From Porphyromonas gingivalis ATCC 33277 (GTDB taxonomy: Bacteria; Bacteroidota; Bacteroidia; Bacteroidales; Porphyromonadaceae): 64,000 bases of DNA. The notes below the pieces were generated by a model, which did no database searches, had not been told where the DNA came from, and saw only the letters and a list, made by a program, of their open reading frames with translations. The position numbers and the translations under genes were made by a program. Shown here in pieces: positions 1 to 64,000 of this stretch. The stretch covers positions 1,743,501 to 1,807,500 of the forward strand of contig NC_010729.1 in the NCBI RefSeq assembly GCF_000010505.1, in the 5' to 3' direction. Every line of letters begins with the position of its first letter. The stretch's first letter is position 1.

Positions 1-1
1 G

Positions 2-1183
2 ATAAAAAGCCCCATAACCAATATATCCGGCTTCGTGGGGCGCCCCGATGGTGCTCGCAAACGAGGTGCCCTGCAATACTTCTTCGTGAACGGACGCTTC
101 ATGCGTCATCCTTACTTCCACAAAGCCGTGATGGCTGCCTATGAGGCGATCATTCCTCAGGGAACAATGCCCAATTACTTCCTGTATTTCGATCTTGAAC
201 CCTCCCAGATCGATGTCAATATCCACCCGACCAAAACTGAAATCAAGTTCTCCGACGAACAGGCTATTTTCAAACTCATCGGTGTAGTCATTCGTGAAGC
301 ACTCAGCTCCAGCAATGCAGTACCGGCCATTGACTTCGACCGCAAAGAACTGATCGACATCCCGGCCTATCAAGGCCCGGGGAAAAACGTAGTTCGTCCG
401 CCCGTAGATCTGGATCCATCGTATAATCCCTTCAAAGAAACCGGACTGACGGAGCCTATCCGCAGTTCGCGGCGTCAATCGCCGGATATGGGCTGGAACG
501 AACTCTTCAAGCAGTTCGAAGCCAAGCGAGATGCCGAGAAGATGGCAGAACCACCGATCCGCTCGGAAGGACTGTTCGCCTCGACCGATTTTACTCCCTC
601 TGCCGTATCTGCGACTCCCTCCACCGATATGCTCTGCTATGTCCATCGCGGCCGTTATCTGGTGACTACTCTGAGTAGGGGTTTGGCTTTGGTCGATTTC
701 CACCGCGCACACAAGCGTATTCTTTACGATCGTTTCATGGCCGACGAATCAAGACGTCATATCGAACAGCAACAACTGCTCTTCCCCGAACTCCTCGAAT
801 TCAATCCGTCGGATGCTTCTGCCGTGAAGGCAGCTGTGGACGAACTCCAATCTGTCGGGTTCGATTTGTCGCCCCTCGGTGTCTCTTCCTATTCGCTGCT
901 GGCAGCACCTGTACAAATCATAGACTGTGCGGCAGATGTCGTGCGGGATGTCATCCATACTACACTCGAAGATGGCAGATCATCGCATGAACAAATGCTC
1001 GAACTGATTGCCACCCAAATAGCCGAGTATCAAGCCATCCCTTGTGGCAAGACACCGACAGCAGAAGAGGCCAGCGATCTCTTGGCCGAGCTTTTTGCTT
1101 CGAACGACTCCACCTATACGCCGGACGGCAAGCTCATCGTCAGTATCATCGAAGAGGCAGATATAGCGCGCCGCTTCGAGTAG
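2..1183 (+). CDS. mutL: DNA mismatch repair protein MutL (5' end cut by window edge)
   Basis: The reading frame is open from base 2, so the gene starts before the window; the first ATG/GTG inside is not the true start. What is visible is the end of the GHKL ATPase/transducer half (SGFVGRPDGARKRG, then VNGRF and DVNIHPTKTEIKF, hallmark MutL motifs), a variable linker, and the C-terminal dimerisation domain. MutL couples MutS mismatch recognition to strand incision. The C-terminal nuclease motif DQHAxxExxxxE reads DFHRAHKRILYD here, and the usual C-terminal CPHGRP box reads TPDGKL, so the nickase centre looks degenerate. Identification is certain; loss of nuclease activity is inference. Confidence 0.96.
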   Translation: MKSPITNISGFVGRPDGARKRGALQYFFVNGRFMRHPYFHKAVMAAYEAIIPQGTMPNYFLYFDLEPSQIDVNIHPTKTEIKFSDEQAIFKLIGVVIREALSSSNAVPAIDFDRKELIDIPAYQGPGKNVVRPPVDLDPSYNPFKETGLTEPIRSSRRQSPDMGWNELFKQFEAKRDAEKMAEPPIRSEGLFASTDFTPSAVSATPSTDMLCYVHRGRYLVTTLSRGLALVDFHRAHKRILYDRFMADESRRHIEQQQLLFPELLEFNPSDASAVKAAVDELQSVGFDLSPLGVSSYSLLAAPVQIIDCAADVVRDVIHTTLEDGRSSHEQMLELIATQIAEYQAIPCGKTPTAEEASDLLAELFASNDSTYTPDGKLIVSIIEEADIARRFE

Positions 1184-1304
1184 GCAGCATCTCTCATACC
1201 ATTTCTTACCCTTCAGTCGCTCGCCCTTTCCTAAGGGATGGTCGTAGTGAAATGCCTAAATTGAATTAACCGAAGTATCTGTCCGGCATAAGTGCATTGT
1301 GGAG

Positions 1305-1347
1305 AAGGGGAAGAGATTGCCAAACAGGCAAACATCTCCTCCCCCCA
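1305..1347 (+). terminator. Weak hairpin after mutL
   Basis: Imperfect inverted repeat GGGGAAGAGATTGCC / GGCAAACATCTCCTCCCC lies 120 bases after the mutL stop and before the convergent adhesin gene. It is followed by A-rich rather than clearly T-rich sequence, so it is only a possible terminator. Confidence 0.25.
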
Positions 1348-1438
1348 ATCGACAAAAAACCCTCTTTAGATACTCCGGTATTTTTCTCAGAAACTACCGC
1401 TTTGGGTGTGTTGAAAAATAAGTCTTACCCGAGGAAGC

Positions 1439-4207
1439 TCACGGCCTCTTTATCTCTACCTTTTCGGTTGTTGTTTTATTTCCACCGACTACTTTAATCA
1501 AGTAGACTCCGTCATTGAGACGTGAAACATCGATTTCCGTTTTCTCTGAATGAGTCTCTTTCCTTAATATGCAAATTCCCAGCGCATTATACAACTCGAT
1601 TGTCGACTTGCTCCGACTCAATCCCTCTATCCTTACCACATACGATGCCGGATTAGGATATATTTTCAAGCTTGTATCAGATTGAATATTATCCAAGGAT
1701 GTGATAGAATAGTTCAGCTTATCGCAAACCGATTGGGACTCGATATTGTCGTTATAAACGGCAGTGACACAATATTCCACTTCCACCTGACCGTCTCGTG
1801 AAGAATAAGTCTCATCGATATACTCCAAAACAGTCGGGTCTTGTATGTGAACAAGGAGCGAGCCGTTTGCATAGATATTGTAGCCGGTAAGCTGCAATGG
1901 TTTTTTATCATCAGTCTTATCGGGTTCGTAGCCGTTAGGATAATTCCATTTCAGGCGACCCTTGTTATTCTCAATAAGCGAGACAACGAAATCAGTAACA
2001 GGCTCGGGAACAGTCTCAGTAGAACGATAAACCGTAATGTCATCCAAGAGCAAGAAAAACATATCGGTGCAATCATAATGCCGCCAGGCAATATATTTTG
2101 TTCCTGCAGGCAATGTAATAGTTCGCTCATACCATGCACCGTTAGCCTTAGCGGTCATTGTCTCTTCGAACAAGAGGACAAAATCTTCAACAGCAGTTCC
2201 CGTAGTAGAAACCATCACAGCATAATGCTCAGCCGAATAAACAGCATCTCGCGCACTTACCCAATACTTGACAAGCTTGGCTCCTTCGAGTCTGGGTGTA
2301 ACCAAATAGTTATCCGGAGTTAAAACGCCAATCATCGGTAAGTACGAAGGGGATGCAATACACTTCTCACTGTCATGTCCATACATAGTCCAAGGATAAT
2401 AGTCCCAATTAACATTGTCGCCATCAGCATCAATCAACAACCAGCCTTCAGGAATACTTCCGGCCTCAAAGCCTTCATATAAGATAATGTCCGATTGAGA
2501 ATCATAAATCAGCTTATCGCAAACCGATTGGGACTCGATATTGTCGTTATAAACGGCAGTGACACAATATTCCACTTCCACCTGACCGTCTCGTGAAGAA
2601 TAAGTCTCATCGATATACTCCAAAACAGTCGGGTCTTGTATGTGAACAAGGAGCGAGCCGTTTGCATAGATATTGTAGCCGGCAAGCTGCAATGGGTCTT
2701 TATCATCAGTCTTATCGGGTTCGTAGCCGTTAGGATAATTCCATTTCAAGCGTCCCTTGTTATTCTCAATAAGCGAGACAACGAAATCGGTAACAGGTTC
2801 GGGCTCTGATGCAGGAGTCCCGAATACAGTGATATCGTCCAACTTCAAGAAATATATATCGGTACAGTTGTAGTGCCGCCATGCGATGTACTTAGTCCCT
2901 TCAGGTAAGTTGATGGTTCTTTCATACCATGCGCCGGTCGGCTTCGCTGTCATGGTTTCTTCGAACAATATGACGAAATCTCCGACAGCAGTCCCCGTTG
3001 TCGAAGCCATCACCGCATAATGTTCCGCTGCCCAATTGGCATCCTGCGTGCTTACCCAGTACTTGACACGTTTGGCTCCTTCAACCTTGGGGGTAATCAG
3101 ATAGTTGTCGGGAGTCACCGGGCCTATACCCGGAACATAAGAAGCCGACAAGGAGCAATGGCCTCCATTATGGCCGGGAAAAGCGTCGTATGCATTCAAA
3201 TAGTGTCCCCAGCTAAATCCATCTCCATCAGCGTCTATCACAAGCCAACCATTGGGAACAGGTCCATTCTCAAAATTTTCATAAAGGATGGCATCCGTGG
3301 CGTAATGCAGCGTGCCACATACGGTCGAAGATTCTATGCTTTCATCGTAAACGGCTGTAACGCAGTACTCCACTTGCAAGGGATTGTCTCGCAAAGAGTA
3401 AGTGCTGTCCACATACTCCAGTATGGAGACATCTTTTATTTGTGCCAGTAGTGTACCGTTCGCATAGATGTTGTAGCCGCTAAGCTGCAACTCTTCATTC
3501 CCCTTTCCTTCCGGCTGATAATCCTCCGGATAGTTCCAAGTCAATCGTCCCACATTCTGACCGATATTGATTACTGTGAAGTCGGTAGCAGGTTCGGGCC
3601 CTTCGATCGACCTATACACAGTGACATCATCCAATTTCAAGAATTCTGTGTGTGAGTCGGTGACTTTGTAATGTCGCCATGCAATATATTTGGTCCCTTC
3701 TGGTAAGTCCACGATTCGTCTACGCCATACAAGAGGAGTCGGTTTCCCTGTTATGGAATCATCAAACAACAAAACAAAGTCTTCAATGGCAGTCCCCGTT
3801 GTCGATACCATTACTGCGTAATGTTCCGGATTGGTACTATACTGATTGCATACCCAGTACTTGACCCGTTTGGCTCCTTCTATATTGGGTGTAATCAGAT
3901 AGTTGCCCGCTGTTGAGATACCGGAACGTATATGGGAGTAGGTGCAAAGGCCATTGTGTCCGTAAGGTACAGAGAAAGAGCCTGATGGGCTTCCCCAAGT
4001 GGCACCATCAGCATCAGCATCTATCTCAAGCCAGCCATTGGGAACAGGTCCATTCTCAAAACTTTCATATAAGATAGTATCCGGTTGAGCCGGAGTAGCC
4101 ACACAGGATGCGTTCATGCCTGAGATCTCTTGAGCAGTCGGATTCGTGATCGCTGCCCACGAGAGCAAAATCGTTAGAAATGCTCTAAAAACAATACTTT
4201 TCATCAT
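1439..4207 (-). CDS. Cleaved-adhesin domain surface protein with T9SS sorting domain (HagA/gingipain-like)
   Basis: About 922 residues. An N-terminal signal peptide ends near AITNPTAQ. Three repeats follow, each a jelly-roll cleaved-adhesin domain (starting ILYENFENGPVPNGW near residues 50, 310 and 580) plus a fibronectin III-like domain (xxVTDFVVSL...GYNIYANG). The last ~80 residues (LKIYPNPAS...GVYLIKV) are a type IX secretion sorting domain, so the protein is predicted to cross the outer membrane and be anchored on A-LPS. Such modules occur in the RgpA/Kgp/HagA adhesins that bind haemoglobin and matrix proteins; it matches, from memory, the putative haemagglutinin PG0411 of W83. Three ATGs lie at the front (4216, 4207, 4204); 4207 gives a conventional signal peptide. 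The second and third modules share almost identical DNA. Confidence 0.9.
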   Translation of the reverse strand: MMKSIVFRAFLTILLSWAAITNPTAQEISGMNASCVATPAQPDTILYESFENGPVPNGWLEIDADADGATWGSPSGSFSVPYGHNGLCTYSHIRSGISTAGNYLITPNIEGAKRVKYWVCNQYSTNPEHYAVMVSTTGTAIEDFVLLFDDSITGKPTPLVWRRRIVDLPEGTKYIAWRHYKVTDSHTEFLKLDDVTVYRSIEGPEPATDFTVINIGQNVGRLTWNYPEDYQPEGKGNEELQLSGYNIYANGTLLAQIKDVSILEYVDSTYSLRDNPLQVEYCVTAVYDESIESSTVCGTLHYATDAILYENFENGPVPNGWLVIDADGDGFSWGHYLNAYDAFPGHNGGHCSLSASYVPGIGPVTPDNYLITPKVEGAKRVKYWVSTQDANWAAEHYAVMASTTGTAVGDFVILFEETMTAKPTGAWYERTINLPEGTKYIAWRHYNCTDIYFLKLDDITVFGTPASEPEPVTDFVVSLIENNKGRLKWNYPNGYEPDKTDDKDPLQLAGYNIYANGSLLVHIQDPTVLEYIDETYSSRDGQVEVEYCVTAVYNDNIESQSVCDKLIYDSQSDIILYEGFEAGSIPEGWLLIDADGDNVNWDYYPWTMYGHDSEKCIASPSYLPMIGVLTPDNYLVTPRLEGAKLVKYWVSARDAVYSAEHYAVMVSTTGTAVEDFVLLFEETMTAKANGAWYERTITLPAGTKYIAWRHYDCTDMFFLLLDDITVYRSTETVPEPVTDFVVSLIENNKGRLKWNYPNGYEPDKTDDKKPLQLTGYNIYANGSLLVHIQDPTVLEYIDETYSSRDGQVEVEYCVTAVYNDNIESQSVCDKLNYSITSLDNIQSDTSLKIYPNPASYVVRIEGLSRSKSTIELYNALGICILRKETHSEKTEIDVSRLNDGVYLIKVVGGNKTTTEKVEIKRP
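1714..2008. repeat. 295-bp intragenic direct repeat, copy 1
   Basis: Almost base-for-base identical to 2509-2803 (offset 795 bases, i.e. 265 codons) with only a handful of substitutions. It encodes the fibronectin-like linker of the third adhesin module. The offset is a multiple of three, so unequal exchange would keep the frame. Confidence 0.95.
2509..2803. repeat. 295-bp intragenic direct repeat, copy 2
   Basis: Partner of 1714-2008; encodes the linker of the second adhesin module. The corresponding part of the first module (about 3305-3600) is clearly more divergent, which points to a recent conversion or duplication between modules two and three only. Confidence 0.95.
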
Positions 4208-4216
4208 GATAGCCAT

Positions 4217-4500
4217 TATTTGATTCGTAAATTCTTTTCGATCTATTAATCTCTTGGTCTATAATAGAAGCGCATATACCAGCCTTTCATTAGAGGGTAA
4301 TAAGCGTCAGACTAATTTTCTCTGTAACACTGCAATATCATGAAAAATCCATCTATACGTCTAAAGATAATATAAAAATTCGGAACAAACCTGTTTTTTA
4401 ATACTGAATTATCAAAAGACTATCTGCCCAATTCTATTTTGCCAACAATGACCGGATCTAAAAGCTGTAGTCAGCGTATAAGCGACTATGAGCTCGATAT
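4217..4500. other. Gene-free stretch upstream of the adhesin gene
   Basis: AT-rich spacer between two genes on the minus strand. It should hold the adhesin promoter; a TATCTTTA on the minus strand near 4365-4372 is one base off the Bacteroidota -7 consensus. Nothing else was recognised. Confidence 0.4.
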
Positions 4501-4556
4501 GAAATAAAACAGGGAGAGGCCATCAGGACAAATTCCCGACAGCCTCTCCCTGTTTG
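4501..4556 (-). terminator. Rho-independent terminator of the beta-barrel gene
   Basis: Perfect 12-bp arms ACAGGGAGAGGC (4509-4520) and GCCTCTCCCTGT (4542-4553). Read on the minus strand the stem is followed by TTTTATTTC, 20 bases after the stop of the gene at 4575. Confidence 0.85.
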
Positions 4557-4574
4557 TTTGTGCTTCCTGCGTTT

Positions 4575-5396
4575 TTAGAACAATCGTATCGAAACGCCTA
4601 TGTTGAGCACGGGAAGTATCTGTGTCGAATAGACTACCTCCTGTGCATCTTCGGAAAAGTCAATCAGCAAGTTCGGGTCACCCGCTATCACATTGGGAGA
4701 CGAGATCTGTGCTTTTCCGGAGAAAAGCATTCCGAGATCTGCAAAGAAAGATACCCTCGATACGGGAACAGCAAATCCGTAGCCGATGCCGATATAAGGC
4801 TGTACGGTTCTACCCAAATGTACCGATGCTTCCACCTCTGCCGTCGAAGAGGGTTGGATGCTTACCTTATCCGCCGGATTGTCTTTATCCTTGATCGTGA
4901 TGACAGGCATGTTGTTCGGATTGAGCGTGCTCTGATCGTTCATGATGGATTGTCCCGTATTTTGATTGATCAGCTGTACCTTGGCATTGATTTGCGGACG
5001 GTTGAAGTACAAACCGGCCGTTACGCGGAAAGCGTTCTTGAACGGATGGTAATCAGCCAACATATGACCGGAAAAAGAGGATACCTTCAGATTCCCCCTG
5101 ATCCCGGGTGTATAGCCCAATGCCGACTGATATGCCTCCAATTCTTGGGGATCATCCGGCACAAACACTTTGTTGTTGACAATGGCCATAGAGGGTATGA
5201 AGGCAAAGCCTGCACGAGCTGTCAGTTCGGGCATGAAGCGCGCGCTCCCCTCTATTTTGACGCCGTTCAATACACCTACCGAAGCAGTTGTTCCATAATG
5301 GATCTTTCCATCATGAAGGTTGTTGTCGTTTTGAGCAATAGCCGGCAGAGCGAACAATAGAGCCAAAACGCCAAGCAATAAATTCTTCTTTCTCAT
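4575..5396 (-). CDS. Outer-membrane beta-barrel protein, function unknown
   Basis: 273 residues with a signal peptide (MRKKNLLLGVLALLFALPAIAQ) and alternating amphipathic strands typical of small outer-membrane barrels, ending in a hydrophobic, aromatic C-terminus (SIRLF) as BAM substrates do. No enzymatic motif is visible and there is no T9SS sorting domain, so it is predicted to sit in the outer membrane rather than on the surface. A strong terminator follows. The small ORF just upstream on the same strand (44-base gap) may be co-transcribed. Family cannot be named from reading alone. Confidence 0.75.
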   Translation of the reverse strand: MRKKNLLLGVLALLFALPAIAQNDNNLHDGKIHYGTTASVGVLNGVKIEGSARFMPELTARAGFAFIPSMAIVNNKVFVPDDPQELEAYQSALGYTPGIRGNLKVSSFSGHMLADYHPFKNAFRVTAGLYFNRPQINAKVQLINQNTGQSIMNDQSTLNPNNMPVITIKDKDNPADKVSIQPSSTAEVEASVHLGRTVQPYIGIGYGFAVPVSRVSFFADLGMLFSGKAQISSPNVIAGDPNLLIDFSEDAQEVVYSTQILPVLNIGVSIRLF

Positions 5397-5439
5397 AACA
5401 TTTGGATTTTTGATAAATATAACTGATGACTTATTTCGA

Positions 5440-5754
5440 CTACTCGACCTTGATGAAGAAGGTAAAGTGCAGCACCACCGCCAACATATTTACCCCCTCT
5501 ATATTCTTGTCCGTCGTAGTCGTCAAGCGAATAGGAAGGCCTGTCGATTGGAGCAACGGAAGCAAATTGTTCGCTTCTATCTTGAGCGAAAGCTCATCGC
5601 TCGACAAAGAAGTGATGGTGGCAATCAATTTATAGTCGGAGCCGGCATAGAGTTTTACCCTTTCGAAGATCGACAAGTCGAACGAACCGGCCACCTGTTT
5701 TTTGATGATTTCTACAAGCAATCTATTCCTCAGATCGGTAAATCGGGATTTCAT
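5440..5754 (-). CDS. Small hypothetical protein upstream of the beta-barrel gene
   Basis: 104 residues, no signal peptide, rich in alternating hydrophobic/polar stretches (VKLYAGSDYKLIATIT, ..GLPIRLTTTTD..), ending 43 bases before the beta-barrel gene on the same strand. The composition looks more like a protein than the overlapping plus-strand ORF 5410-5880. An in-frame stop directly precedes the ATG and no good ribosome binding site is seen, so it could be the 3' remnant of a longer gene. No family recognised. Confidence 0.45.
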   Translation of the reverse strand: MKSRFTDLRNRLLVEIIKKQVAGSFDLSIFERVKLYAGSDYKLIATITSLSSDELSLKIEANNLLPLLQSTGLPIRLTTTTDKNIEGVNMLAVVLHFTFFIKVE

Positions 5755-5880
5755 TCACAATATTACATCATCTGCATAAAGAAAACAAGAGAAGAGACCG
5801 TACAAACATTTTTTATGTTTTCTTGCCAAGAAAAGGGAGAACTCCACATTCGAAATCTCTTTGAAGACATCCTGTTCTGA

Positions 5881-6108
5881 ATTTTCAGGAATCCGAAGGC
5901 CGTGTATTATTTTTCACTATATTTGCTATACAGAAAGCTGATTAGGAAGGCGAATTCGGGCGATTTTTAGCCTGTAACCGGTTCCTGATCAGTTTTTTCT
6001 TTTTTGGCATGTGATGTTGAGTCCGGATACTTTTTGTCACTTCCATAGCGTTCCGGCAAGCCCTTACCTCTCTCCTCCCTCTTTCTAATTTCCACTAAAA
6101 AACTTGCT
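5881..6108. other. Gene-free stretch left of MITE copy A
   Basis: No ORF with protein-like composition. A TATATTTG at 5918-5925 matches the plus-strand -7 consensus but has no -33 partner and no gene after it. Confidence 0.4.
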
Positions 6109-6428
6109 CCAAAAAAGTTTTCAACAACGAAGACGAGTTTGGAATGATTCCAAATAAGCATCCAAAAGGGAGAGGCATCCAAGGTAAAAAAGGATAGAAA
6201 ACTGTCTTCCGAACTTCGAAATTCGTTTTCCGAGGAGTCGAATAACGATTTGTATATAAATGACTTTCAATTTATATATAAATGGTTTTCGTTTTATATA
6301 TAAATCGTTTTCAATAAATATATAGATCGCAAGTGATTTGTATATAAATCGCAGGCTCGAAAAGGCCTTTTCCGAAGCCGATATAAAAGAAGCACCCGCC
6401 GAGTTCTACGTAGAACTTCGGCGGGTGC
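6109..6428 (-). mobile_element. BrickBuilt-like MITE, copy A
   Basis: Non-coding element with three parts, the same as the inverted copy at 41050-41371: a conserved ~55-base tail (6109-6163), a middle holding five 22-bp units (6246-6355), and a long hairpin GCACCCGCCGAGTTCTAC/GTAGAACTTCGGCGGGTGC (6392-6428). The tail is more than 90 percent identical between copies; the middle is more diverged. From memory this architecture fits the P. gingivalis MITE family named BrickBuilt. No transposase is present, so it would depend on enzymes encoded elsewhere. Confidence 0.8.
6246..6355. repeat. 22-bp minisatellite, five units (copy A)
   Basis: Five consecutive 22-base units with consensus near CRATTTATATATAAATCGTTTT; each has a TATATA core that is itself nearly palindromic. 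Units differ by 2-7 bases. There are no unique spacers, so this is a tandem minisatellite, not a CRISPR. Confidence 0.9.
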
Positions 6429-6430
6429 GA

Positions 6431-6770
6431 CAAGTGCGTAGGAGCTTGTCCTATGCTATGATGCTATCGGTCGATCTATGATTTGCATATCTGATGGATT
6501 CGTTCTCTACAATCCCGACCGGGATCGAGGTCTATCGCTGCAGCATATCCGATCGAAGAGGATATTCCGATTGGATGTAAGGCGGTGGGTCATGAGTGGT
6601 AGCATTTCTATGTTTTGCAATTCTATTCAATCTTCTCTTTTTCAATTCATTACCGGCTCCTTGAATATAGAGAAGCCATTATGCAGAGCAGCCTTTCTGT
6701 GAAGACAAAAATAACCAAATCTTTTTTCTCCGTAATGACTGTCTTATTTACTCTTTATACAAGTACACAA
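6431..6770. other. Gene-free stretch between MITE A and the zapB-like gene
   Basis: No plausible gene; the ORF 6478-6702 has no ribosome binding site and no protein-like pattern. The right end carries the promoter of the next gene. Confidence 0.4.
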
Positions 6771-6775
6771 AATTA

Positions 6776-6807
6776 GTTGCCAGTTTGGCGCGGATAATTT
6801 ACTTTTG
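6776..6807 (+). promoter_or_regulatory. Promoter of the coiled-coil/zapA/rny cluster
   Basis: -7 element TACTTTTG (6800-6807) matches TAnnTTTG; a weaker GTTG at 6776-6779 lies 20 bases upstream in the -33 position. A start near 6814 would leave a short leader with AAGGA before the ATG at 6827. Confidence 0.6.
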
Positions 6808-6826
6808 TAAGGAAAAGGATTATTCT

Positions 6827-7123
6827 ATGACCGGAGAAGAGGAACTCGATCTTTCGAAGCTGGAATATAACGTCCGCAAGCTGATGGAGCTGGTGGAAAA
6901 GCAGCAAAACGAAATTTCGTCTCTTCGGGCCGAACTGGCTGCGAAAAATGAAAAGATCGTACAGCAGGATTTGGCCTTGGGCATAGCAGAAACCAAGAAC
7001 AAGACGTTGCTGACATCGAGGGTGATCGTAGCCAATGAGGACGAAGCCCGTCAGTCCAAACAGCGTCTGGAAAGTTTGATAAGAGAAATAGACAGGTGCA
7101 TCGCCCTGTTGCAAACGGAATAA
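6827..7123 (+). CDS. Coiled-coil protein upstream of ZapA (possible ZapB-like division factor)
   Basis: 98 residues from the ATG at 6827; an earlier ATG at 6785 is upstream of the -7 box and is rejected. The sequence is acidic with heptads over most of its length (LEYNVRKLMELVEKQQNEISSLRAELAAKNEKI), predicting a helical coiled coil. It ends 6 bases before zapA. In Bacteroidota a small coiled-coil gene commonly precedes zapA, and ZapB, the ZapA partner at the Z ring, is a pure coiled coil, so a ZapB-like role is a reasonable inference but sequence similarity was not tested. Confidence 0.7.
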   Translation: MTGEEELDLSKLEYNVRKLMELVEKQQNEISSLRAELAAKNEKIVQQDLALGIAETKNKTLLTSRVIVANEDEARQSKQRLESLIREIDRCIALLQTE

Positions 7124-7129
7124 AAGAAG

Positions 7130-7438
7130 ATGACAAAGGATCCGGAGTCGCTGAATATTACACTCAACATCCAGGGGAGCCGGCTGAGGCTCGCCATACC
7201 ACGTAATGATGAGGCTCTCTATCGGCAGGCTGCCGACAGGCTTAACTTCCGGATCATGCGTTATCGCGAATCATATCCCAATATAGCCCAACTGCCTGCA
7301 GGCGGACATTTGCTTCTGGCTGCGGTGGATACGGCTTTTTATTTGGTACACGAGCGCAAACAGGCCGATCGTACTCCGATCAATGACCGCTTGCACAGGC
7401 TCAATACCGAATTGGAGGCTTTTCTAAGTCGCTATTAG
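7130..7438 (+). CDS. zapA: Cell division protein ZapA
   Basis: 102 residues. Typical ZapA layout: beta-strand N-terminus (ESLNITLNIQGSRLRLAIP), the short head domain with YRQAADRLNFRI, then a helical tail that forms the tetramer coiled coil. ZapA binds FtsZ and bundles protofilaments at the division site in the cytoplasm. It follows the coiled-coil gene by 6 bases and precedes rny by 146 bases, the order usual in Bacteroidota. Confidence 0.85.
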   Translation: MTKDPESLNITLNIQGSRLRLAIPRNDEALYRQAADRLNFRIMRYRESYPNIAQLPAGGHLLLAAVDTAFYLVHERKQADRTPINDRLHRLNTELEAFLSRY

Positions 7439-7584
7439 TCGGGAGAGAGGGCTACTATCGTTTTTTCTTCTCATTCCTTTCATCCTTTGTTTCTTTCCTT
7501 TTCTTCGAGGTCTTTGCCGTAATCGGCCTTGGACACGTGTGTTGTAATACTGCTACTTACTAATTTCAAAGAATACAAACAGAA

Positions 7585-9126
7585 ATGGGAATAGGAACAC
7601 TTTTATTATTTACTTTTTTGGGGCTTGTAGCCGGTGCCACTGCCGTATGGCTGATCACGCGGACACTGCTCAAGCAAAGGACAGAGGGGATTCTCGCCGA
7701 GGCTCGCCGTGAAGCCGAGGTAATCAAGCAGAAGAAGCTCCTCGAAGTGAAAGAGAAATTTCTCCAACTCAAAGGCGACCTGGAAAAGCAGGTGGCACAG
7801 CGCAATAGCAAGCTCCAATCGGTGGAGAGCAAACTCAAAAGCCGCGAACAAACCCTCAACCAACGTCAGGAAGATATAACGAAGAAGGGGCAGGAAATGG
7901 ATTTGATGCGTGAGAATCTGACTGCTCAACTCTCTGTGATTGAAAAGAAAAAGACGGAACTCGACGAGCTGAAAACTCGCGAACAGGCTCATCTGGAGTC
8001 TCTGAGCGGACTCTCCGCTGCCGAGGCTAAAGACAGACTGGTGGAAAGCCTCAAAGATGAAGCCAAAGGACAAGCCTCTGCATACGTCAATGAGATTATC
8101 GAAGAGGCCAAGATGACTGCCAACAAAGAGGCCAAGCGAATCGTCATCCAATCCATCCAGCGCGTGGCTACGGAGACGGCCATCGAAAACTCCGTGACCG
8201 TCTTCCATATCGAAAGCGACGAGATCAAGGGGCGTATCATCGGCCGAGAGGGCCGCAACATCCGTGCATTGGAGGCTGCTGCCGGTATAGAAATCATTGT
8301 AGACGATACGCCGGAAGCGATCGTCCTATCGGGATTCGATCCGGTGCGTCGTGAGATAGCGCGTCTGGCACTGCACCAGTTGGTACAGGATGGACGTATC
8401 CACCCGGCACGCATAGAAGAGGTGGTATCCAAAGTAAGAAAACAGGTGGAAGAAGAGATCATCGAGACGGGCAAACGGACGGTGATCGACCTTGGAATCC
8501 ACGGTCTGCATCCGGAACTGATCCGTCTGATCGGTAAGATGAAGTATCGCTCTTCCTATGGGCAGAATCTCTTGCAGCATTCGCGTGAGACAGCTAACCT
8601 CTGTGCCATAATGGCCAGCGAATTGGGGCTGAATCCGAAGAAAGCCAAACGCGCCGGTCTGCTGCACGACATCGGCAAGGTGCCCGACGATGAGCCGGAA
8701 TTGCCACACGCTCTCTTGGGCATGAAGCTCTGTGAGAAGTTCAAAGAGAAACCCGACATATGCAACGCCGTGGGAGCGCACCACGATGAGGTGGAAATGA
8801 TGTCGCTCATAGCTCCTATCGTACAGGTGTGCGACGCCATTAGCGGCGCACGTCCGGGAGCACGCCGTGAGATCGTGGAAGCCTATATCAAGCGTCTGAA
8901 TGATCTGGAGCAACTCGCCATGTCCTATCCGGGCGTTATCAAGACCTATGCTATTCAGGCCGGCCGCGAACTCCGTGTGATCGTCGGTGCCGACAAGACG
9001 GACGATGCCTCGGTGGAAACGCTCTCGAACGAAATAGCCAAAAGAATCCAGGACGAGATGACCTACCCCGGACAAGTGAAGATCACGGTGATCCGCGAAT
9101 CTCGCTCCGTCAGCTACGCCAAATAA
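7585..9126 (+). CDS. rny: Ribonuclease Y
   Basis: 513 residues, the usual family length. N-terminal membrane helix ([21 protein letters not shown]), a long charged coiled coil to about residue 195, a KH RNA-binding domain with the [15 protein letters not shown] loop, then an HD phosphohydrolase domain (LLHDIGK) that carries the metal-dependent endonuclease site. RNase Y is a membrane-anchored endoribonuclease that starts mRNA decay and also processes specific transcripts. A partly matching promoter (TAATTTCA near 7559) may give it its own start. It is followed by a PSP1/RicT gene, whose B. subtilis homologue belongs to the complex that steers RNase Y. Confidence 0.97.
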
Positions 9127-9230
9127 TCCCGCACACCGGTGGATAGTACCTGCTTGCATGATGTGGCGGTTATGACTTATACCTCCTATCAGCAGCAGTA
9201 GAGGACTACGCCGGACAAAGCAAAAGACGG

Positions 9231-10643
9231 ATGGACTACCGATTAGACAATACGACGACCTCCCTAACGAAGGATGCCTGCAAGGGGTGTCATAGCCAGC
9301 CGCTCAGCACTTATGACTGGCTGAATGACATCCCCGATTTGCCCGAAGATGGCGGATTCGTGGAGGTACAGTTCAAGAATACGCGCAAAGGATACTACCT
9401 CAACAGCGAGAAGATAGAGCTGCACAAAGGGGATGTAGTAGCCGTAGAGGCCAATCCGGGTCACGACATCGGGACAGTGACGCTGACCGGCAAGTTGGTA
9501 AAACTCCAGATGCGTAAGCATCGATACAATACGAACAACGGCGAGCCTTTCAAAATATACCGCATAGCCAAACAGGGCGATCTGGATAAGTACTGCGAAG
9601 CAAAGGCGCGAGAGTACGATACGATGATTCAGTCCCGTCAGATTTCGGCCGAGCTGAATCTGGACATGAAGATCGGAGATGTGGAGTATCAGGGCGATGG
9701 CAATAAGGCCATTTTCTACTATATCGCCGATGAGCGCGTGGACTTTCGCCAACTGATCCGAGTATTGGCAGAGACCTTCCATATCCGCGTGGAGATGAAG
9801 CAGATCGGTGCAAGGCAGGAGGCCGGCCGTATAGGCGGTATCGGTCCTTGTGGCCGCCAGCTGTGCTGCTCGGCCTGGAAGATGAATTTCGTGTCGGTGA
9901 ATACGAGTGCAGCCCGCTATCAAGACTTGGCACTCAATCCTCAGAAGCTCACGGGTCTCTGCGCCAAACTCAAATGCTGCCTCAATTATGAGGTGGATGC
10001 CTATGTGGAAGCTCGTAAGAAGATGCCGAGTCCCGAGATCGTCTTGGAGACGAAAGAAAGTGCGTACCACTATTTCAAGGCGGATGTATTCCGTCGGGAG
10101 GTTTCGTATTCTACCGTTCCCAATGCTCCGGTCAATCTTACGACTATATCGGCTCGTCGTGCTTTCGAGGTGATCAGCCAGAACAAGCAGGGATTCAAGC
10201 CGGTATCGCTGGAGTATGACGACAAGAAGCAGTCGTCCGGACACGAATTGTCCGACATTCTTACGGATAACAGCCTGACACGGTTCGACGATGCCTTGTC
10301 TCGTCGCAGAAGACGAAACGGCAATGGCAATAGGGACTTCTCCGACAGGGAAAAAGCTGGCGAACCGCATCGTACACCTGATTCTATACAGCCTACGCCT
10401 CGCGTTCGCAGCAGTAGCAGGATGCCATCGCGAGAGAAATCTCCCCGACCGGAGGGAGGTGATCGTCGTGAGAATATGCGAGAGCGTAGTCGAGGCGATG
10501 CTCGTTTTGCACGTCCCTATACGAATGAGGGTGGCTCCGAACGTGTGGAAGGAGCCAGACGTGTGGTGGGCAGTGGCCGCAGACCACCGCGTCAAAGCAC
10601 TCCACGTCAGGAAGACCGACAAGGAGAGAGAAAGGAGGGATAA
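9231..10643 (+). CDS. ricT: PSP1 domain protein, RicT (YaaT)-like
   Basis: 470 residues. The N-terminal two-thirds is the PSP1 domain with the strongly conserved cysteine block GGIGPCGRQLCCSAW and GLCAKLKCCLNYE; in B. subtilis RicT these cysteines take part in iron-sulfur cluster binding. There the RicA-RicF-RicT complex is required for proper RNase Y processing of several operon mRNAs. The C-terminal ~130 residues are low-complexity, Arg/Ser/Pro-rich and probably disordered, and are not part of the core family. It lies 104 bases after rny on the same strand and 7 bases before gldH. RicA and RicF homologues are not in the window. The symbol is by homology, not proof of function. Confidence 0.85.
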   Translation: MDYRLDNTTTSLTKDACKGCHSQPLSTYDWLNDIPDLPEDGGFVEVQFKNTRKGYYLNSEKIELHKGDVVAVEANPGHDIGTVTLTGKLVKLQMRKHRYNTNNGEPFKIYRIAKQGDLDKYCEAKAREYDTMIQSRQISAELNLDMKIGDVEYQGDGNKAIFYYIADERVDFRQLIRVLAETFHIRVEMKQIGARQEAGRIGGIGPCGRQLCCSAWKMNFVSVNTSAARYQDLALNPQKLTGLCAKLKCCLNYEVDAYVEARKKMPSPEIVLETKESAYHYFKADVFRREVSYSTVPNAPVNLTTISARRAFEVISQNKQGFKPVSLEYDDKKQSSGHELSDILTDNSLTRFDDALSRRRRRNGNGNRDFSDREKAGEPHRTPDSIQPTPRVRSSSRMPSREKSPRPEGGDRRENMRERSRGDARFARPYTNEGGSERVEGARRVVGSGRRPPRQSTPRQEDRQGERKEG

Positions 10644-10650
10644 AGGGGAG

Positions 10651-11181
10651 ATGGGTGCTGCCGCACGAAAGCAAGTCCGAGGCGCAATCAGTTTTTTTCT
10701 GATTGCATTGGGGATATGCTTGGCTGTGTCTTGCACATACCGTAAGGACGAGCGAATACTGTATCGTCAGGTGCCTCATGGAAGGTGGCAGAAGCGCGAT
10801 GTGCTCGACTACGAAATCCTCATACCGGACTATACTCGCTCATATTCTTTGGAGCTGCTGATCCGCCATGACAATCGGTATGAATATCGCGATTTGGCAT
10901 TGGCATACGAGGTTTCAGTGGGAGAGCGTCTGATCTTTGCGGACTCTGTGGATCTGACTTTGGCCGACAAGCCGCAACAGTGGAACGGAAAAGGGGTTGC
11001 CAAGCAGCAAAACCGGTTTCGCCTGCCGATCTCCGCACGTTTTCCCTATTCGGGTCTTTATAAGATAGAGTTAAAGCACAATATGAGGGTACCGACTCTT
11101 TCAGGTATCACGGAAGTAGGTATTCGTTTGACAGAAGGGCGGGACAATCCTCCACCCTCTATCTTACCCCAACGAGAATGA
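10651..11181 (+). CDS. gldH: Gliding motility lipoprotein GldH
   Basis: 176 residues from the ATG at 10651, which has AAGGGGAG directly upstream; longer starts overlap ricT. A lipoprotein signal (ISFFLIALGICLAVSC) puts the acylated Cys at residue 28. The mature part has the GldH pattern (LLIRHDNRYEYRDLALAYEV, then ..FRLPISARFPYSGLYKIELKHNMR). GldH is an outer-membrane-associated lipoprotein needed for gliding and chitin use in Flavobacterium johnsoniae. P. gingivalis does not glide, so its role there is open; a link to the T9SS is possible. Its stop overlaps the recF start by four bases (ATGA), suggesting translational coupling. Confidence 0.85.
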   Translation: MGAAARKQVRGAISFFLIALGICLAVSCTYRKDERILYRQVPHGRWQKRDVLDYEILIPDYTRSYSLELLIRHDNRYEYRDLALAYEVSVGERLIFADSVDLTLADKPQQWNGKGVAKQQNRFRLPISARFPYSGLYKIELKHNMRVPTLSGITEVGIRLTEGRDNPPPSILPQRE

Positions 11182-12272
11182 TCATAGAAGAACTCCATAT
11201 CGTCAATTTTAAGAGTATCGCAGCTGCCGATTGCCGGTTTTCGCCTAAAGTGAACTGTCTGGTGGGGAACAATGGAATGGGCAAGACTAATCTGCTGGAT
11301 GCGCTGCATTTCCTCTCTTTCTGTCGCAGTCATCTTTCCGTACCGGACAATATGGTTGTCAGACATGGAGAAGAAATGGCCCTGTTGCAGGGGCTTTATC
11401 GGGATGAAAGCGGCGATGGGATAGAGCTGCTCCTTTCTATTCGTCCGGGGAAGCACAAGGTACTGCGTCGGAACAAGAAAGAATATGAACGACTGAGCGA
11501 TCATATCGGTCACTTCCCGCTGGTAATAGTTTCTCCGCAGGACTATCAGCTCATACTGGGCGGTAGCGATGAGCGCAGACGATTCATGGATCAGCAGCTT
11601 TGCCAGCAGGATCCTCGGTATCTGTCGGCTCTCATTCAGTACAATCGGCATTTGCAACAGCGCAATACAATGCTCAAGCAGGACCGTCACGATGATGCTC
11701 TGATGGACGTTTTGGAGTTACAGATGGGATCCTATGCAGCAGAGATCTACAACAAGCGTAGCCGTTTTATCGAGGATTTTCTTCCTGTTTTCAATGATCT
11801 TTATTCCGACATTAGCGGATCTGCAGAGAAAGTCAGCCTATCCTATCGCTCGCACTTAGCGGACGGAATACCTCTTGAAGAATTGCTTCGCAGGAGCCGT
11901 CCCAAGGACTATTTGCTGGGATTTTCTTCTTGCGGTGTACACAAGGACGAATTGGAAATGCTTCTTGGTGGAGTTCTTATTCGGAAAATAGGTTCGGAGG
12001 GACAAAACAAGACTTTCCTGATCAGCATGAAGTTGGCACAGTTCCGCCATCAGCAACTGCACGGTGATGAGACGCCCATTTTGCTGCTCGATGATATATT
12101 CGACAAACTGGATGCCACCCGTGTGGAGCGGATTATCCGCCTTGTCGGCGGTAACGGTTTCGGGCAGATCTTCATCACAGATACGAATCGGAAAAACTTG
12201 GACGAGATTATCGCTTCTTGGAGTGAGGATTACCGCCTTTTCGAAATAGAAAACGGACAGATATTCCAATAA
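11178..12272 (+). CDS. recF: DNA replication and repair protein RecF
   Basis: 364 residues, full length. SMC-like ABC ATPase: Walker A GNNGMGKTNLLDAL near residue 30, signature region GFSSCGVHKDELE near 250, Walker B ILLLDDIFDKLD near 300. RecF with RecO and RecR loads RecA on SSB-coated gaps during daughter-strand gap repair. The start overlaps gldH (ATGA) and the dciA-like gene follows 13 bases later, an arrangement recurrent in Bacteroidota and comparable to recF-dciA neighbourhoods elsewhere. Confidence 0.95.
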   Translation: MIIEELHIVNFKSIAAADCRFSPKVNCLVGNNGMGKTNLLDALHFLSFCRSHLSVPDNMVVRHGEEMALLQGLYRDESGDGIELLLSIRPGKHKVLRRNKKEYERLSDHIGHFPLVIVSPQDYQLILGGSDERRRFMDQQLCQQDPRYLSALIQYNRHLQQRNTMLKQDRHDDALMDVLELQMGSYAAEIYNKRSRFIEDFLPVFNDLYSDISGSAEKVSLSYRSHLADGIPLEELLRRSRPKDYLLGFSSCGVHKDELEMLLGGVLIRKIGSEGQNKTFLISMKLAQFRHQQLHGDETPILLLDDIFDKLDATRVERIIRLVGGNGFGQIFITDTNRKNLDEIIASWSEDYRLFEIENGQIFQ

Positions 12273-12285
12273 TAGGTATCCTTGG

Positions 12286-12576
12286 ATGGAAAAAAGCGAA
12301 ATACAGAAAGTGGATCAGGTAATTCGGGCTTGGCTGGAGGATGAACCGCTCATGTATGAACGACTTCTCGAGGTGGAGGCTTTGGAAGCTCTGCCACAGG
12401 TGTTGGGGCCTCTCTATAAATTCCTCGGTCGTAGCCGGATTCATGACGGCGTACTGTACCTGACATTCAATTCGTCCGTTGTTCGCAGCCAGCTGAGCAA
12501 CAACAAAGCAGAGTTGCTCCTCAGGCTGAATACGGCCGTGGGTGCAGAACTGATTCGACAAATAGTTTTCTTATAG
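12286..12576 (+). CDS. DUF721 protein, DciA-like replicative helicase operator
   Basis: 96 residues of the DUF721 fold: an N-terminal helix, then GPLYKFLGRSRIHDGVLYLTFNSSVVRSQLSNNK and a short C-terminal strand-helix (GAELIRQIVFL). DciA proteins carry a KH-like domain of this type and load or stimulate DnaB in bacteria that lack DnaC/DnaI. It is the last gene of the + strand cluster, directly after recF. Family assignment is good; helicase loading here is inference. Confidence 0.75.
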   Translation: MEKSEIQKVDQVIRAWLEDEPLMYERLLEVEALEALPQVLGPLYKFLGRSRIHDGVLYLTFNSSVVRSQLSNNKAELLLRLNTAVGAELIRQIVFL

Positions 12577-12624
12577 GTCTTTGTCGATCTCCTCAATGAC
12601 TATCGAAAAAAGGGGGGAGAGACT

Positions 12625-13350
<726 letters not shown>

Positions 13351-13459
13351 TCAAATCCGTACAACGAGGAAGAAAGGCCGTAGAACTATTATTATGAGAT
13401 CCGGCGAAGAATAGAGGGAAAAGTGCTTCTCTATCAATATCTTCCATCCTTGTATATTG

Positions 13460-13493
13460 CAAAAATAAGTCTGAAAGTCGGAATAACCACAAA
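13460..13493 (-). promoter_or_regulatory. Candidate promoter of the Crp/Fnr gene
   Basis: On the minus strand TATTTTTG (13460-13467) fits the -7 consensus; TTTG at 13490-13493 is 22 bases upstream, slightly beyond the usual 19-21. Confidence 0.45.
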
Positions 13494-13532
13494 ATAAGGA
13501 GGTTACTTATCCGAAAACCAGTAAAAAATAAA

Positions 13533-13582
13533 ATAATCAGAGCAGTGTCAAAGGAGAAAACCTCCGACACAGCCCTGATTAT
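13533..13582 (-). terminator. Terminator after rpoC
   Basis: Long hairpin ATAATCAGAGCAGTGTC / GACACAGCCCTGATTAT (13533-13549 and 13566-13582, two mismatches). On the minus strand it is followed by TTTATTTTTTACTGG, 30 bases after the rpoC stop. Confidence 0.85.
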
Positions 13583-13611
13583 ATCGTTTGAGGCTATTTT
13601 ACCCTGCGGAA

Positions 13612-16600
13612 CTATTCCGATGGTGCTTCTTCCATTGCCGGTTCGGCTGTGGGCACGGAAAGGAAACTCTTACGCTCGGCTGTCGCCTTTTCGTAATCGT
13701 CACGATGCATAACGACGAGCTTCTCGTAATCGCGCAAACCAGTACCGGCCGGAATGAGGTGACCGCAGATAACGTTTTCCTTCAGTCCTTCCAGGTAGTC
13801 GGTCTTACCACAGATAGCTGCTTCATTCAGCACCTTGGTTGTCTCTTGGAAAGAGGCCGCGGACATGAAGCTCTTGGTCTGCAGTGCCGCACGGGTAATA
13901 CCTTGGAGTATCTGGCTGGCAGTAGCTGACTTGGCATCGCGCACTTTCACGATCTTGAGATCCTTACGCTTGAGCATACTGTTCTCATCACGGAGCTTGC
14001 GTGCCGTAACAATCTGTCCGGCTTTCAGCACTTGGCTATCTCCGGCATCAATAACTACCTTCTTACCCCAGATGCGATCGTTCTCTTCCATTACTTCGAA
14101 CTTATCGACTACCTGCTGTTCGAGGAAGAGGGTGTCACCCGGATCGACGATTTCAACCTTGCGCATCATCTGGCGAACAATAACTTCGAAGTGCTTATCA
14201 TTGATCTTCACACCCTGAAGCCTATACACGTCTTGTACTTCATTGACGATGTACTCCTGTACTGCCGTGGGACCTTTGATTGCCAGAATATCAGCCGGAG
14301 TAATAGCTCCGTCAGAAAGCGGTGTTCCTGCACGAACGAAGTCGTTTTCTTGGACAAGAAGCTGCTTGGACAAGGGGATTAGATACTTTTTCTCTTCACC
14401 CAGCTTGGAGGTAACAGTGATCTCACGGTTTCCTCGTTTCAGCTTGCCAAAGCCGATTTCCCCATCGATTTCGGAAACGATCGCGGGATTCGACGGATTT
14501 CGTGCTTCGAATAGCTCGGTGACACGAGGCAAACCACCGGTAATGTCACCGGCTTTTCCTACTGATCGAGGAATCTTCACCAAAATCTCGCCGACTTTGA
14601 CTGTGTCGCCATCGTCTTTCACAACGTGGGCACCCATCGGGAGACTATAGTTCTTGAGCATCTCTCCATTCTCGTCTATTATTCGAGCATAGGGAGCCAT
14701 CGTCTTATCCTTGGATTCGATGATAATCTTTTCTTTCAGACCGGTCGTCTCGTCGCTTTCCATCTTGAAAGTTACATTCTCCACTACACCTTCGAAAGAG
14801 AGTGTTCCTGCTACTTCCGATACGATGACCGCATTGAACGGATCCCATTCGATGATTTTGTCACCTTTCTTGACTGCATCACCTTGGCGGAAGAACAATT
14901 TTGCACCGTAGGGGATATTGTGATTGGCCAAAATGATACCGGTATTCGGATCGGCAATACGCAATTCAGTCATCCGACTCACTACGACCTGATGCGATTC
15001 GTCTGTTGCATCCACAGCACGTAGTTCCTCGAATTCCAAGATACCATCATATTTGGAGAGCAAGCTATTCTCCGTTGCCACATTGGATGCGATACCTCCG
15101 ACGTGGAATGTTCGGAGAGTAAGCTGTGTACCCGGCTCTCCAATGGACTGAGCTGCAATAACGCCTACGACCTCACCCCGTTGTACCATGCGGTTGGTAG
15201 CAAGATTTCTACCATAGCACTTGGCACATACTCCTTTCTTGGATTCGCAGGTGAGAACAGAACGGATTTCAACAGCTTCGATAGGTGAATCTTCGATAAT
15301 CTGTGCTGCCTGCTCTCTGATCTCTTCTCCAGCTCTAACGATTATATCCCCTGTAGTAGGATGGATAATATCGTGAACAGAGACGCGCCCAAGGATACGT
15401 TCGTACAAGGAAGCAACGACATCTTCGTTTTGCTTTAGCTCGGTAGTAAGCAGTCCGCGTAGCGTGCCACAATCTTCCTCTGTGATAATAACATCGTGAG
15501 AAACGTCCACAAGACGACGGGTGAGATAACCAGCATCTGCCGTTTTCAATGCGGTATCGGCAAGCCCCTTACGTGCACCATGAGTAGAAATAAAGTATTC
15601 AAGTACCGAGAGTCCTTCCTTGAAGTTTGAAAGAATGGGGTTTTCAATAATCTGACCTCCTTCGGCTCCACTCTTTTGGGGCTTGGCCATCAATCCACGC
15701 ATACCTGACAACTGACGAATCTGTTCCTTGGAACCACGTGCTCCGGAATCCATCATCATGAAGACAGAGTTGAATCCGTCATTGTCTGAACTGAGTTGCT
15801 TGATCAGAACATTTGACAAACGGCCATTGATATGTGTCCATGTGTCGATAATCTGATTGTATCGTTCATTAAAGGTGATGAATCCCATACTGTAGTCTTG
15901 CATAATCTGCTCGACGGCAGTGTAACCTTCTTGGATCAATTGGTCTTTCTCATCAGGAATAAGCACATCTGCCAAGTTGAAAGACAAGCCACCCTTAAAA
16001 GCCATGTAGTAACCCAAATTCTTGATATCATCCAAGAATTTGGCTGTTGTAGCTACTCCGCAGATCTTGATTACGCTACCGATAATATCTCGTAGAGCTT
16101 TTTTCCCGAGTACTTCATTGACATAGCCTACCTTCTTCGGTACATATTCGTTTACCATCAGTCGCCCTACGGATGTCTCTACCATACGACGAACAAGTTC
16201 TCCGTTCTCGTAATCCTCTACATAGACCTTAATCGGCGCATGAATATCGACTTTACCCTCGTTATAGGCTATTGTCGCTTCTTCAGGGCCATAGAAAATC
16301 AGGCCGTGCCCTTTGATATTGGGACGTAGCTTGGTAATATAATAGAGTCCCAATACCATGTCCTGTGAAGGGACGGTAATCGGTGCTCCATTGGCAGGGT
16401 TAAGAATGTTATGTGAAGCCAACATAAGCAATTGCGCCTCAAGAATAGCTTCGTTGCTCAGAGGAAGGTGTACAGCCATTTGGTCTCCATCGAAGTCCGC
16501 ATTAAATGCAGTACAACTCAATGGATGCAACTGTATTGCTTTTCCTTCTATCAGTTTGGGTTGGAATGCTTGAATACCGAGTCGGTGAAGAGTCGGTGCA

Positions 16601-17913
16601 CGGTTCAGAAGGACCGGATGTCCTTTCATCACGTACTCCAAAATATCCCAGATAACAGGCTCTTTACGGTCTACAATCTTCTTGGCACTCTTGACTGTCT
16701 TCACTATGCCACGCTCAATCAACTTGCGAATGATGAAGGGTTTGTAGAGTTCGGCTGCCATGTCTTTCGGAAGTCCGCACTCATGCATCTTAAGCTCCGG
16801 ACCAACAACGATAACGGAACGAGCAGAATAATCGACACGCTTACCAAGCAAGTTCTGACGGAAACGACCTTGTTTGCCTTTGAGACTATCAGAAAGGGAT
16901 TTCAAAGGACGATTGTTGTCAGACTTAACCGCACTTGACTTCCGCGAGTTGTCGAAAAGGGAGTCGACCGCTTCCTGTAGCATGCGCTTTTCATTGCGTA
17001 AGATAACTTCAGGAGCTTTGATCTCGATCAATCGTTTGAGACGGTTGTTACGGATAATAACGCGACGGTACAAGTCGTTCAGATCGGAAGTAGCAAAACG
17101 TCCACCATCCAAAGGAACCAAAGGACGAAGATCCGGCGGGATAACCGGAATCACTTTCATAACCATCCACTCAGGGCGATTCACACCTTTGGATGCACGG
17201 AAACTTTCAACGACTTGAAGACGTTTAAGTGCTTCTGTTTTACGTTGCTGCGAACCATCTGTATTGGCACGATCTCGCAATTCGTAGGAAATAGAATCCA
17301 GATCCACACGACATAGAAGATCATAAATAGCCTCTGCCCCAATTTTGGCAATAAATTTGTCCGGATTGGTATCCTCCAAATTTTGGTTGCCCTTGTGAGT
17401 GCGCTCTATTTCATCAAGCTTGTCGAGGTATTCTTCCTCTGACAATAGATCAAGTTGACTCAACCCTTCGGCAACACCCGGTTGAATAACAACGTAGCGT
17501 TCATAGTAAATGATGGCATCCAACTTCTTGGTAGGTAGTCCTAATAAATAGCCGATCTTATTCGGAAGAGAACGGAAATACCAAATATGAGCAACAGGTA
17601 CGACCAAATGGATGTGCCCCATACGCTCACGGCGAACTTTCTTTTCCGTTACCTCGACTCCACAGCGATCACATACGATACCACGGTATCGAATACGCTT
17701 GTATTTGCCACAGTGACATTCAAAATCCTTAACCGGACCGAAGATGCGTTCACAGAATAGGCCATCTCGTTCCGGCTTGTAGGTACGATAATTGATCGTC
17801 TCCGGCTTCAATACTTCTCCGAATGAGTTCTCAAGAATCTCTTCAGGAGAAGCCAAGGTGATACGAATCTTCGAGAAGTTGTTCTTTATCTTATTTTCTT
17901 TTCTAAAAGCCAT
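13612..17913 (-). CDS. rpoC: DNA-directed RNA polymerase subunit beta'
   Basis: 1433 residues. N-terminal zinc-binding region ([22 protein letters not shown]), the catalytic metal loop NADFDGDQM near residue 469 with three aspartates that hold the active-site Mg2+, the bridge helix/trigger loop region ([19 protein letters not shown]), and the second zinc site ([13 protein letters not shown]). It forms the catalytic half of RNA polymerase. The gene lies 65 bases after rpoB at the end of the secE-nusG-rplKAJL-rpoBC run and is closed by a hairpin terminator. Confidence 0.99.
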
Positions 17914-17978
17914 AGTTCACTTTGCTTGAATAGGAATGGATGAAGGCAAAAATAATTGTACAGACTCTCGGTTAGAAG

Positions 17979-20900
17979 TTAGTCCAAAGAAAAACTTAAA
18001 CCAAGGCCTTTCAATTCATGCAATAGCACGTTAAGCGACTCCGGAATACCCGGTGTAGGCATCGGATCTCCTTTGACTATCGCTTCGTATGCCTTTGAAC
18101 GTCCAACAACATCGTCAGATTTCACAGTAAGAATTTCTTGCAAGATATGCGAAGCTCCAAATGCTTCAAGAGCCCAAACCTCCATCTCTCCAAATCGTTG
18201 TCCTCCGAATTGGGCTTTACCGCCGAGAGGTTGCTGGGTGATGAGTGAATATGGCCCGATGGATCGAGCATGCATCTTGTCATCAACCATGTGTCCAAGC
18301 TTCAAGAAATAAGTTACACCAACGGTTGCAGGCTGGTCGAAACGTTCGCCGGTACCACCATCGTATAGATATGTCTTTCCATCACGAGGTAGCCCTGCTT
18401 TGTCTGTCCACTCATTCATATCATTGAGGGAAGCTCCATCGAAGATAGGTGTAGCAAATTTGACATTCATCTTGCGTCCCGCCCAGGCAAGTACCGCTTC
18501 GAATATCTGTCCCAAGTTCATACGGGAGGGTACACCAAGAGGGTTTAGGCATATGTCTACCGGAGTACCGTCTGCGAGGAACGGCATATCCTCTTGACGC
18601 ACGATTTTGGACACAATACCTTTATTTCCATGACGTCCGGCCATCTTGTCGCCAACTTGGATCTTCCGTTTCTTGGCTATATAGACTTTGGCCATTTGAA
18701 CAATACCGGCAGGCAGTTCGTCCCCGATGGTCTCATCTAATTTGCGACGCCGTAGTTCAGCTTCAATCTCCTTGGAGTGCTTCAGATAATTCACCGCAAC
18801 AGCCTTAATCAACTCGTTCGTATGTGCATCATTTGTCCAATCACTTAATTGGATCACATTGAAATCGAGAGCTTCAAGATCTTTTTTGGTGAGTTTGCTG
18901 CCGGCCTTAATCAACTCAACATTCAAGTAATCCTTTACGCCACAGCAGGTTTTGCCTTTGGTCAGTTCTGTTAGCTTTTCGATCAGACGCTCATGAAGTT
19001 GTTGCTGCCTTTTCGCGTATGTTTCGTCAAGTTTGCTTACTGTTTCTTTGGTCGATGTCCGACTCTTTTTCTTTGCCGCCTTAGAAAACAATTTGGTGTC
19101 AATTACAACTCCGCGCAGAGAGGGAGTGGCTTTCAATGATGCATCCTTAACGTCACCGGCTTTATCACCGAAAATTGCTCGTAGCAGTTTTTCTTCAGGG
19201 GTTGGATCTGACTCCCCTTTAGGTGTAATTTTTCCAATAAGGATATCTCCGGGTTCGATATGTGCCCCGATGCGCACGATACCGTTTTCGTCCAAATCTC
19301 TTGTAGCGTCTTCACTGACATTCGGAATATCCGAAGTTAACTCTTCAAGACCTCTTTTAGTCTCTCTCACTTCAAGGATATATTCGTCCACGTGAACAGA
19401 TGTGAAGAAGTCCTCTCTAACCATTCGCTCATTCAAAACGATAGCATCCTCATAGTTATATCCTTTCCATGGCATGTATGCTACTTGAACATTACGGCCG
19501 AGAGCCAATTCTCCTCCTTGGGTAGAATAACCCTCCGTCAGGATTTGACCGGCCTCCACTCTATCTCCTTTGGAGCAAATGGGATGCAAGTCGATAGTTG
19601 TACTCTGATTCGTTTTGCGATATTTGGGGAGATAGTAGGTGACGATTGCATCATCAAAACTTACAAACTCTTCGTCAGCTGTTCTGTCGTAACGAATTTT
19701 GATGCACGAGGCATCGACAAAAACGACCTCTCCGCCCCTCTCTGCCACAATCTGTGTGCGAGAATCTTTCACTAATTTTCCTTCTATACCAGTACCAACA
19801 ATCGGAGATTCAGGTCTTAGTAGGGGAACAGCCTGACGCATCATGTTAGAACCCATCAACGCACGGTTGGCATCGTCGTGTTCCAAGAAGGGAATTAAAG
19901 CTGCTGCGATTGAAGCAATTTGAGTAGGCGAAACGTCCATCAGGTCGACCTCATCCGGTGTAACCAATGGGAAATCCGACTCGTAACGTGCTTTTACTCG
20001 TTCTCTGACAAATCGACCATTTTCGTCAAGAGGCGCATTTCCTTGTGCTACGGTCTTCTCTTCCTCTTCTTCTGCCGTGTAGTATTTCAGTCCATTGTCG
20101 GAGAAATCTACTTTGCCGTTCTTTACTTCCCGGTATGGTGTTGTAATAAAACCCAAATCACTGATTTTGGCGTATACGCAGAGGGAGGAGATCAGACCGA
20201 TATTAGGTCCTTCAGGTGTTTCAATAGGGCATAGACGACCGTAGTGCGTGTAGTGAACGTCTCGCACTTCAAAGCCGGCCCGTTCGCGCGATAGACCTCC
20301 GGGGCCCAATGCCGACAGACGTCGCTTATGCGTTATTTCAGCCAATGGGTTTGTCTGATCCATGAACTGCGACAAGGCATTGGTGCCAAAGAAAGAATTC
20401 ACAACGGAGGAAATAGTCTTAGCATTGACCAAATCGATAGGTGTGAAAACTTCATTATCGCGAACATTCATTCGATCGCGTACTGTCCTGGCCATACGGG
20501 CCAAACCAATACCAAATTGGTTGTAAAGCTGCTCTCCGACAGTCCGAACACGACGGTTCGACAAGTGGTCTATATCATCTACTGATGCCTTGGAATTTAC
20601 TAACTCAATAAGATACTTGATGATCTCAATAATATCTTCATTGGTCAGCACTTTGATATCAGGATCAATATTCAAATTGAGTTTCTTATTGATACGATAG
20701 CGTCCGACATCGCCCAAGTCGTATCGTTTATCAGAGAAAAACAGATTCGTTATTACTTCTCTAGCACTTGCATCGTCTGCAGGTTCTGCATTACGGAGCT
20801 GCCTGTATACATAGTACAGAGCCTCTTTTTCCGAGTTACATGGATCCTTCTGTAAAGTGTTGAATATAATACTATAATCAGAAGTATTCGAATCGTTTCG

Positions 20901-21788
20901 GTGCAGTAGGATTGTTTGTGTATTTGAGTTGAGGATTGCCTCGATATTATCTTCTGTCAGTTCAACCTCTCTGTCCACCACGACAGTGATTCGCTCCATG
21001 GAAACAACTTCGCCGGTGTCTTCGTCACTGAGGTCATCGATGTACGTATTGATGACGCGAGCTGCTAATTTGCGCCCTATACATTTCTTCAGGTTGGCCT
21101 TCGTTACTTTTACCTCTTCGGCAAGATTGAAGATGTCGAGAATGTCTTTGTCTGCTTCGAAACCAATGGCACGGAGAAGAGTTGTTACAGGAAGTTTCTT
21201 CTTTCTATCGATGTATGCATACATGACATTGTTAATGTCCGTAGCAAATTCAATCCATGAGCCTTTGAATGGTATGATTCGCGCTGAATATAGTTTCGTA
21301 CCATTAGTATGAAGACTTTGCCCAAAGAATACACCCGGAGAACGGTGCAATTGGGAAACAATAACGCGCTCGGCTCCATTTATAACAAATGTGCCGGAAC
21401 TTGTCATATAGGGTATGGGGCCAAGAAAAACGTCCTGAATTACGGTCGCAAAATCTTCGTGATCAGGATCCGTACAATACAGTTTTAGCTTAGCTTTCAG
21501 AGGGACGCTATAGGTGAGCCCCCTGCTAAGACATTCCTCGATGGAATACTTGGGGGGATCGATATAGTAGTCAAGGAATTCCAGGACAAAGTTGTTACGG
21601 GTGTCAGTTATTGGAAAATTTTCCGCAAAAACTTTATAAAGACCTTCTTTTTTTCTCCTCTCGGGCGGAGTATCTAACTGAAGGAAGTCATGGAACGACT
21701 TGAGTTGAACTTCGAGAAAGTCCGGATAGAAAAGCGGATTTTTTATCGAAGCAAAGTTGATTCTTTTGTTGTTTGTAGTCGGCGTCAT
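17979..21788 (-). CDS. rpoB: DNA-directed RNA polymerase subunit beta
   Basis: 1269 residues, full length. Recognisable blocks include the rifampicin pocket ([47 protein letters not shown]), the [11 protein letters not shown] block, and the C-terminal clamp region ([24 protein letters not shown]). The standard rifampicin contact residues (Q, D, H, R, S) appear to be wild type by reading. It sits 111 bases after rplL; that gap holds a hairpin likely to set the ratio of polymerase to ribosomal protein synthesis. Confidence 0.99.
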
Positions 21789-21835
21789 CTAAAATTCAGG
21801 ACAATTTTAACTTGGGAAAACTATAGACACGAAAT

Positions 21836-21868
21836 GGTTAAGATCCCCCAAAATGGGGGGCCTTAACC
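21836..21868 (-). promoter_or_regulatory. rplL-rpoB intergenic hairpin (attenuator or processing site)
   Basis: GGTTAAGATCCCCC / GGGGGGCCTTAACC forms a 12-13-bp stem with a small AT loop. There is no T-run after it on the minus strand, so it is more likely a partial attenuator or RNase site than a full terminator. A second palindrome CCTGATAATCAGG lies at 21876-21888, just after the rplL stop. Confidence 0.65.
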
Positions 21869-21899
21869 ATAATAACCTGATAATCAGGCCTAAAATACG

Positions 21900-22277
21900 T
21901 TATTTCAGTTCTACTTCAGCACCTGCTTCTTCGAGAGCCTTTTTCAGTGCCTCAGCAGTAGCTTTGTCTACGCCTTCCTTCACGGTAGAAGGTGCTGCGT
22001 CCACGAGATCCTTTGCTTCTTTCAGGCCAAGACCGCATTGTTCTTTAACAGCTTTCACAACCTGCAATTTTGCAGCTCCAGCACTCTTAAGAACTACGTC
22101 GAAAGAAGTTTTCTCCTCTTCAGCTGCAGCACCGGCAGCACCAGGAGCAGCGGCTACAGCAACAGCAGCAGCTGCCGGCTCAATGCCATATTCTTCTTTC
22201 AGGATAGTAGCGAGTTCGCTAACTTCTTTTACTGTCAAGTTAACCAGTTGTTCAGCAATAGCTTTAATGTCTGCCAT
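21900..22277 (-). CDS. rplL: 50S ribosomal protein L7/L12
   Basis: 125 residues: N-terminal dimerisation helices ([28 protein letters not shown]), an alanine-rich hinge (about residues 37-55), and the C-terminal factor-binding domain ([25 protein letters not shown]...[12 protein letters not shown]). It forms the ribosomal stalk that recruits EF-Tu and EF-G. It follows rplJ by 41 bases. Confidence 0.99.
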
Positions 22278-22318
22278 TTTATTTTTGAGTATTAAAAGTT
22301 TTCAATTATACTGTTGAA

Positions 22319-22843
22319 TTATTTTTCTTCCAAGGTCTTCAACACACCATGGATCGTTTGACCTGCCGACTGCAAAGATGCAATAACGTTCTTGGCCGGA
22401 GACTGCAGCAATGCCACAACATCTGCGATGAGTTCGTTTTTGCTCTTGATCGAAACCAAAGCATCGAGATTTTCCCTCCCAATGTAGAAGCTTTCCTGCA
22501 CGTATGCAGCTTTTAGCCAAGGCTTTCCTTCTCCTTTGGTATCCTTTGTAAACTGCTTGATTACTTTGGCCGGAGAATTAGCCACTTCACAGAACATGAC
22601 AGCGGTATTCCCTTTCAGACAGCTATACAATGACGAGAAATCAACATCACTCGCTGCTAAGGCTGCACGCAAAAGCGTGTTTTTCACCATAACCAACTTC
22701 ACTCCGTTTTTATTGCAGTTGCGACGGAGCTCTGATGTCTTCTCAGCATTTAATGCCTCTATGTCAGTCAAGTAGAAGTGGGGGTATTGGCCGATATATT
22801 CGGCCAACTGCCTTATAACTGTACCTTTATCTTCCTTTCTCAT
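22319..22843 (-). CDS. rplJ: 50S ribosomal protein L10
   Basis: 174 residues with the L10 N-terminal rRNA-binding domain (YPHFYLTDIEALNAEKTSELRRNC) and C-terminal helix that carries L7/L12 dimers. Only 15 bases separate it from rplA, so the long L10-binding leader found before rplJ in many bacteria cannot be present in that gap; any feedback must act elsewhere. Confidence 0.98.
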   Translation of the reverse strand: MRKEDKGTVIRQLAEYIGQYPHFYLTDIEALNAEKTSELRRNCNKNGVKLVMVKNTLLRAALAASDVDFSSLYSCLKGNTAVMFCEVANSPAKVIKQFTKDTKGEGKPWLKAAYVQESFYIGRENLDALVSIKSKNELIADVVALLQSPAKNVIASLQSAGQTIHGVLKTLEEK

Positions 22844-22858
22844 CGTTTCTACCCTTTC

Positions 22859-23557
22859 TTAATTTTCATCCACTGTCTTAGGATCGACTTTGATACCGAA
22901 ACTCATAGTACTTGAAAGATAGATGCTTTTGATATAAGTACCCTTAGCTGTAGTAGGCTTGAGTTTAATAATCGTATTAATAAACTCACGTGCATTATCG
23001 CGGATTTGGTCCGCAGAGAATGACACTTTACCTATCGATGTATGAACGATACCGGTTTTATCAACTTTAAAATCAATCTTACCGGCTTTCACTTCTTTTA
23101 CAGCAGCACCTACATCATTGGTTACAGTCCCGCTTTTAGGGTTAGGCATCAATCCGCGAGGGCCTAAAACACGTCCCAATGCACCGATTTTACCCATAAT
23201 GGCAGGCATGGTGATGATGACGTCGATGTCAGTCCAACCAGCCTTTATTTTTTCTATGTATTCGTCAAGACCTACATAGTCAGCACCAGCTTCTTTAGCT
23301 TCAGCTTCTTTATCAGGAGAGCACAATGCCAGAACGCGGATCTGCTTTCCAGTTCCGTGCGGAAGCGTTACAACGCCACGCACCATCTGGTTAGCCTTTC
23401 GGGGGTCTACACCCAAGCGCACATCAATATCCACAGATGCATCAAAATTGGTCGTGGTGATCTCTTTCACCAAGGCCGATGCCTCCGATATTGTGTATGC
23501 TTTCCCGGGTTCAATCTTGCTAAAGGCTAACTTCTGTTTTTTTGTTAGTTTGCTCAT
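22859..23557 (-). CDS. rplA: 50S ribosomal protein L1
   Basis: 232 residues, normal length, with the L1 signature ([22 protein letters not shown]). It builds the L1 stalk that moves deacylated tRNA out of the E site. It follows rplK by 20 bases. Confidence 0.99.
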
Positions 23558-23577
23558 TTTGAGTAAGATTAAATTAT

Positions 23578-24015
23578 TTATTCCGGGAAGTCCCCTTTAA
23601 TCGCGATACCCATGCTTCGAGCAGTACCGGCTACCATTTTCATGGCAGCTTTGATATCGAAGCAATTCAAATCGACAAGCTTATCTTCTGCGATCGTACG
23701 TACTTGCTCCCATGTGATTTCTGCTACCTTCTTACGATTAGGTTCTGCAGAACCACTCTTCTGTTTGCTGGCTTCAAGGAGTTGAATAGCAACAGGAGGA
23801 GTTTTTACGATAAAATCAAAAGACTTATCGGCATAGTACGTAATTACTACAGGCAATACTTTGCCGGCTTTGTCTTGGGTTCTGGCATTAAATTGCTTGC
23901 AAAACTCCATGATGTTGATGCCCTTTGCACCAAGTGCAGGCCCAACGGGGGGTGAGGGATTAGCTGCACCACCTTTTATTTGCAATTTGATTTGTCCAGC
24001 AACTTCTTTAGCCAT
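23578..24015 (-). CDS. rplK: 50S ribosomal protein L11
   Basis: 145 residues. Conserved N-terminal [14 protein letters not shown] stretch ([26 protein letters not shown]) and C-terminal rRNA-binding domain. L11 forms the GTPase-associated centre with 23S rRNA and is the sensor arm for RelA-type stringent control. It follows nusG by 68 bases. Confidence 0.99.
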
Positions 24016-24083
24016 TGTTCTAAAATTAAAAATTCAGACACACACTATATCAATGCGAGAGAGAAAAGATCCGTAACACAACC

Positions 24084-24623
24084 TCATTCTTTCTCAACCT
24101 GTACATAGGAAAGCTCCAGTGCAGTTTTTCTTCCGAAAATCTTCACCATCACCTTGAGCTTTTTCTTGTCGGGATTTACCTCTTCCACTATCGCATCGAA
24201 ACCGGCAAAAGCACCATCTGACACTTTCACGGTTTCTCCCACCATAAAGCTGAGTTCATATTCTTCGTCTTCACTGTCCAGCTGGTCAACTTTTCCTAAG
24301 ATTCGACTAACTTCGGACGGATGAAGAGGTGCCGGACGACCGTCACCTAAGAACCCAATCACGTTGGGCGTACTGCGTAGTCGGTGCTCTACTTCACCGA
24401 CCAAAACAGCTTCGACCAATACGTATCCGGGTAGGTAAGGGCGTTCTTTTACAACCCTTTTACCGGCACGCTGCGTCATCACTTTTTCAGTGGGAATGAG
24501 AACCTGAAAGAGATAATTTCCTAAATCGGAGTGCTTCATTTCTGCTTCCAGATATTCACGCACTTTGTTCTCCTTACCACTAATGGCACGGAGAACATAG
24601 AATTTTTTCTCTGCGTTTGTCAT
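24084..24623 (-). CDS. nusG: Transcription termination/antitermination factor NusG
   Basis: 179 residues: NGN domain (YVLRAISGKENKVREYLEAEMKH; LPGYVLVEA; RSTPNVIGFLGDGRPAPL) and C-terminal KOW domain (GETVKVSDGAFAGFDAIVEEVNPDKKKLKV). It binds the RNA polymerase clamp and links it to Rho or ribosomal protein S10. It sits 21 bases after secE. Confidence 0.97.
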   Translation of the reverse strand: MTNAEKKFYVLRAISGKENKVREYLEAEMKHSDLGNYLFQVLIPTEKVMTQRAGKRVVKERPYLPGYVLVEAVLVGEVEHRLRSTPNVIGFLGDGRPAPLHPSEVSRILGKVDQLDSEDEEYELSFMVGETVKVSDGAFAGFDAIVEEVNPDKKKLKVMVKIFGRKTALELSYVQVEKE

Positions 24624-24644
24624 ATCTTGATAAGCAAGAAATGG

Positions 24645-24848
24645 TTAGAACACCAATTTATATACCAGTTCCATGATCCGTTCGAAAGCAGTATCGACAA
24701 CAAACACAAAAAGAGCAATGATTAAGGAAGCAATCATCACTACTACAGCACTGTTTGTCAGCTCGGATCTGGTAGGCCAAGAAACCTTATGTACAAGCTC
24801 ATTATAGGAATCCGTGATCGAAGTCCCTATTTTATTGAATAGTTTCAT
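24645..24848 (-). CDS. secE: Preprotein translocase subunit SecE
   Basis: 67 residues from the ATG at 24848 (MKLFNKIG); a longer reading frame runs into the tRNA-Trp gene and is rejected. One amphipathic helix (YNELVHKVSWPTRSELTNS, the conserved SecE segment) and one C-terminal membrane helix. SecE clamps SecY in the inner membrane. It lies 15 bases after tRNA-Trp, the common tuf-trnW-secE-nusG order. Confidence 0.95.
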   Translation of the reverse strand: MKLFNKIGTSITDSYNELVHKVSWPTRSELTNSAVVVMIASLIIALFVFVVDTAFERIMELVYKLVF

Positions 24849-24863
24849 TGATTGAAAATTTTG

Positions 24864-24936
24864 CACGGGTTGAGAGACTCGAACTCCCGACACTTGGTTT
24901 TGGAGACCAATGCTCTACCAACTGAGCTAAACCCGT
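24864..24936 (-). tRNA. tRNA-Trp (CCA)
   Basis: 73-base cloverleaf on the minus strand: acceptor ACGGGTT/AACCCGT, D-arm with AGCTCAGTTGGTAGAGC, anticodon loop CTCCAAA with anticodon CCA, T-arm GGGAGTTCGAGTCTC. The 3' CCA is not encoded. Confidence 0.96.
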
Positions 24937-24939
24937 TTG

Positions 24940-24978
24940 AAAAGAGCCCGATACCCACCCATTGAGAGAGGTATCGGG
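24940..24978 (-). terminator. Hairpin between tuf and tRNA-Trp
   Basis: CCCGATACC (24947-24955) and GGTATCGGG (24970-24978) form a 9-bp stem 28 bases after the tuf stop; CTCTTTTC follows on the minus strand. The T-run is short, so partial termination with read-through into tRNA-Trp/secE/nusG is plausible. Confidence 0.65.
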
Positions 24979-25006
24979 ACCCCTTAGTATTTGCTAACCA
25001 ATCGAA

Positions 25007-26194
25007 TTAGTCGATGAGCTCTGTAATCTGACCGGCACCTACCGTACGACCACCTTCACGGATAGCGAAGCGGAGACCTACATTACATGCAACCGGGTAG
25101 ATGAGTTCTACAGTGATCGTTACGTTGTCACCGGGCATAACCATTTCTGTTCCTTCGGGAAGAGTGATTTCACCGGTCACGTCAAGCGTACGGATGTAGA
25201 ACTGCGGACGATATTTGTTGTGGAAAGGAGTGTGGCGACCACCTTCTTCTTTCTTCAAGATATAAACCTCGGCCTTAAATCTCTTGTGAGGAGTAATCTT
25301 ACCCGGGTGAGAGATAACCATACCACGCTTGATCTGATCCTTATCGATACCACGCAGGAGGAGACCAACGTTGTCACCAGCCTGACCTTCGTCAAGAATC
25401 TTACGGAACATTTCAACACCCGTAACAACCGACTTCATTCCTTCTGCACCGAGGCCGATGATTTGAACTTCGTCACCGGTCTTCACAATACCGGTTTCGA
25501 TACGTCCTGTAGCGACCGTACCACGACCCGTGATAGAGAACACGTCTTCAACCGGCATCAAGAACGGTTTGTCGATATCGCGCTCAGGCAGGGGAACCCA
25601 GTTGTCAACAGCTTCCATAAGCTCCATCACCTTGTCTTCCCACTGAGGCTCTCCATTCAAAGCGCCCAGAGCAGAACCACGGATGATAGGGGTATTGTCA
25701 CCATCGAAATCGTAGAAAGAAAGGAGTTCGCGCATGTCCATTTCAACAAGCTCGAGCATCTCTTCATCGTCTACCATGTCACATTTGTTCATGAAAACAA
25801 CCAGACGAGGAACGTTTACCTGGCGAGCCAAAAGGATGTGCTCGCGAGTCTGAGGCATAGGACCGTCTGTAGCTGCTACAACGATTATAGCACCGTCCAT
25901 CTGAGCAGCACCGGCAACCATGTTCTTCACATAGTCGGCGTGACCCGGACAGTCTACGTGAGCGTAGTGACGATTAGCTGTTTGGTATTCAACGTGTGAA
26001 GTATTAATCGTGATACCACGTTCCTTTTCTTCGGGAGCGTTATCGATTGAATCAAATGAACGGAGTTCTGAAAGGCCCCTCTTTGCCAACACAGTTGTGA
26101 TTGCAGCCGTCAAGGTAGTCTTACCGTGGTCCACGTGTCCGATCGTACCAACGTTAACGTGGGGTTTCGATCTGTTAAAATGCTCTTTTGCCAT
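25007..26194 (-). CDS. tuf: Translation elongation factor Tu
   Basis: 395 residues, full length. GTP-binding motifs: [10 protein letters not shown] (P loop), [12 protein letters not shown] (G3), NKCDMVD (G4). Domains 2 and 3 follow ([11 protein letters not shown], ..[12 protein letters not shown]). EF-Tu delivers aminoacyl-tRNA to the ribosome. It sits 67 bases after tRNA-Thr and probably shares the tRNA promoter at 26529-26559. Only one tuf copy is in this window. Confidence 0.99.
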
Positions 26195-26261
26195 AACCTT
26201 AAGTTCTTTGTTTTATTTAAGTTGTTTGTTTGTGCTTATACAAAACGCTAACCACAATCAG

Positions 26262-26333
<72 letters not shown>

Positions 26334-26365
26334 AATCCGATATTCCCTCGTTTTGTCAGAGAGGG

Positions 26366-26448
26366 TGGGCAGTGATGGATTCGAACCACCGAAGGCGTAA
26401 GCCAGCTGAGTTACAGTCAGCCCCATTTGGCCACTCTGGTAACTGCCC
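26366..26448 (-). tRNA. tRNA-Tyr (GTA)
   Basis: 83-base class II tRNA: acceptor GGGCAGT/ACTGCCC, anticodon stem-loop CTGACTGTAACTCAG with anticodon GTA, a variable arm (TGGCTTACGCC) and T-arm GGTGGTTCGAATCCATC. First gene of the tRNA-Tyr/tRNA-Thr/tuf transcript. Confidence 0.95.
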
Positions 26449-26528
26449 CTCGCGCTCCGGTGCCCGACTTATTACCGCTAAAATCACAGCCTTAGCCTCA
26501 TGCGGATTAAGGGGAGGCGAATCGGCTG

Positions 26529-26559
26529 CAAATTTAGTGACATTTTCTAATTCGCCAAA
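26529..26559 (-). promoter_or_regulatory. Promoter of the tRNA-Tyr/tRNA-Thr/tuf operon
   Basis: Minus-strand -33 TTTG (26556-26559), 19-base spacer, -7 TAAATTTG (26529-26536): a full match to the Bacteroidota sigma-ABfr consensus. Start expected near 26522, about 74 bases before the tRNA-Tyr 5' end. Confidence 0.85.
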
Positions 26560-26587
26560 CATTCGACGAATCTTTTTGGTCTTTGTC

Positions 26588-26884
26588 CTATTTTCTCTGT
26601 TCTTTCCTTTTTTCGATCTGTCTTTTCAGTGCATCGACTGTCAGATCAATAGCTTCCTCAAAGGTGTCTGCTATCTTTTCCGCGAACAAGTCGTCGCCGG
26701 GGATATAGAGCCTGATAGATGCTTCTTTGTTTTGTACGGTCTCAGGCTTGACGAGCTTGAGGACGACTTCGGCTCCCGTTATTCCATCGGACAAGCGATT
26801 CAGCTTGGATATTTTCTTCTGTACAAAATCTTTCAGTTGGTCGGTAGCATCGAAATGCAGAGCCTGGATTCTTACATCTGTCAT
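26588..26884 (-). CDS. hpf: Hibernation promoting factor (internal start within the fusion)
   Basis: 98 residues if translation begins at the internal ATG at 26884. This length and beta-alpha fold match short HPF (YhbH/RaiA family), which binds the 30S decoding site in stationary phase and promotes ribosome dimers or inactivation. AAGAAGAAACGACC precedes the ATG, an acceptable A-rich initiation region for Bacteroidota. Listed separately because it is the functionally expected product; the two entries overlap by design. Confidence 0.65.
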   Translation of the reverse strand: MTDVRIQALHFDATDQLKDFVQKKISKLNRLSDGITGAEVVLKLVKPETVQNKEASIRLYIPGDDLFAEKIADTFEEAIDLTVDALKRQIEKRKEQRK

Positions 26885-27793
26885 GGTCGTTTCTTCTTTT
26901 TTTGCCCTTGGATGAGCGTTATACATCTGTCTAAGTTGTTCGAACGAAATATGCGTGTATTGCACCGTCGTAGAAAGGCTGTCGTGCCCTAAAAGTTCTT
27001 TGACCGACATCAGATCTGCTCCGTGGTTGAGCATTTCGGTGGCGAAGCTGTGTCTCAGAACATGCGGACTCCTCTTGGTCAGGTGCGGTACGTTTGCCAA
27101 TGCCGTACGAACTATCTTGTAGACCACTTCACCTGTCAGTGGTCTGCCATCCAAAGAAACGAAAAAAAAATCAGATTTCCCTACTTTTTCTTCACGAATA
27201 TTCCGATAGTTGTCTATCATATCTTGCAGACGTTTTCCGAAAGGTACTATTCGCTCTTTATTCCTTTTGCCGATGATACGTATGCAGCCGGCCTTGTCTT
27301 CTACCGCGTTGTCTTTGAGAGTGGCTATTTCGGAACGCCGCAAACCCACTTCATACAGTGTTTCCAGAATCAGTCTGTCCCGTACGGCCTCGAAATCATC
27401 TTCACGGATGGGCTTATTCAGCACTTTTTCCATTTCATCGTTCGGGACGAAAACAGGCAGTGGTCTCTCTTTCTTCGGCCCCCTCAGCATTCGGACAGGA
27501 CTTTGCCCAATAAGCCCGATTTTGACCATGTATTTGTAAAAGCTTTTCAGCGCGCTCAGTCTGCGCTGAACGGAAGAACTTTTTTGTCCGGCTTCCATTA
27601 AAGAGAAGAGCCAAGCGCGCGCGACATCCTTGTCGCGTTCGCTTGGCTCGAATACTTCTCCCGTGTGTTCACTGAAGAAAGCGGCATAGCGATTCAAATC
27701 TTGTGCATAGTCACAAACGGTTCGTTCTGACGCGTGAACTTCGTAGCGTAGATAATAGAGGAATCTTTCGATGGTGTCGGGTGTTTCATTCAT
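26588..27793 (-). CDS. XerC-like tyrosine recombinase fused in frame to hibernation promoting factor
   Basis: One continuous 401-codon frame. Residues 1-300 are a XerC/D-type recombinase: SAM-like core-binding domain, then the catalytic domain with R152 (GLRRSE), K176, H244/R247 (HVLRHS), H270 (LLGHDS) and Y279 (YTHIS), so all catalytic residues are present. From M304 on the sequence is a short HPF/RaiA protein (TDVRIQALHFDATDQLKDFVQKKISKL...GDDLFAEKIADTFEEAIDLTVDALKRQIEK). In Bacteroides relatives these are usually two adjacent genes. M304 has an A/G-rich stretch AAAGAAGAAACGACC before it, so free HPF may also be made by internal initiation. No frameshift is needed; whether the full fusion protein accumulates is unknown. 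Confidence 0.9.
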   Translation of the reverse strand: MNETPDTIERFLYYLRYEVHASERTVCDYAQDLNRYAAFFSEHTGEVFEPSERDKDVARAWLFSLMEAGQKSSSVQRRLSALKSFYKYMVKIGLIGQSPVRMLRGPKKERPLPVFVPNDEMEKVLNKPIREDDFEAVRDRLILETLYEVGLRRSEIATLKDNAVEDKAGCIRIIGKRNKERIVPFGKRLQDMIDNYRNIREEKVGKSDFFFVSLDGRPLTGEVVYKIVRTALANVPHLTKRSPHVLRHSFATEMLNHGADLMSVKELLGHDSLSTTVQYTHISFEQLRQMYNAHPRAKKEETTMTDVRIQALHFDATDQLKDFVQKKISKLNRLSDGITGAEVVLKLVKPETVQNKEASIRLYIPGDDLFAEKIADTFEEAIDLTVDALKRQIEKRKEQRK

Positions 27794-27869
27794 TGTCGTG
27801 AATGAGATTGGTCTCGATCATTGCACCCCTCTTGAGCCGCAAAGAGACTGCGGCAATAGTTATCCTTCT

Positions 27870-28061
27870 TTATTCTTCGGCAACCTGAAGCTGCTTCATG
27901 TAGATGGCTTTTTGCATCTTCTTGCGCTTGGCCACCGAGGGCTTTTCAAAAGCCTGACGAGCACGCAATTCGCGTACTGCTCCGGTTTTTTCAAACTTTC
28001 TTTTGAAGCGTTTCAGTGCTCTTTCGATGTTCTCGCCTTCTTTAACTGGAACTACGATCAT
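27870..28061 (-). CDS. rpsU: 30S ribosomal protein S21
   Basis: 63 residues with the S21 signature (VPVKEGENIERALKRFKRKFEKTGAVRELRARQAFEKPS) and a basic C-terminus. S21 helps mRNA engagement; in Bacteroidota it is implicated in sequestering the anti-Shine-Dalgarno end of 16S rRNA. The gene has a canonical promoter 65 bases upstream and precedes the xerC::hpf fusion by 76 bases. Confidence 0.97.
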   Translation of the reverse strand: MIVVPVKEGENIERALKRFKRKFEKTGAVRELRARQAFEKPSVAKRKKMQKAIYMKQLQVAEE

Positions 28062-28125
28062 AATCTTCTTCTGTTTTTTATTTTGTTTTTGTCATTCTTC
28101 GTTCGTGACCATGAAATTCGGTGCG

Positions 28126-28156
28126 CAAAGTTAGAAATACTTTGTTGATTGCCAAA
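28126..28156 (-). promoter_or_regulatory. Promoter of rpsU
   Basis: Minus-strand TTTG (28153-28156), 19-base spacer and TAACTTTG (28126-28133): consensus -33 and -7. Predicted leader is about 60 bases. Confidence 0.85.
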
Positions 28157-28222
28157 AACTTTACTGAAGATCTATTTCGAAAAGCAGATGATTTCAGCCA
28201 TTTGGGATCGTATCGAAAGCTA

Positions 28223-30745
28223 TCATCCCAATTCAACGACAGTGATGCCGGCCCCTCCGAACTGGACGTGTTCGTCTGCAAAATGCCTTACGCCATTGAC
28301 TGTAGCCAAATACTCCCTGATCACCGTTCTGAGTGCACCTGTTCCCGTTCCATGAAGTATCCGTACGCGCGGTATTCCCAGTTGGATGGCATCATCGATA
28401 AAATACATGACGGCTTGGACGGCTTCGTTCACACGCATGCCACGCAAATCGATGTCTTGATTGAAATCCAAACGCTTCTCGTGGATCCGGTCTATGATCA
28501 TTCGGGCAGATGCTCCGGAGACAGGCTCAGACTTCCGCTCTTTGACGGGCTTGGCCGGTTCCAACCGATCGATCGGCACAGTCGTTTTGATCATTCCGAG
28601 AGCAATGGTAGCCTCCCGATCATTCATATCTATAATACTGCCTATAGCCGTCTGTCCTTTGATTCGTACCGTATCGCCCACTCGTATGGCAGGGAGTTGG
28701 GGCACTTCTTGCAGCTTTGGCTGTACAGGTGTTTCGACCGAACGGCTTGCTACTTTCTCCTGCTTCCGTTTTTTCCTCCGTTTTATTTTCTCTATCTCCC
28801 GATTGATTCGCTCTTCTTTTTCGATCTCTTCTTTGTTGATCGTTTCCTTGAAGTCGCTCAGCTCCTGTCGTGCTCTCCGCGTTTTCTCCCTTTCGGCTTG
28901 TGCCTCTTTGATGTCGCGGATAGTTTTCTCTATCTGTGCAGACGATTGGGACAGCATCTCGGATGCTTGTTGGCGGGCTTCGTCCAGTATTTGTTTGCGT
29001 TCTTTTTTGATAGACTCCAGACGCGATTCATATTCGGCGGCAGCCCCTTCCAGCCGTTTTTCCTCCTTTCGGATATTGGTACGCTTAGTCTCCCAGTATC
29101 GCTTGTCCCGTACGATGTCCTGAAGATATTTATCCATGTCGATGTAGCCCGTGCCCACCTTATCCGTGGCTTCGGCTATGACCTCCTCGGGCAGCCCAAT
29201 CTTGCGAGCAATCTCGATGGCAAACGAACTTCCCGGCCGACCGATGGAAAGGCGGAAGAGTGGGCGCATCTCATGGCGATCGTAGAGCATGGCTCCGTTT
29301 ACAAGCCCCGGTGTCTCTTCGGCATAGGCCTTCAGATTCTGGTAGTGAGTGGTTACTACTCCGAATCCTTCCTGTTCGTTGAAGCGATGTAGCAGTGCTT
29401 CCGCAATGGCTCCGCCTATCTGAGGTTCGGTACCGCCACCGAACTCATCTATTAATAATAGTGTACTCTTATCCGTATGGCGGGCAAAGTGTTTCATATT
29501 CCTCAGATGCGAACTGTAGGTGCTGAGGTCATCTTCTATGGACTGTTCATCGCCTATATCGATGAAGAGCTTGCCGAATATCCCTGCCGTAGAATCGGGA
29601 GACATCGGTATAGGAAGACCGCTTTGCAGCATGTATTGCAACAGCCCCACCGTCTTTAGACAGACAGATTTGCCTCCTGCATTGGGACCGGATATGACCA
29701 GGATGCGTTTGTCGGGAGCAGTGAGCGATATATCCAGCGGAATCACATCTCTGCCATGCGCCCTGAGACTGCGAAGCAGCAGCGGATGTACGGCTTTCTC
29801 CCAACGGATCTCCGGCTTCTTGGACAAAATGGGACGGATAGCATTCCATTCGCCGCAGAGACGAGCTTTCGCTGAGATGAAATCAAACAGTCCTATCCAT
29901 TCGTAGCAGTCGATCAGATCATGAATGTGCGGACGAAGTGCATCGCATACCTCTATCAGGATGCGAATGATTTCCCGTCTTTCGGCTGCCTCCAGCTCGC
30001 GAATACGATTGTTCGCTTCTACTATCTCTGCCGGTTCGATGAAGACGGTCTTCCCCGTGCCGGATTCGTCATGGACGATACCTCTTACTTTCCGCTTATG
30101 TGCCGGAGCTACCGGAATCACCAGCCGCCCATCGCGTACCGATGGCTGTACGCCCTGATCCACCCAGCCTTCGGACTGAGCCAAGCGAAGGATGCCTTGG
30201 AGGGTGCGCGAGATATTTTTCTCTATGGAAGAGAGTTCGCGACGGATATTCATCAGTTCGGGCGAGGCATTGTCTTTCATTTTCCCGAACCGATCGAACA
30301 AGCTGCTGATACGCTTCTCCAGATCCGGAAAAGCAATGACCTCGGACAAAAGAGTTTGGAGGTGGGGGTATGGTGTATCCTTACCCTCCTCTTCTTCCCC
30401 CACATGGAAGAAACGGATGAGAGCCTCGATTGTCCTCAGAGCAGTAGCCACATCCAGCAACTCTGGCTCTTCCAGATAGGTACCGGCAGGTCGGATACGG
30501 TTTAGTGCTTCTCGCACATCGGCCAGACGGAGATCGGGAAACAAGTCTTCTTCTCTCAGGATAATCTGCATTTCTTCCGTCTCGGCAAGCAAGCGGCTGA
30601 CTTCGTCATGCCTTGCAAGAGCATGCATCTGCATTACCCGATCGCTGCCCATCGGACTATGGCAACGGCCGATGAGAAGGCGACGAATCTCATCGAAACC
30701 CACTTTCTCCTCGAAGTTGTGGGGGTAAGTCTCCATCCGAATCAT
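28223..30745 (-). CDS. mutS2: Endonuclease MutS2
   Basis: 840 residues. MutS-type core and clamp helices, then the ABC ATPase with Walker A ISGPNAGGKSVCLK near residue 360 and Walker B LLIDEFGGGTEP, a long charged coiled coil (about residues 530-650), and a C-terminal Smr nuclease domain (DLRGMRVNEAVQAV, HGTGTGALRTVIREYL). MutS2 lacks the mismatch-reading domain; in other bacteria it suppresses homologous recombination or rescues collided ribosomes. It starts 9 bases after rseP, so the two are probably co-transcribed. Confidence 0.95.
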   Translation of the reverse strand: MIRMETYPHNFEEKVGFDEIRRLLIGRCHSPMGSDRVMQMHALARHDEVSRLLAETEEMQIILREEDLFPDLRLADVREALNRIRPAGTYLEEPELLDVATALRTIEALIRFFHVGEEEEGKDTPYPHLQTLLSEVIAFPDLEKRISSLFDRFGKMKDNASPELMNIRRELSSIEKNISRTLQGILRLAQSEGWVDQGVQPSVRDGRLVIPVAPAHKRKVRGIVHDESGTGKTVFIEPAEIVEANNRIRELEAAERREIIRILIEVCDALRPHIHDLIDCYEWIGLFDFISAKARLCGEWNAIRPILSKKPEIRWEKAVHPLLLRSLRAHGRDVIPLDISLTAPDKRILVISGPNAGGKSVCLKTVGLLQYMLQSGLPIPMSPDSTAGIFGKLFIDIGDEQSIEDDLSTYSSHLRNMKHFARHTDKSTLLLIDEFGGGTEPQIGGAIAEALLHRFNEQEGFGVVTTHYQNLKAYAEETPGLVNGAMLYDRHEMRPLFRLSIGRPGSSFAIEIARKIGLPEEVIAEATDKVGTGYIDMDKYLQDIVRDKRYWETKRTNIRKEEKRLEGAAAEYESRLESIKKERKQILDEARQQASEMLSQSSAQIEKTIRDIKEAQAEREKTRRARQELSDFKETINKEEIEKEERINREIEKIKRRKKRKQEKVASRSVETPVQPKLQEVPQLPAIRVGDTVRIKGQTAIGSIIDMNDREATIALGMIKTTVPIDRLEPAKPVKERKSEPVSGASARMIIDRIHEKRLDFNQDIDLRGMRVNEAVQAVMYFIDDAIQLGIPRVRILHGTGTGALRTVIREYLATVNGVRHFADEHVQFGGAGITVVELG

Positions 30746-30754
30746 AGCGGTCTG

Positions 30755-32074
30755 TCAGCGAAAAGCCCTGAGCAAGTCATTGCCATTGGCATAGAGAACG
30801 AGAAGAATCAGAATAGCCATCCCGATCAATTGCGCACGGATAAGGACTTCCTGACCGACTTTCCTGCGGGTAATGATTTCAATAAGAAGAAAGAGAATAT
30901 GTCCTCCATCCAATGCCGGTATGGGCAGAATGTTCATGACTGCCAGCATGATGGAGAGAAGTGCCGTCATAGCCCAGAATTGAGGCCAGTTCCAAGAGGC
31001 CGGGAAAAGGCTGCCCAATGTACCGAAGCCACCTATCTGTCCTGCCCCTTCTTTGGTGAAGACGTACTTCATGTCGCTTACGTAGCTGCGCATGGTGCCC
31101 ATACCTTGTGCTATTCCGGCCGGTATGGCTTCGAATAGCGAATATCGGATATGATCGATGGTATAGATGGCATCCAACGGTCGGAGGCTCACTCCGATAA
31201 GTCCGCCGGTATCTACCGGCAGCGTTATAGTCAGCTCTTCGCCTGCTCGGGCTACGGACAGGGCTATACTATCGCCTGCATGGCTGCGAATGGCTCCGAT
31301 CACATCGCTTGCATCAGGCATCAACTTGCCATTTACGGCAGTGATACTGTCGCCCGCTTTCAGCTGATTGGCATAAGCCGTCCCTTGGGGCATGACGCTA
31401 TCGATGACGAACGGCACCTGTATGGACATAAAGCCGCTGTTGGCTTTGAGCACACGCTTCATCATATCGTGCGGAACATGTACGATCTCTCGCCGGCCTT
31501 GTCTCAGGACTTCCACTTGGCGAGCCTGAATCACCGACCGCATGAACCCTGAAGCCAAAGCATCCGCCGGCCGGCCATCCACAGTGAGGATAATATCATT
31601 GTTTTGAAAACCGGCCTCCTGTGCCACGGAGGAGAAGGCCATGCCCGAACTGATACGCTCCGAAGGCATCCGCATACTACCCCATTGCAGGACAATACCG
31701 GAATAGATGACAAGAGCCAACAGGAAATTGAACAGCACTCCCCCCAGCATGATCAGAAGCCGCTGCCATGCCGGTCGACTGCGGAATTCATAAGGTTTCG
31801 GCTCTTGCTGCAAGTACTCGGTATCCATGGATTCGTCTATCATCCCGTTGATCTTGCAATAGCCACCGAGAGGAAGCCAACCGATACCGAATTCCGTTTC
31901 GCTTCGTTTGGGCTTGTAACGGAAGATGGCACCTCCCCAATCGAAGAAAAGGTAGAACTTGTCCACCCTGACTCGGAAGAGACGAGCAAAAAAGTAATGT
32001 CCCAATTCATGGACGAAAACCAGAATGGCGAATGCGAGGATCAACTGCGCAGCTTTAATGAGGAAAACTATCAT
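30755..32074 (-). CDS. rseP: Site-2 zinc metalloprotease RseP
   Basis: 439 residues of the M50 family. The catalytic HELGH lies in the first membrane helix (FVHELGHYFFARLF, residues about 23-36), a PDZ region follows (AQEAGFQNNDIILTVDGRPA; ANQLKAGDSITAVNG), and the second metal ligand motif NILPIPALDGGH is in the third helix. It cleaves membrane-embedded anti-sigma factors and leftover signal peptides in the inner membrane. First gene of the rseP-mutS2 pair; TATCTTTG at 32138-32145 is a likely -7 box. Confidence 0.95.
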   Translation of the reverse strand: MIVFLIKAAQLILAFAILVFVHELGHYFFARLFRVRVDKFYLFFDWGGAIFRYKPKRSETEFGIGWLPLGGYCKINGMIDESMDTEYLQQEPKPYEFRSRPAWQRLLIMLGGVLFNFLLALVIYSGIVLQWGSMRMPSERISSGMAFSSVAQEAGFQNNDIILTVDGRPADALASGFMRSVIQARQVEVLRQGRREIVHVPHDMMKRVLKANSGFMSIQVPFVIDSVMPQGTAYANQLKAGDSITAVNGKLMPDASDVIGAIRSHAGDSIALSVARAGEELTITLPVDTGGLIGVSLRPLDAIYTIDHIRYSLFEAIPAGIAQGMGTMRSYVSDMKYVFTKEGAGQIGGFGTLGSLFPASWNWPQFWAMTALLSIMLAVMNILPIPALDGGHILFLLIEIITRRKVGQEVLIRAQLIGMAILILLVLYANGNDLLRAFR

Positions 32075-32137
32075 GCGAGAGTCTTAATTATGTAAGAGGG
32101 CTGATTGTATGTGCCTCTTTCCTTCAATAACATGCGG

Positions 32138-32145
32138 CAAAGATA
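32138..32145 (-). promoter_or_regulatory. -7 element upstream of rseP
   Basis: TATCTTTG on the minus strand, followed by CCGC, 64 bases before the rseP ATG. No clear -33 TTG at the right distance. Confidence 0.5.
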
Positions 32146-32227
32146 TAGGTTTTCGCTCTCTGCTCCCCTCGCAATTATGTGAGGGCGAGATGATAGTAAA
32201 GCGATCAGGAACGAAAAAATGGATTTC

Positions 32228-32390
32228 TACAGTTCGGAAAAATGTGGTCTGAGTTTATTTTCGTTTTGGTTCGTAAATTTTTTCTTTCCCGAACCAAAAC
32301 GAAAAAGATCTCGCGCCGCATTCTCAAATTCTTGGAACCGCAATCTTGCCATGTTCGGTTCGAAAAAAACGCGAGCTGTTCTTTCGCTTC
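32228..32390 (+). repeat. Dispersed hairpin repeat, copy 1
   Basis: TTTTCGTTTTGGTTCG (32258-32273) and CGAACCAAAACGAAAA (32290-32305) are perfect 16-bp arms; flanks GTTCGGAAAAATGTGG and GATCTCGCGCCGCA resemble those of the inverted, more diverged copy at 55660-55800. Probably a decayed non-autonomous element. Confidence 0.65.
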
Positions 32391-32467
32391 TCACTTTTTT
32401 GAGCAGACCGAAAGACACTGATGCAGCCGCACCGTAAGTAAACGTCAGACGTAAAATGCGTTTTGCT

Positions 32468-32475
32468 TATCTTTG
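32468..32475 (+). promoter_or_regulatory. -7 element upstream of the antiporter gene
   Basis: TATCTTTG followed by CAG, 75 bases before the ATG; -33 element not evident. Confidence 0.5.
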
Positions 32476-32550
32476 CAGAGCTTGCTCTATGGGCAAAAAA
32501 CGGATCTTTCTCCTACAACATCTTCGTATAACAAGTATAACTGAAAGCTG

Positions 32551-34071
32551 ATGTTATCTACTGAACACTTCCTCCTCTTTGCTTCTATTGTCCTATTTGC
32601 TGGTATTATGGCCGGAAAGGTGGGCTATCGTTTCGGTATCCCTACCCTTTTGATCTTTCTCTTCACCGGTATGCTTTTCGGAGTGGATGGATTCGGTTTT
32701 CAGTTTTCTAATGCCGATGTGGCACAGTCGGTAGGAATCATCGCTCTCTCCATTATTCTCTTCACCGGTGGTATGGATACGCGGATCAGAAAGGTGCGTC
32801 CGGTCATTGCCCAGGGACTTACGCTGTCTACTTTGGGTGTCTTGCTGACAGCTCTTCTATCCGGGTTCTTTATCTTTTGGCTGAGCGGTTCGGACTTTGG
32901 CCCTTACCCGTTCGCTCTTTCTACCTCTTTGCTGCTGGCTGCCACGATGGCCAGTACCGACTCGGCTTCGGTATTCGCCATCCTCCGTTCGCAAAAGATG
33001 CAGCTCAAAGAGAATCTGGCTCCGACACTGGAGATGGAGAGCGGTAGTAACGACCCCATGGCGTATATGCTGACCATTGCACTCATCGATTTCATCACCA
33101 CCGGTCAGAGCGGAATAGGGCCTATTGTTCTGACTTTCATCCTGCAGTTCGTCGTGGGTGGTACATTGGGTTTCCTGATGGGGCGTTTGGCCGTCTTTAT
33201 TCTCAATCGGATGAATATCCACAACGATACGCTCTACCCCATTACCCTGCTGTGCATGGTGTTTTTCACCTTCTCGGTGACCTCCCTTTTGCAAGGGAAC
33301 GGTTATTTGGCTGTTTATATCGCCGGTATTGTAGTCGGGAACAATCGGGTTATTCATAAGAAGAGTATTAATACCTTTCTCGATGGTATCACCTGGCTGG
33401 TACAGATTATCCTGTTCATCCTCTTGGGCTTGCTCGTCAATCCGAGAGAGATGCTGGATGTGGCACCGTTCTCCCTCGTGGTAGGTGCTTTCATGATTCT
33501 CATAGCTCGCCCGTTGGCCGTCTATTTCTGCCTGATTCCCTTCCGCAAAATATCATTCAGGGGTAAGACCTTTCTCAGCTGGGTCGGATTGCGCGGAGCC
33601 GTTCCTATCATCTTTGCCACCTATCCCATGATCGATAATATCCCCGGAGCGGATCAGCTTTTCAATGTCGTCTTCTTCATTACCATACTCTCTCTGCTCG
33701 TACAGGGGAGTACGATCTCCCAGGTAGCACGTTGGCTCGGACTGGATATTCCTTCGCCGCCAATAGGTAGCCTGTTCGGTGTGGAAATACCGGAAGAGAC
33801 GGGAACCAAGTTGGAGGAGAGAGTGGTGGATGCTTCCATGCTGTCCCATGGCGATCTGCTGATGAATCTTTCTCTTCGTGACGAAGAGCTTGTCATCCTG
33901 GTACGAAGAGGCGAGGGCTATCGTGTACCGAAAGGGCGTATGCACTTGCAAGTGGGAGACGTGCTACTGATCGTATCCGAAAAGAATCTTTCCCAGACAT
34001 TGACCTCAGGCGATCCGGAGAATCATCCCGGTCTTCTGCAGCGTCTCAAGCACAGGCTCTTGCGCCGTTAG
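32551..34071 (+). CDS. Potassium/proton antiporter, CPA1 family (NhaP2/CvrA-like)
   Basis: 506 residues. About 12 membrane helices form the Na+/H+ exchanger domain, with conserved stretches ATMASTDSASVFAILRS and LEMESGSNDPMAYML (the acidic ion-binding helix) and GLRGAVPIIFATYPM. The last ~90 residues are a cytoplasmic RCK-C/TrkA-C domain (LLMNLSLRDEELVILVRRG...LQVGDVLLIV), typical of the NhaP2 type that exchanges cytoplasmic K+ for H+ and is gated by ligand binding. Monocistronic; its stop overlaps the convergent uvrB stop. Confidence 0.9.
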   Translation: MLSTEHFLLFASIVLFAGIMAGKVGYRFGIPTLLIFLFTGMLFGVDGFGFQFSNADVAQSVGIIALSIILFTGGMDTRIRKVRPVIAQGLTLSTLGVLLTALLSGFFIFWLSGSDFGPYPFALSTSLLLAATMASTDSASVFAILRSQKMQLKENLAPTLEMESGSNDPMAYMLTIALIDFITTGQSGIGPIVLTFILQFVVGGTLGFLMGRLAVFILNRMNIHNDTLYPITLLCMVFFTFSVTSLLQGNGYLAVYIAGIVVGNNRVIHKKSINTFLDGITWLVQIILFILLGLLVNPREMLDVAPFSLVVGAFMILIARPLAVYFCLIPFRKISFRGKTFLSWVGLRGAVPIIFATYPMIDNIPGADQLFNVVFFITILSLLVQGSTISQVARWLGLDIPSPPIGSLFGVEIPEETGTKLEERVVDASMLSHGDLLMNLSLRDEELVILVRRGEGYRVPKGRMHLQVGDVLLIVSEKNLSQTLTSGDPENHPGLLQRLKHRLLRR

Positions 34072-36104
34072 GCTGTGAGTTGCTCCAGCTTCTTTTCCAA
34101 TCGTGCGGCTTCGTCCCGAAGTCGCGCCGCTTCCAGAAAGTCCAGCTCTTTGGCTGCTGCCAACATTTGCTTCTTGGTCGAAGCAATGAGTGCTTCCAGC
34201 TTGGGTTTGCTCAGATAGTCGGCCAAAGGATCGGCAGCCACCATGCTGCTCTCTTCTATGTACGCACCGGATTCTGTGCCGGATTGCAAGGCCGACACAT
34301 CGCCTTCTCCCCAAATGGCAGCACTGTTCTTCACTATCTGTTGGGGGGTGATGCCGTGCGCTTCGTTATAGGCCAGTTGCTTTGCGCGCCGGCGTGCAGC
34401 CTCGTCCATGGTGAGCTGCATACTGTCGGTGATCTTGTCCGCGTAGAAGATGACACGCCCATGAATGTGCCGGGCAGCACGTCCTGCAGTCTGCGTGAGC
34501 GAACGATGCGAGCGCAGGAATCCTTCCTTATCCGCATCCAGAATAGCCACAAGCGAAACTTCCGGCAAGTCCAATCCTTCGCGGAGCAGATTCACCCCGA
34601 TGAGTGCATCGTAGACCCCCTTGCGCAGGTCTTCCATGATACGCACACGCTCCAGCGTGTCCACATCGCTGTGTATGTAGCCGGTGCTGATACCGTGGCG
34701 CAGCAGGTATTCGCTAAGCTCCTCTGCCATACGTTTAGTCAGGGTCGTTACCAGTACGCGCTCCTTCTTTTCGATGCAGCGTGCTATCTCCTCCATCAGA
34801 TCGTCCACTTGGTTTGCCGTCGGCTTGACGTCGATGATGGGATCCAGCAGTCCGGTCGGACGGATCAGCTGTTCGACGATCACGCCTTCGCTTCTGTTCA
34901 GCTCATAGTCGGCAGGTGTGGCACTGATATAAAGGGTCCGGGGGGTGAGAGCTTCGAACTCGTCGAAGCGAAGCGGCCGATTGTCGAGAGCGGCAGGCAG
35001 GCGGAATCCGTATTCGACCAGATTCTCCTTGCGCGAACGATCGCCTCCGTACATGGCACGTATCTGCGGTATCGTTACATGGCTTTCGTCTATGACCAAC
35101 AGGAAATCCTCCGGGAAATAATCCAACAGACAGAAAGGACGTTCGCCCGCGTCACGGCCGTCGAAGTAGCGCGAATAGTTCTCTATACCGGAACAATAAC
35201 CCAACTCACGGATCATTTCCAAGTCATACGTGACCCGCTCATACAAGCGTTTGGCTTCGTATGGTTTGCCGATCTCTTTCAGAAAATCGACCTGTGCGCC
35301 CAGATCCACATCGATTTTCCCCACTGCCCGATCCACCTGCTCCTTAGTCGTCACGAAGAGATTGGCCGGATATATCTTCAGCTCCGACAGCAGGCCGTAT
35401 TCCCGTCCCGTTCGCGGATCGAAGGTACTCAGCCGCTCGACCTCTCCATCCCAAAACTCCACCCTGTATGCCACGCCGTCATAACCTTCTACGGCGGGGA
35501 ATATGTCCACGCTGTCGCCTTTGACACGGAAGTTGCCGCTCTCGAACTCTACTTTATTGTTCGTGTAGTAGCTCTCTACCAGCAGGCGGATAAAATGATC
35601 CCTGTCGGCCCTTTGTCCCGTGTGCAGGCTGATCACCTTTTCGGAAAAAGCTTCAGGATTGGCCATACCGTAGAGACAAGATACGGAGCTGACCACAAGC
35701 ACATCTTTCCGCCCTGACAGGAGCGAAGCCGTGGCCCTCAATCGCAGTTTTTCGATCTCCGCGTTGATGGCCATGTCCTTTTCGATATAGGTGTCTGTGA
35801 CGGGGAGGTAGGCCTCGGGCTGATAGTAGTCGTAGTAGCTGACGAAATACTCCACCGCATTCTTGGGGAAGAAGGCTTTGAACTCTCCGTATAGCTGTGC
35901 CGCCAAAGTCTTGTTGTGACTCAGGACAAGGGTCGGACGATTGACCGCCGCCACCACGTTAGCCACCGTAAAGGTTTTGCCCGAACCCGTTACGCCGAGC
36001 AGCGTCTGAGCCGGCATCCCTTCGTTGATGCCCTGTACGAGTTGGCGAATGGCTTCCGGCTGGTCGCCCGTGGGCTTGAATCGAGAAGTGAGTTTGTAGT
36101 CCAT
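34068..36104 (-). CDS. uvrB: UvrABC system protein B
   Basis: 678 residues, full length. Walker A LLGVTGSGKTFTVANV near residue 37, the beta-hairpin region YYDYYQPEAYLP that inserts into damaged DNA, DESHV helicase box, TAGRAARH motif VI, and the C-terminal UVR domain (KELDFLEAARLRDEAARLE) that binds UvrC. It verifies lesions in nucleotide excision repair. The stop codon overlaps that of the antiporter by two bases. Confidence 0.98.
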   Translation of the reverse strand: MDYKLTSRFKPTGDQPEAIRQLVQGINEGMPAQTLLGVTGSGKTFTVANVVAAVNRPTLVLSHNKTLAAQLYGEFKAFFPKNAVEYFVSYYDYYQPEAYLPVTDTYIEKDMAINAEIEKLRLRATASLLSGRKDVLVVSSVSCLYGMANPEAFSEKVISLHTGQRADRDHFIRLLVESYYTNNKVEFESGNFRVKGDSVDIFPAVEGYDGVAYRVEFWDGEVERLSTFDPRTGREYGLLSELKIYPANLFVTTKEQVDRAVGKIDVDLGAQVDFLKEIGKPYEAKRLYERVTYDLEMIRELGYCSGIENYSRYFDGRDAGERPFCLLDYFPEDFLLVIDESHVTIPQIRAMYGGDRSRKENLVEYGFRLPAALDNRPLRFDEFEALTPRTLYISATPADYELNRSEGVIVEQLIRPTGLLDPIIDVKPTANQVDDLMEEIARCIEKKERVLVTTLTKRMAEELSEYLLRHGISTGYIHSDVDTLERVRIMEDLRKGVYDALIGVNLLREGLDLPEVSLVAILDADKEGFLRSHRSLTQTAGRAARHIHGRVIFYADKITDSMQLTMDEAARRRAKQLAYNEAHGITPQQIVKNSAAIWGEGDVSALQSGTESGAYIEESSMVAADPLADYLSKPKLEALIASTKKQMLAAAKELDFLEAARLRDEAARLEKKLEQLTA

Positions 36105-36376
36105 TACTTATCTTTTCTGAGTGTGGTCGAGCCTGTATGCTTTCCTCGAACAAAGATAATTATGGAGATCACTGTATAGAATTTCAAGACCATGAATTTT
36201 GCAAATTTGCACGCCGGACAATCTGCATTGCAGAGCTGAAATACAGATTTCCCGACCAAAAAGATCTGTCGCGTGGCTCTTGGAACAGTTGAATGGAAAT
36301 GGACTAATCATCGAATAAGACTGTCGCACGGGATAAACCATACATCTTTCATCATTTATGTAAGGCTGCCCGTTGC
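36105..36376. other. Intergenic region upstream of uvrB
   Basis: Holds the uvrB -7 box at 36151-36158. Sequence around 36245-36280 (GACCAAAAAGATCTGTCGCG) faintly resembles the dispersed hairpin repeat at 32290-32320 but too little remains to call it. No gene. Confidence 0.4.
36151..36158 (-). promoter_or_regulatory. -7 element of uvrB
   Basis: TATCTTTG on the minus strand, 47 bases before the uvrB ATG. No TTG at a good -33 distance. Confidence 0.5.
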
Positions 36377-36416
36377 ACAAAAAAACGGCTATGCCCTGTG
36401 AAATGAGCATAGCCGT
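36377..36416 (-). terminator. Terminator after tsf
   Basis: ACGGCTATGC (36385-36394) / GCATAGCCGT (36407-36416), perfect 10-bp stem, followed on the minus strand by TTTTTTGTGC. It closes the rplM-rpsI-rpsB-tsf operon. Confidence 0.88.
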
Positions 36417-36456
36417 TCGGGAATGACGAAAGCTACTTGGTCGCGCAGCTATTTGA

Positions 36457-37281
36457 TCAGTCGGCGTTGAGCGTGAAACGCTTGAAGCCTACTACAGTCA
36501 GCGTCTTGCTACCGGTATGGAGATATTGTTCGATGGTCAGCTTGCTGTCCTTCACGAACTCCTGCTGCAAGAGTGTGTTTTCCTTGTAGTACTTCTGCAA
36601 AGCACCTTGAGCGATACGATCCAGCAGATTCTCCGGCTTGCCGGCTTCGAGAGCCTTTTCGCGAGCGATCTGCAATTCCTGATCGATGATGTGCTGATCG
36701 ACCTGCTCGGGCAGTACTGCCACGGGGTTCATAGCTGCAATCTGCATGGCTATGTCACGAGCCATCTGGTGTTCGATAGCTTCGTTGAATGCAGCCACGG
36801 TAGCCAGCTTGTTGCCCGGGTGGATATAAGAAATGCTGGAGGCACCGCTGATGTATTCGTAAGCACCCAATTCCATCTTCTCACCCGTCACACCGATACG
36901 ATCGGTAATGTGGTCGGCTATGGTGCGTCCGTCAGCCAAAGGAAGGGCGAGCAGCTCTTCTTTGTTGGCCGGCTTCTTGTCCATAGCAGTATTGAGGATA
37001 TTTTGTGTAAGCTCGATAAATTCGGCATTCTTTGCCACAAAATCAGTCTCGCACTTGAGAGCTACGATAGCGGCAAATCCGTCTTTGTCGGCTGAGAGTA
37101 CGCAGCCTTCCGCCGCTTCTCTGTCCGAACGCTTGGCAGCTACTGCTTGTCCCTTCTTGCGAATGATTTCCATTGCTTTCTCGAAGTCGTTGTTGGACTC
37201 TTCGAGCGCATTCTTACAGTCCATCATGCCGGCACCGCTCATCTTACGCAGCTTGGCAATGTCTTGAATTGTTACAGCCAT
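36457..37281 (-). CDS. tsf: Translation elongation factor Ts
   Basis: 274 residues. N-terminal UBA-like helix bundle (IAKLRKMSGAGMMDCKNALEESN), the TDFVAKN motif that contacts EF-Tu, and a dimerisation subdomain. It recycles EF-Tu-GDP. The gene follows rpsB by 138 bases that hold imperfect hairpins. Confidence 0.98.
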   Translation of the reverse strand: MAVTIQDIAKLRKMSGAGMMDCKNALEESNNDFEKAMEIIRKKGQAVAAKRSDREAAEGCVLSADKDGFAAIVALKCETDFVAKNAEFIELTQNILNTAMDKKPANKEELLALPLADGRTIADHITDRIGVTGEKMELGAYEYISGASSISYIHPGNKLATVAAFNEAIEHQMARDIAMQIAAMNPVAVLPEQVDQHIIDQELQIAREKALEAGKPENLLDRIAQGALQKYYKENTLLQQEFVKDSKLTIEQYLHTGSKTLTVVGFKRFTLNAD

Positions 37282-37324
37282 TGGTTTGTTCTATAATGAA
37301 TGGGTTATTAGTTCTGTAAAAAAG

Positions 37325-37407
37325 TTATGAGCCATGAGTCATAACCCCTGAGTTTGGAACCTGCATGCTGAGGCCACTCATGGATTATAACCCATAGCTC
37401 ATAATTC
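37325..37407. repeat. Imperfect palindromic repeats between rpsB and tsf
   Basis: GTTATGA...TCATAAC (37326-37347) and a related ATTATAACCC...CTCATAAT block (37384-37405) consist of variants of ATGAGTTATGAC-like words. They can fold into alternative hairpins but have no T-run. Possibly a processing or attenuation site in the rpsB-tsf transcript. Confidence 0.5.
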
Positions 37408-37419
37408 CATGTGTGCTGT

Positions 37420-38265
37420 TTATTCCGCCTCTTCGGCTTCCGGAGCTTCTGCTACCTCTGTGGCAGCTTCTGCCGTAGCTTCGTTCTCATTCTGACGAGA
37501 GCGACGAGCTCCTGAGCGAGCGCGACGTTCGCGACGGGGAGCTGCTTCTTCCGTCTCCTCCTCTTCGGGCTTTTCGGCCTTACGCTCCATCAGACCTTCG
37601 TTGATAGCCTGGCACATCGTGCCTACGATCAGTTCGATAGCCTTCAGGGCATCATCGTTAGAGGGGATCACATAGTCGATAAGCGAAGGATCGCTGTTGG
37701 TATCCACCATTGCGAATACGGGGATGCCAAGACGGTTGGCCTCGCGTACGGCGATGTGCTCTTTCATCACGTCCACCACGAACAGGGCAGAAGGCAGACG
37801 GTTCATATCGGCGATAGAACCGAGCGTCTTCTCCAATTTGGCACGTTGGCGAGTGATTTGCAGCTTTTCGCGCTTGGAAAGATTATCAAATGTGCCGTCA
37901 GCCGTCATTTTGTCAATCTGGGTCATCTTCTTCACCGCCTTGCGGATGGTGGGGAAGTTGGTGAGCATACCGCCCGGCCAGCGTTCTACCACATAGGGCA
38001 TTCCCACTGATTTGGCCAATTCGGCGATAGGTTCTTTGGCCTGCTTCTTCGTGGCAACGAAGAGAATCTTCTTGCCATTTTTGGCCATACCCTTAATAAC
38101 TTCGGCTGCTTCGTCTACTTTAGCAACTGTTTTGTGCAGGTCGATAATATGAATATCGTTGCGCTCCATAAAGATATACGGAGCCATAGCCGGATTCCAC
38201 TTTCTCTTGAGGTGTCCGAAGTGAGCACCGGCTTCCAATAATTGATCAAAAGAAATTCTTGACAT
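37420..38265 (-). CDS. rpsB: 30S ribosomal protein S2
   Basis: 281 residues. The S2 core covers about residues 1-225 (AGAHFGHLKRKWNPAMAPYIFMERN; RWPGGMLTNFPTI; VDTNSDPSLIDYVIPSNDDA). The last ~55 residues are an extra low-complexity tail with an acidic block, an arginine-rich patch and an Ala/Glu end, not needed for the S2 fold. S2 joins S1 to the small subunit. It follows rpsI by 134 bases. Confidence 0.98.
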   Translation of the reverse strand: MSRISFDQLLEAGAHFGHLKRKWNPAMAPYIFMERNDIHIIDLHKTVAKVDEAAEVIKGMAKNGKKILFVATKKQAKEPIAELAKSVGMPYVVERWPGGMLTNFPTIRKAVKKMTQIDKMTADGTFDNLSKREKLQITRQRAKLEKTLGSIADMNRLPSALFVVDVMKEHIAVREANRLGIPVFAMVDTNSDPSLIDYVIPSNDDALKAIELIVGTMCQAINEGLMERKAEKPEEEETEEAAPRRERRARSGARRSRQNENEATAEAATEVAEAPEAEEAE

Positions 38266-38399
38266 TTTCGTTTACGTTCTTTGTAATGATTACTGTTTGC
38301 AATCCAAACCGGTAGAGCAGACTCGAAAAGAAATGAATTACTCCCGAATGCAATCCGATGGATTTAGATACTAAACGCGAGAAATATCCTCTAAGGACA

Positions 38400-38786
38400 T
38401 TAACGCTTACTGAATTGGAATCTCTTGCGAGCTTTGGGACGTCCCGGTTTCTTACGTTCTACCACGCGAGGATCGCGAGTGATGAAGCCTTCTGAACGCA
38501 AAGCGGGTTTGTCGTCCGGATTGATCTTGACCAGTGCACGGGCGATAGCCAAGCGAGCAGCCTCGCTCTGACCTTTGAAACCACCTCCACGCAGATTGAT
38601 CTTGATATCGTATTTCGCAGCAACATCGAGCTTGAGAAGTGGCTGCTTAACGATATACTGCAAGATTGAAGACGGGAAATACTGTTCGATTTCGCGCTTG
38701 TTGATCACGATCTTGCCGGAGCCTTCGCTCAGATAAACACGAGCTACAGCAGCCTTACGCCGGCCTATTGCATTGATATAGTCCAT
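38400..38786 (-). CDS. rpsI: 30S ribosomal protein S9
   Basis: 128 residues with GRRKAAVARVYL at the start and the basic C-terminal tail (RKKPGRPKARKRFQFSKR) whose final Lys-Arg reaches the P-site tRNA. It lies 9 bases after rplM. Confidence 0.99.
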   Translation of the reverse strand: MDYINAIGRRKAAVARVYLSEGSGKIVINKREIEQYFPSSILQYIVKQPLLKLDVAAKYDIKINLRGGGFKGQSEAARLAIARALVKINPDDKPALRSEGFITRDPRVVERKKPGRPKARKRFQFSKR

Positions 38787-38795
38787 AGCTGTCGA

Positions 38796-39251
38796 TTATT
38801 TGAGTGAATTAATGTCCAGTTGCCGGGGTTGCTGAGCCTCATGCTTGTGCTCCGTGCCGGCATATACATACAGATTGCCAATGATCTTGGCACCCAAGCG
38901 ATTCTTGGGGAGCATACCCTTTACCACCTTGCGGAAGAGGTATTCGGGGCCTTTGTTCATCAAGTCACGAGGTGTGAACTGACGTTGTCCGCCGGGATAG
39001 CCCGTATGGCGGAGATAAATACGACCGTCCCACTTATTACCGGAGAGAACGATCTTGTCTGCGTTGATAACGATCACGTTATCGCCACAATCAACATGCG
39101 GGGTGAAGTTGGGCTTGTATTTGCCGCGCAGGAGCTTTGCCACCTTGGCACACATACGGCCAAGTGTCTGTCCTTCAGCATCTACAATGACCCATTCCTT
39201 CGTAACAGTTGCTTTGTTCGCAGAAATGGTCTTGAAGCTTAAAGTATCCAC
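38796..39251 (-). CDS. rplM: 50S ribosomal protein L13
   Basis: 151 residues with the L13 core (WVIVDAEGQTLGRMCAKVAKLLRGKYKPNFTPHVDCGDNVIVINADKI). First gene of the rplM-rpsI-rpsB-tsf operon. A consensus -7 box lies at 39413-39420, which gives a leader of about 155 bases, long enough for an RNA control element. Confidence 0.99.
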   Translation of the reverse strand: MDTLSFKTISANKATVTKEWVIVDAEGQTLGRMCAKVAKLLRGKYKPNFTPHVDCGDNVIVINADKIVLSGNKWDGRIYLRHTGYPGGQRQFTPRDLMNKGPEYLFRKVVKGMLPKNRLGAKIIGNLYVYAGTEHKHEAQQPRQLDINSLK

Positions 39252-39412
39252 TGCTTGTTTTTTTGTTGTTAGTAATTTGGTGAACGATCATCTTTTCTGT
39301 CGATTCGGCCGGTGCATCAGGAGCTTTACGCACGGACACTGGGCTGCTCCTCTCGGACAAAAACGCACTGAAAATCAAACCGTTCGGCACTATTTGATAA
39401 TAATCAGCGCGG

Positions 39413-39420
39413 CAAAGGTA
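39413..39420 (-). promoter_or_regulatory. -7 element of the rplM operon
   Basis: Minus-strand TACCTTTG followed by CCGCG. The predicted transcript would start near 39406 and have a ~155-base untranslated leader before rplM. Confidence 0.65.
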
Positions 39421-39581
39421 CATTATTTTCAGCAAATTTCGGACATCGTGTCGCTCTGCACATTCCACAAATAAATGCAAACAGATTATGTAGTGAAGGA
39501 TATCGGCATCATTTTAAGCTCTACGAACGACTTTTCATTTCCTCGATTTGGCAAGCTATTTGCCTCTTCCAACGCATCGAA

Positions 39582-39689
39582 ATGCTTCTCGTATGCATCT
39601 TCGTTGCCGTGGAAGGCGTGATGCCCGAGCTTCGTGTGCCGCTAATTGCCGATATAGGCGTGGGAGCTAATTGGCTCGAAGTACATTAG
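39582..39689 (+). pseudogene. Decayed 3' fragment of a DNA polymerase I gene (polA)
   Basis: The last ~26 codons of this open stretch (VEGVMPELRVPLIADIGVG, then ANWLEVH and TAG) match the extreme C-terminus of bacterial Pol I (compare E. coli ..LDVPLLVEVGSGENWDQAH). Upstream there is no in-frame polA sequence; a faint trace of the preceding VHDEL region may lie around 39515-39540. A complete polA must be elsewhere in the genome. Probably a leftover of a partial duplication or rearrangement; not expressed as a protein. Confidence 0.6.
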
Positions 39690-39752
39690 CCGTTCAGTGG
39701 CTCGATCGCTCGACTGACAATCGAGTTTCGACCGCTATCGGTATCAAAAACG

Positions 39753-39784
39753 AAGGGTGCATAGAGATCATCCATGCACCCCTT
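39753..39784 (-). terminator. Terminator of the 223-residue OMP gene
   Basis: AAGGGTGCAT / ATGCACCCCTT stem; on the minus strand followed by TTCGTTTTTGAT, 30 bases after the gene's stop. Confidence 0.75.
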
Positions 39785-39812
39785 TTAACATTTCGAAATT
39801 TCCATGAAGGAC

Positions 39813-40484
39813 TTAGAGGTTTAATCCTATGCCAATATTGTTGTCGATAAGTTTAATGAAGGTTCGATCCTTTTGCTGGTAGTCATTGATCCTTTTTCCG
39901 AACATGCAAGACGTAAGATCGGTTCCTGCCATAAAGTAAACGGCCTTATTAATGTGGTATTGCAGATGCATCCCGAGACCAAACTCCAGTCCCGACCTCG
40001 TCTTGCGCTGCTTATCCCAAGTCTGCGAAGTAGAATTGTAAATTTGCTCATGACGACTCATCCATGCCATTCCGACTTCTGTAGAGAAGATGAAATTAAA
40101 ATTTTTGATAGGGCGTATAGGAATGGCTATTCTATTATATGCTCCGACAACGTAAAACGCATAATTCAAGGTATTTTCTTTGCCGGACATATCGACATAA
40201 TAACCCGGAGAGGGAGATAAGAAACGAAATGCTACGCCGGTTGCATTCTCTTTCTTACTTGGTGTCAAGCCCAGATAAATTGCACCAGACAAAAGTCTAT
40301 CGTTAGCAGATGTATACCCATACATCAGGTTGGTAGTTGAACCTGCAATATATCCCTGTCCCAGCCTAACAGAAAAATCAAATCGTGACTTCTCTGTATT
40401 ATTTTCTTGTGCAAAGGTATAGGTACCGGAAAAAGAAAGAGCACAAAGAAGTACTAATGTCGACTTAAACAAATGTTTCATCAT
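39813..40484 (-). CDS. Outer-membrane beta-barrel protein, function unknown
   Basis: 223 residues with a signal peptide (FKSTLVLLCALSFSGTYTFAQ) and amphipathic strands typical of an 8-10-stranded barrel, ending GIGLNL. No catalytic motif and no T9SS sorting domain. A -7 box at 40642-40649 lies 158 bases upstream, and a hairpin terminator follows, so it is probably monocistronic. Start: ATG ATG AAA at 40484; the second Met is equally possible. Function cannot be assigned. Confidence 0.75.
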   Translation of the reverse strand: MMKHLFKSTLVLLCALSFSGTYTFAQENNTEKSRFDFSVRLGQGYIAGSTTNLMYGYTSANDRLLSGAIYLGLTPSKKENATGVAFRFLSPSPGYYVDMSGKENTLNYAFYVVGAYNRIAIPIRPIKNFNFIFSTEVGMAWMSRHEQIYNSTSQTWDKQRKTRSGLEFGLGMHLQYHINKAVYFMAGTDLTSCMFGKRINDYQQKDRTFIKLIDNNIGIGLNL

Positions 40485-40641
40485 AGTTTGCTTATATTAG
40501 TTAGAAATACTGATATGCCTGATTCTTATTAAAAGAAATTCTCATCTTCTACAGACATTTGCGAGTAATTGTATGATTCGTAATAAGTGCTGCAGCTAAA
40601 AATCTTCTAATACAAATCAGGTCAATTGCTCAAATTTATGG

Positions 40642-40649
40642 CAAAGGTA
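40642..40649 (-). promoter_or_regulatory. -7 element of the 223-residue OMP gene
   Basis: TACCTTTG on the minus strand; TTG at 40668-40670 is 18 bases upstream, slightly short of the usual spacing. Confidence 0.55.
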
Positions 40650-40732
40650 GACGTTCTTTTTTTCTGCCAATTTTTTTGCAGAATTTTTGTCTCTGTGCAC
40701 ATCCCGTTTTTCAAGTACAAGCACAACAGTCG

Positions 40733-40764
40733 TTGGCAGGAGAAAAAAGATTTGGCTAATTTTG
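40733..40764 (+). promoter_or_regulatory. Orphan promoter on the plus strand
   Basis: TTG (40733-40735), 21-base spacer, TAATTTTG (40757-40764): good consensus, yet no convincing gene follows. Transcription would start near 40770 and run into the C8 tract and the hairpin at 40906-40925. Confidence 0.6.
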
Positions 40765-41049
40765 TCTTCCGAAAAGCATTGCTCCGAACAATGGATTCCC
40801 CCCCCGTGTATTGGAAACGAGCAATTAACTGAAAAAAGAGAGTATTATTTTAGTATGCCACACATCCATAAACTACCGGCTATGCCCCATCACCTGACAT
40901 CAAGCCCGAATAGGCTCCTATTCGGACACCTCAGCACAACGATAGTCCTCGATCCGGTCCGAGATTGTAGAGCGGAATCGTGCAACTACATCGAATCACA
41001 TGCAAAAGGATAGCATCTTGACATAGACCGATCACACATATTATACATA

Positions 41050-41371
41050 CTGCACCCGTCGGAGTTCTCCGTAGAACTCGGCGGGTGTTTCTTTTATATC
41101 AGCATCGGAAAAGGCTTTTTTGAGCCTGCGATTTATATACAAATCACTTACGATCTATATATATATCAAAAACGATTTATATATAAAACGAAAACGATTT
41201 GTATACAAATTGAAAACACTTTATATACAGATCGTTGTACGGCTTGTTTTAAGTGGAATTTCGATCTATGGCAGTTCCTTTTCCCTCCACTTTTACCTCG
41301 CTTTTCTCCTCTCTACAGATGCTTATTTGGAATCATCCCAAACTCATCTTCGTTGTTGAAAACTTTTTTGG
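41050..41371 (+). mobile_element. BrickBuilt-like MITE, copy B
   Basis: Inverted partner of 6109-6428. In order: hairpin GCACCCGTCGGAGTTCTC/GTAGAACTCGGCGGGTGT (41052-41088), conserved TTTCTTTTATATCAGCATCGG segment, five 22-bp units (41125-41234), a variable middle, and the ~45-base conserved tail ending TTGTTGAAAACTTTTTTGG (to 41371). No coding capacity. Confidence 0.8.
41125..41234. repeat. 22-bp minisatellite, five units (copy B)
   Basis: Five contiguous 22-base units near AAAACGATTTATATATAAATCG; the same number of units as copy A and the reverse complement of it. Confidence 0.9.
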
Positions 41372-41463
41372 CGTATGATTATTGAGAGAGTCACTACTTT
41401 CGGAATCACTCTTTTTTCCTCTCATAGAAGACCCGATAATGTACCACCGGCTGAATTTTGGAC

Positions 41464-41506
41464 ACAAAAAAAGCCTTGCAGAAGTCTGAACTGCAAGGCT
41501 TTTTGT
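41464..41506 (-). terminator. Terminator after coaD
   Basis: AAGCCTTGCAG (41471-41481) / CTGCAAGGCTT (41491-41501), perfect 11-bp stem with T-runs on both strands. It lies 10 bases after the coaD stop and could act in both directions. Confidence 0.9.
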
Positions 41507-41516
41507 TTTGATTTTC

Positions 41517-41978
41517 TCAATCGAGGACAAACCCCTCCGGCAGGAAATCCGAGACGTCTCGTCCAAAGGAGATCAACTCGCGTACGGCACTCGAGCTGAT
41601 GAAAGAGAGACGCGTGTCGGTACAAAGCAGAACGGTATCCACTCCCGAAAGATGGCGATTCAGGTCGGCCAAAGTACGCTCGTACTCAAAATCAGACCCT
41701 GAACGAATACCTCGCACCAAAGCAGTGGCTCCGGTTTGGCGCACGAGATCGACCGTAAGCCCACTATAAGTAATCACCCCGATAGCAGGACGGGAAGCAT
41801 AGTAGCGGGCTATCTGCTCTTGTCGCCGTTCTGCGGAGAAGAGCGTGCGCTTCTGTTCATTGATACCGATAGCGATGATCACCTCATCGAATATGGCCAG
41901 CGAGCGTTCGACGATGTCGGCGTGGCCGCGTGTGAAAGGGTCGAACGAACCGGCAAAGAGGGCGATATTCTTTTTCAT
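41517..41978 (-). CDS. coaD: Phosphopantetheine adenylyltransferase
   Basis: 153 residues of the nucleotidyltransferase fold. The first strand-loop GSFDPFTRGHADIVERS carries the T/HxGH-type nucleotide motif and the second signature is LSFISSSAVRELISFG (ISST-like). It adds AMP from ATP to 4'-phosphopantetheine, the penultimate CoA step, in the cytoplasm. It follows parE by 30 bases, so both are likely in one transcript. Confidence 0.97.
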   Translation of the reverse strand: MKKNIALFAGSFDPFTRGHADIVERSLAIFDEVIIAIGINEQKRTLFSAERRQEQIARYYASRPAIGVITYSGLTVDLVRQTGATALVRGIRSGSDFEYERTLADLNRHLSGVDTVLLCTDTRLSFISSSAVRELISFGRDVSDFLPEGFVLD

Positions 41979-42008
41979 ATTTGATTCTTGAGAAACCGGG
42001 AGGATCGC

Positions 42009-43943
42009 TTAAAGCACATCCTCATCCACGACTAAGTTGTCAATGATAAACTCCTGACGCTCGCTCGTATTCTTTCCCATATAGAAAGTGAGCAGTTCCT
42101 TGATCTTATCCTCGCGCTTGAGGCTGACCGGCTCGAGACGGATATTCTCCTCGTCGATCAAATCCTTGAATTGCTCCGGAGAGATTTCTCCCAATCCTTT
42201 GAAGCGGGTGACATCGGCTTTCTTGCCCAGCTGCTTCAGCGCGGCTTGCTTCTCGGCCTCACTATAGCAGTATATATCCGTCACCGGCTTAGGCATATCG
42301 GATTCCTGTTTCTTGCGTCCGCGTTTGGGGGTGGCTCCGAAGGTTTGTTTTTTGGATTCGGGCGGAAGGAAAACGCGGAAGAGAGGTGTTTCGAGGACAT
42401 AGACATGCCCCTTGCGCACAAGGTCAGGGAAGAACTGAAGAAAGAAAGTGATGATCAGCAAGCGAATATGCATACCATCATCATCGGCATCAGTGGCAAT
42501 GATCACACGATTGTAGCGCAGGCCGTCCAACCCTTCCTCGATATTCAGAGCTGCCTGCAAGAGGTTGAACTCCTCGTTCTCATAGACCACCTTCTTGGTC
42601 AGACCGAAACAGTTGAGCGGCTTACCACGCAGGCTGAACACGGCCTGATAGTTGGCATCCCGACACGTAGTAATAGAGCCGCTGGCCGAATTACCCTCGG
42701 TGATGAAAATGCTGGTACGCTCCGGTTCCTTCGCCTTGGGATCGTTGAGGTGGACGGTGCAGTCACGCAGTTTTTTGTTGTGCAGATTGGATTTCTTAGC
42801 TCGTTCGCGTGCCAATTTGGTGATGCCGCTCATCGCTTTGCGCTCGCGTTCGCTCTGCTGGATCTTGCGCAGCATCTCCTCCGCCGTTTCGGTATGGATA
42901 TGCAGATAGTCGTCCAGTTCTTTCTTCAGGAAGTCGCCCACGAATTTTTGTATCGTAGGCCCATCCGGCCCCATATCACGGCTGCCGAGTTTGGTCTTGG
43001 TCTGACTCTCGAAGACAGGCTCTTCCACTTTGATACTGATAGCTGCGGCCATGCCGCTACGAATGTCGCTGTATTCGAAATTCTTGGAGTAGAACTCTTT
43101 GATCGTACGGGCTACGGCCTCACGGAAAGCACTCAGATGCGTCCCCCCTTGTGTCGTATTCTGACCGTTCACAAAGCTGTAGAACTCATCGCCGTACTGC
43201 TGCGTATGGGTGACGACGATCTCAATATCCGTATCGCTCAGGTGAATGATCGGATACAGTGCATCGCCCGTCATATTCTCGGCCAGGAGATCTTCCAAAC
43301 CTTTGCGACTGAGGAATTTCTTCCCGTTGTAGAAGAATGACAATCCCGTATTCAGGAAAGTATAGTTCTTGATCATCGAAACGACGAACTCCTCCTGATA
43401 CCGATAGTTGCGAAAGAGACTGTCGTCGGGCGTAAACCGCACTTCGGTACCGGAAGGCTCACCGGAAGGGACAGGATCGGTCTCCTCCAAGAGTTCGGCA
43501 CGACTGTACCGTACGCGTTTGGTTTGTCCATCGCGCCATACCGTGACGACAAATTCGGTGGAGAGAGCATTGACAGCTTTGATGCCGACACCGTTCAGTC
43601 CGACGGATTTCTTGAAAGCTTTGGAATCGATTTTGCCCCCCGTATTCATCTTACAAGTGGCATCCACCAGCTTGCCAAGGGGGATACCGCGCCCGTAGTC
43701 ACGAACGGTAACGGTACCATTCTCGATCGTAATATCGATGCTCTTGCCGGCACCCATGACAAATTCGTCCACAGAGTTGTCCAGCACCTCTTTCAGCAGC
43801 ACATAGATACCGTCATCGGCATGAGAGCCATCGCCCAGCTTACCGATATACATCCCGGGACGACGGCGAATATGCTCGTCCCATTCCAGCGTCTTGATGT
43901 CGCTCTCGATATACTCTGTCTGCAACTGTTTTTCTTGCTCCAT
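42009..43943 (-). CDS. parE: DNA topoisomerase IV subunit B (type IIA)
   Basis: 644 residues: GHKL ATPase domain ([33 protein letters not shown]), transducer, and Toprim domain with the catalytic Glu in [12 protein letters not shown] and the metal triad DADDDGMH. The family usually has EGDSA; here the Asp is Asn. The length and the short C-terminus fit ParE rather than GyrB. It unlinks daughter chromosomes with ParC, which is not in the window. The ParE versus GyrB choice rests on length and on its coaD neighbour and is probable rather than proven. Confidence 0.88.
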
Positions 43944-44111
43944 AGCGTTCTAAATGAGGCCTAAAAGTACAATAAAATGTTGTGAACCGTGACCGATGCT
44001 TCGGTCTCTCCATGCTTGCCGATCTTCACGACCCGGCTCTTGACGGATTAAGTTCTGCATAGGAATAATTGTTAAAGGGTTAACATGATAATGAAAAGTT
44101 GTCAGTCCGTG

Positions 44112-44241
44112 AAGACCCCCGAGGAGTCCCTGTCGAGACCCCCGGGGAGTCTCCTATGGGATCCCTGAGGAGTCTCGGGTGGGACCCCTAAGGGGTCTCG
44201 GGAGGGATCCCTGAGGGGTCTTGGTGGAGATCCCTGAGGGA
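44112..44241. repeat. 23-bp tandem repeat with palindromic core
   Basis: About five or six imperfect units near GAYCCCTRAGGGGTCTCGGGNGG; inside each unit GACCCCTAAGGGGTC-like palindromes occur. Units drift in sequence but keep a 23-base spacing in the centre (44159-44228). Not a CRISPR, since no unique spacers exist. Confidence 0.8.
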
Positions 44242-44331
44242 TGTGGATTCCCTAAGAAAGGGGAAGACGAAACTCCTCAAATATGATTCGCCCGAACAAT
44301 GGGAGAGGATCTTATCTCCCACACATATACT

Positions 44332-44367
44332 CTGCCGGTACAGGCTATCCCCTGTGCCGGCAGAGTA
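44332..44367 (+). terminator. Hairpin upstream of the DUF5063 promoter
   Basis: TACTCTGCCGGTACAGG (44329-44345) and CCTGTGCCGGCAGAGTA (44351-44367) form a near-perfect 17-bp stem followed by CATTATAATATAT. There is no gene immediately upstream on the plus strand, so it may instead be a DNA site or insulate the promoter. Confidence 0.5.
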
Positions 44368-44386
44368 CATTATAATATATGCGGGG

Positions 44387-44418
44387 TTGCTCTCCGTTCG
44401 CATTATGTAGTAAATTTG
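44387..44418 (+). promoter_or_regulatory. Promoter of the DUF5063/exonuclease/methyltransferase operon
   Basis: TTG (44387-44389), 21-base spacer, TAAATTTG (44411-44418): full consensus. The annotated ATG is at 44423, so the mRNA would start at or within a few bases of the start codon. Confidence 0.8.
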
Positions 44419-44422
44419 CGAC

Positions 44423-44983
44423 ATGAAAGAAACTAACGCGGGAAGCGTATATAGTCCGGAGTTGATAGAATTTGCCACAGTGGGCGTTAAGTTCTGCGCT
44501 CTCGTCGAACAGGCAGCAGCTCACCGAACTACGGATTTCATCGACAAAGCTTCCAAAGTACTGCCCCTTCTCTATCTCAAGACAGCTCTTTTACCTCCAT
44601 ACGAATACAGCGAAGAAGTGGACTTCGTGGAGGAATACATCACGGAAGAATCCTACGAACAGGTACGCTCTGCCGTAGAGTCACTGTTGGGGTCATACGA
44701 CTCTTTCCTCGATGCGCGACACAGCGATATGCAATACAGCGACACTCCCGTAGGAGCAAGTATAGGGGAATGTTTGGCCGACGTATATCAGCAGGTGGGC
44801 AATCTGCTCGGAGTCGTACGCCAATCGAACGACAGAGCCATCCCTCAAGCCATCGGCCGCTGCCTCACCTACTTCGGCGAATACTGGGGCAATCGGCTCT
44901 TGGCTGCAGCCGGTGCTCTGCACGAGTTGCGGTACAGTGAGGTGTATAGGACTTGGGAAGAAGAGGAGAGGGCTGAAGACTGA
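44423..44983 (+). CDS. DUF5063 domain protein
   Basis: 186 residues, acidic, all-helical by pattern, no signal peptide. The block EFATVGVKFCALVEQAAAHRTTDFIDKASKVLPLLYLKTALLPP and the C-terminal ALHELR fit the DUF5063 family of unknown function. The next two genes (RNase D-like exonuclease, rRNA methyltransferase) commonly follow it in Bacteroidales, hinting at RNA metabolism. There is no Shine-Dalgarno space because the promoter abuts the ATG; no internal Met is available until residue 102. Confidence 0.8.
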   Translation: MKETNAGSVYSPELIEFATVGVKFCALVEQAAAHRTTDFIDKASKVLPLLYLKTALLPPYEYSEEVDFVEEYITEESYEQVRSAVESLLGSYDSFLDARHSDMQYSDTPVGASIGECLADVYQQVGNLLGVVRQSNDRAIPQAIGRCLTYFGEYWGNRLLAAAGALHELRYSEVYRTWEEEERAED

Positions 44984-45023
44984 CCCTCAAGTACTGCCCT
45001 ATGGCATATATAACAATAGAATC

Positions 45024-45626
45024 ATGGTAGCCAGTATAGATAAAGAAGCCGTTGCCGGCATGGAGGCAGAGATATTCCCCGGCACGATCCACCTGATCGA
45101 CAAACCCCAAGCCATCCCCGAAGCCATAAGGCTGCTATCGGCCAGTCGCACGATCGGCTTCGACACGGAGACCCGCCCTTCTTTCGTCCGCGGTGCTCGT
45201 CCGTCCGTAGCTCTGATGCAGATGTCCACAGAAACGGACTGCTTCCTCTTCCGACTCAATATGATAGATATACCGGAGGAACTGCAACAGCTACTGGAGA
45301 ATCCCGGCATACTCAAGGTAGGACTGAGCCTGAGCGATGACATGACGGTGATCAGACGGCGCAAACCGATCGAACCGGCAGGATTCGTCGAGCTGCAACG
45401 GCTCTGCCCTGCATATGGCATCCGCGATGCCAGTCTCCAGAAGATATACGCCATCCTTTTCGGCAGACGCATCAGCAAATCCCAACGGCTCACCAACTGG
45501 GAGGCACGCACGCTGACCGCAGCCCAGCAGTCCTATGCCGCACTCGATGCCTGGGCTTGCCTGCGCATATTCAATCAGCTTATGACACTTCCCACCCCTA
45601 CCCCTGTACAATTCGCCCTCTTATGA
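45024..45626 (+). CDS. 3'-5' exonuclease, RNase D-like (DEDDy)
   Basis: 200 residues from ATG 45024; the longer frame from 44913 overlaps DUF5063 and lacks conservation. DEDD exonuclease motifs: GFDTETRP (Exo I), VGLSLSDDM (Exo II), and QQSYAALDAW (Exo III with Tyr). It lacks the HRDC domains of RNase D. It hydrolyses RNA or DNA from the 3' end with two metal ions. Its stop overlaps the next start (ATGA), so the two are translationally coupled. Confidence 0.87.
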   Translation: MVASIDKEAVAGMEAEIFPGTIHLIDKPQAIPEAIRLLSASRTIGFDTETRPSFVRGARPSVALMQMSTETDCFLFRLNMIDIPEELQQLLENPGILKVGLSLSDDMTVIRRRKPIEPAGFVELQRLCPAYGIRDASLQKIYAILFGRRISKSQRLTNWEARTLTAAQQSYAALDAWACLRIFNQLMTLPTPTPVQFALL

Positions 45627-46828
45627 CAGCCCTACCCTCCATCACGCTACTACCGAACAAAGAGGAATCCGTCAGACGATTCCATCCGTGGATCTTCTCC
45701 GGTGCCATAGCATCGATAAGCGGCAATCCTGCCGAAGGAGATCCGGTTCGCATCTTTTCCTCCAAACACGAACCTCTCGGAGTCGGCCACTATGAGAAAG
45801 GAAGCATAGCCGTGCGGATGCTTTCCTTCGATGTCGATACGGTACTCGATGTCTCTTTCTGGGAAGAACGGCTCTCTGCCGCTTTCCGACTGCGTTCGGC
45901 TTTGGGGCTGATCCGCTACGATGATCCGAGATCAAAGAATACGGCCTATCGCTTGGTGCATGGAGAAGGAGATGGCCTTCCCGGCCTTATTATAGATGTA
46001 TATGGACATACGGCCGTGATGCAGGCACACAGCGTAGGTATGCACCACGCACGAACGGATATAGCGAAGGCTCTTATAGCGACGACTGCAGGCTTGGTAG
46101 ATGCCGTTTATTACAAGTCGGACAGTACTCTACCATTCAAAGCCGGACTGGAATCGGCCGATGGCTTCCTGATCGGTTCAGCACAAGCAGAAGCAGAGTA
46201 CGAAAACGGACTTCTCTTCCTGCCCGACTGGATCAAAGGACAGAAGACGGGGTTCTTTATCGACCAGCGAGAGAACAGGGCCTTGCTGGAGGAGTATGCC
46301 TCCGGACGCAAGGTGCTCAATATGTTCTGCTATAGCGGTGGTTTCTCCCTGTATGCAATGAGAGGAGGAGCATACAAGGTACACTCGGTGGATAGCTCGG
46401 CCAGAGCCGTGCATCTGTTGGAGAAAAATATGGCACTGAATTTTGCCGGAGACGATCGTCACGAATCTTATGCCGCCGATGCTTTCCATTTCCTTGACGA
46501 GATGGCTGTCGGAGCTTATGATCTGATCGTACTGGATCCACCGGCTTTTGCCAAACATCGCAAAGTGCTGCGCAATGCGCTGATAGGTTACCGCAAACTG
46601 AATGCGGCAGCTTTTCGCAAGATTGCTCCGGGAGGCGTGCTCTTCACCTTCAGCTGTTCGCAAGCGGTCAGTCGGGAGGAATTCCGTTTGGCGGTCTTTA
46701 CCGCAGCAGCATCGGCCGGCAGAAAGGTGCGAATACTGCATCAGCTTACCCAACCTGCCGATCACCCCATCAACATCTATCATCCGGAAGGCGAATACCT
46801 GAAAGGGCTTGTTCTCTACGTAGAATAA
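45623..46828 (+). CDS. Class I SAM-dependent rRNA methyltransferase, RlmI-like
   Basis: 401 residues from the ATG that overlaps the previous stop. An N-terminal PUA-like domain (RRFHPWIFSGAI), a connecting beta domain (DGLPGLIIDVYG), and a Rossmann methyltransferase with LNMFCYSGGFSLYAMRGGA (SAM loop) and the catalytic-type LDPPAFAKHRK. RlmI methylates C1962 of 23S rRNA (m5C) in E. coli. Exact target here is inferred. Confidence 0.88.
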   Translation: MTALPSITLLPNKEESVRRFHPWIFSGAIASISGNPAEGDPVRIFSSKHEPLGVGHYEKGSIAVRMLSFDVDTVLDVSFWEERLSAAFRLRSALGLIRYDDPRSKNTAYRLVHGEGDGLPGLIIDVYGHTAVMQAHSVGMHHARTDIAKALIATTAGLVDAVYYKSDSTLPFKAGLESADGFLIGSAQAEAEYENGLLFLPDWIKGQKTGFFIDQRENRALLEEYASGRKVLNMFCYSGGFSLYAMRGGAYKVHSVDSSARAVHLLEKNMALNFAGDDRHESYAADAFHFLDEMAVGAYDLIVLDPPAFAKHRKVLRNALIGYRKLNAAAFRKIAPGGVLFTFSCSQAVSREEFRLAVFTAAASAGRKVRILHQLTQPADHPINIYHPEGEYLKGLVLYVE

Positions 46829-46890
46829 CTACATCGAGGAATAAAAGTCCCGGCCCTATGCCTCATGCCGTCCTTGGTGGGAATAAAGGA

Positions 46891-47718
46891 TCAATGGTAA
46901 CGATCGTAAAGCCGCTCCAATTCGCCTGACAAGCGAAGCCGATCGAACCAACTATTGAGACTGTCCTGCAAGGAGGTTGCACTTCGGCGCACCAACCATG
47001 CCTGTCGCAGTTCGAAAGAGAGCGGTACACTGCAGTCCAACGCAGGGAGGAGTTGCCCCAACTTCTTAGCTTCATGTTGGTTACAGACGGTCAGATCGAT
47101 GTCGCCCGATGCCACCATCATGGCTAATTGCTCTGCAGAATAAGTGGGATCGGTTCGTATATATATACTATCCCCGATTTCCTCGGACAGGTGTTTGACG
47201 AACAACCTCGCCGGAGAGCCTTCCGGAATGGTCACCGTCCGTCCGGACAAATCGATCTGGCGACGAATCAGAGCAGTATCGGATCGACGTTGTACCAGAT
47301 AAAGCCGTCCAAGGTGTATCGGACGAAGAAAGCGGTAGTGGACGGTGTCCGTTACAGCCGTCAGCGGAATGTCTTGTGCAATGATGTCGCATGCACCTCG
47401 TCGCAACCTTTCAAGGCTCTCTTTCCAATTCTTTTCCAGACCGATTTCTATCCGAATGCCACTGATTTCCGATAAACGACGTGCCACATCGTAAACAAAG
47501 CCGGCGGTGGAATCCTGTCCCACATAATAGTCTCTGTCATTGTATCGGGCAATGATCCTCAGCACTCCTTCTCGGTGAATATCAGGATAATCACGCAACG
47601 AATCGACAGCGTCCCCACCGGCAGCCCCTCCTCTACCACAGTGGCGCAAAGCAACCATCACGATAAGGACAGAGATCAGTAAAACGCCGTAGAGAGCAAT
47701 CTGTTTCTTCATTTCCAT
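46891..47718 (-). CDS. Periplasmic solute-binding (SBP_bac_3/MltF-like) protein
   Basis: 275 residues with an N-terminal membrane anchor/signal (IALYGVLLISVLIVMVALRHC) and a bilobed type 3 solute-binding domain (LRIIARYNDRDYYVGQDSTAGFVYDVARRL, then ..GACDIIAQDIPLTAVTDTVHYRFLRPI and ..VASGDIDLTVCNQHEAKKL). MltF pairs this domain with a lytic transglycosylase, which is absent here, so it may only sense muropeptides or amino acids. It starts immediately after the porin stop (TAAATG); Met3 (47712) is an alternative start. Confidence 0.75.
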   Translation of the reverse strand: MEMKKQIALYGVLLISVLIVMVALRHCGRGGAAGGDAVDSLRDYPDIHREGVLRIIARYNDRDYYVGQDSTAGFVYDVARRLSEISGIRIEIGLEKNWKESLERLRRGACDIIAQDIPLTAVTDTVHYRFLRPIHLGRLYLVQRRSDTALIRRQIDLSGRTVTIPEGSPARLFVKHLSEEIGDSIYIRTDPTYSAEQLAMMVASGDIDLTVCNQHEAKKLGQLLPALDCSVPLSFELRQAWLVRRSATSLQDSLNSWFDRLRLSGELERLYDRYH

Positions 47719-49779
47719 TTATTTATTGAAGTCGATGGCAATACCCATACGCAGACCACGAGGGTTGTACGGCGTATGCACCAAAGAGAAACGCTTGCTA
47801 TCCATGAAAGCTTCAGCCAGATTGTACATTTCAAAGAAGAAACGTGAGCGCTTGAGGTGGATATTCACATAAGCATTCATCAGAGGGAAAGACCCTCCCA
47901 CCTTTATCTCTTGTTGCGTGGTGAATTGCTGTACGGCGGGTTCATAATACGGAGCATAGTAGGAGGAATGAATGCGAGCATCCACTCCCGTCTGTATACG
48001 CATCACCTTGGTACTGCTCGGCAGACGGAAGTCCAAATAGAGATTGCCATAAGCCGCCAGCTTCGGCAAAGGTAAAGCCGTACGGTTGCTACTTGTTTGA
48101 TAAGCCGCTTCCACTTCCCATCCCAAAGCACCCCATCGGTAGGCATGTGCTATCCGCCCTTCGAGGACTTGTATGGGAGAAGAGACCTGTTGGGGGAAAG
48201 CCGTATGGTCGAAATATATATAGTTCTTGAGCGTAGCGGATTGCAACGTCAAGGTCGTACCCCAGTCCTTCAGACAAAGAGAGCCACCCAATCTGAGTTG
48301 CTGGATGAAATCGAACGATTCGTCCCACCAGTGCACAGTACCATGATGATGACGCAGAAAGTAGCCCGGACGAGTATTGAGAAGTTGCCCCCAAGCTTCC
48401 ATTTCCGTCTTCCGACGAAGGAGATCGAACGCTGTACTTAATCGTCCTCTGAGTTTGAATGCTCCGGCATCGCTCCCGACAACCGACAGCTCTCCATCGG
48501 CTGCAAAGTTGAGATATTTCCCCCCTCGTCGGCTGATCTCTCCCCCGACATAAGTGCTGAACTCCCTGTCCGTAGGGGGTACACCGACTACTGAATCTTG
48601 TAGCGTATAAAACCTATTCTCCAACCTGACATAAGCCGTCAGGCCGAACTTGGCCCAGCGATGGAAACCTTCCCGCAAAGAAAGAGCCAGCGTATTGTGG
48701 TACTCTTCCATACGAGTGGTGTCGTTCGGCAGCGTGATCACCTCTCCGGCATCATTCAGTCGTTTGATAAACAGATTGGGATAAATCGAATCGTCCAAAG
48801 GATTCTTGACCTTGAAGCGACGGCGACTTTTGGTATAATTGAAAGTGTGGGAAATACTACCCACGGGCACGAATACCATCGTATCGATCAAATGGGGAGC
48901 CTCGAATTCATTGCCATCATAATACTCGGTCTGTCCCTCACGATAGAAACCGAGGTTGTAGCGATGGGTCAGACGAGCCGTTCCTTGCCGAAGCGAATTG
49001 AACATATTATTGCCGGGAAACTTCACCGGAATATCCGTCGATACGAATTCGTTCGTTCCATTGGCAAAATTACCCGGATGGATCACATAGTCATCATTCG
49101 TAATCCCCCCATTCTCTGTCATCAGATAGTAATTGTTGCCCACATAAGCATAGGCTTCGTAACGGTCGGAACGGTAACTGCCGAAGAAACGGTAGGAGAT
49201 GGCTTTCGTCTTGTTGGAGTTGTAGAAACCGTTGCTGTAGATATAATCCACATCGTTACCAATGTTGATTCGCTTGCCTATATTCAAAGCCAAAGTAGAA
49301 CGCAGCTCTTCCTCTCGCGTCTGATTGTCGCCATGCCGGAGATAGAGCACCTGAGTGGTAGGACTCTTGGTATCGTAGAATCGGGCTGTAAAAGGATCTA
49401 TCAGCATACCGTGAAGCCCGTACATATACATGAACTGCGGATGATAGAGCGGACGATCGAAGAACATCTTGCTCTCCCACGGAGAGTTCAGATTGCCCAA
49501 ATAACCGATGGCAAGCGAACGTCCTTCGGCTTTCACTCGATTGTAGAAACCGAGCATAGCCGTATCGATGTGAGAGCGCAAGAGATCGCCCGTATTGGGA
49601 TTCAACGTATAGACCTTGAGTTTATCCCCCCGAGCGATCTGCTCTTCTTCGGTAGGTTCCTTTACCTCCTTGTCTTCGAAATCAAACTGATAATCATGTT
49701 GTGCAAGAACGGGAATCACTGCAAACCACAGCGATACCACAGCACAAACAATTCTCCTGATACTTCCAGCCATCAACAT
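47719..49779 (-). CDS. Putative porin (Porin_10-type outer-membrane barrel)
   Basis: 686 residues from the ATG at 49779, seven bases after the TPM stop; the frame is open 51 codons further but that part merely overlaps the glycine-rich end of the TPM gene. Signal peptide (IVCAVVSLWFAVIPVLAQ), then a large barrel with many Tyr/Arg-flanked strands (ALNIGKRINIGNDVDYIYSNGFYNS; ..YRFFGSYRSDRYEAYAYVGNNYY) ending LRMGIAIDFNK. The pattern is that of the Bacteroidota putative porins; substrate unknown. Confidence 0.8.
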   Translation of the reverse strand: MLMAGSIRRIVCAVVSLWFAVIPVLAQHDYQFDFEDKEVKEPTEEEQIARGDKLKVYTLNPNTGDLLRSHIDTAMLGFYNRVKAEGRSLAIGYLGNLNSPWESKMFFDRPLYHPQFMYMYGLHGMLIDPFTARFYDTKSPTTQVLYLRHGDNQTREEELRSTLALNIGKRINIGNDVDYIYSNGFYNSNKTKAISYRFFGSYRSDRYEAYAYVGNNYYLMTENGGITNDDYVIHPGNFANGTNEFVSTDIPVKFPGNNMFNSLRQGTARLTHRYNLGFYREGQTEYYDGNEFEAPHLIDTMVFVPVGSISHTFNYTKSRRRFKVKNPLDDSIYPNLFIKRLNDAGEVITLPNDTTRMEEYHNTLALSLREGFHRWAKFGLTAYVRLENRFYTLQDSVVGVPPTDREFSTYVGGEISRRGGKYLNFAADGELSVVGSDAGAFKLRGRLSTAFDLLRRKTEMEAWGQLLNTRPGYFLRHHHGTVHWWDESFDFIQQLRLGGSLCLKDWGTTLTLQSATLKNYIYFDHTAFPQQVSSPIQVLEGRIAHAYRWGALGWEVEAAYQTSSNRTALPLPKLAAYGNLYLDFRLPSSTKVMRIQTGVDARIHSSYYAPYYEPAVQQFTTQQEIKVGGSFPLMNAYVNIHLKRSRFFFEMYNLAEAFMDSKRFSLVHTPYNPRGLRMGIAIDFNK

Positions 49780-49786
49780 AGTCACA

Positions 49787-51100
49787 TTACCAGCCACCGG
49801 AGGCTCCACCGCCGCCGAAGCTACCTCCACCGAAGCCACCGCCGCCAAAACCACCTCCGAACCCTCCACTACGGCCTCCACGACCAAGTAGCGAACCCAG
49901 CAGGATACCTGTAGCAGCGGCTTCAGCATCATTATTGTCTCGGTACTCTTGGGTATGATTCTCTCCGCAGTACAGACAGCGCCATTCCTTGCGGATCATC
50001 ATCCCTCTATCGGTACGCACACGCTTCTCTCCCATGTAACGCAGGGCAACCGTTCCACAGTTTGGACACCGCTTGTACGATGTCCCCGGATGATCGTAAC
50101 CTATTATCTGTGTATGGTCGCAGGAAGAGCAAGCATAGACTCTGAAGTCCCGACTCTTGAGTTTATGCTCCATCTGCTGAGAGGGACTGAGATAACGATC
50201 TTCCTCCAAACTTTGATCAAGCAGATGTACCGAATGCTGATGGCAGCACGGACACACAGCCATCTCTTTCTTCAGTTTGTTCTGTCGCGATTTGATGATG
50301 GCCATCACCACAATAAATCCCGGAGGGAAAAGTAGCAAAAAGACACATCCCAGCATCGATATTCGCCTGCGAAGGAATTCATATTCCTCCACTGCCGTTG
50401 CTTGTGGATATTGCCTGCGATATGAAGTCAGCTGATAGAGTACCGAGGCCGAAGCGAGGAGCATAAAGAAGCAATAGAATATAAATATGGTACCCCAGCT
50501 CACTCTGGAAACAGCAGACCGATCTCCTCCGTCAGGCTTCACATCATAGGATCCGTCCAATACCTGCTGAACGGCAAGAACTCCCTCGGACAAACCTTCG
50601 GCATAGTTCCCCGATCGAAAATGAGGGATCATGCGATCATGTATGATACGGCTCAGCAGACCATCGGGCAAGTAACCTTCCAGACCATAGCCCGTCTCAA
50701 AGCGTACCCGCCGCTGATCCAGCACGAGTACGAGGAGGAGGCCGTTGTTGTTCTTTTTATTACCGACTCCCCATTGACGTGCCAGCTTCAAGGTAAAATC
50801 CTCCAATGGAGCATCACCGATAGACGGAAGAGTAACGACGGCAAACTCAACGGCATGACTGTTGCGGATGGCTCGCAGCCGTCCGTTCATCACCTCCTCC
50901 TGTGCATTGCTGAGCAAGCCTGCTTCGTCCGTCACGAGTCGAGTGCTATCGGCAAGTTGGACGTTAGGTACATCTTCCGGCTTATATACCCGTTGCGCCG
51001 ATACACATGGATGCAGCAGAAAGAAGAAAAAGGCCGTTAGGGAAAAAGGCCACACTGCAAGGCTCCGAAACCCGATCTTTGATGAACGCATCATTCGCAA
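49787..51100 (-). CDS. TPM domain membrane protein
   Basis: 437 residues. Signal or anchor helix, TPM domain (LVTDEAGLLSNAQEEVMNGRL... KKNNNGLLLVLVLDQRRVRFETGYGLEGYLPD) outside the membrane, two membrane helices near residues 205-290, then two zinc-ribbon-like Cys pairs (CPCC, CSSC, CPNC, CLYC) and a glycine-rich C-terminal tail (about 35 residues of GGRSGGFGGGFGG type). TPM proteins have been linked to phosphatase activity and photosystem repair in plants; the bacterial role with LemA is unclear. Encoded 15 bases after lemA, the usual pairing. Confidence 0.88.
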   Translation of the reverse strand: MRMMRSSKIGFRSLAVWPFSLTAFFFFLLHPCVSAQRVYKPEDVPNVQLADSTRLVTDEAGLLSNAQEEVMNGRLRAIRNSHAVEFAVVTLPSIGDAPLEDFTLKLARQWGVGNKKNNNGLLLVLVLDQRRVRFETGYGLEGYLPDGLLSRIIHDRMIPHFRSGNYAEGLSEGVLAVQQVLDGSYDVKPDGGDRSAVSRVSWGTIFIFYCFFMLLASASVLYQLTSYRRQYPQATAVEEYEFLRRRISMLGCVFLLLFPPGFIVVMAIIKSRQNKLKKEMAVCPCCHQHSVHLLDQSLEEDRYLSPSQQMEHKLKSRDFRVYACSSCDHTQIIGYDHPGTSYKRCPNCGTVALRYMGEKRVRTDRGMMIRKEWRCLYCGENHTQEYRDNNDAEAAATGILLGSLLGRGGRSGGFGGGFGGGGFGGGSFGGGGASGGW

Positions 51101-51115
51101 GAGCGAAAAAGAGGA

Positions 51116-51712
51116 CTAGAATTTTACCTGAGGGGCTTTCTCTGCACCCTCATCAGCCTTGAAGTAGGGACGCTGATCGAAATTCATCATACCCGCAATG
51201 ATATTGGCCGGGAATCTGCGCACAGCCACGTTATATGTCTTGGCTATGGCATTGAAGTCCTGACGTGCTACCGTGATTCTGTTTTCCGTACCCTCAAGTT
51301 GCACTTGCAGATCGCGGAAATTCTGGTTAGCCTTGAGATCGGGGTAACGCTCCACCACGACCATCAAACGGGACAAGGCACTCGATAGCTGATCCTGTGA
51401 CTGCTGAAACTTAGCCAAGTTCTCTTCCGTCAGATTGTCGGCATTGATATTCGCAGCAGTGGCTTTGCTACGTGCTTCGATCACGGCAGTAAGCGTTTCG
51501 CTCTCGTGAGCAGCATAGCCTTTGACGGTCTCTACGAGATTCGGGATCAAGTCCAAACGACGTTGATATTGGTTTTCCACTTGACTCCAAGCCGTATTGA
51601 CGGCTTCCTGCTTGTCCACGAAGCCGTTGTATTTGAGCACACCCCAGCTAAATAGCAGGACAAAAACTGCAATAATGGCAATGATGATTACTGTTCCTTT
51701 TTTCATATTCAT
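51116..51712 (-). CDS. lemA: LemA family protein
   Basis: 198 residues: an N-terminal membrane helix (GTVIIIAIIAVFVLLFSWGVL) and a helical bundle with the LemA signature (YNGFVDKQEAVNTAWSQVENQYQRRLDLIPNLVETVKGYAAHE). Function is unknown; in most bacteria the gene neighbours a TPM gene, as here. N-terminus probably outside, helical domain membrane-associated. Confidence 0.93.
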   Translation of the reverse strand: MNMKKGTVIIIAIIAVFVLLFSWGVLKYNGFVDKQEAVNTAWSQVENQYQRRLDLIPNLVETVKGYAAHESETLTAVIEARSKATAANINADNLTEENLAKFQQSQDQLSSALSRLMVVVERYPDLKANQNFRDLQVQLEGTENRITVARQDFNAIAKTYNVAVRRFPANIIAGMMNFDQRPYFKADEGAEKAPQVKF

Positions 51713-51749
51713 TCTATGTTTACGTTACTATTAGGTTTATCTGAATGTA

Positions 51750-52337
51750 CTACTTACGACGTCTGACAGGCGTTTTGTCTTTCTTGACCGACCAGCCGAA
51801 ATAGCCGAGAAAGTCCCCAAGCGAGAAGTATTCGCCATGCGAATATGCCAGCAGGTTTGCTTTCTCCATATCGAAAGAACCTGTCTCCGGGTTGATATAT
51901 TGTTCGTCGGCACGGATATTGACCACATCGGCCATAAACATGTCATGGCTACCGAGTGGAATGACCTGCCGTACCTTGCACTCTATGCTGACCGGCGATT
52001 CGGCCACCAAAGGAGCTTTGATCAGCTTGGCCGGCTCCACGGTAAGGCCTGTCTCGGCAAACTTGTCATAGTCCTTGCCCGAACGGACACCGCACCAGTC
52101 CGTCTGTCTGGCCATGCCGACCGTAGTCAGGTTCAAACCGAACTCGCCACTCTCTTTGATGAGAGTATAGGAGTGACGCTCCGGGCGAATACTGACATAG
52201 CACATAGGCGGCTGGCTGCATATCGTCCCCACCCAACTGGCCGTAAGCAAATTATAATCCTCCGGCCGGGAGCCACAACTCACCAATATGGCCGGTAGCG
52301 GATAGATAAGTGTGCCGGGTTTCCAATCTTGTCTCAT
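51750..52337 (-). CDS. Flavin reductase family protein
   Basis: 195 residues from ATG 52337 (MRQDWKPGTLIYPLPAILVSCGSR); the upstream extension overlaps pyrI. FMN-binding split-barrel fold: SWVGTICSQPPMCYVSIRPERHSYTLIKESGEFGLNL is the flavin-binding segment. It could reduce or bind flavin; the substrate is unknown. It is 28 bases after pyrI, a neighbour pairing common in Bacteroidales. Confidence 0.87.
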   Translation of the reverse strand: MRQDWKPGTLIYPLPAILVSCGSRPEDYNLLTASWVGTICSQPPMCYVSIRPERHSYTLIKESGEFGLNLTTVGMARQTDWCGVRSGKDYDKFAETGLTVEPAKLIKAPLVAESPVSIECKVRQVIPLGSHDMFMADVVNIRADEQYINPETGSFDMEKANLLAYSHGEYFSLGDFLGYFGWSVKKDKTPVRRRK

Positions 52338-52365
52338 TGTTTCGTTCTTAGAAAACTTACGCGAA

Positions 52366-52821
52366 CTATAGCAGCTCGATGCGGTCACCGGCTAGTTTTC
52401 GCTCGCAGTAGTCGCATCGAAGGGTGCACTGCTCGGCATCTATCACACGGAATCGGGTTTGCATCGGTTCGTTGTTCGTAATACACTTCGGATTCGGACA
52501 ACGGACGAGACCCACAATCTCGTGTGGTACTTCCACCTGACGTTTTTCTACAACTTCATAGTCCCGAATAATGTTCAGGCGCACATTCGGGGCAATAAGA
52601 GCGATGCGGTTCAATTCCTCCTCTTCGAAAGTCTTGTCCTCTATCTTGATAACTCCTTTCGAACCATGGCTCCGACTGCGCAAATTGTTGCCGATGGTGA
52701 TCCGCTTGTCCAAATCATCCAGTTGCAGGAGAGTAGCCACCTTGAACAGTTTCGTCGGGGGGATATGGTCTATCACGATGCCGTTTCTAATCGCGGCGAC
52801 GAGCATTTCTTCCTTTTTCAT
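52366..52821 (-). CDS. pyrI: Aspartate carbamoyltransferase regulatory subunit
   Basis: 151 residues. N-terminal allosteric nucleotide domain (IVIDHIPPTKLFKVATLL, NLRSRSHGSKGVIKIEDK) and C-terminal zinc domain with the four ligands CPNPKC and CDYC. It binds ATP/CTP and tunes PyrB in de novo pyrimidine synthesis. It follows pyrB by 12 bases. Confidence 0.97.
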   Translation of the reverse strand: MKKEEMLVAAIRNGIVIDHIPPTKLFKVATLLQLDDLDKRITIGNNLRSRSHGSKGVIKIEDKTFEEEELNRIALIAPNVRLNIIRDYEVVEKRQVEVPHEIVGLVRCPNPKCITNNEPMQTRFRVIDAEQCTLRCDYCERKLAGDRIELL

Positions 52822-52833
52822 TACAATATCTGC

Positions 52834-53748
52834 TTAGTTTGCAACGTCTATGCCGAGCACTTCACAAATGATGGACTGCCTCGTATAAAGCCCGTTCAGT
52901 GCTTGCCGGATAAAGTAGGCTTTGGGATTGTCATCCACATCATAGGCAATCTCCCCCACACGAGGTAGCGGATGCAGTACGCGCAGATTCGGACGGCTGT
53001 CGGACAGCATAGCGTTGGTCAGCACATAGACATCTTTGACCCGTTCATATTCCTCCAGATCCGTAAACCGCTCACGTTGTACTCGTGTCATGTAGAGAAT
53101 GTCGCAGTTGTTGATCACCTCTTCGTCGAAATGTTTGGTTTCCGTATAAGGCAGATCATGCTCTCGACAAAACTGCTTGTATTCTTCCGGAAGAGACAGC
53201 TCTTCGGGAGCAACGAAGATGAAACGAGGGCGGAAGTGCGACATACCCTCTATCAGAGAATGGATAGTACGTCCATACTTGAGATCCCCTACCATAGCGA
53301 TAGTCCTGTCATACAGCGTGCCCTGTGTTTTGCGAATGGAATAGAGATCCAATAAAGTCTGTGAAGGATGCTGGTTGGCTCCATCGCCGGCGTTGACTAC
53401 CGGCACACGGCTTACCTCCGAAGCATAACGAGCCGCCCCTTCCAGATAGTGGCGCATAATAATCAGATCGGCATAGTTGCCCACCATGGAAATGGTATCC
53501 TTGAGCGATTCGCCTTTCGTAGAGCTGGAGGTGGATGCATCCGAAAAACCGATGATACGGCCTCCGAGGCGGTTCACAGCCGTCTCAAAACTCAGGCGCG
53601 TACGGGTAGAAGGCTCAAAGAAAAGAGTGGCTACGACCTTACCCTCCAAAAGGTGCCGATTCGGATTCTTTTCGAATAGCTCTGCCCGATCGAGAATGCG
53701 AAGAATGTCCTCGGCCGAACACTCGTCAATAGATACGATATGCTTCAT
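52834..53748 (-). CDS. pyrB: Aspartate carbamoyltransferase catalytic subunit
   Basis: 304 residues. Carbamoyl-phosphate motif [15 protein letters not shown] near residue 45, the 80s loop lysine [11 protein letters not shown], and [16 protein letters not shown]. It makes carbamoyl-aspartate, the committed pyrimidine step, as a PyrB-PyrI dodecamer. It follows the SIMPL gene by 46 bases. Confidence 0.98.
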
Positions 53749-53794
53749 CTTTTAAGGAGTATAATTGATTGAATGATATGGACGGAAGCAAAGC

Positions 53795-54532
53795 TCACTT
53801 CAAAGCGAAAGAAGCCTTAACCGTTATGCTTGCCGTCTTCATCTTGGAAGACGTATTGAACGAACCTCCCCAGCTATAGTCTTCGTTCGAGTTGAGCCCC
53901 ACTATCTGGAACACGCCCATCGAAGAAGATAGCATCTTACCCACGGAGGAACCGCTCCCCTCCGCAATGACCGAAGCACGATTGAAAGCGTCTTCGGAGG
54001 CATTGCGCAGCATCTCCACCTTCAGATCATTGAGCTTGGTGTAGTAATAGGCCGGACGGTCGGAGGTAATCTCTACTCCCTGATTGATCAGCTCCGTTAT
54101 ATCGCGAGATATTTTCTCCACATGTTCGATGTCCTGTGAGGTCACCGTAACTGTCTGGCTGAGCAGATACCCGGCAAAGGTCCTGACGTTTTGTTCCTGC
54201 CGAGGATCGTAATAGTAGTTGTACTCTTTAGAAATGGCTACGCTTGAGAAGATATAAGACGAATCCGGCAGCTGCTTGTTTTTCAAATAGTCTGCCACCA
54301 ATATCTGTTTTTCCTTCAAAGCCTTGTAGGCCGATTCGAGATCCATCATCTGGAGCTGGTACGAAGCAGTCCAAACGATCAGATCGGATTTGAAATTACG
54401 CTCGGCCATACCGGTCACAGTCACCGAAGGCTGAGAGCGGCGTAGCTGAGCGACACTGCGGCCAAGAGCATAAAGGCCCAATACGAAAGCCAAACCGGCG
54501 ACGATCGTAATCCAAAGTTTTTCTTTTTTCAT
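53795..54532 (-). CDS. SIMPL (DUF541) domain protein
   Basis: 245 residues from ATG 54532 (MKKEKLWITI); a longer frame overlaps the preceding gene. An N-terminal anchor helix (WITIVAGLAFVLGLYALG) precedes a SIMPL domain (SVTVTGMAERNFKSDLIVWTASYQL... LLSQTVTVTSQDIEHVEKISRDITELINQGVE). Proteins of this family (e.g. E. coli YggE, Brucella BP26) are periplasmic and linked to oxidative stress or channel-like assemblies. Preceded 28 bases upstream by an OMP gene. Confidence 0.85.
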   Translation of the reverse strand: MKKEKLWITIVAGLAFVLGLYALGRSVAQLRRSQPSVTVTGMAERNFKSDLIVWTASYQLQMMDLESAYKALKEKQILVADYLKNKQLPDSSYIFSSVAISKEYNYYYDPRQEQNVRTFAGYLLSQTVTVTSQDIEHVEKISRDITELINQGVEITSDRPAYYYTKLNDLKVEMLRNASEDAFNRASVIAEGSGSSVGKMLSSSMGVFQIVGLNSNEDYSWGGSFNTSSKMKTASITVKASFALK

Positions 54533-54560
54533 CACAAAGCACTGTATTGATTCTATATTA

Positions 54561-55487
54561 CTACTTCTTATCGCCATAGAATACAGGATAAGCAAAGTAA
54601 TGCGTTTCCCACCGACGAGTCCAGATATTGTATTCGCGCTCCATACCGACGGCAAAGCCGAATCGCTCGGAGACTTTCAGCTCAAGCGATCCACCGTACT
54701 GAGGGCCGAATCCATGCATCGGAACAGCCATATTGAGTCCTGAGCGCGTACTGCTGTAGAGAGGATAGCTGCCGAATCCATTGACAAAGACATTGTCCAT
54801 CACTTCGTATCGAGCACTTCCTTTAAGCGAGAACGTTCTATTATCGAAAGCATTCCACTGTACCTGTCGATAATCGATACCGGTGGTAAAACTCAATCTC
54901 TCGGTGGCTTGCCAACGGAGTTGGCCATTGACAGCCGTCATAGGTATAAAGCCGAAATTCTGCTGCCAACCGCCTTGGACATGTGCCGTAAGATTTTGAC
55001 TCAGCAAGAAGTCGGCACCTGCATTCCATCCGAAGTCCTTGCGCACACCGGTCAATAAATCATGGCCAAGACCGATATTGCCCGATGTATAAAAATGCAT
55101 CCTATCGGTCGGTCGCCATGAAAGGACACCGGCAGCGTGGCGAGTTTGCAAGAGGGGCGAAACGAAATCCCGACGCTCTGCCGCGAAGTCGAGGTCCTCA
55201 TTCAATTGCAAAGATGAGCGATGAGGCTTCAATCCATTGAGCAAAGCATCGGAAAGATGTTTGTCTCTAAACCTTTTCAGTGTAAGGGTATTCTGAAAAG
55301 AAGCGGGCTGGACGGGGTGATCAATGGAGAGAAGAGGAGTCTGCTCCACTATGCTGCTATTCGGCACTGGCTGAACCGTAGAGAGACTATCCTTTTTCTC
55401 TTGCGCCATCGCAGAGAAAAGACCTACCACGAATATCAACCCGAACAGGACGGTTCTCGAACGACGGATAAGACACCGGATTATCAT
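54561..55487 (-). CDS. Outer-membrane protein, function unknown
   Basis: 308 residues from ATG 55487. The earlier ATG (55544) lies upstream of the TATCTTTG -7 box at 55513-55520 and is rejected. Signal peptide (TVLFGLIFVVGLFSAMAQ), a ~70-residue linker, then barrel-like strands (HFYTSGNIGLGHDLLTG, FLLSQNLTAHVQGGWQQNFGF, ..SLELKVSERFGFAVGMEREY). No family recognised. First gene of a nine-gene same-strand run. Confidence 0.75.
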   Translation of the reverse strand: MIIRCLIRRSRTVLFGLIFVVGLFSAMAQEKKDSLSTVQPVPNSSIVEQTPLLSIDHPVQPASFQNTLTLKRFRDKHLSDALLNGLKPHRSSLQLNEDLDFAAERRDFVSPLLQTRHAAGVLSWRPTDRMHFYTSGNIGLGHDLLTGVRKDFGWNAGADFLLSQNLTAHVQGGWQQNFGFIPMTAVNGQLRWQATERLSFTTGIDYRQVQWNAFDNRTFSLKGSARYEVMDNVFVNGFGSYPLYSSTRSGLNMAVPMHGFGPQYGGSLELKVSERFGFAVGMEREYNIWTRRWETHYFAYPVFYGDKK

Positions 55488-55512
55488 GAGTCTTGCATAA
55501 TTTGATATACCG

Positions 55513-55520
55513 CAAAGATA
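55513..55520 (-). promoter_or_regulatory. -7 element of the OMP/SIMPL/pyrBI run
   Basis: TATCTTTG on the minus strand, followed by CGG, 26 bases before the ATG at 55487. No TTG at a standard -33 position. Confidence 0.6.
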
Positions 55521-55921
55521 AATTATTATAGGTACAACAGACATACCGTACAGGCCCTAAAGGTTATCCCCAATCTACGAGACGAAGCAGACAGGAGGAG
55601 GAAAAGAAAGGCTAAGCCGACAAAAGAGAAGAAAAGTGTAGCAGGCATCATCTCACAGCCGATCGGTTTACGTGCCGGAATTTTCGTGTTTGCAGTTTGG
55701 AAAAACGTGGCGCGTAAACTTTTTCGCTTTGGCGCGAGAAGTAAAAAAATCTCGAACCAAAACGAAAAAATTCCGGCACCACCTTCTTCAGAAAAGACGC
55801 GCCGCAATCAGAGGATTTTCGGCTCGTATCGGTGGGATAGCGGTTGATGGATATTGACTCGATAGTAGAGCTGCCCTCCAACGGCAGTCCTAAGAAAAAC
55901 TCGATAAAAAAAGCACTATTC
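55521..55921. other. Intergenic region between the OMP gene and the sialidase gene
   Basis: Holds the second copy of the dispersed hairpin repeat (55660-55800). Remaining sequence has no gene; the ORFs 55526-55807 and 55648-56016 translate the repeat and the sialidase 3' end. Confidence 0.5.
55660..55800 (-). repeat. Dispersed hairpin repeat, copy 2
   Basis: TTTTCGCTTTGGCGCGAG (55721-55738) and CTCGAACCAAAACGAAAA (55751-55768) form an 18-bp stem with two mismatches. In reverse complement it aligns with 32228-32390 over about 110 bases (TTTTCGTTTTGGTTCG core, then CGCGCCACG-like flank). Confidence 0.65.
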
Positions 55922-57502
55922 TCATTGCCGGGCATCGAAGAGATCGTCAAGGACGAACCGAATGAAAACCAATGAGATCTCATCGTCTTCTTCGACAAAA
56001 TAACCGATCGTTCCATCCGCCAACAGAGTCATATCCGAGTAGGCACTCGATCCTGAATTGACAACAACGGGAGCGGACCAGCGGCCGGAGACATGATCGA
56101 AGAGATAGACAGCCCCATCGCGACGCCCATCCGGGCCGAGAGGCAGGGAGTGCAGCATTTGATTCCTTCCATTCCTTTTCACTTGAAGCATAGCTCCATT
56201 ACAGCCGGGGTCATGGATGCCCTCGAACTGCTTGGCTCTCTCCCAAGTAAGGCCATCGTCGGAGGAGAGAGCGAAGAAACGCTGTCGGCTCTCCTGCCTT
56301 CCCTGATTGCGTACGCTCATCAGTACCCTGCCATCAGGCATCAATGAGAGCTTTGCCTCGTCGCCACGGTGGTATGCACAGTCGGAAAGCTGCCATGTAC
56401 CTCCCTCGTCGTCGCTATAGAGGACATAGTTGTTCAGGACGTACTCCTGCCCTGATTCGCGGATGGCAGCCACAAACATGACACGACCGGATGGAAGCAC
56501 AAGCCCTTGTCCCGAAGCACAAAAGGAGGCCAACCAGCGACTGCGTCCCGGATCGGCACAATCCTTGCCGAAGATGAAATGGGTTATATCCCGAGGAGGC
56601 GACCAGGTGAGGCCTTCGTCCCGACTTTCCGATATATAAGTGCGCTGAGGACGATCGGGGGTAGACTGCCACAAGCCTACTCCACCGACAAAGATCATCA
56701 GGAGCTTTCCTGCTTGAGTTTGCACCAGGGCTACATCGCCAAAGCCATGATTGCGTCCCTCTCCCTGTACGATAATCCGGGGATCGCTCCACGATTTCCC
56801 TCCGTCCGTACTGCGCCGCATGACTATATCTATATCCTCCGGCAGATCCGTCTGATTATATTTTCGTCTGTCGGCCATCGCTATGAGTGTTCCATTGGCC
56901 GTTTTCAAAATGGACGGGATACGATAGTTGCGCGATCCGCCATCACCGGGTACAAAGAGGGCCTCATACTCCCTATACAGACGACGGGAGGCAGGCGACA
57001 GCTCTTTCAACGGCAAAGGACGGCCATCGACAGCCAGCTCTTCCACACGGGCAGTCAGCGTATCGGATCGGGAAAAAGAAGCGACAGGCCCTATATCCGC
57101 AGCCAAATAAAAGAAGCAGCGTCCGGCTACCGAATCCGCAGAAAGGGCTGTGGTACGATCTTCCTTTGAGATCGGGAAGCTATCGTAAGAGACTCGCCCT
57201 TTGTAGTCCGGCAAGTCGCGCACCGCTAAAGAATCACTCACAAGGAGATATAGGGCGGTGACTTTTTCCTCCGTTTCTTTCGGAAGAGAGAATCCGATAC
57301 GAATCTGTTTTGCACCCGGAGGAAGGGATTCACTTAAGGCTACCTTCACCAGCGTTCGGCGCACTTGGTTCGGCGCCACTCCATGGCTGTCCCCCCACAT
57401 AGTGACTTCCTGTCCAGAGAGGTGCATCATCGCCATGAGACAACAAAAAACGACAAGGCAGACATAACGTCGAGTCTTCGCCAAAAGAGTATTATTAGCC
57501 AT
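55922..57502 (-). CDS. nanH: Exo-alpha-sialidase (neuraminidase)
   Basis: 526 residues. Signal peptide (VCLVVFCCLMAMMHLSGQ), an N-terminal beta-sandwich of about 150 residues typical of Bacteroidota sialidases, then a six-bladed propeller: Arg-triad start NYRIPSILKT near residue 190 and four Asp-boxes (STDGGKSWS, SRDEGLTWS, SDDEGGTWQ, SSDDGLTWE). It releases sialic acid from host glycans. No T9SS sorting domain is present, so export is by Sec to the periplasm or outer membrane. From memory this is PG0352, needed for capsule and biofilm traits. Confidence 0.95.
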   Translation of the reverse strand: MANNTLLAKTRRYVCLVVFCCLMAMMHLSGQEVTMWGDSHGVAPNQVRRTLVKVALSESLPPGAKQIRIGFSLPKETEEKVTALYLLVSDSLAVRDLPDYKGRVSYDSFPISKEDRTTALSADSVAGRCFFYLAADIGPVASFSRSDTLTARVEELAVDGRPLPLKELSPASRRLYREYEALFVPGDGGSRNYRIPSILKTANGTLIAMADRRKYNQTDLPEDIDIVMRRSTDGGKSWSDPRIIVQGEGRNHGFGDVALVQTQAGKLLMIFVGGVGLWQSTPDRPQRTYISESRDEGLTWSPPRDITHFIFGKDCADPGRSRWLASFCASGQGLVLPSGRVMFVAAIRESGQEYVLNNYVLYSDDEGGTWQLSDCAYHRGDEAKLSLMPDGRVLMSVRNQGRQESRQRFFALSSDDGLTWERAKQFEGIHDPGCNGAMLQVKRNGRNQMLHSLPLGPDGRRDGAVYLFDHVSGRWSAPVVVNSGSSAYSDMTLLADGTIGYFVEEDDEISLVFIRFVLDDLFDARQ

Positions 57503-57928
57503 TGAAAACTATTTTATACCATTTTGGGAATCAAAGTTATGAAATCAGAGCAGTTGCGTCCGCGCAAGGCATTGGGACGAACATACGATCTGCCCGAAGC
57601 CCTTTATAAATAGACATATTTAGGAGAAAAACGTCCCAATATCCATGAAATACTCTATATATTTGCCTTGCCTAAGGCAAGGATAATACCTCTGTATTGA
57701 CGCAGTTCGAACAAAGGCGCTATCCAGAGAAAGGCGCACAAACCAAAACAGATCCATCCGCTTTCCTTCGTTGCCCTACGACGAAATGAAAATGGAAGAC
57801 ACGCTTTTTTCTTCCAACCTCGGATAATGGCAGCTACAAACCCTCCGGCCGAATTGGCAATGAGATTTTGAAAACATGAGATCAGTACAAATACTAACCA
57901 TTTTTCACAAACCAAAAACTAACCAGTT
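57503..57928. other. Divergent region between the sialidase and InlJ-like genes
   Basis: Carries the sialidase -7 box (57532-57539) and a perfect 17-base palindrome CCTTGCCTAAGGCAAGG (57666-57682). No -7/-33 pair was found for the plus-strand gene. The minus-strand ORF 57655-57915 is not supported. Confidence 0.5.
57532..57539 (-). promoter_or_regulatory. -7 element of the sialidase gene
   Basis: TAACTTTG on the minus strand, 30 bases before the ATG at 57502; -33 not evident. Confidence 0.55.
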
Positions 57929-59386
57929 ATGAAAAGAAAACCGCTATTCTCAGCCCTTGTAATCCTTTCCGGCTTCTTCGGATCGGTTCACCCGGCCTCA
58001 GCACAGAAAGTTCCTGCACCCGTCGATGGCGAGCGCATTATCATGGAGCTAAGTGAGGCCGATGTGGAGTGTACAATCAAAATAGAAGCCGAGGATGGCT
58101 ATGCCAACGACATTTGGGCAGACCTCAACGGAAACGGCAAGTACGATTCGGGGGAGAGGCTCGATTCAGGTGAGTTTCGTGATGTTGAGTTCAGACAAAC
58201 AAAGGCCATCGTCTATGGCAAAATGGCCAAATTCTTGTTTAGAGGTTCTTCTGCAGGAGACTATGGTGCTACCTTTATAGATATTAGCAATTGTACCGGC
58301 CTGACTGCTTTCGACTGCTTTGCCAATCTGCTGACAGAACTCGATCTGTCCAAAGCAAACGGTCTGACTTTTGTAAACTGCGGCAAAAACCAGCTGACCA
58401 AGCTTGACCTGCCCGCAAATGCGGACATTGAGACGCTGAACTGCTCCAAAAACAAGATAACGAGTCTCAACCTATCGACCTATACCAAGCTGAAAGAGCT
58501 TTATGTGGGCGACAACGGGCTGACAGCCTTGGATCTCTCCGCCAATACGCTCCTCGAAGAGCTGGTGTATTCTAACAACGAGGTGACTACGATAAACCTG
58601 TCTGCCAATACGAACTTGAAAAGCCTGTATTGCATAAACAATAAGATGACCGGACTCGATGTCGCAGCCAACAAAGAGCTGAAAATACTCCACTGCAACA
58701 ACAATCAGCTGACCGCCCTCAATCTCTCGGCCAATACCAAGCTGACGACTCTAAGCTTCTTCAACAACGAGCTGGCAAATATCGATCTCTCCGGCAACAC
58801 GGCTTTGGAGTGGCTTTTCTGCAACGGCAATAAGCTGACGAAGTTGGATGTATCTGCCAACGCCAATCTGATAGCACTGCAATGCAGCAACAACCAGCTG
58901 ACTGCTCTGGATCTGTCAAAAACGCCGAAACTGACAACGTTGAATTGCTACTCCAACCGGATCAAAGATACCGCCATGCGTGCATTGATCGAAAGCCTGC
59001 CTACGATCACTGAAGGAGAAGGCAGGTTCGTTCCTTACAACGACGATGAAGAAGGAGGAGAAGAGGAGAACGTGTGTACAACCGAACACGTGGAAATGGC
59101 CAAGGCCAAGAATTGGAAGGTACTTACCTCGTGGGGAGAGCCTTTCCCCGGAATAACGGCTTTGATTTCCATCGAAGGTGAGAGCGAATATTCCGTATAT
59201 GCTCAAGATGGCATCCTCTACCTCTCCGGTATGGAGCAGGGCTTGCCCGTTCAGGTATATACTATGGGAGGAAGCATGATGTACTCATCTGTCGCTTCCG
59301 GATCAGCCATGGAAATACAGCTCCCGAGAGGTGCGGCCTATGTAGTACGCATCGGCAGCCATGCGATCAAAACCGCGATGCCGTAA
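57929..59386 (+). CDS. inlJ: Internalin J-like leucine-rich-repeat surface protein with T9SS sorting domain
   Basis: 485 residues. Signal peptide (LFSALVILSGFFGSVHPASAQ), a ~90-residue N-terminal beta domain (DIWADLNGNGKYDSGE), about ten tandem 20-21-residue leucine-rich repeats of the LTxLDLSxNTxLxxLxCxxN type (residues about 120-365), a linker, and a C-terminal T9SS sorting domain (YAQDGILYLSGMEQGLPVQVYTMGG). Predicted secreted and surface-bound. Matches, from memory, the W83 internalin-family protein PG0350 involved in biofilm formation. ACCAGTT precedes the ATG, and a strong terminator follows. Confidence 0.92.
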   Translation: MKRKPLFSALVILSGFFGSVHPASAQKVPAPVDGERIIMELSEADVECTIKIEAEDGYANDIWADLNGNGKYDSGERLDSGEFRDVEFRQTKAIVYGKMAKFLFRGSSAGDYGATFIDISNCTGLTAFDCFANLLTELDLSKANGLTFVNCGKNQLTKLDLPANADIETLNCSKNKITSLNLSTYTKLKELYVGDNGLTALDLSANTLLEELVYSNNEVTTINLSANTNLKSLYCINNKMTGLDVAANKELKILHCNNNQLTALNLSANTKLTTLSFFNNELANIDLSGNTALEWLFCNGNKLTKLDVSANANLIALQCSNNQLTALDLSKTPKLTTLNCYSNRIKDTAMRALIESLPTITEGEGRFVPYNDDEEGGEEENVCTTEHVEMAKAKNWKVLTSWGEPFPGITALISIEGESEYSVYAQDGILYLSGMEQGLPVQVYTMGGSMMYSSVASGSAMEIQLPRGAAYVVRIGSHAIKTAMP

Positions 59387-59407
59387 ACGGATTTTACCCA
59401 ACGATCA

Positions 59408-59456
59408 AGGGCTGTGCCAATGGAAGATATTCCGAGAGGCACAGCCCTTTCTTTTT
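59408..59456 (+). terminator. Terminator after the InlJ-like gene
   Basis: AGGGCTGTGCC (59408-59418) / GGCACAGCCCT (59438-59448), perfect 11-bp stem followed by TTCTTTTT. It may also stop the convergent HAD operon. Confidence 0.92.
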
Positions 59457-59480
59457 CACCATGAACCGGTGACAATGTGC

Positions 59481-60251
59481 TTAGGCCGAGGAAGAGAGAG
59501 ATTCGGTAAGCAATTCGCCCAATAGTGAACGAAGGACAGCCATCGAGGGAAGGACAAGCGATGCACCGGCATCCCACAAATCGGCATCGGGCAAGCAACC
59601 TGTATTCACCGCAATGGTAAAGATACCGGCATCGACAGCAGCACGAACTCCCAGCGGAGCATTCTCTACCACAAAAGCCTCGGAAGGCGACATCCCCACG
59701 CACTCCAATGCCTTGAGATAAGGCTCCGGATGAGGTTTTCCACGGTGTACATCGGCACCTGTCACCATGTTCGCAGGACTGAAGTTGTCGCCATAACTTC
59801 TTTGCAAACGCTGCAATATATCAGTCTGGGACGAACCTGTCACCAGCATGATACGCAAGCCCCGGTCACAAACGTCCGACACCAGAGCCGGAGCATCGTC
59901 GATCACGCTTCCGGAATTGTACAAAGCGAAGAGTTGACTCTTGCGCCCGTACATATCGGCTATTTCTTTTTCTGTCGGCAGTCGTCCGTATCCCCGTTCG
60001 AACAGGATCTTGATGGTATCGCTACCCTTCTGTCCTTCCCAGCGATAGAAATCCAGCGGCTCCGCAGCGATACCGCATTCTCCGGCAGCCTCCACCCAAC
60101 TCCGTGCATGTGCCGGCATGGAATCGAACAGCACTCCGTCCATATCGAAAAAGCACGAACGGAGAGGGGCATGCCGGTATGCCTTCTCTGTGCGGAAAGC
60201 CTGTAATGCTTCCGTTATGTTATTGTAGTCCATCGACTCTTTTTTCTCCAT
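59481..60251 (-). CDS. HAD family hydrolase (beta-phosphoglucomutase-like)
   Basis: 256 residues if it starts at 60251, where the ATG overlaps the recG stop (TAATG); ATG 60233 (MDYNN), preceded by GGAGAAAAAAGAG, is an equally good start. HAD motifs: FDMDGVLFDSMP (motif I with both Asp), MLVTGSSQ (II), GKPHPEPYLKALE (III), VENAPLGVRAAVDAG (IV). The cap domain is of the small helical type. It probably dephosphorylates or isomerises a sugar phosphate; substrate unknown. Last gene of the engB-galE-recG run. Confidence 0.85.
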   Translation of the reverse strand: MEKKESMDYNNITEALQAFRTEKAYRHAPLRSCFFDMDGVLFDSMPAHARSWVEAAGECGIAAEPLDFYRWEGQKGSDTIKILFERGYGRLPTEKEIADMYGRKSQLFALYNSGSVIDDAPALVSDVCDRGLRIMLVTGSSQTDILQRLQRSYGDNFSPANMVTGADVHRGKPHPEPYLKALECVGMSPSEAFVVENAPLGVRAAVDAGIFTIAVNTGCLPDADLWDAGASLVLPSMAVLRSLLGELLTESLSSSA

Positions 60252-62347
60252 TAGCTTATGACACTCCAGTCTTCCTCCTTGGGGAAAAGTTTGTTCAGAC
60301 GAAGGGCCAGCATTTGATTGTCGGGATGGCGAAGTTCGGGGTCGCGCTCCAGTAGTTGCTCCGCTATACTTCGGGAAAGAGCTATCAGCTCCGTATCTCG
60401 TGCGGGATTGGCTATCCGAAGGCTGATCTGACGACCGCTCTGGCGCGTACCCTCCAAGTCGCCGAAACCACGAAGGCGCATATCTTCCTCTGCTATTTCG
60501 AATCCATCGTTCGTCTCCACCATCACCTGAATACGCCGACGCGAATCCTCTCCTGTTTTCGTTCCCGTGATCAGGATGCAATAGCTTTGCTCTCCTCCGC
60601 GGCCTACACGTCCTCTAAGCTGGTGTAGCTGCGACAGGCCGAAACGATCGGCATTCTCCACTACCATCACCGTAGCATTGGGGACATTCACTCCGACTTC
60701 GATAACCGTCGTAGCCAACAAGATACGGGAGCGACCGCTGACGAAGTCCGCCATACGTGCCTCCTTTTCCTTGGCTTTCATCTTGCCGTGCACCATCGTC
60801 ACGCCCTCATCGGGGAAAATGGAAGAGAACAGCTCGAAGCCATCTTCAAGATTCTTCAGATCGGTCGTCTCCGACCCCTCGATCATCGGATACACCACAT
60901 ATACCTGCCGGCCTGCGGCAAGCTGAGATCGCAGGAAACGAAAGACAGGAGCCATATCGTTGTCGAAGTGGTGGAGCGTCTGTATGGGCTTACGGCCGGG
61001 AGGCAATTCGTCAATGATGGAAATATCCAGATCGCCGTATAACGTCATGGCCAATGTACGAGGTATGGGGGTGGCACTCATAATCAGAATATGGGGCAGA
61101 GTGTCGAGGTTCTTTTCCCACAAGCGGGCTCGCTGCTGTACGCCGAATCGGTGCTGCTCGTCTATGACAGCCATTCCCAAACGATGAAAGGCCACTCCCT
61201 GTTCCAATAGGGCATGCGTACCGACGACGATGGAGAGCGAGCCATCGGCCAGACGCGGAAGCAAGCGTTCCCGCTGACGTGCGGTACAGCTTCCGATGAG
61301 CAAACCGACTTCTATGCCAAGCGGTCGCAACAGTTCGGACAGGGTATGATGATGCTGTCTGGCGAGAATTTCGGTCGGAGCCATCAGGCAAGCCTGACAG
61401 CCATTGTCCAGAGCCAACAGCATGGACAGCAAGGCTACCAAAGTTTTACCGCTACCCACATCGCCCTGCACTAGTCGGTTCATTTGATGTCCGCTGAGGG
61501 TATCCTGCCGGATCTCCCGTACCACCTTTTTCTGCGCACCGGTCAGTTCGAAAGGCAGATGTTCCTTGTAGAATGTATTGAACAAGGCTCCCACTTGAGC
61601 AAAAACAATTCCCTGAAAACGCGCTTTACGCTCCAGCTTGCTGCCGATCAGATGCAGCTGCACATAGAACAGCTCTTCGAACTTGAGTCTTGTACGGGCA
61701 GCTTCCAGCTGTGCCACCCCCTGAGGGAAATGAATCTGTCTGATGGCTTCCTGATAGGAGACGAACCCATAAGACGAAAGGATGTAAGGCGGCAATGTCT
61801 CGGTCAGTGTGGCTGATACCTGATTGAGGAGTACGTACAGGAGTTGCTGGAGCTGTTTGCTGCCCAGCCCCATACTCTTCATGCGCTCTGTGGTGTGATA
61901 AATCGGAGTCAGTCCGCCGGCTACCTGCTCTGCCTTCTCCTCCGCATCTATTTCGGGATGTGCTATGTTATAGCCGGAAGCGAAGAAAACAGGCTTGCCG
62001 AAAACGATATATCGCCGTCCTTCCTGCAGTTTGTCGCGTATGTACTTGATACCCTTGAACCAAACCAGCTCTATGCTTCCCGTACCGTCCGAGAAAGTAG
62101 CCGTCAGCCGCTTGCGCCGTCCTTCGCCCACCTCGGAGAAGTTGCGAAGGACACCGCGCAGTTGGATATAGGGCATATCGGAGCGTATCTCCCGTATGGC
62201 ATAAAATCGACTCCTATCGACATAGCGAAAGGGGAAATAATGGAGAAGATCCAGATAGGTACGTACTTCTATTTCCTCCTTCAGTACTTCCGCCCGCTTC
62301 GGCCCTACGCCGGTCAGGTAAGTGATTTTGGTCGATAGGATATCCAT
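60251..62347 (-). CDS. recG: ATP-dependent DNA helicase RecG
   Basis: 698 residues. N-terminal wedge/OB domain (YLDLLHYFPFRYVDRS, RGVLRNFSEVGEGRRKRLTATFSDGTG), helicase core with GDVGSGKT (motif I), DEQHRFGV (motif II), MSATPIPRTLAM (III), and VIEVGVNVPNATVMVVENADRFGLSQLHQLRGRVGRG (V-VI). It regresses stalled forks and processes recombination intermediates. Follows galE by 42 bases. Confidence 0.98.
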   Translation of the reverse strand: MDILSTKITYLTGVGPKRAEVLKEEIEVRTYLDLLHYFPFRYVDRSRFYAIREIRSDMPYIQLRGVLRNFSEVGEGRRKRLTATFSDGTGSIELVWFKGIKYIRDKLQEGRRYIVFGKPVFFASGYNIAHPEIDAEEKAEQVAGGLTPIYHTTERMKSMGLGSKQLQQLLYVLLNQVSATLTETLPPYILSSYGFVSYQEAIRQIHFPQGVAQLEAARTRLKFEELFYVQLHLIGSKLERKARFQGIVFAQVGALFNTFYKEHLPFELTGAQKKVVREIRQDTLSGHQMNRLVQGDVGSGKTLVALLSMLLALDNGCQACLMAPTEILARQHHHTLSELLRPLGIEVGLLIGSCTARQRERLLPRLADGSLSIVVGTHALLEQGVAFHRLGMAVIDEQHRFGVQQRARLWEKNLDTLPHILIMSATPIPRTLAMTLYGDLDISIIDELPPGRKPIQTLHHFDNDMAPVFRFLRSQLAAGRQVYVVYPMIEGSETTDLKNLEDGFELFSSIFPDEGVTMVHGKMKAKEKEARMADFVSGRSRILLATTVIEVGVNVPNATVMVVENADRFGLSQLHQLRGRVGRGGEQSYCILITGTKTGEDSRRRIQVMVETNDGFEIAEEDMRLRGFGDLEGTRQSGRQISLRIANPARDTELIALSRSIAEQLLERDPELRHPDNQMLALRLNKLFPKEEDWSVIS

Positions 62348-62389
62348 CTGCCAGAAGATAGGGTATCGGGTGCGTTAATGGGCTGCGGA

Positions 62390-63418
62390 TTACTTCTCCG
62401 ACAAGCGTTGCTGCCAACGCCATGCACTCAGCAGTGTGTCTTCCAACGACTCCAAAGCCTTCCAACCCAACACCTCATTGGCTTTCTTCGGCTCGGCCCA
62501 TACCTGTTCGATATCGCCTTCGCGCCTTCCTACTATCCTATGAGGAACGGCAACGCCTGTCACCCGTTCGAAGGTACGGATAAGCTCCAGCACGCTCACG
62601 CCCCTACCCGTACCTATATTAAAGACTTCGAGCGAATCGCTCGCTTTCTCTTCATTCAGCATCCGTTCGATGGCAGCCACATGCGCTTTGGCCAAATCCA
62701 CCACATAGATATAGTCCCGGATACAAGAGCCGTCGGGCGTGTCGTAGTCATCGCCGAAGACGCTCAGTTCGGCTCTGATGCCTGCCGCCGTTTGAGTCAA
62801 ATAAGGGATCAGATTCTGTGGCACTCCGTTAGGAAGCTCTCCGATATGCGCCGTGGGATGTGCCCCGATCGGATTGAAGTAGCGCAGAAGTATAGCCTTG
62901 TACTCTGCTCCGGCATGGATAGCATCGCGGATAATCTCCTCGTTGATTTGCTTCGTATTGCCATAGGGAGAGAGAGCTTCCTGTATCGGAGCCTCTTCCG
63001 TTACGGGCAATACCTCCGGCTGTCCGTACACCGTACAGGATGAGGAAAATACGATCCCACGAGTGCCGAATCGCTCCATCAGTTCGAGGATATTCAGTAG
63101 TGAGAGGATATTGTTCCTGTAGTACAAAAGCGGCTTCTGCACCGATTCGCCTACGGCCTTGCTTGCAGCAAAATGAATGACGCCTGCTATATCGGGATGC
63201 GCCGTAAAGACGCGCTCCATCGCCTCCATATCATTACAGTCGGCCTCATAAAAATCGGGGCGAACCCCTGTAATCCGGGCTATACCGTCGAGCACAGCAA
63301 CATTGGAGTTGGAGAAGTTGTCCACACTCACGACCCGATAGCCTGCCTGCTGTAGCTCCACAGTCGTATGGGATCCTATATATCCTGTCCCGCCGGTAAC
63401 GAGAATCTTTCGTTTCAT
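62390..63418 (-). CDS. galE: UDP-glucose 4-epimerase
   Basis: 342 residues of the extended SDR family: NAD-binding GGTGYIGSHT near residue 8, catalytic Ser-x-Tyr-xxx-Lys as SSSCTVYG then SPYGNTK, and substrate segment RYFNPIGAHPTAHIGE. It interconverts UDP-glucose and UDP-galactose for surface polysaccharide and LPS. It lies 9 bases after engB. Confidence 0.96.
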   Translation of the reverse strand: MKRKILVTGGTGYIGSHTTVELQQAGYRVVSVDNFSNSNVAVLDGIARITGVRPDFYEADCNDMEAMERVFTAHPDIAGVIHFAASKAVGESVQKPLLYYRNNILSLLNILELMERFGTRGIVFSSSCTVYGQPEVLPVTEEAPIQEALSPYGNTKQINEEIIRDAIHAGAEYKAILLRYFNPIGAHPTAHIGELPNGVPQNLIPYLTQTAAGIRAELSVFGDDYDTPDGSCIRDYIYVVDLAKAHVAAIERMLNEEKASDSLEVFNIGTGRGVSVLELIRTFERVTGVAVPHRIVGRREGDIEQVWAEPKKANEVLGWKALESLEDTLLSAWRWQQRLSEK

Positions 63419-63427
63419 TTCGGTTTC

Positions 63428-64000
63428 TTATTTCGTAGCTAATTCTTGATTGATCGAGTCGATATAATCCAGCAATTCTTCCTTGCCCGTTTTCTTTTCG
63501 GAAGAGGTAATAAATACCGGAGGAAGTTCCTCCCATGTCTCCAGCAGTTTTTGCTTGTAAGCCTCCGTATTCTCTTTCAATCGGCTGAATGAGAGCTTGT
63601 CCGCCTTGGTGAATACGATGCTGAACGGAATCCCGTTCTCACCCAGCCATTGGAGAAACTCCAAGTCGATCTTCTGCGGTTCATGCCTGCAATCGATCAG
63701 GACAAAGAGACTGGAAAGCTGCTCGCGACAGAGGATGTACGTCTCGATGATCCTGCGCAAGGATTCCCTGTTGGACGCACCCAAACGGGCATATCCGTAT
63801 CCGGGCAAATCGACCAGATACCACGAATCGTCGATGATAAAATGGTTGATCAGCTGCGTTTTACCCGGCTTTTGGGAGGTCATGGCCAGTCCCTTTTGGC
63901 CGGTAAGCATATTGATCAGAGAGGATTTGCCCACATTCGAACGGCCGATGAAAGCATATTCGGGGAGCCTCGTATCAGGACATTTGCGCACATCGGTATT
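63428..64000 (-). CDS. engB: Ribosome biogenesis GTPase EngB/YsxC (5' end cut by window edge)
   Basis: The frame stays open to the last base of the window ([22 protein letters not shown]), so the true start lies outside; the GTG at 63991 is internal. G1 [10 protein letters not shown]3 DLPGYG, G4 TKAD and C-terminal [15 protein letters not shown] are present. EngB is an essential GTPase in 50S assembly. It opens the engB-galE-recG-HAD run. Confidence 0.96.

Follow-up and report, generated by a model that had tools for sequence, protein, structure and literature searches.

A probable nested hpf gene within the xerC reading frame of Porphyromonas gingivalis and its relatives

The locus and its fused reading frame

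The DNA analysed here (hereafter, the window) is a stretch of 64,000 nucleotides from contig NC_010729.1 of Porphyromonas gingivalis ATCC 33277, and all coordinates are positions within it. On its minus strand, the gene for a XerC recombinase and the gene for the ribosome hibernation factor HPF occupy one open frame (Table 1). A preliminary description, made from the sequence alone, had read this as an in-frame fusion without an intervening stop codon, had considered all catalytic residues of the recombinase to be present and had placed the initial methionine of HPF at 26884. Each of these observations was borne out: there is one open frame at 26588-27793, both domains were matched within its 401 residues, and the HPF methionine is codon 304.

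Table 1. Features of the rpsU-xerC-hpf locus, in order of transcription, and corresponding promoter-like sites in the sister genus.
Feature	Position	Strand	Remarks
TAACTTTG, with TTTG ~20 nt upstream	28126-28133	-	5' of rpsU; canonical Bacteroidota promoter form
rpsU (S21)	27870..28061	-	Upstream neighbour; ancestral order rpsU-xerC-hpf
xerC-hpf fused ORF	26588..27793	-	401 aa; ATG start; without internal stop
XerC part, residues 1-297	26903..27793	-	Ends ...AHPRA; delimited by TIGR02224 match and ancestral stop position
Candidate -33 element, GTAG	27181..27184	-	21 nt upstream of -7 box; GTTG/TTTG in several relatives; weak
Proposed -7 box of hpf promoter, TTTCTTTG	27152..27159	-	Family form T[A/T]nCTTTG; ~275 nt upstream of hpf ATG
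Synonymous-constraint block around internal start	26867..26917	-	Codons 293-309; A-rich, unstructured
Linker KKEETT	26885..26902	-	18 nt; sequence variable; 15/18/21 nt in fused species
hpf, HPF/RaiA short type	26588..26884	-	98 aa and stop codon; single HPF copy in genome
Internal ATG of hpf	26882..26884	-	Codon 304; invariant in fused species (family 21/21; sporadic fusions 4/4)
TAG stop codon of fused ORF	26590-26588	-
Putative intragenic near-consensus promoter, sister-genus loci			L031, L043, L062, L050, L051, L038, L042, L044, L046, L039, L040

The recombinase match covered residues 9–299 of the frame and the whole of the NCBIfam XerC profile (TIGR02224, positions 1–295 of 295; E = 6e-96). 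Its score of 321.4 bits was just under the curated cut-off of 335.15 and above that obtained with the XerD profile (238.6 bits). The catalytic residues R152, K176, H244, R247, H270 and Y279 were all present, and were invariant across the 21 fused species. A second Xer match in the genome (L002) scored highest with TIGR02225 (329.0 bits; cut-off 329.6) and is best assigned to XerD, so that the partner recombinase is found in the same genome. The HPF (S30AE) domain was complete at residues 307–401 (PF02482, E = 8e-22) and exceeded the curated cut-offs of both PF02482 (78.2; cut-off 23.7) and TIGR00741 (44.7; cut-off 40.9). The source genome is complete, as one contig of 2,354,886 bp, and this was its single HPF copy. 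In the AlphaFold model the HPF part had a pLDDT of 88 and a beta-alpha-beta-beta-beta-alpha fold, close to known HPF structures (Z = 16.8 to 4hei and 16.1 to 6h4n), while pLDDT was below 50 in the linker region (residues 294–305).

The fused gene sits between rpsU and a tRNA-Tyr/tRNA-Thr/tuf cluster. In strain W83, rpsU and tuf are numbered PG0385 and PG0387, and in ATCC 33277 they are PGN_1580 and PGN_1578 (PMC4236598, PMC4222909, PMC6994654). Since this leaves a single number between them in each strain, the fused frame should correspond to PG0386 and PGN_1579. In the literature covered, no paper was found on PG0386/PGN_1579, XerC-HPF fusions or 9I5V. Judging from its form, TAACTTTG is likely to be the promoter of an rpsU-xerC-hpf transcript. 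Just past the hpf stop codon, TAAATTTG with an upstream TTTG (26529-26536, minus strand) precedes tRNA-Tyr, tRNA-Thr and tuf, and is a likely separate promoter for the tRNA-tuf unit. Two homopolymer runs within the P. gingivalis frame, A7 at 26897-26903 and T9 at 27162-27170 (minus strand), are possible slippage sites that are not kept across the genus. Programmed slippage at A7, which lies before the hpf start and could release free XerC, was rejected as a general mechanism because A7 is not conserved in the genus.

Distribution of the fusion and loss of the xerC stop codon

The family sample comprised 37 genomes, each with one HPF gene, and was scored as 25 species of Porphyromonas and 12 of its sister genus. 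The preliminary description had implied that the fusion was specific to P. gingivalis, which proved incorrect. The same frame was open in 18 of the 25 Porphyromonas species, among them two close relatives (97% and 83% identity) and 15 further members, and in 3 of the 12 species of the sister genus; in all of these it holds the sole HPF gene. The remaining Porphyromonas species had either split but neighbouring xerC and hpf genes (three species: G017, G001, G024) or hpf elsewhere in the genome (four: G012, G015, G004, G022). In three split relatives (L023, L024, L044) the xerC TGA is located at the hpf start or overlaps it, which suggests translational coupling of the two genes there.

The two genes had been described as normally separate neighbours in Bacteroidota, and this was upheld outside the genus, where 56 of 56 named neighbour pairs were separate and none was fused. 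Fusion outside the family appears to be rare, with at least four independent cases among ~388 genomes of the order. On a tree of XerC plus HPF, in which some inner nodes were weakly supported, every deep branch of Porphyromonas included fused lineages; fusion is therefore most simply regarded as ancestral in the genus and lost in one clade. A further copy was found in the PDB. Chain 14 of entry 9i5v, named 'Ribosome-associated translation inhibitor RaiA', has a 401-residue sequence, as listed in the entry, that matches the fused frame end to end, with a few substitutions relative to ATCC 33277 and an identical linker. Entry 9i5v was absent from the structural matches, which carries no weight in either direction. 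The bS21 protein of the entry differs from the ATCC 33277 rpsU product by one substitution; hence, the entry most probably represents the ribosome of another P. gingivalis strain.

In most relatives, xerC ends in ...AHPRA and a stop codon, and the hpf ATG follows within a few codons, often in the same frame; the ancestral stop after HPRA was seen in G043, G042, G054 and G051. In Porphyromonas, the former stop position is occupied by AAA, CAA, TCA, ATA or AGA, with 5–7 codons then leading to the hpf ATG. Sporadic fusions had GAA or AAA at this position and an intact short spacer downstream. This comparison indicates that a stop-to-sense change is the step required for fusion.

The linker sequence was not conserved among fused species. 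When neutral evolution of the linker was simulated on the tree, with branches scaled by factors of 1–4 (observed dS being ~4–10 times protein distance in most close pairs), ~18–23 of 25 species remained stop-free, and the simulation gave no sign of selection for the fusion protein itself. A run of 5–6 codons seldom meets a stop, and would be stop-free by chance in about 70–90% of species; the open linker is therefore uninformative on selection, and was rejected as proof that the fusion is selected. Fused species had linkers of 15, 18 or 21 nt, and in one split pair the length was 17 nt. When the length changes were placed on the XerC plus HPF tree by manual parsimony, about five of six were multiples of three and one was a change by one, an outcome expected at ~2% if the frames were free. 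The relative frames of non-fused xerC/hpf pairs were mixed (21:22:13). Under a free frame, it would be mildly unexpected that almost no frame-shifting indels occurred within the genus.

The internal start codon and putative promoter of hpf

None of the other internal methionine codons of the P. gingivalis frame shared the invariance of the hpf ATG. In simulations, an unconstrained ATG evolving at the protein rate or above was never kept by all 18 species (0 of 4000 cases); with the rate halved, all 18 kept it in 2 of 4000. The block of codons around the hpf ATG (Table 1) ranked, with one other, highest for synonymous constraint within the frame. The 50 nt around the hpf ATG were weakly folded, such that on average only 6% of windows from the same gene were equally open, and this ATG was less folded than the mean of other methionine codons in 16/16 representatives (Wilcoxon, P = 3e-5). 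The 18 nt upstream of it were A-rich (mean rank = 0.94).

The second block of synonymous constraint comprised codons 208–219, within xerC, where a T-rich stretch is followed, at an invariant position, by T[A/T]nCTTTG. The paralogue XerD, used as a control in the same 12 species, had no comparable block (maximum ratio 1.68 vs 2.87). The box was present in all 21 Porphyromonas species that keep hpf downstream of xerC, in fused and split arrangements alike, and was the sole such site in xerC for 15 of 16 representatives. Given the codon usage and amino acids of each species, the combined chance of the box over the 16 representatives was ~1e-26, a figure that treats species as independent and so overstates the case. 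The promoter of the primary sigma factor in Bacteroidota has a -7 element TAnnTTTG and a -33 element TTTG (PMC7366714). TAnnTTTG occurred exactly in 8 of the 21 species and as a one-base variant in the others, including P. gingivalis, where TTTCTTTG differs from it at one position. The -33 position, at 21 nt in the genus against an expected spacing of ~19–21 nt, was NTNG-like and weak, and a transcript begun just after the -7 box would have a long leader (~260 nt). TAnnTTTG was also matched elsewhere in xerC of Bacteroidota, at -160 to -190 and at ~-60, but these matches were discounted as promoter evidence because they are codons of the peptides RHTFAT and HTTFE and are driven by the protein.

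Species in which hpf has moved provide natural controls. The box was absent from xerC in all four Porphyromonas species with a relocated hpf, at the DNA level and mostly also at the protein level, and each relocated gene had TA(A/C)CTTTG 84–103 nt before its ATG. Across the family, five members with hpf away from xerC (L047, L041, L052, L058, L035) had a promoter-like box 84–103 nt upstream of hpf. In the sister genus, TATATTTG was found inside xerC, 317–353 nt before hpf, in 11/11 species with hpf downstream. Most of these had a clear TTTG at ~-33, giving the form TTTG-N19-TATATTTG. This site coincided with the top block of synonymous constraint in the sister genus and differs in position from that of Porphyromonas. 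In the one sister-genus species where hpf had relocated, TATATTTG was lost from xerC (GAG TAC CTG), and the new hpf had TATATTTG at -99. The sites were lost together with hpf on two independent occasions, and are most likely DNA elements serving hpf.

Interpretation and comparison with known systems

Taken together, the comparisons make it quite probable that the locus is a nested in-frame gene pair, with XerC-HPF produced from long transcripts and free HPF from an internal promoter and start. The xerC stop, which lay a few codons ahead of the hpf start, would have disappeared in the ancestor of Porphyromonas, causing xerC to read into the sole hpf. Longer transcripts, probably driven by the rpsU promoter, would yield XerC-HPF when translated from the xerC initiation codon, with the HPF tail flexibly tethered to the recombinase. 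The promoter within xerC would provide a shorter mRNA, on which ribosomes may begin at the retained hpf ATG in its open, A-rich context; conservation of both elements points to these steps. The free HPF so produced would be the main ribosome-binding hibernation factor, while an HPF tail on scarce XerC may simply be tolerated. Of the two products that the preliminary description had offered as alternatives, internal initiation of HPF is favoured by sequence comparison; given the frame, any translation of xerC would yield the tailed recombinase, with no sign of selection for the tail.

It is rather likely that loss of the stop was a neutral accident, HPF being expressed independently and the fused polypeptide being either processed or an inconsequential by-product. 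This is a sub-case of the nested gene pair, differing solely on whether the tail matters. The simulated number of open-linker species approximates that observed and sporadic fusions have arisen elsewhere from in-frame neighbours, both as a neutral accident would predict, but so few frame-shifting indels within the genus would be slightly surprising. That scarcity, set against the mixed frames of non-fused pairs, is instead what might be expected were the fusion protein itself the selected product, with the recombinase docked on or silenced by ribosomes and dimer resolution coupled to hibernation. Persistence of the in-frame state through the genus, and the intact state of the catalytic residues and HPF fold, agree with selection also. 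However, it is considered unlikely, given that the linker sequence varies, that a stop-free linker is to be expected by chance, that hpf retains its own start and promoter, and that some congeners have split the pair or moved hpf away, which shows the fusion to be dispensable. Selection for the fusion could be combined with the nested promoter and start, such that these supply free HPF while XerC-HPF operates as a two-domain protein, its tail docking the recombinase on idle ribosomes (or blocking it) and tying dimer resolution to translational state; this is quite unlikely. Any function of the HPF tail on XerC is speculative, and recombination and hibernation are unlikely, on present evidence, to be linked by regulation.

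It is very improbable that HPF is made only as a fusion, with the conserved ATG as a relic. The continuous frame would suit such a case, as would the RaiA sequence listed for the P. gingivalis ribosome, which is the 401-aa frame; yet simulation indicated that an idle ATG would have decayed, the start region shows synonymous constraint and open structure, and the promoter motif tracks hpf. The invariant ATG, the synonymous constraint, the open A-rich start region and the hpf-tracking promoter together strongly favour separate expression of HPF over expression by fusion alone. Finally, the A7 and T9 runs within the gene might be thought to have led to a sequencing or assembly error that removed the xerC stop, and the preliminary description had left room for such an error, or for a stop in the linker of another strain. 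This can practically be dismissed: the second strain (9i5v) has an identical open linker in a frame of 401 residues, which excludes sequencing error, and the two close species and 15 others of the genus with the same frame refute it as well.

If a nested gene pair is accepted, the annotation of Porphyromonas is corrected, in that its only hibernation factor lies concealed within an apparent recombinase frame. Knock-outs or expression data directed at the function of either XerC or HPF would confound each other. The locus would also offer a clear example, from comparison, of a promoter and start inside one gene being retained for a downstream gene after loss of the upstream stop, with relocated genes as controls that lose the element. 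Were the fusion protein functional after all, it would represent an unexpected tie between chromosome maintenance and ribosome hibernation.

The locus resembles the rpsU-xerC-hpf neighbourhood of Bacteroidota in its genes, their order and the spacing of a few codons, and xerC and hpf often share a frame there too; the difference is that other members keep the stop after ...HPRA, whereas Porphyromonas has lost it and joined the frames. The recombinase part is like other XerC proteins in matching the TIGR02224 profile over its whole length, in its catalytic residues and in the presence of a XerD paralogue, but has a C-terminal HPF domain and scores 321 bits against a cut-off of 335. The HPF part agrees with short HPF/RaiA (YfiA) factors (PF02482, TIGR00741) in sequence, start residue and fold (Z = 16.8 to Vibrio cholerae HPF; 16.1 to Escherichia coli HPF on the hibernating ribosome); however, it is encoded in the 3' part of a frame that opens with a recombinase and can be preceded by up to 303 residues. 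Known N-terminal extensions of HPF are far shorter, with residue ranges of 31–129 in Mycobacterium smegmatis MPY and 74–176 in spinach pY. Internal promoters and starts from which short C-terminal products arise in longer genes likewise generate two nested products from one frame, and internal transcription starts account for 21% of those in Bacteroides thetaiotaomicron (PMC7366714). In Porphyromonas, by contrast, the nested product would come from a gene that once stood apart, until the stop barrier was lost.
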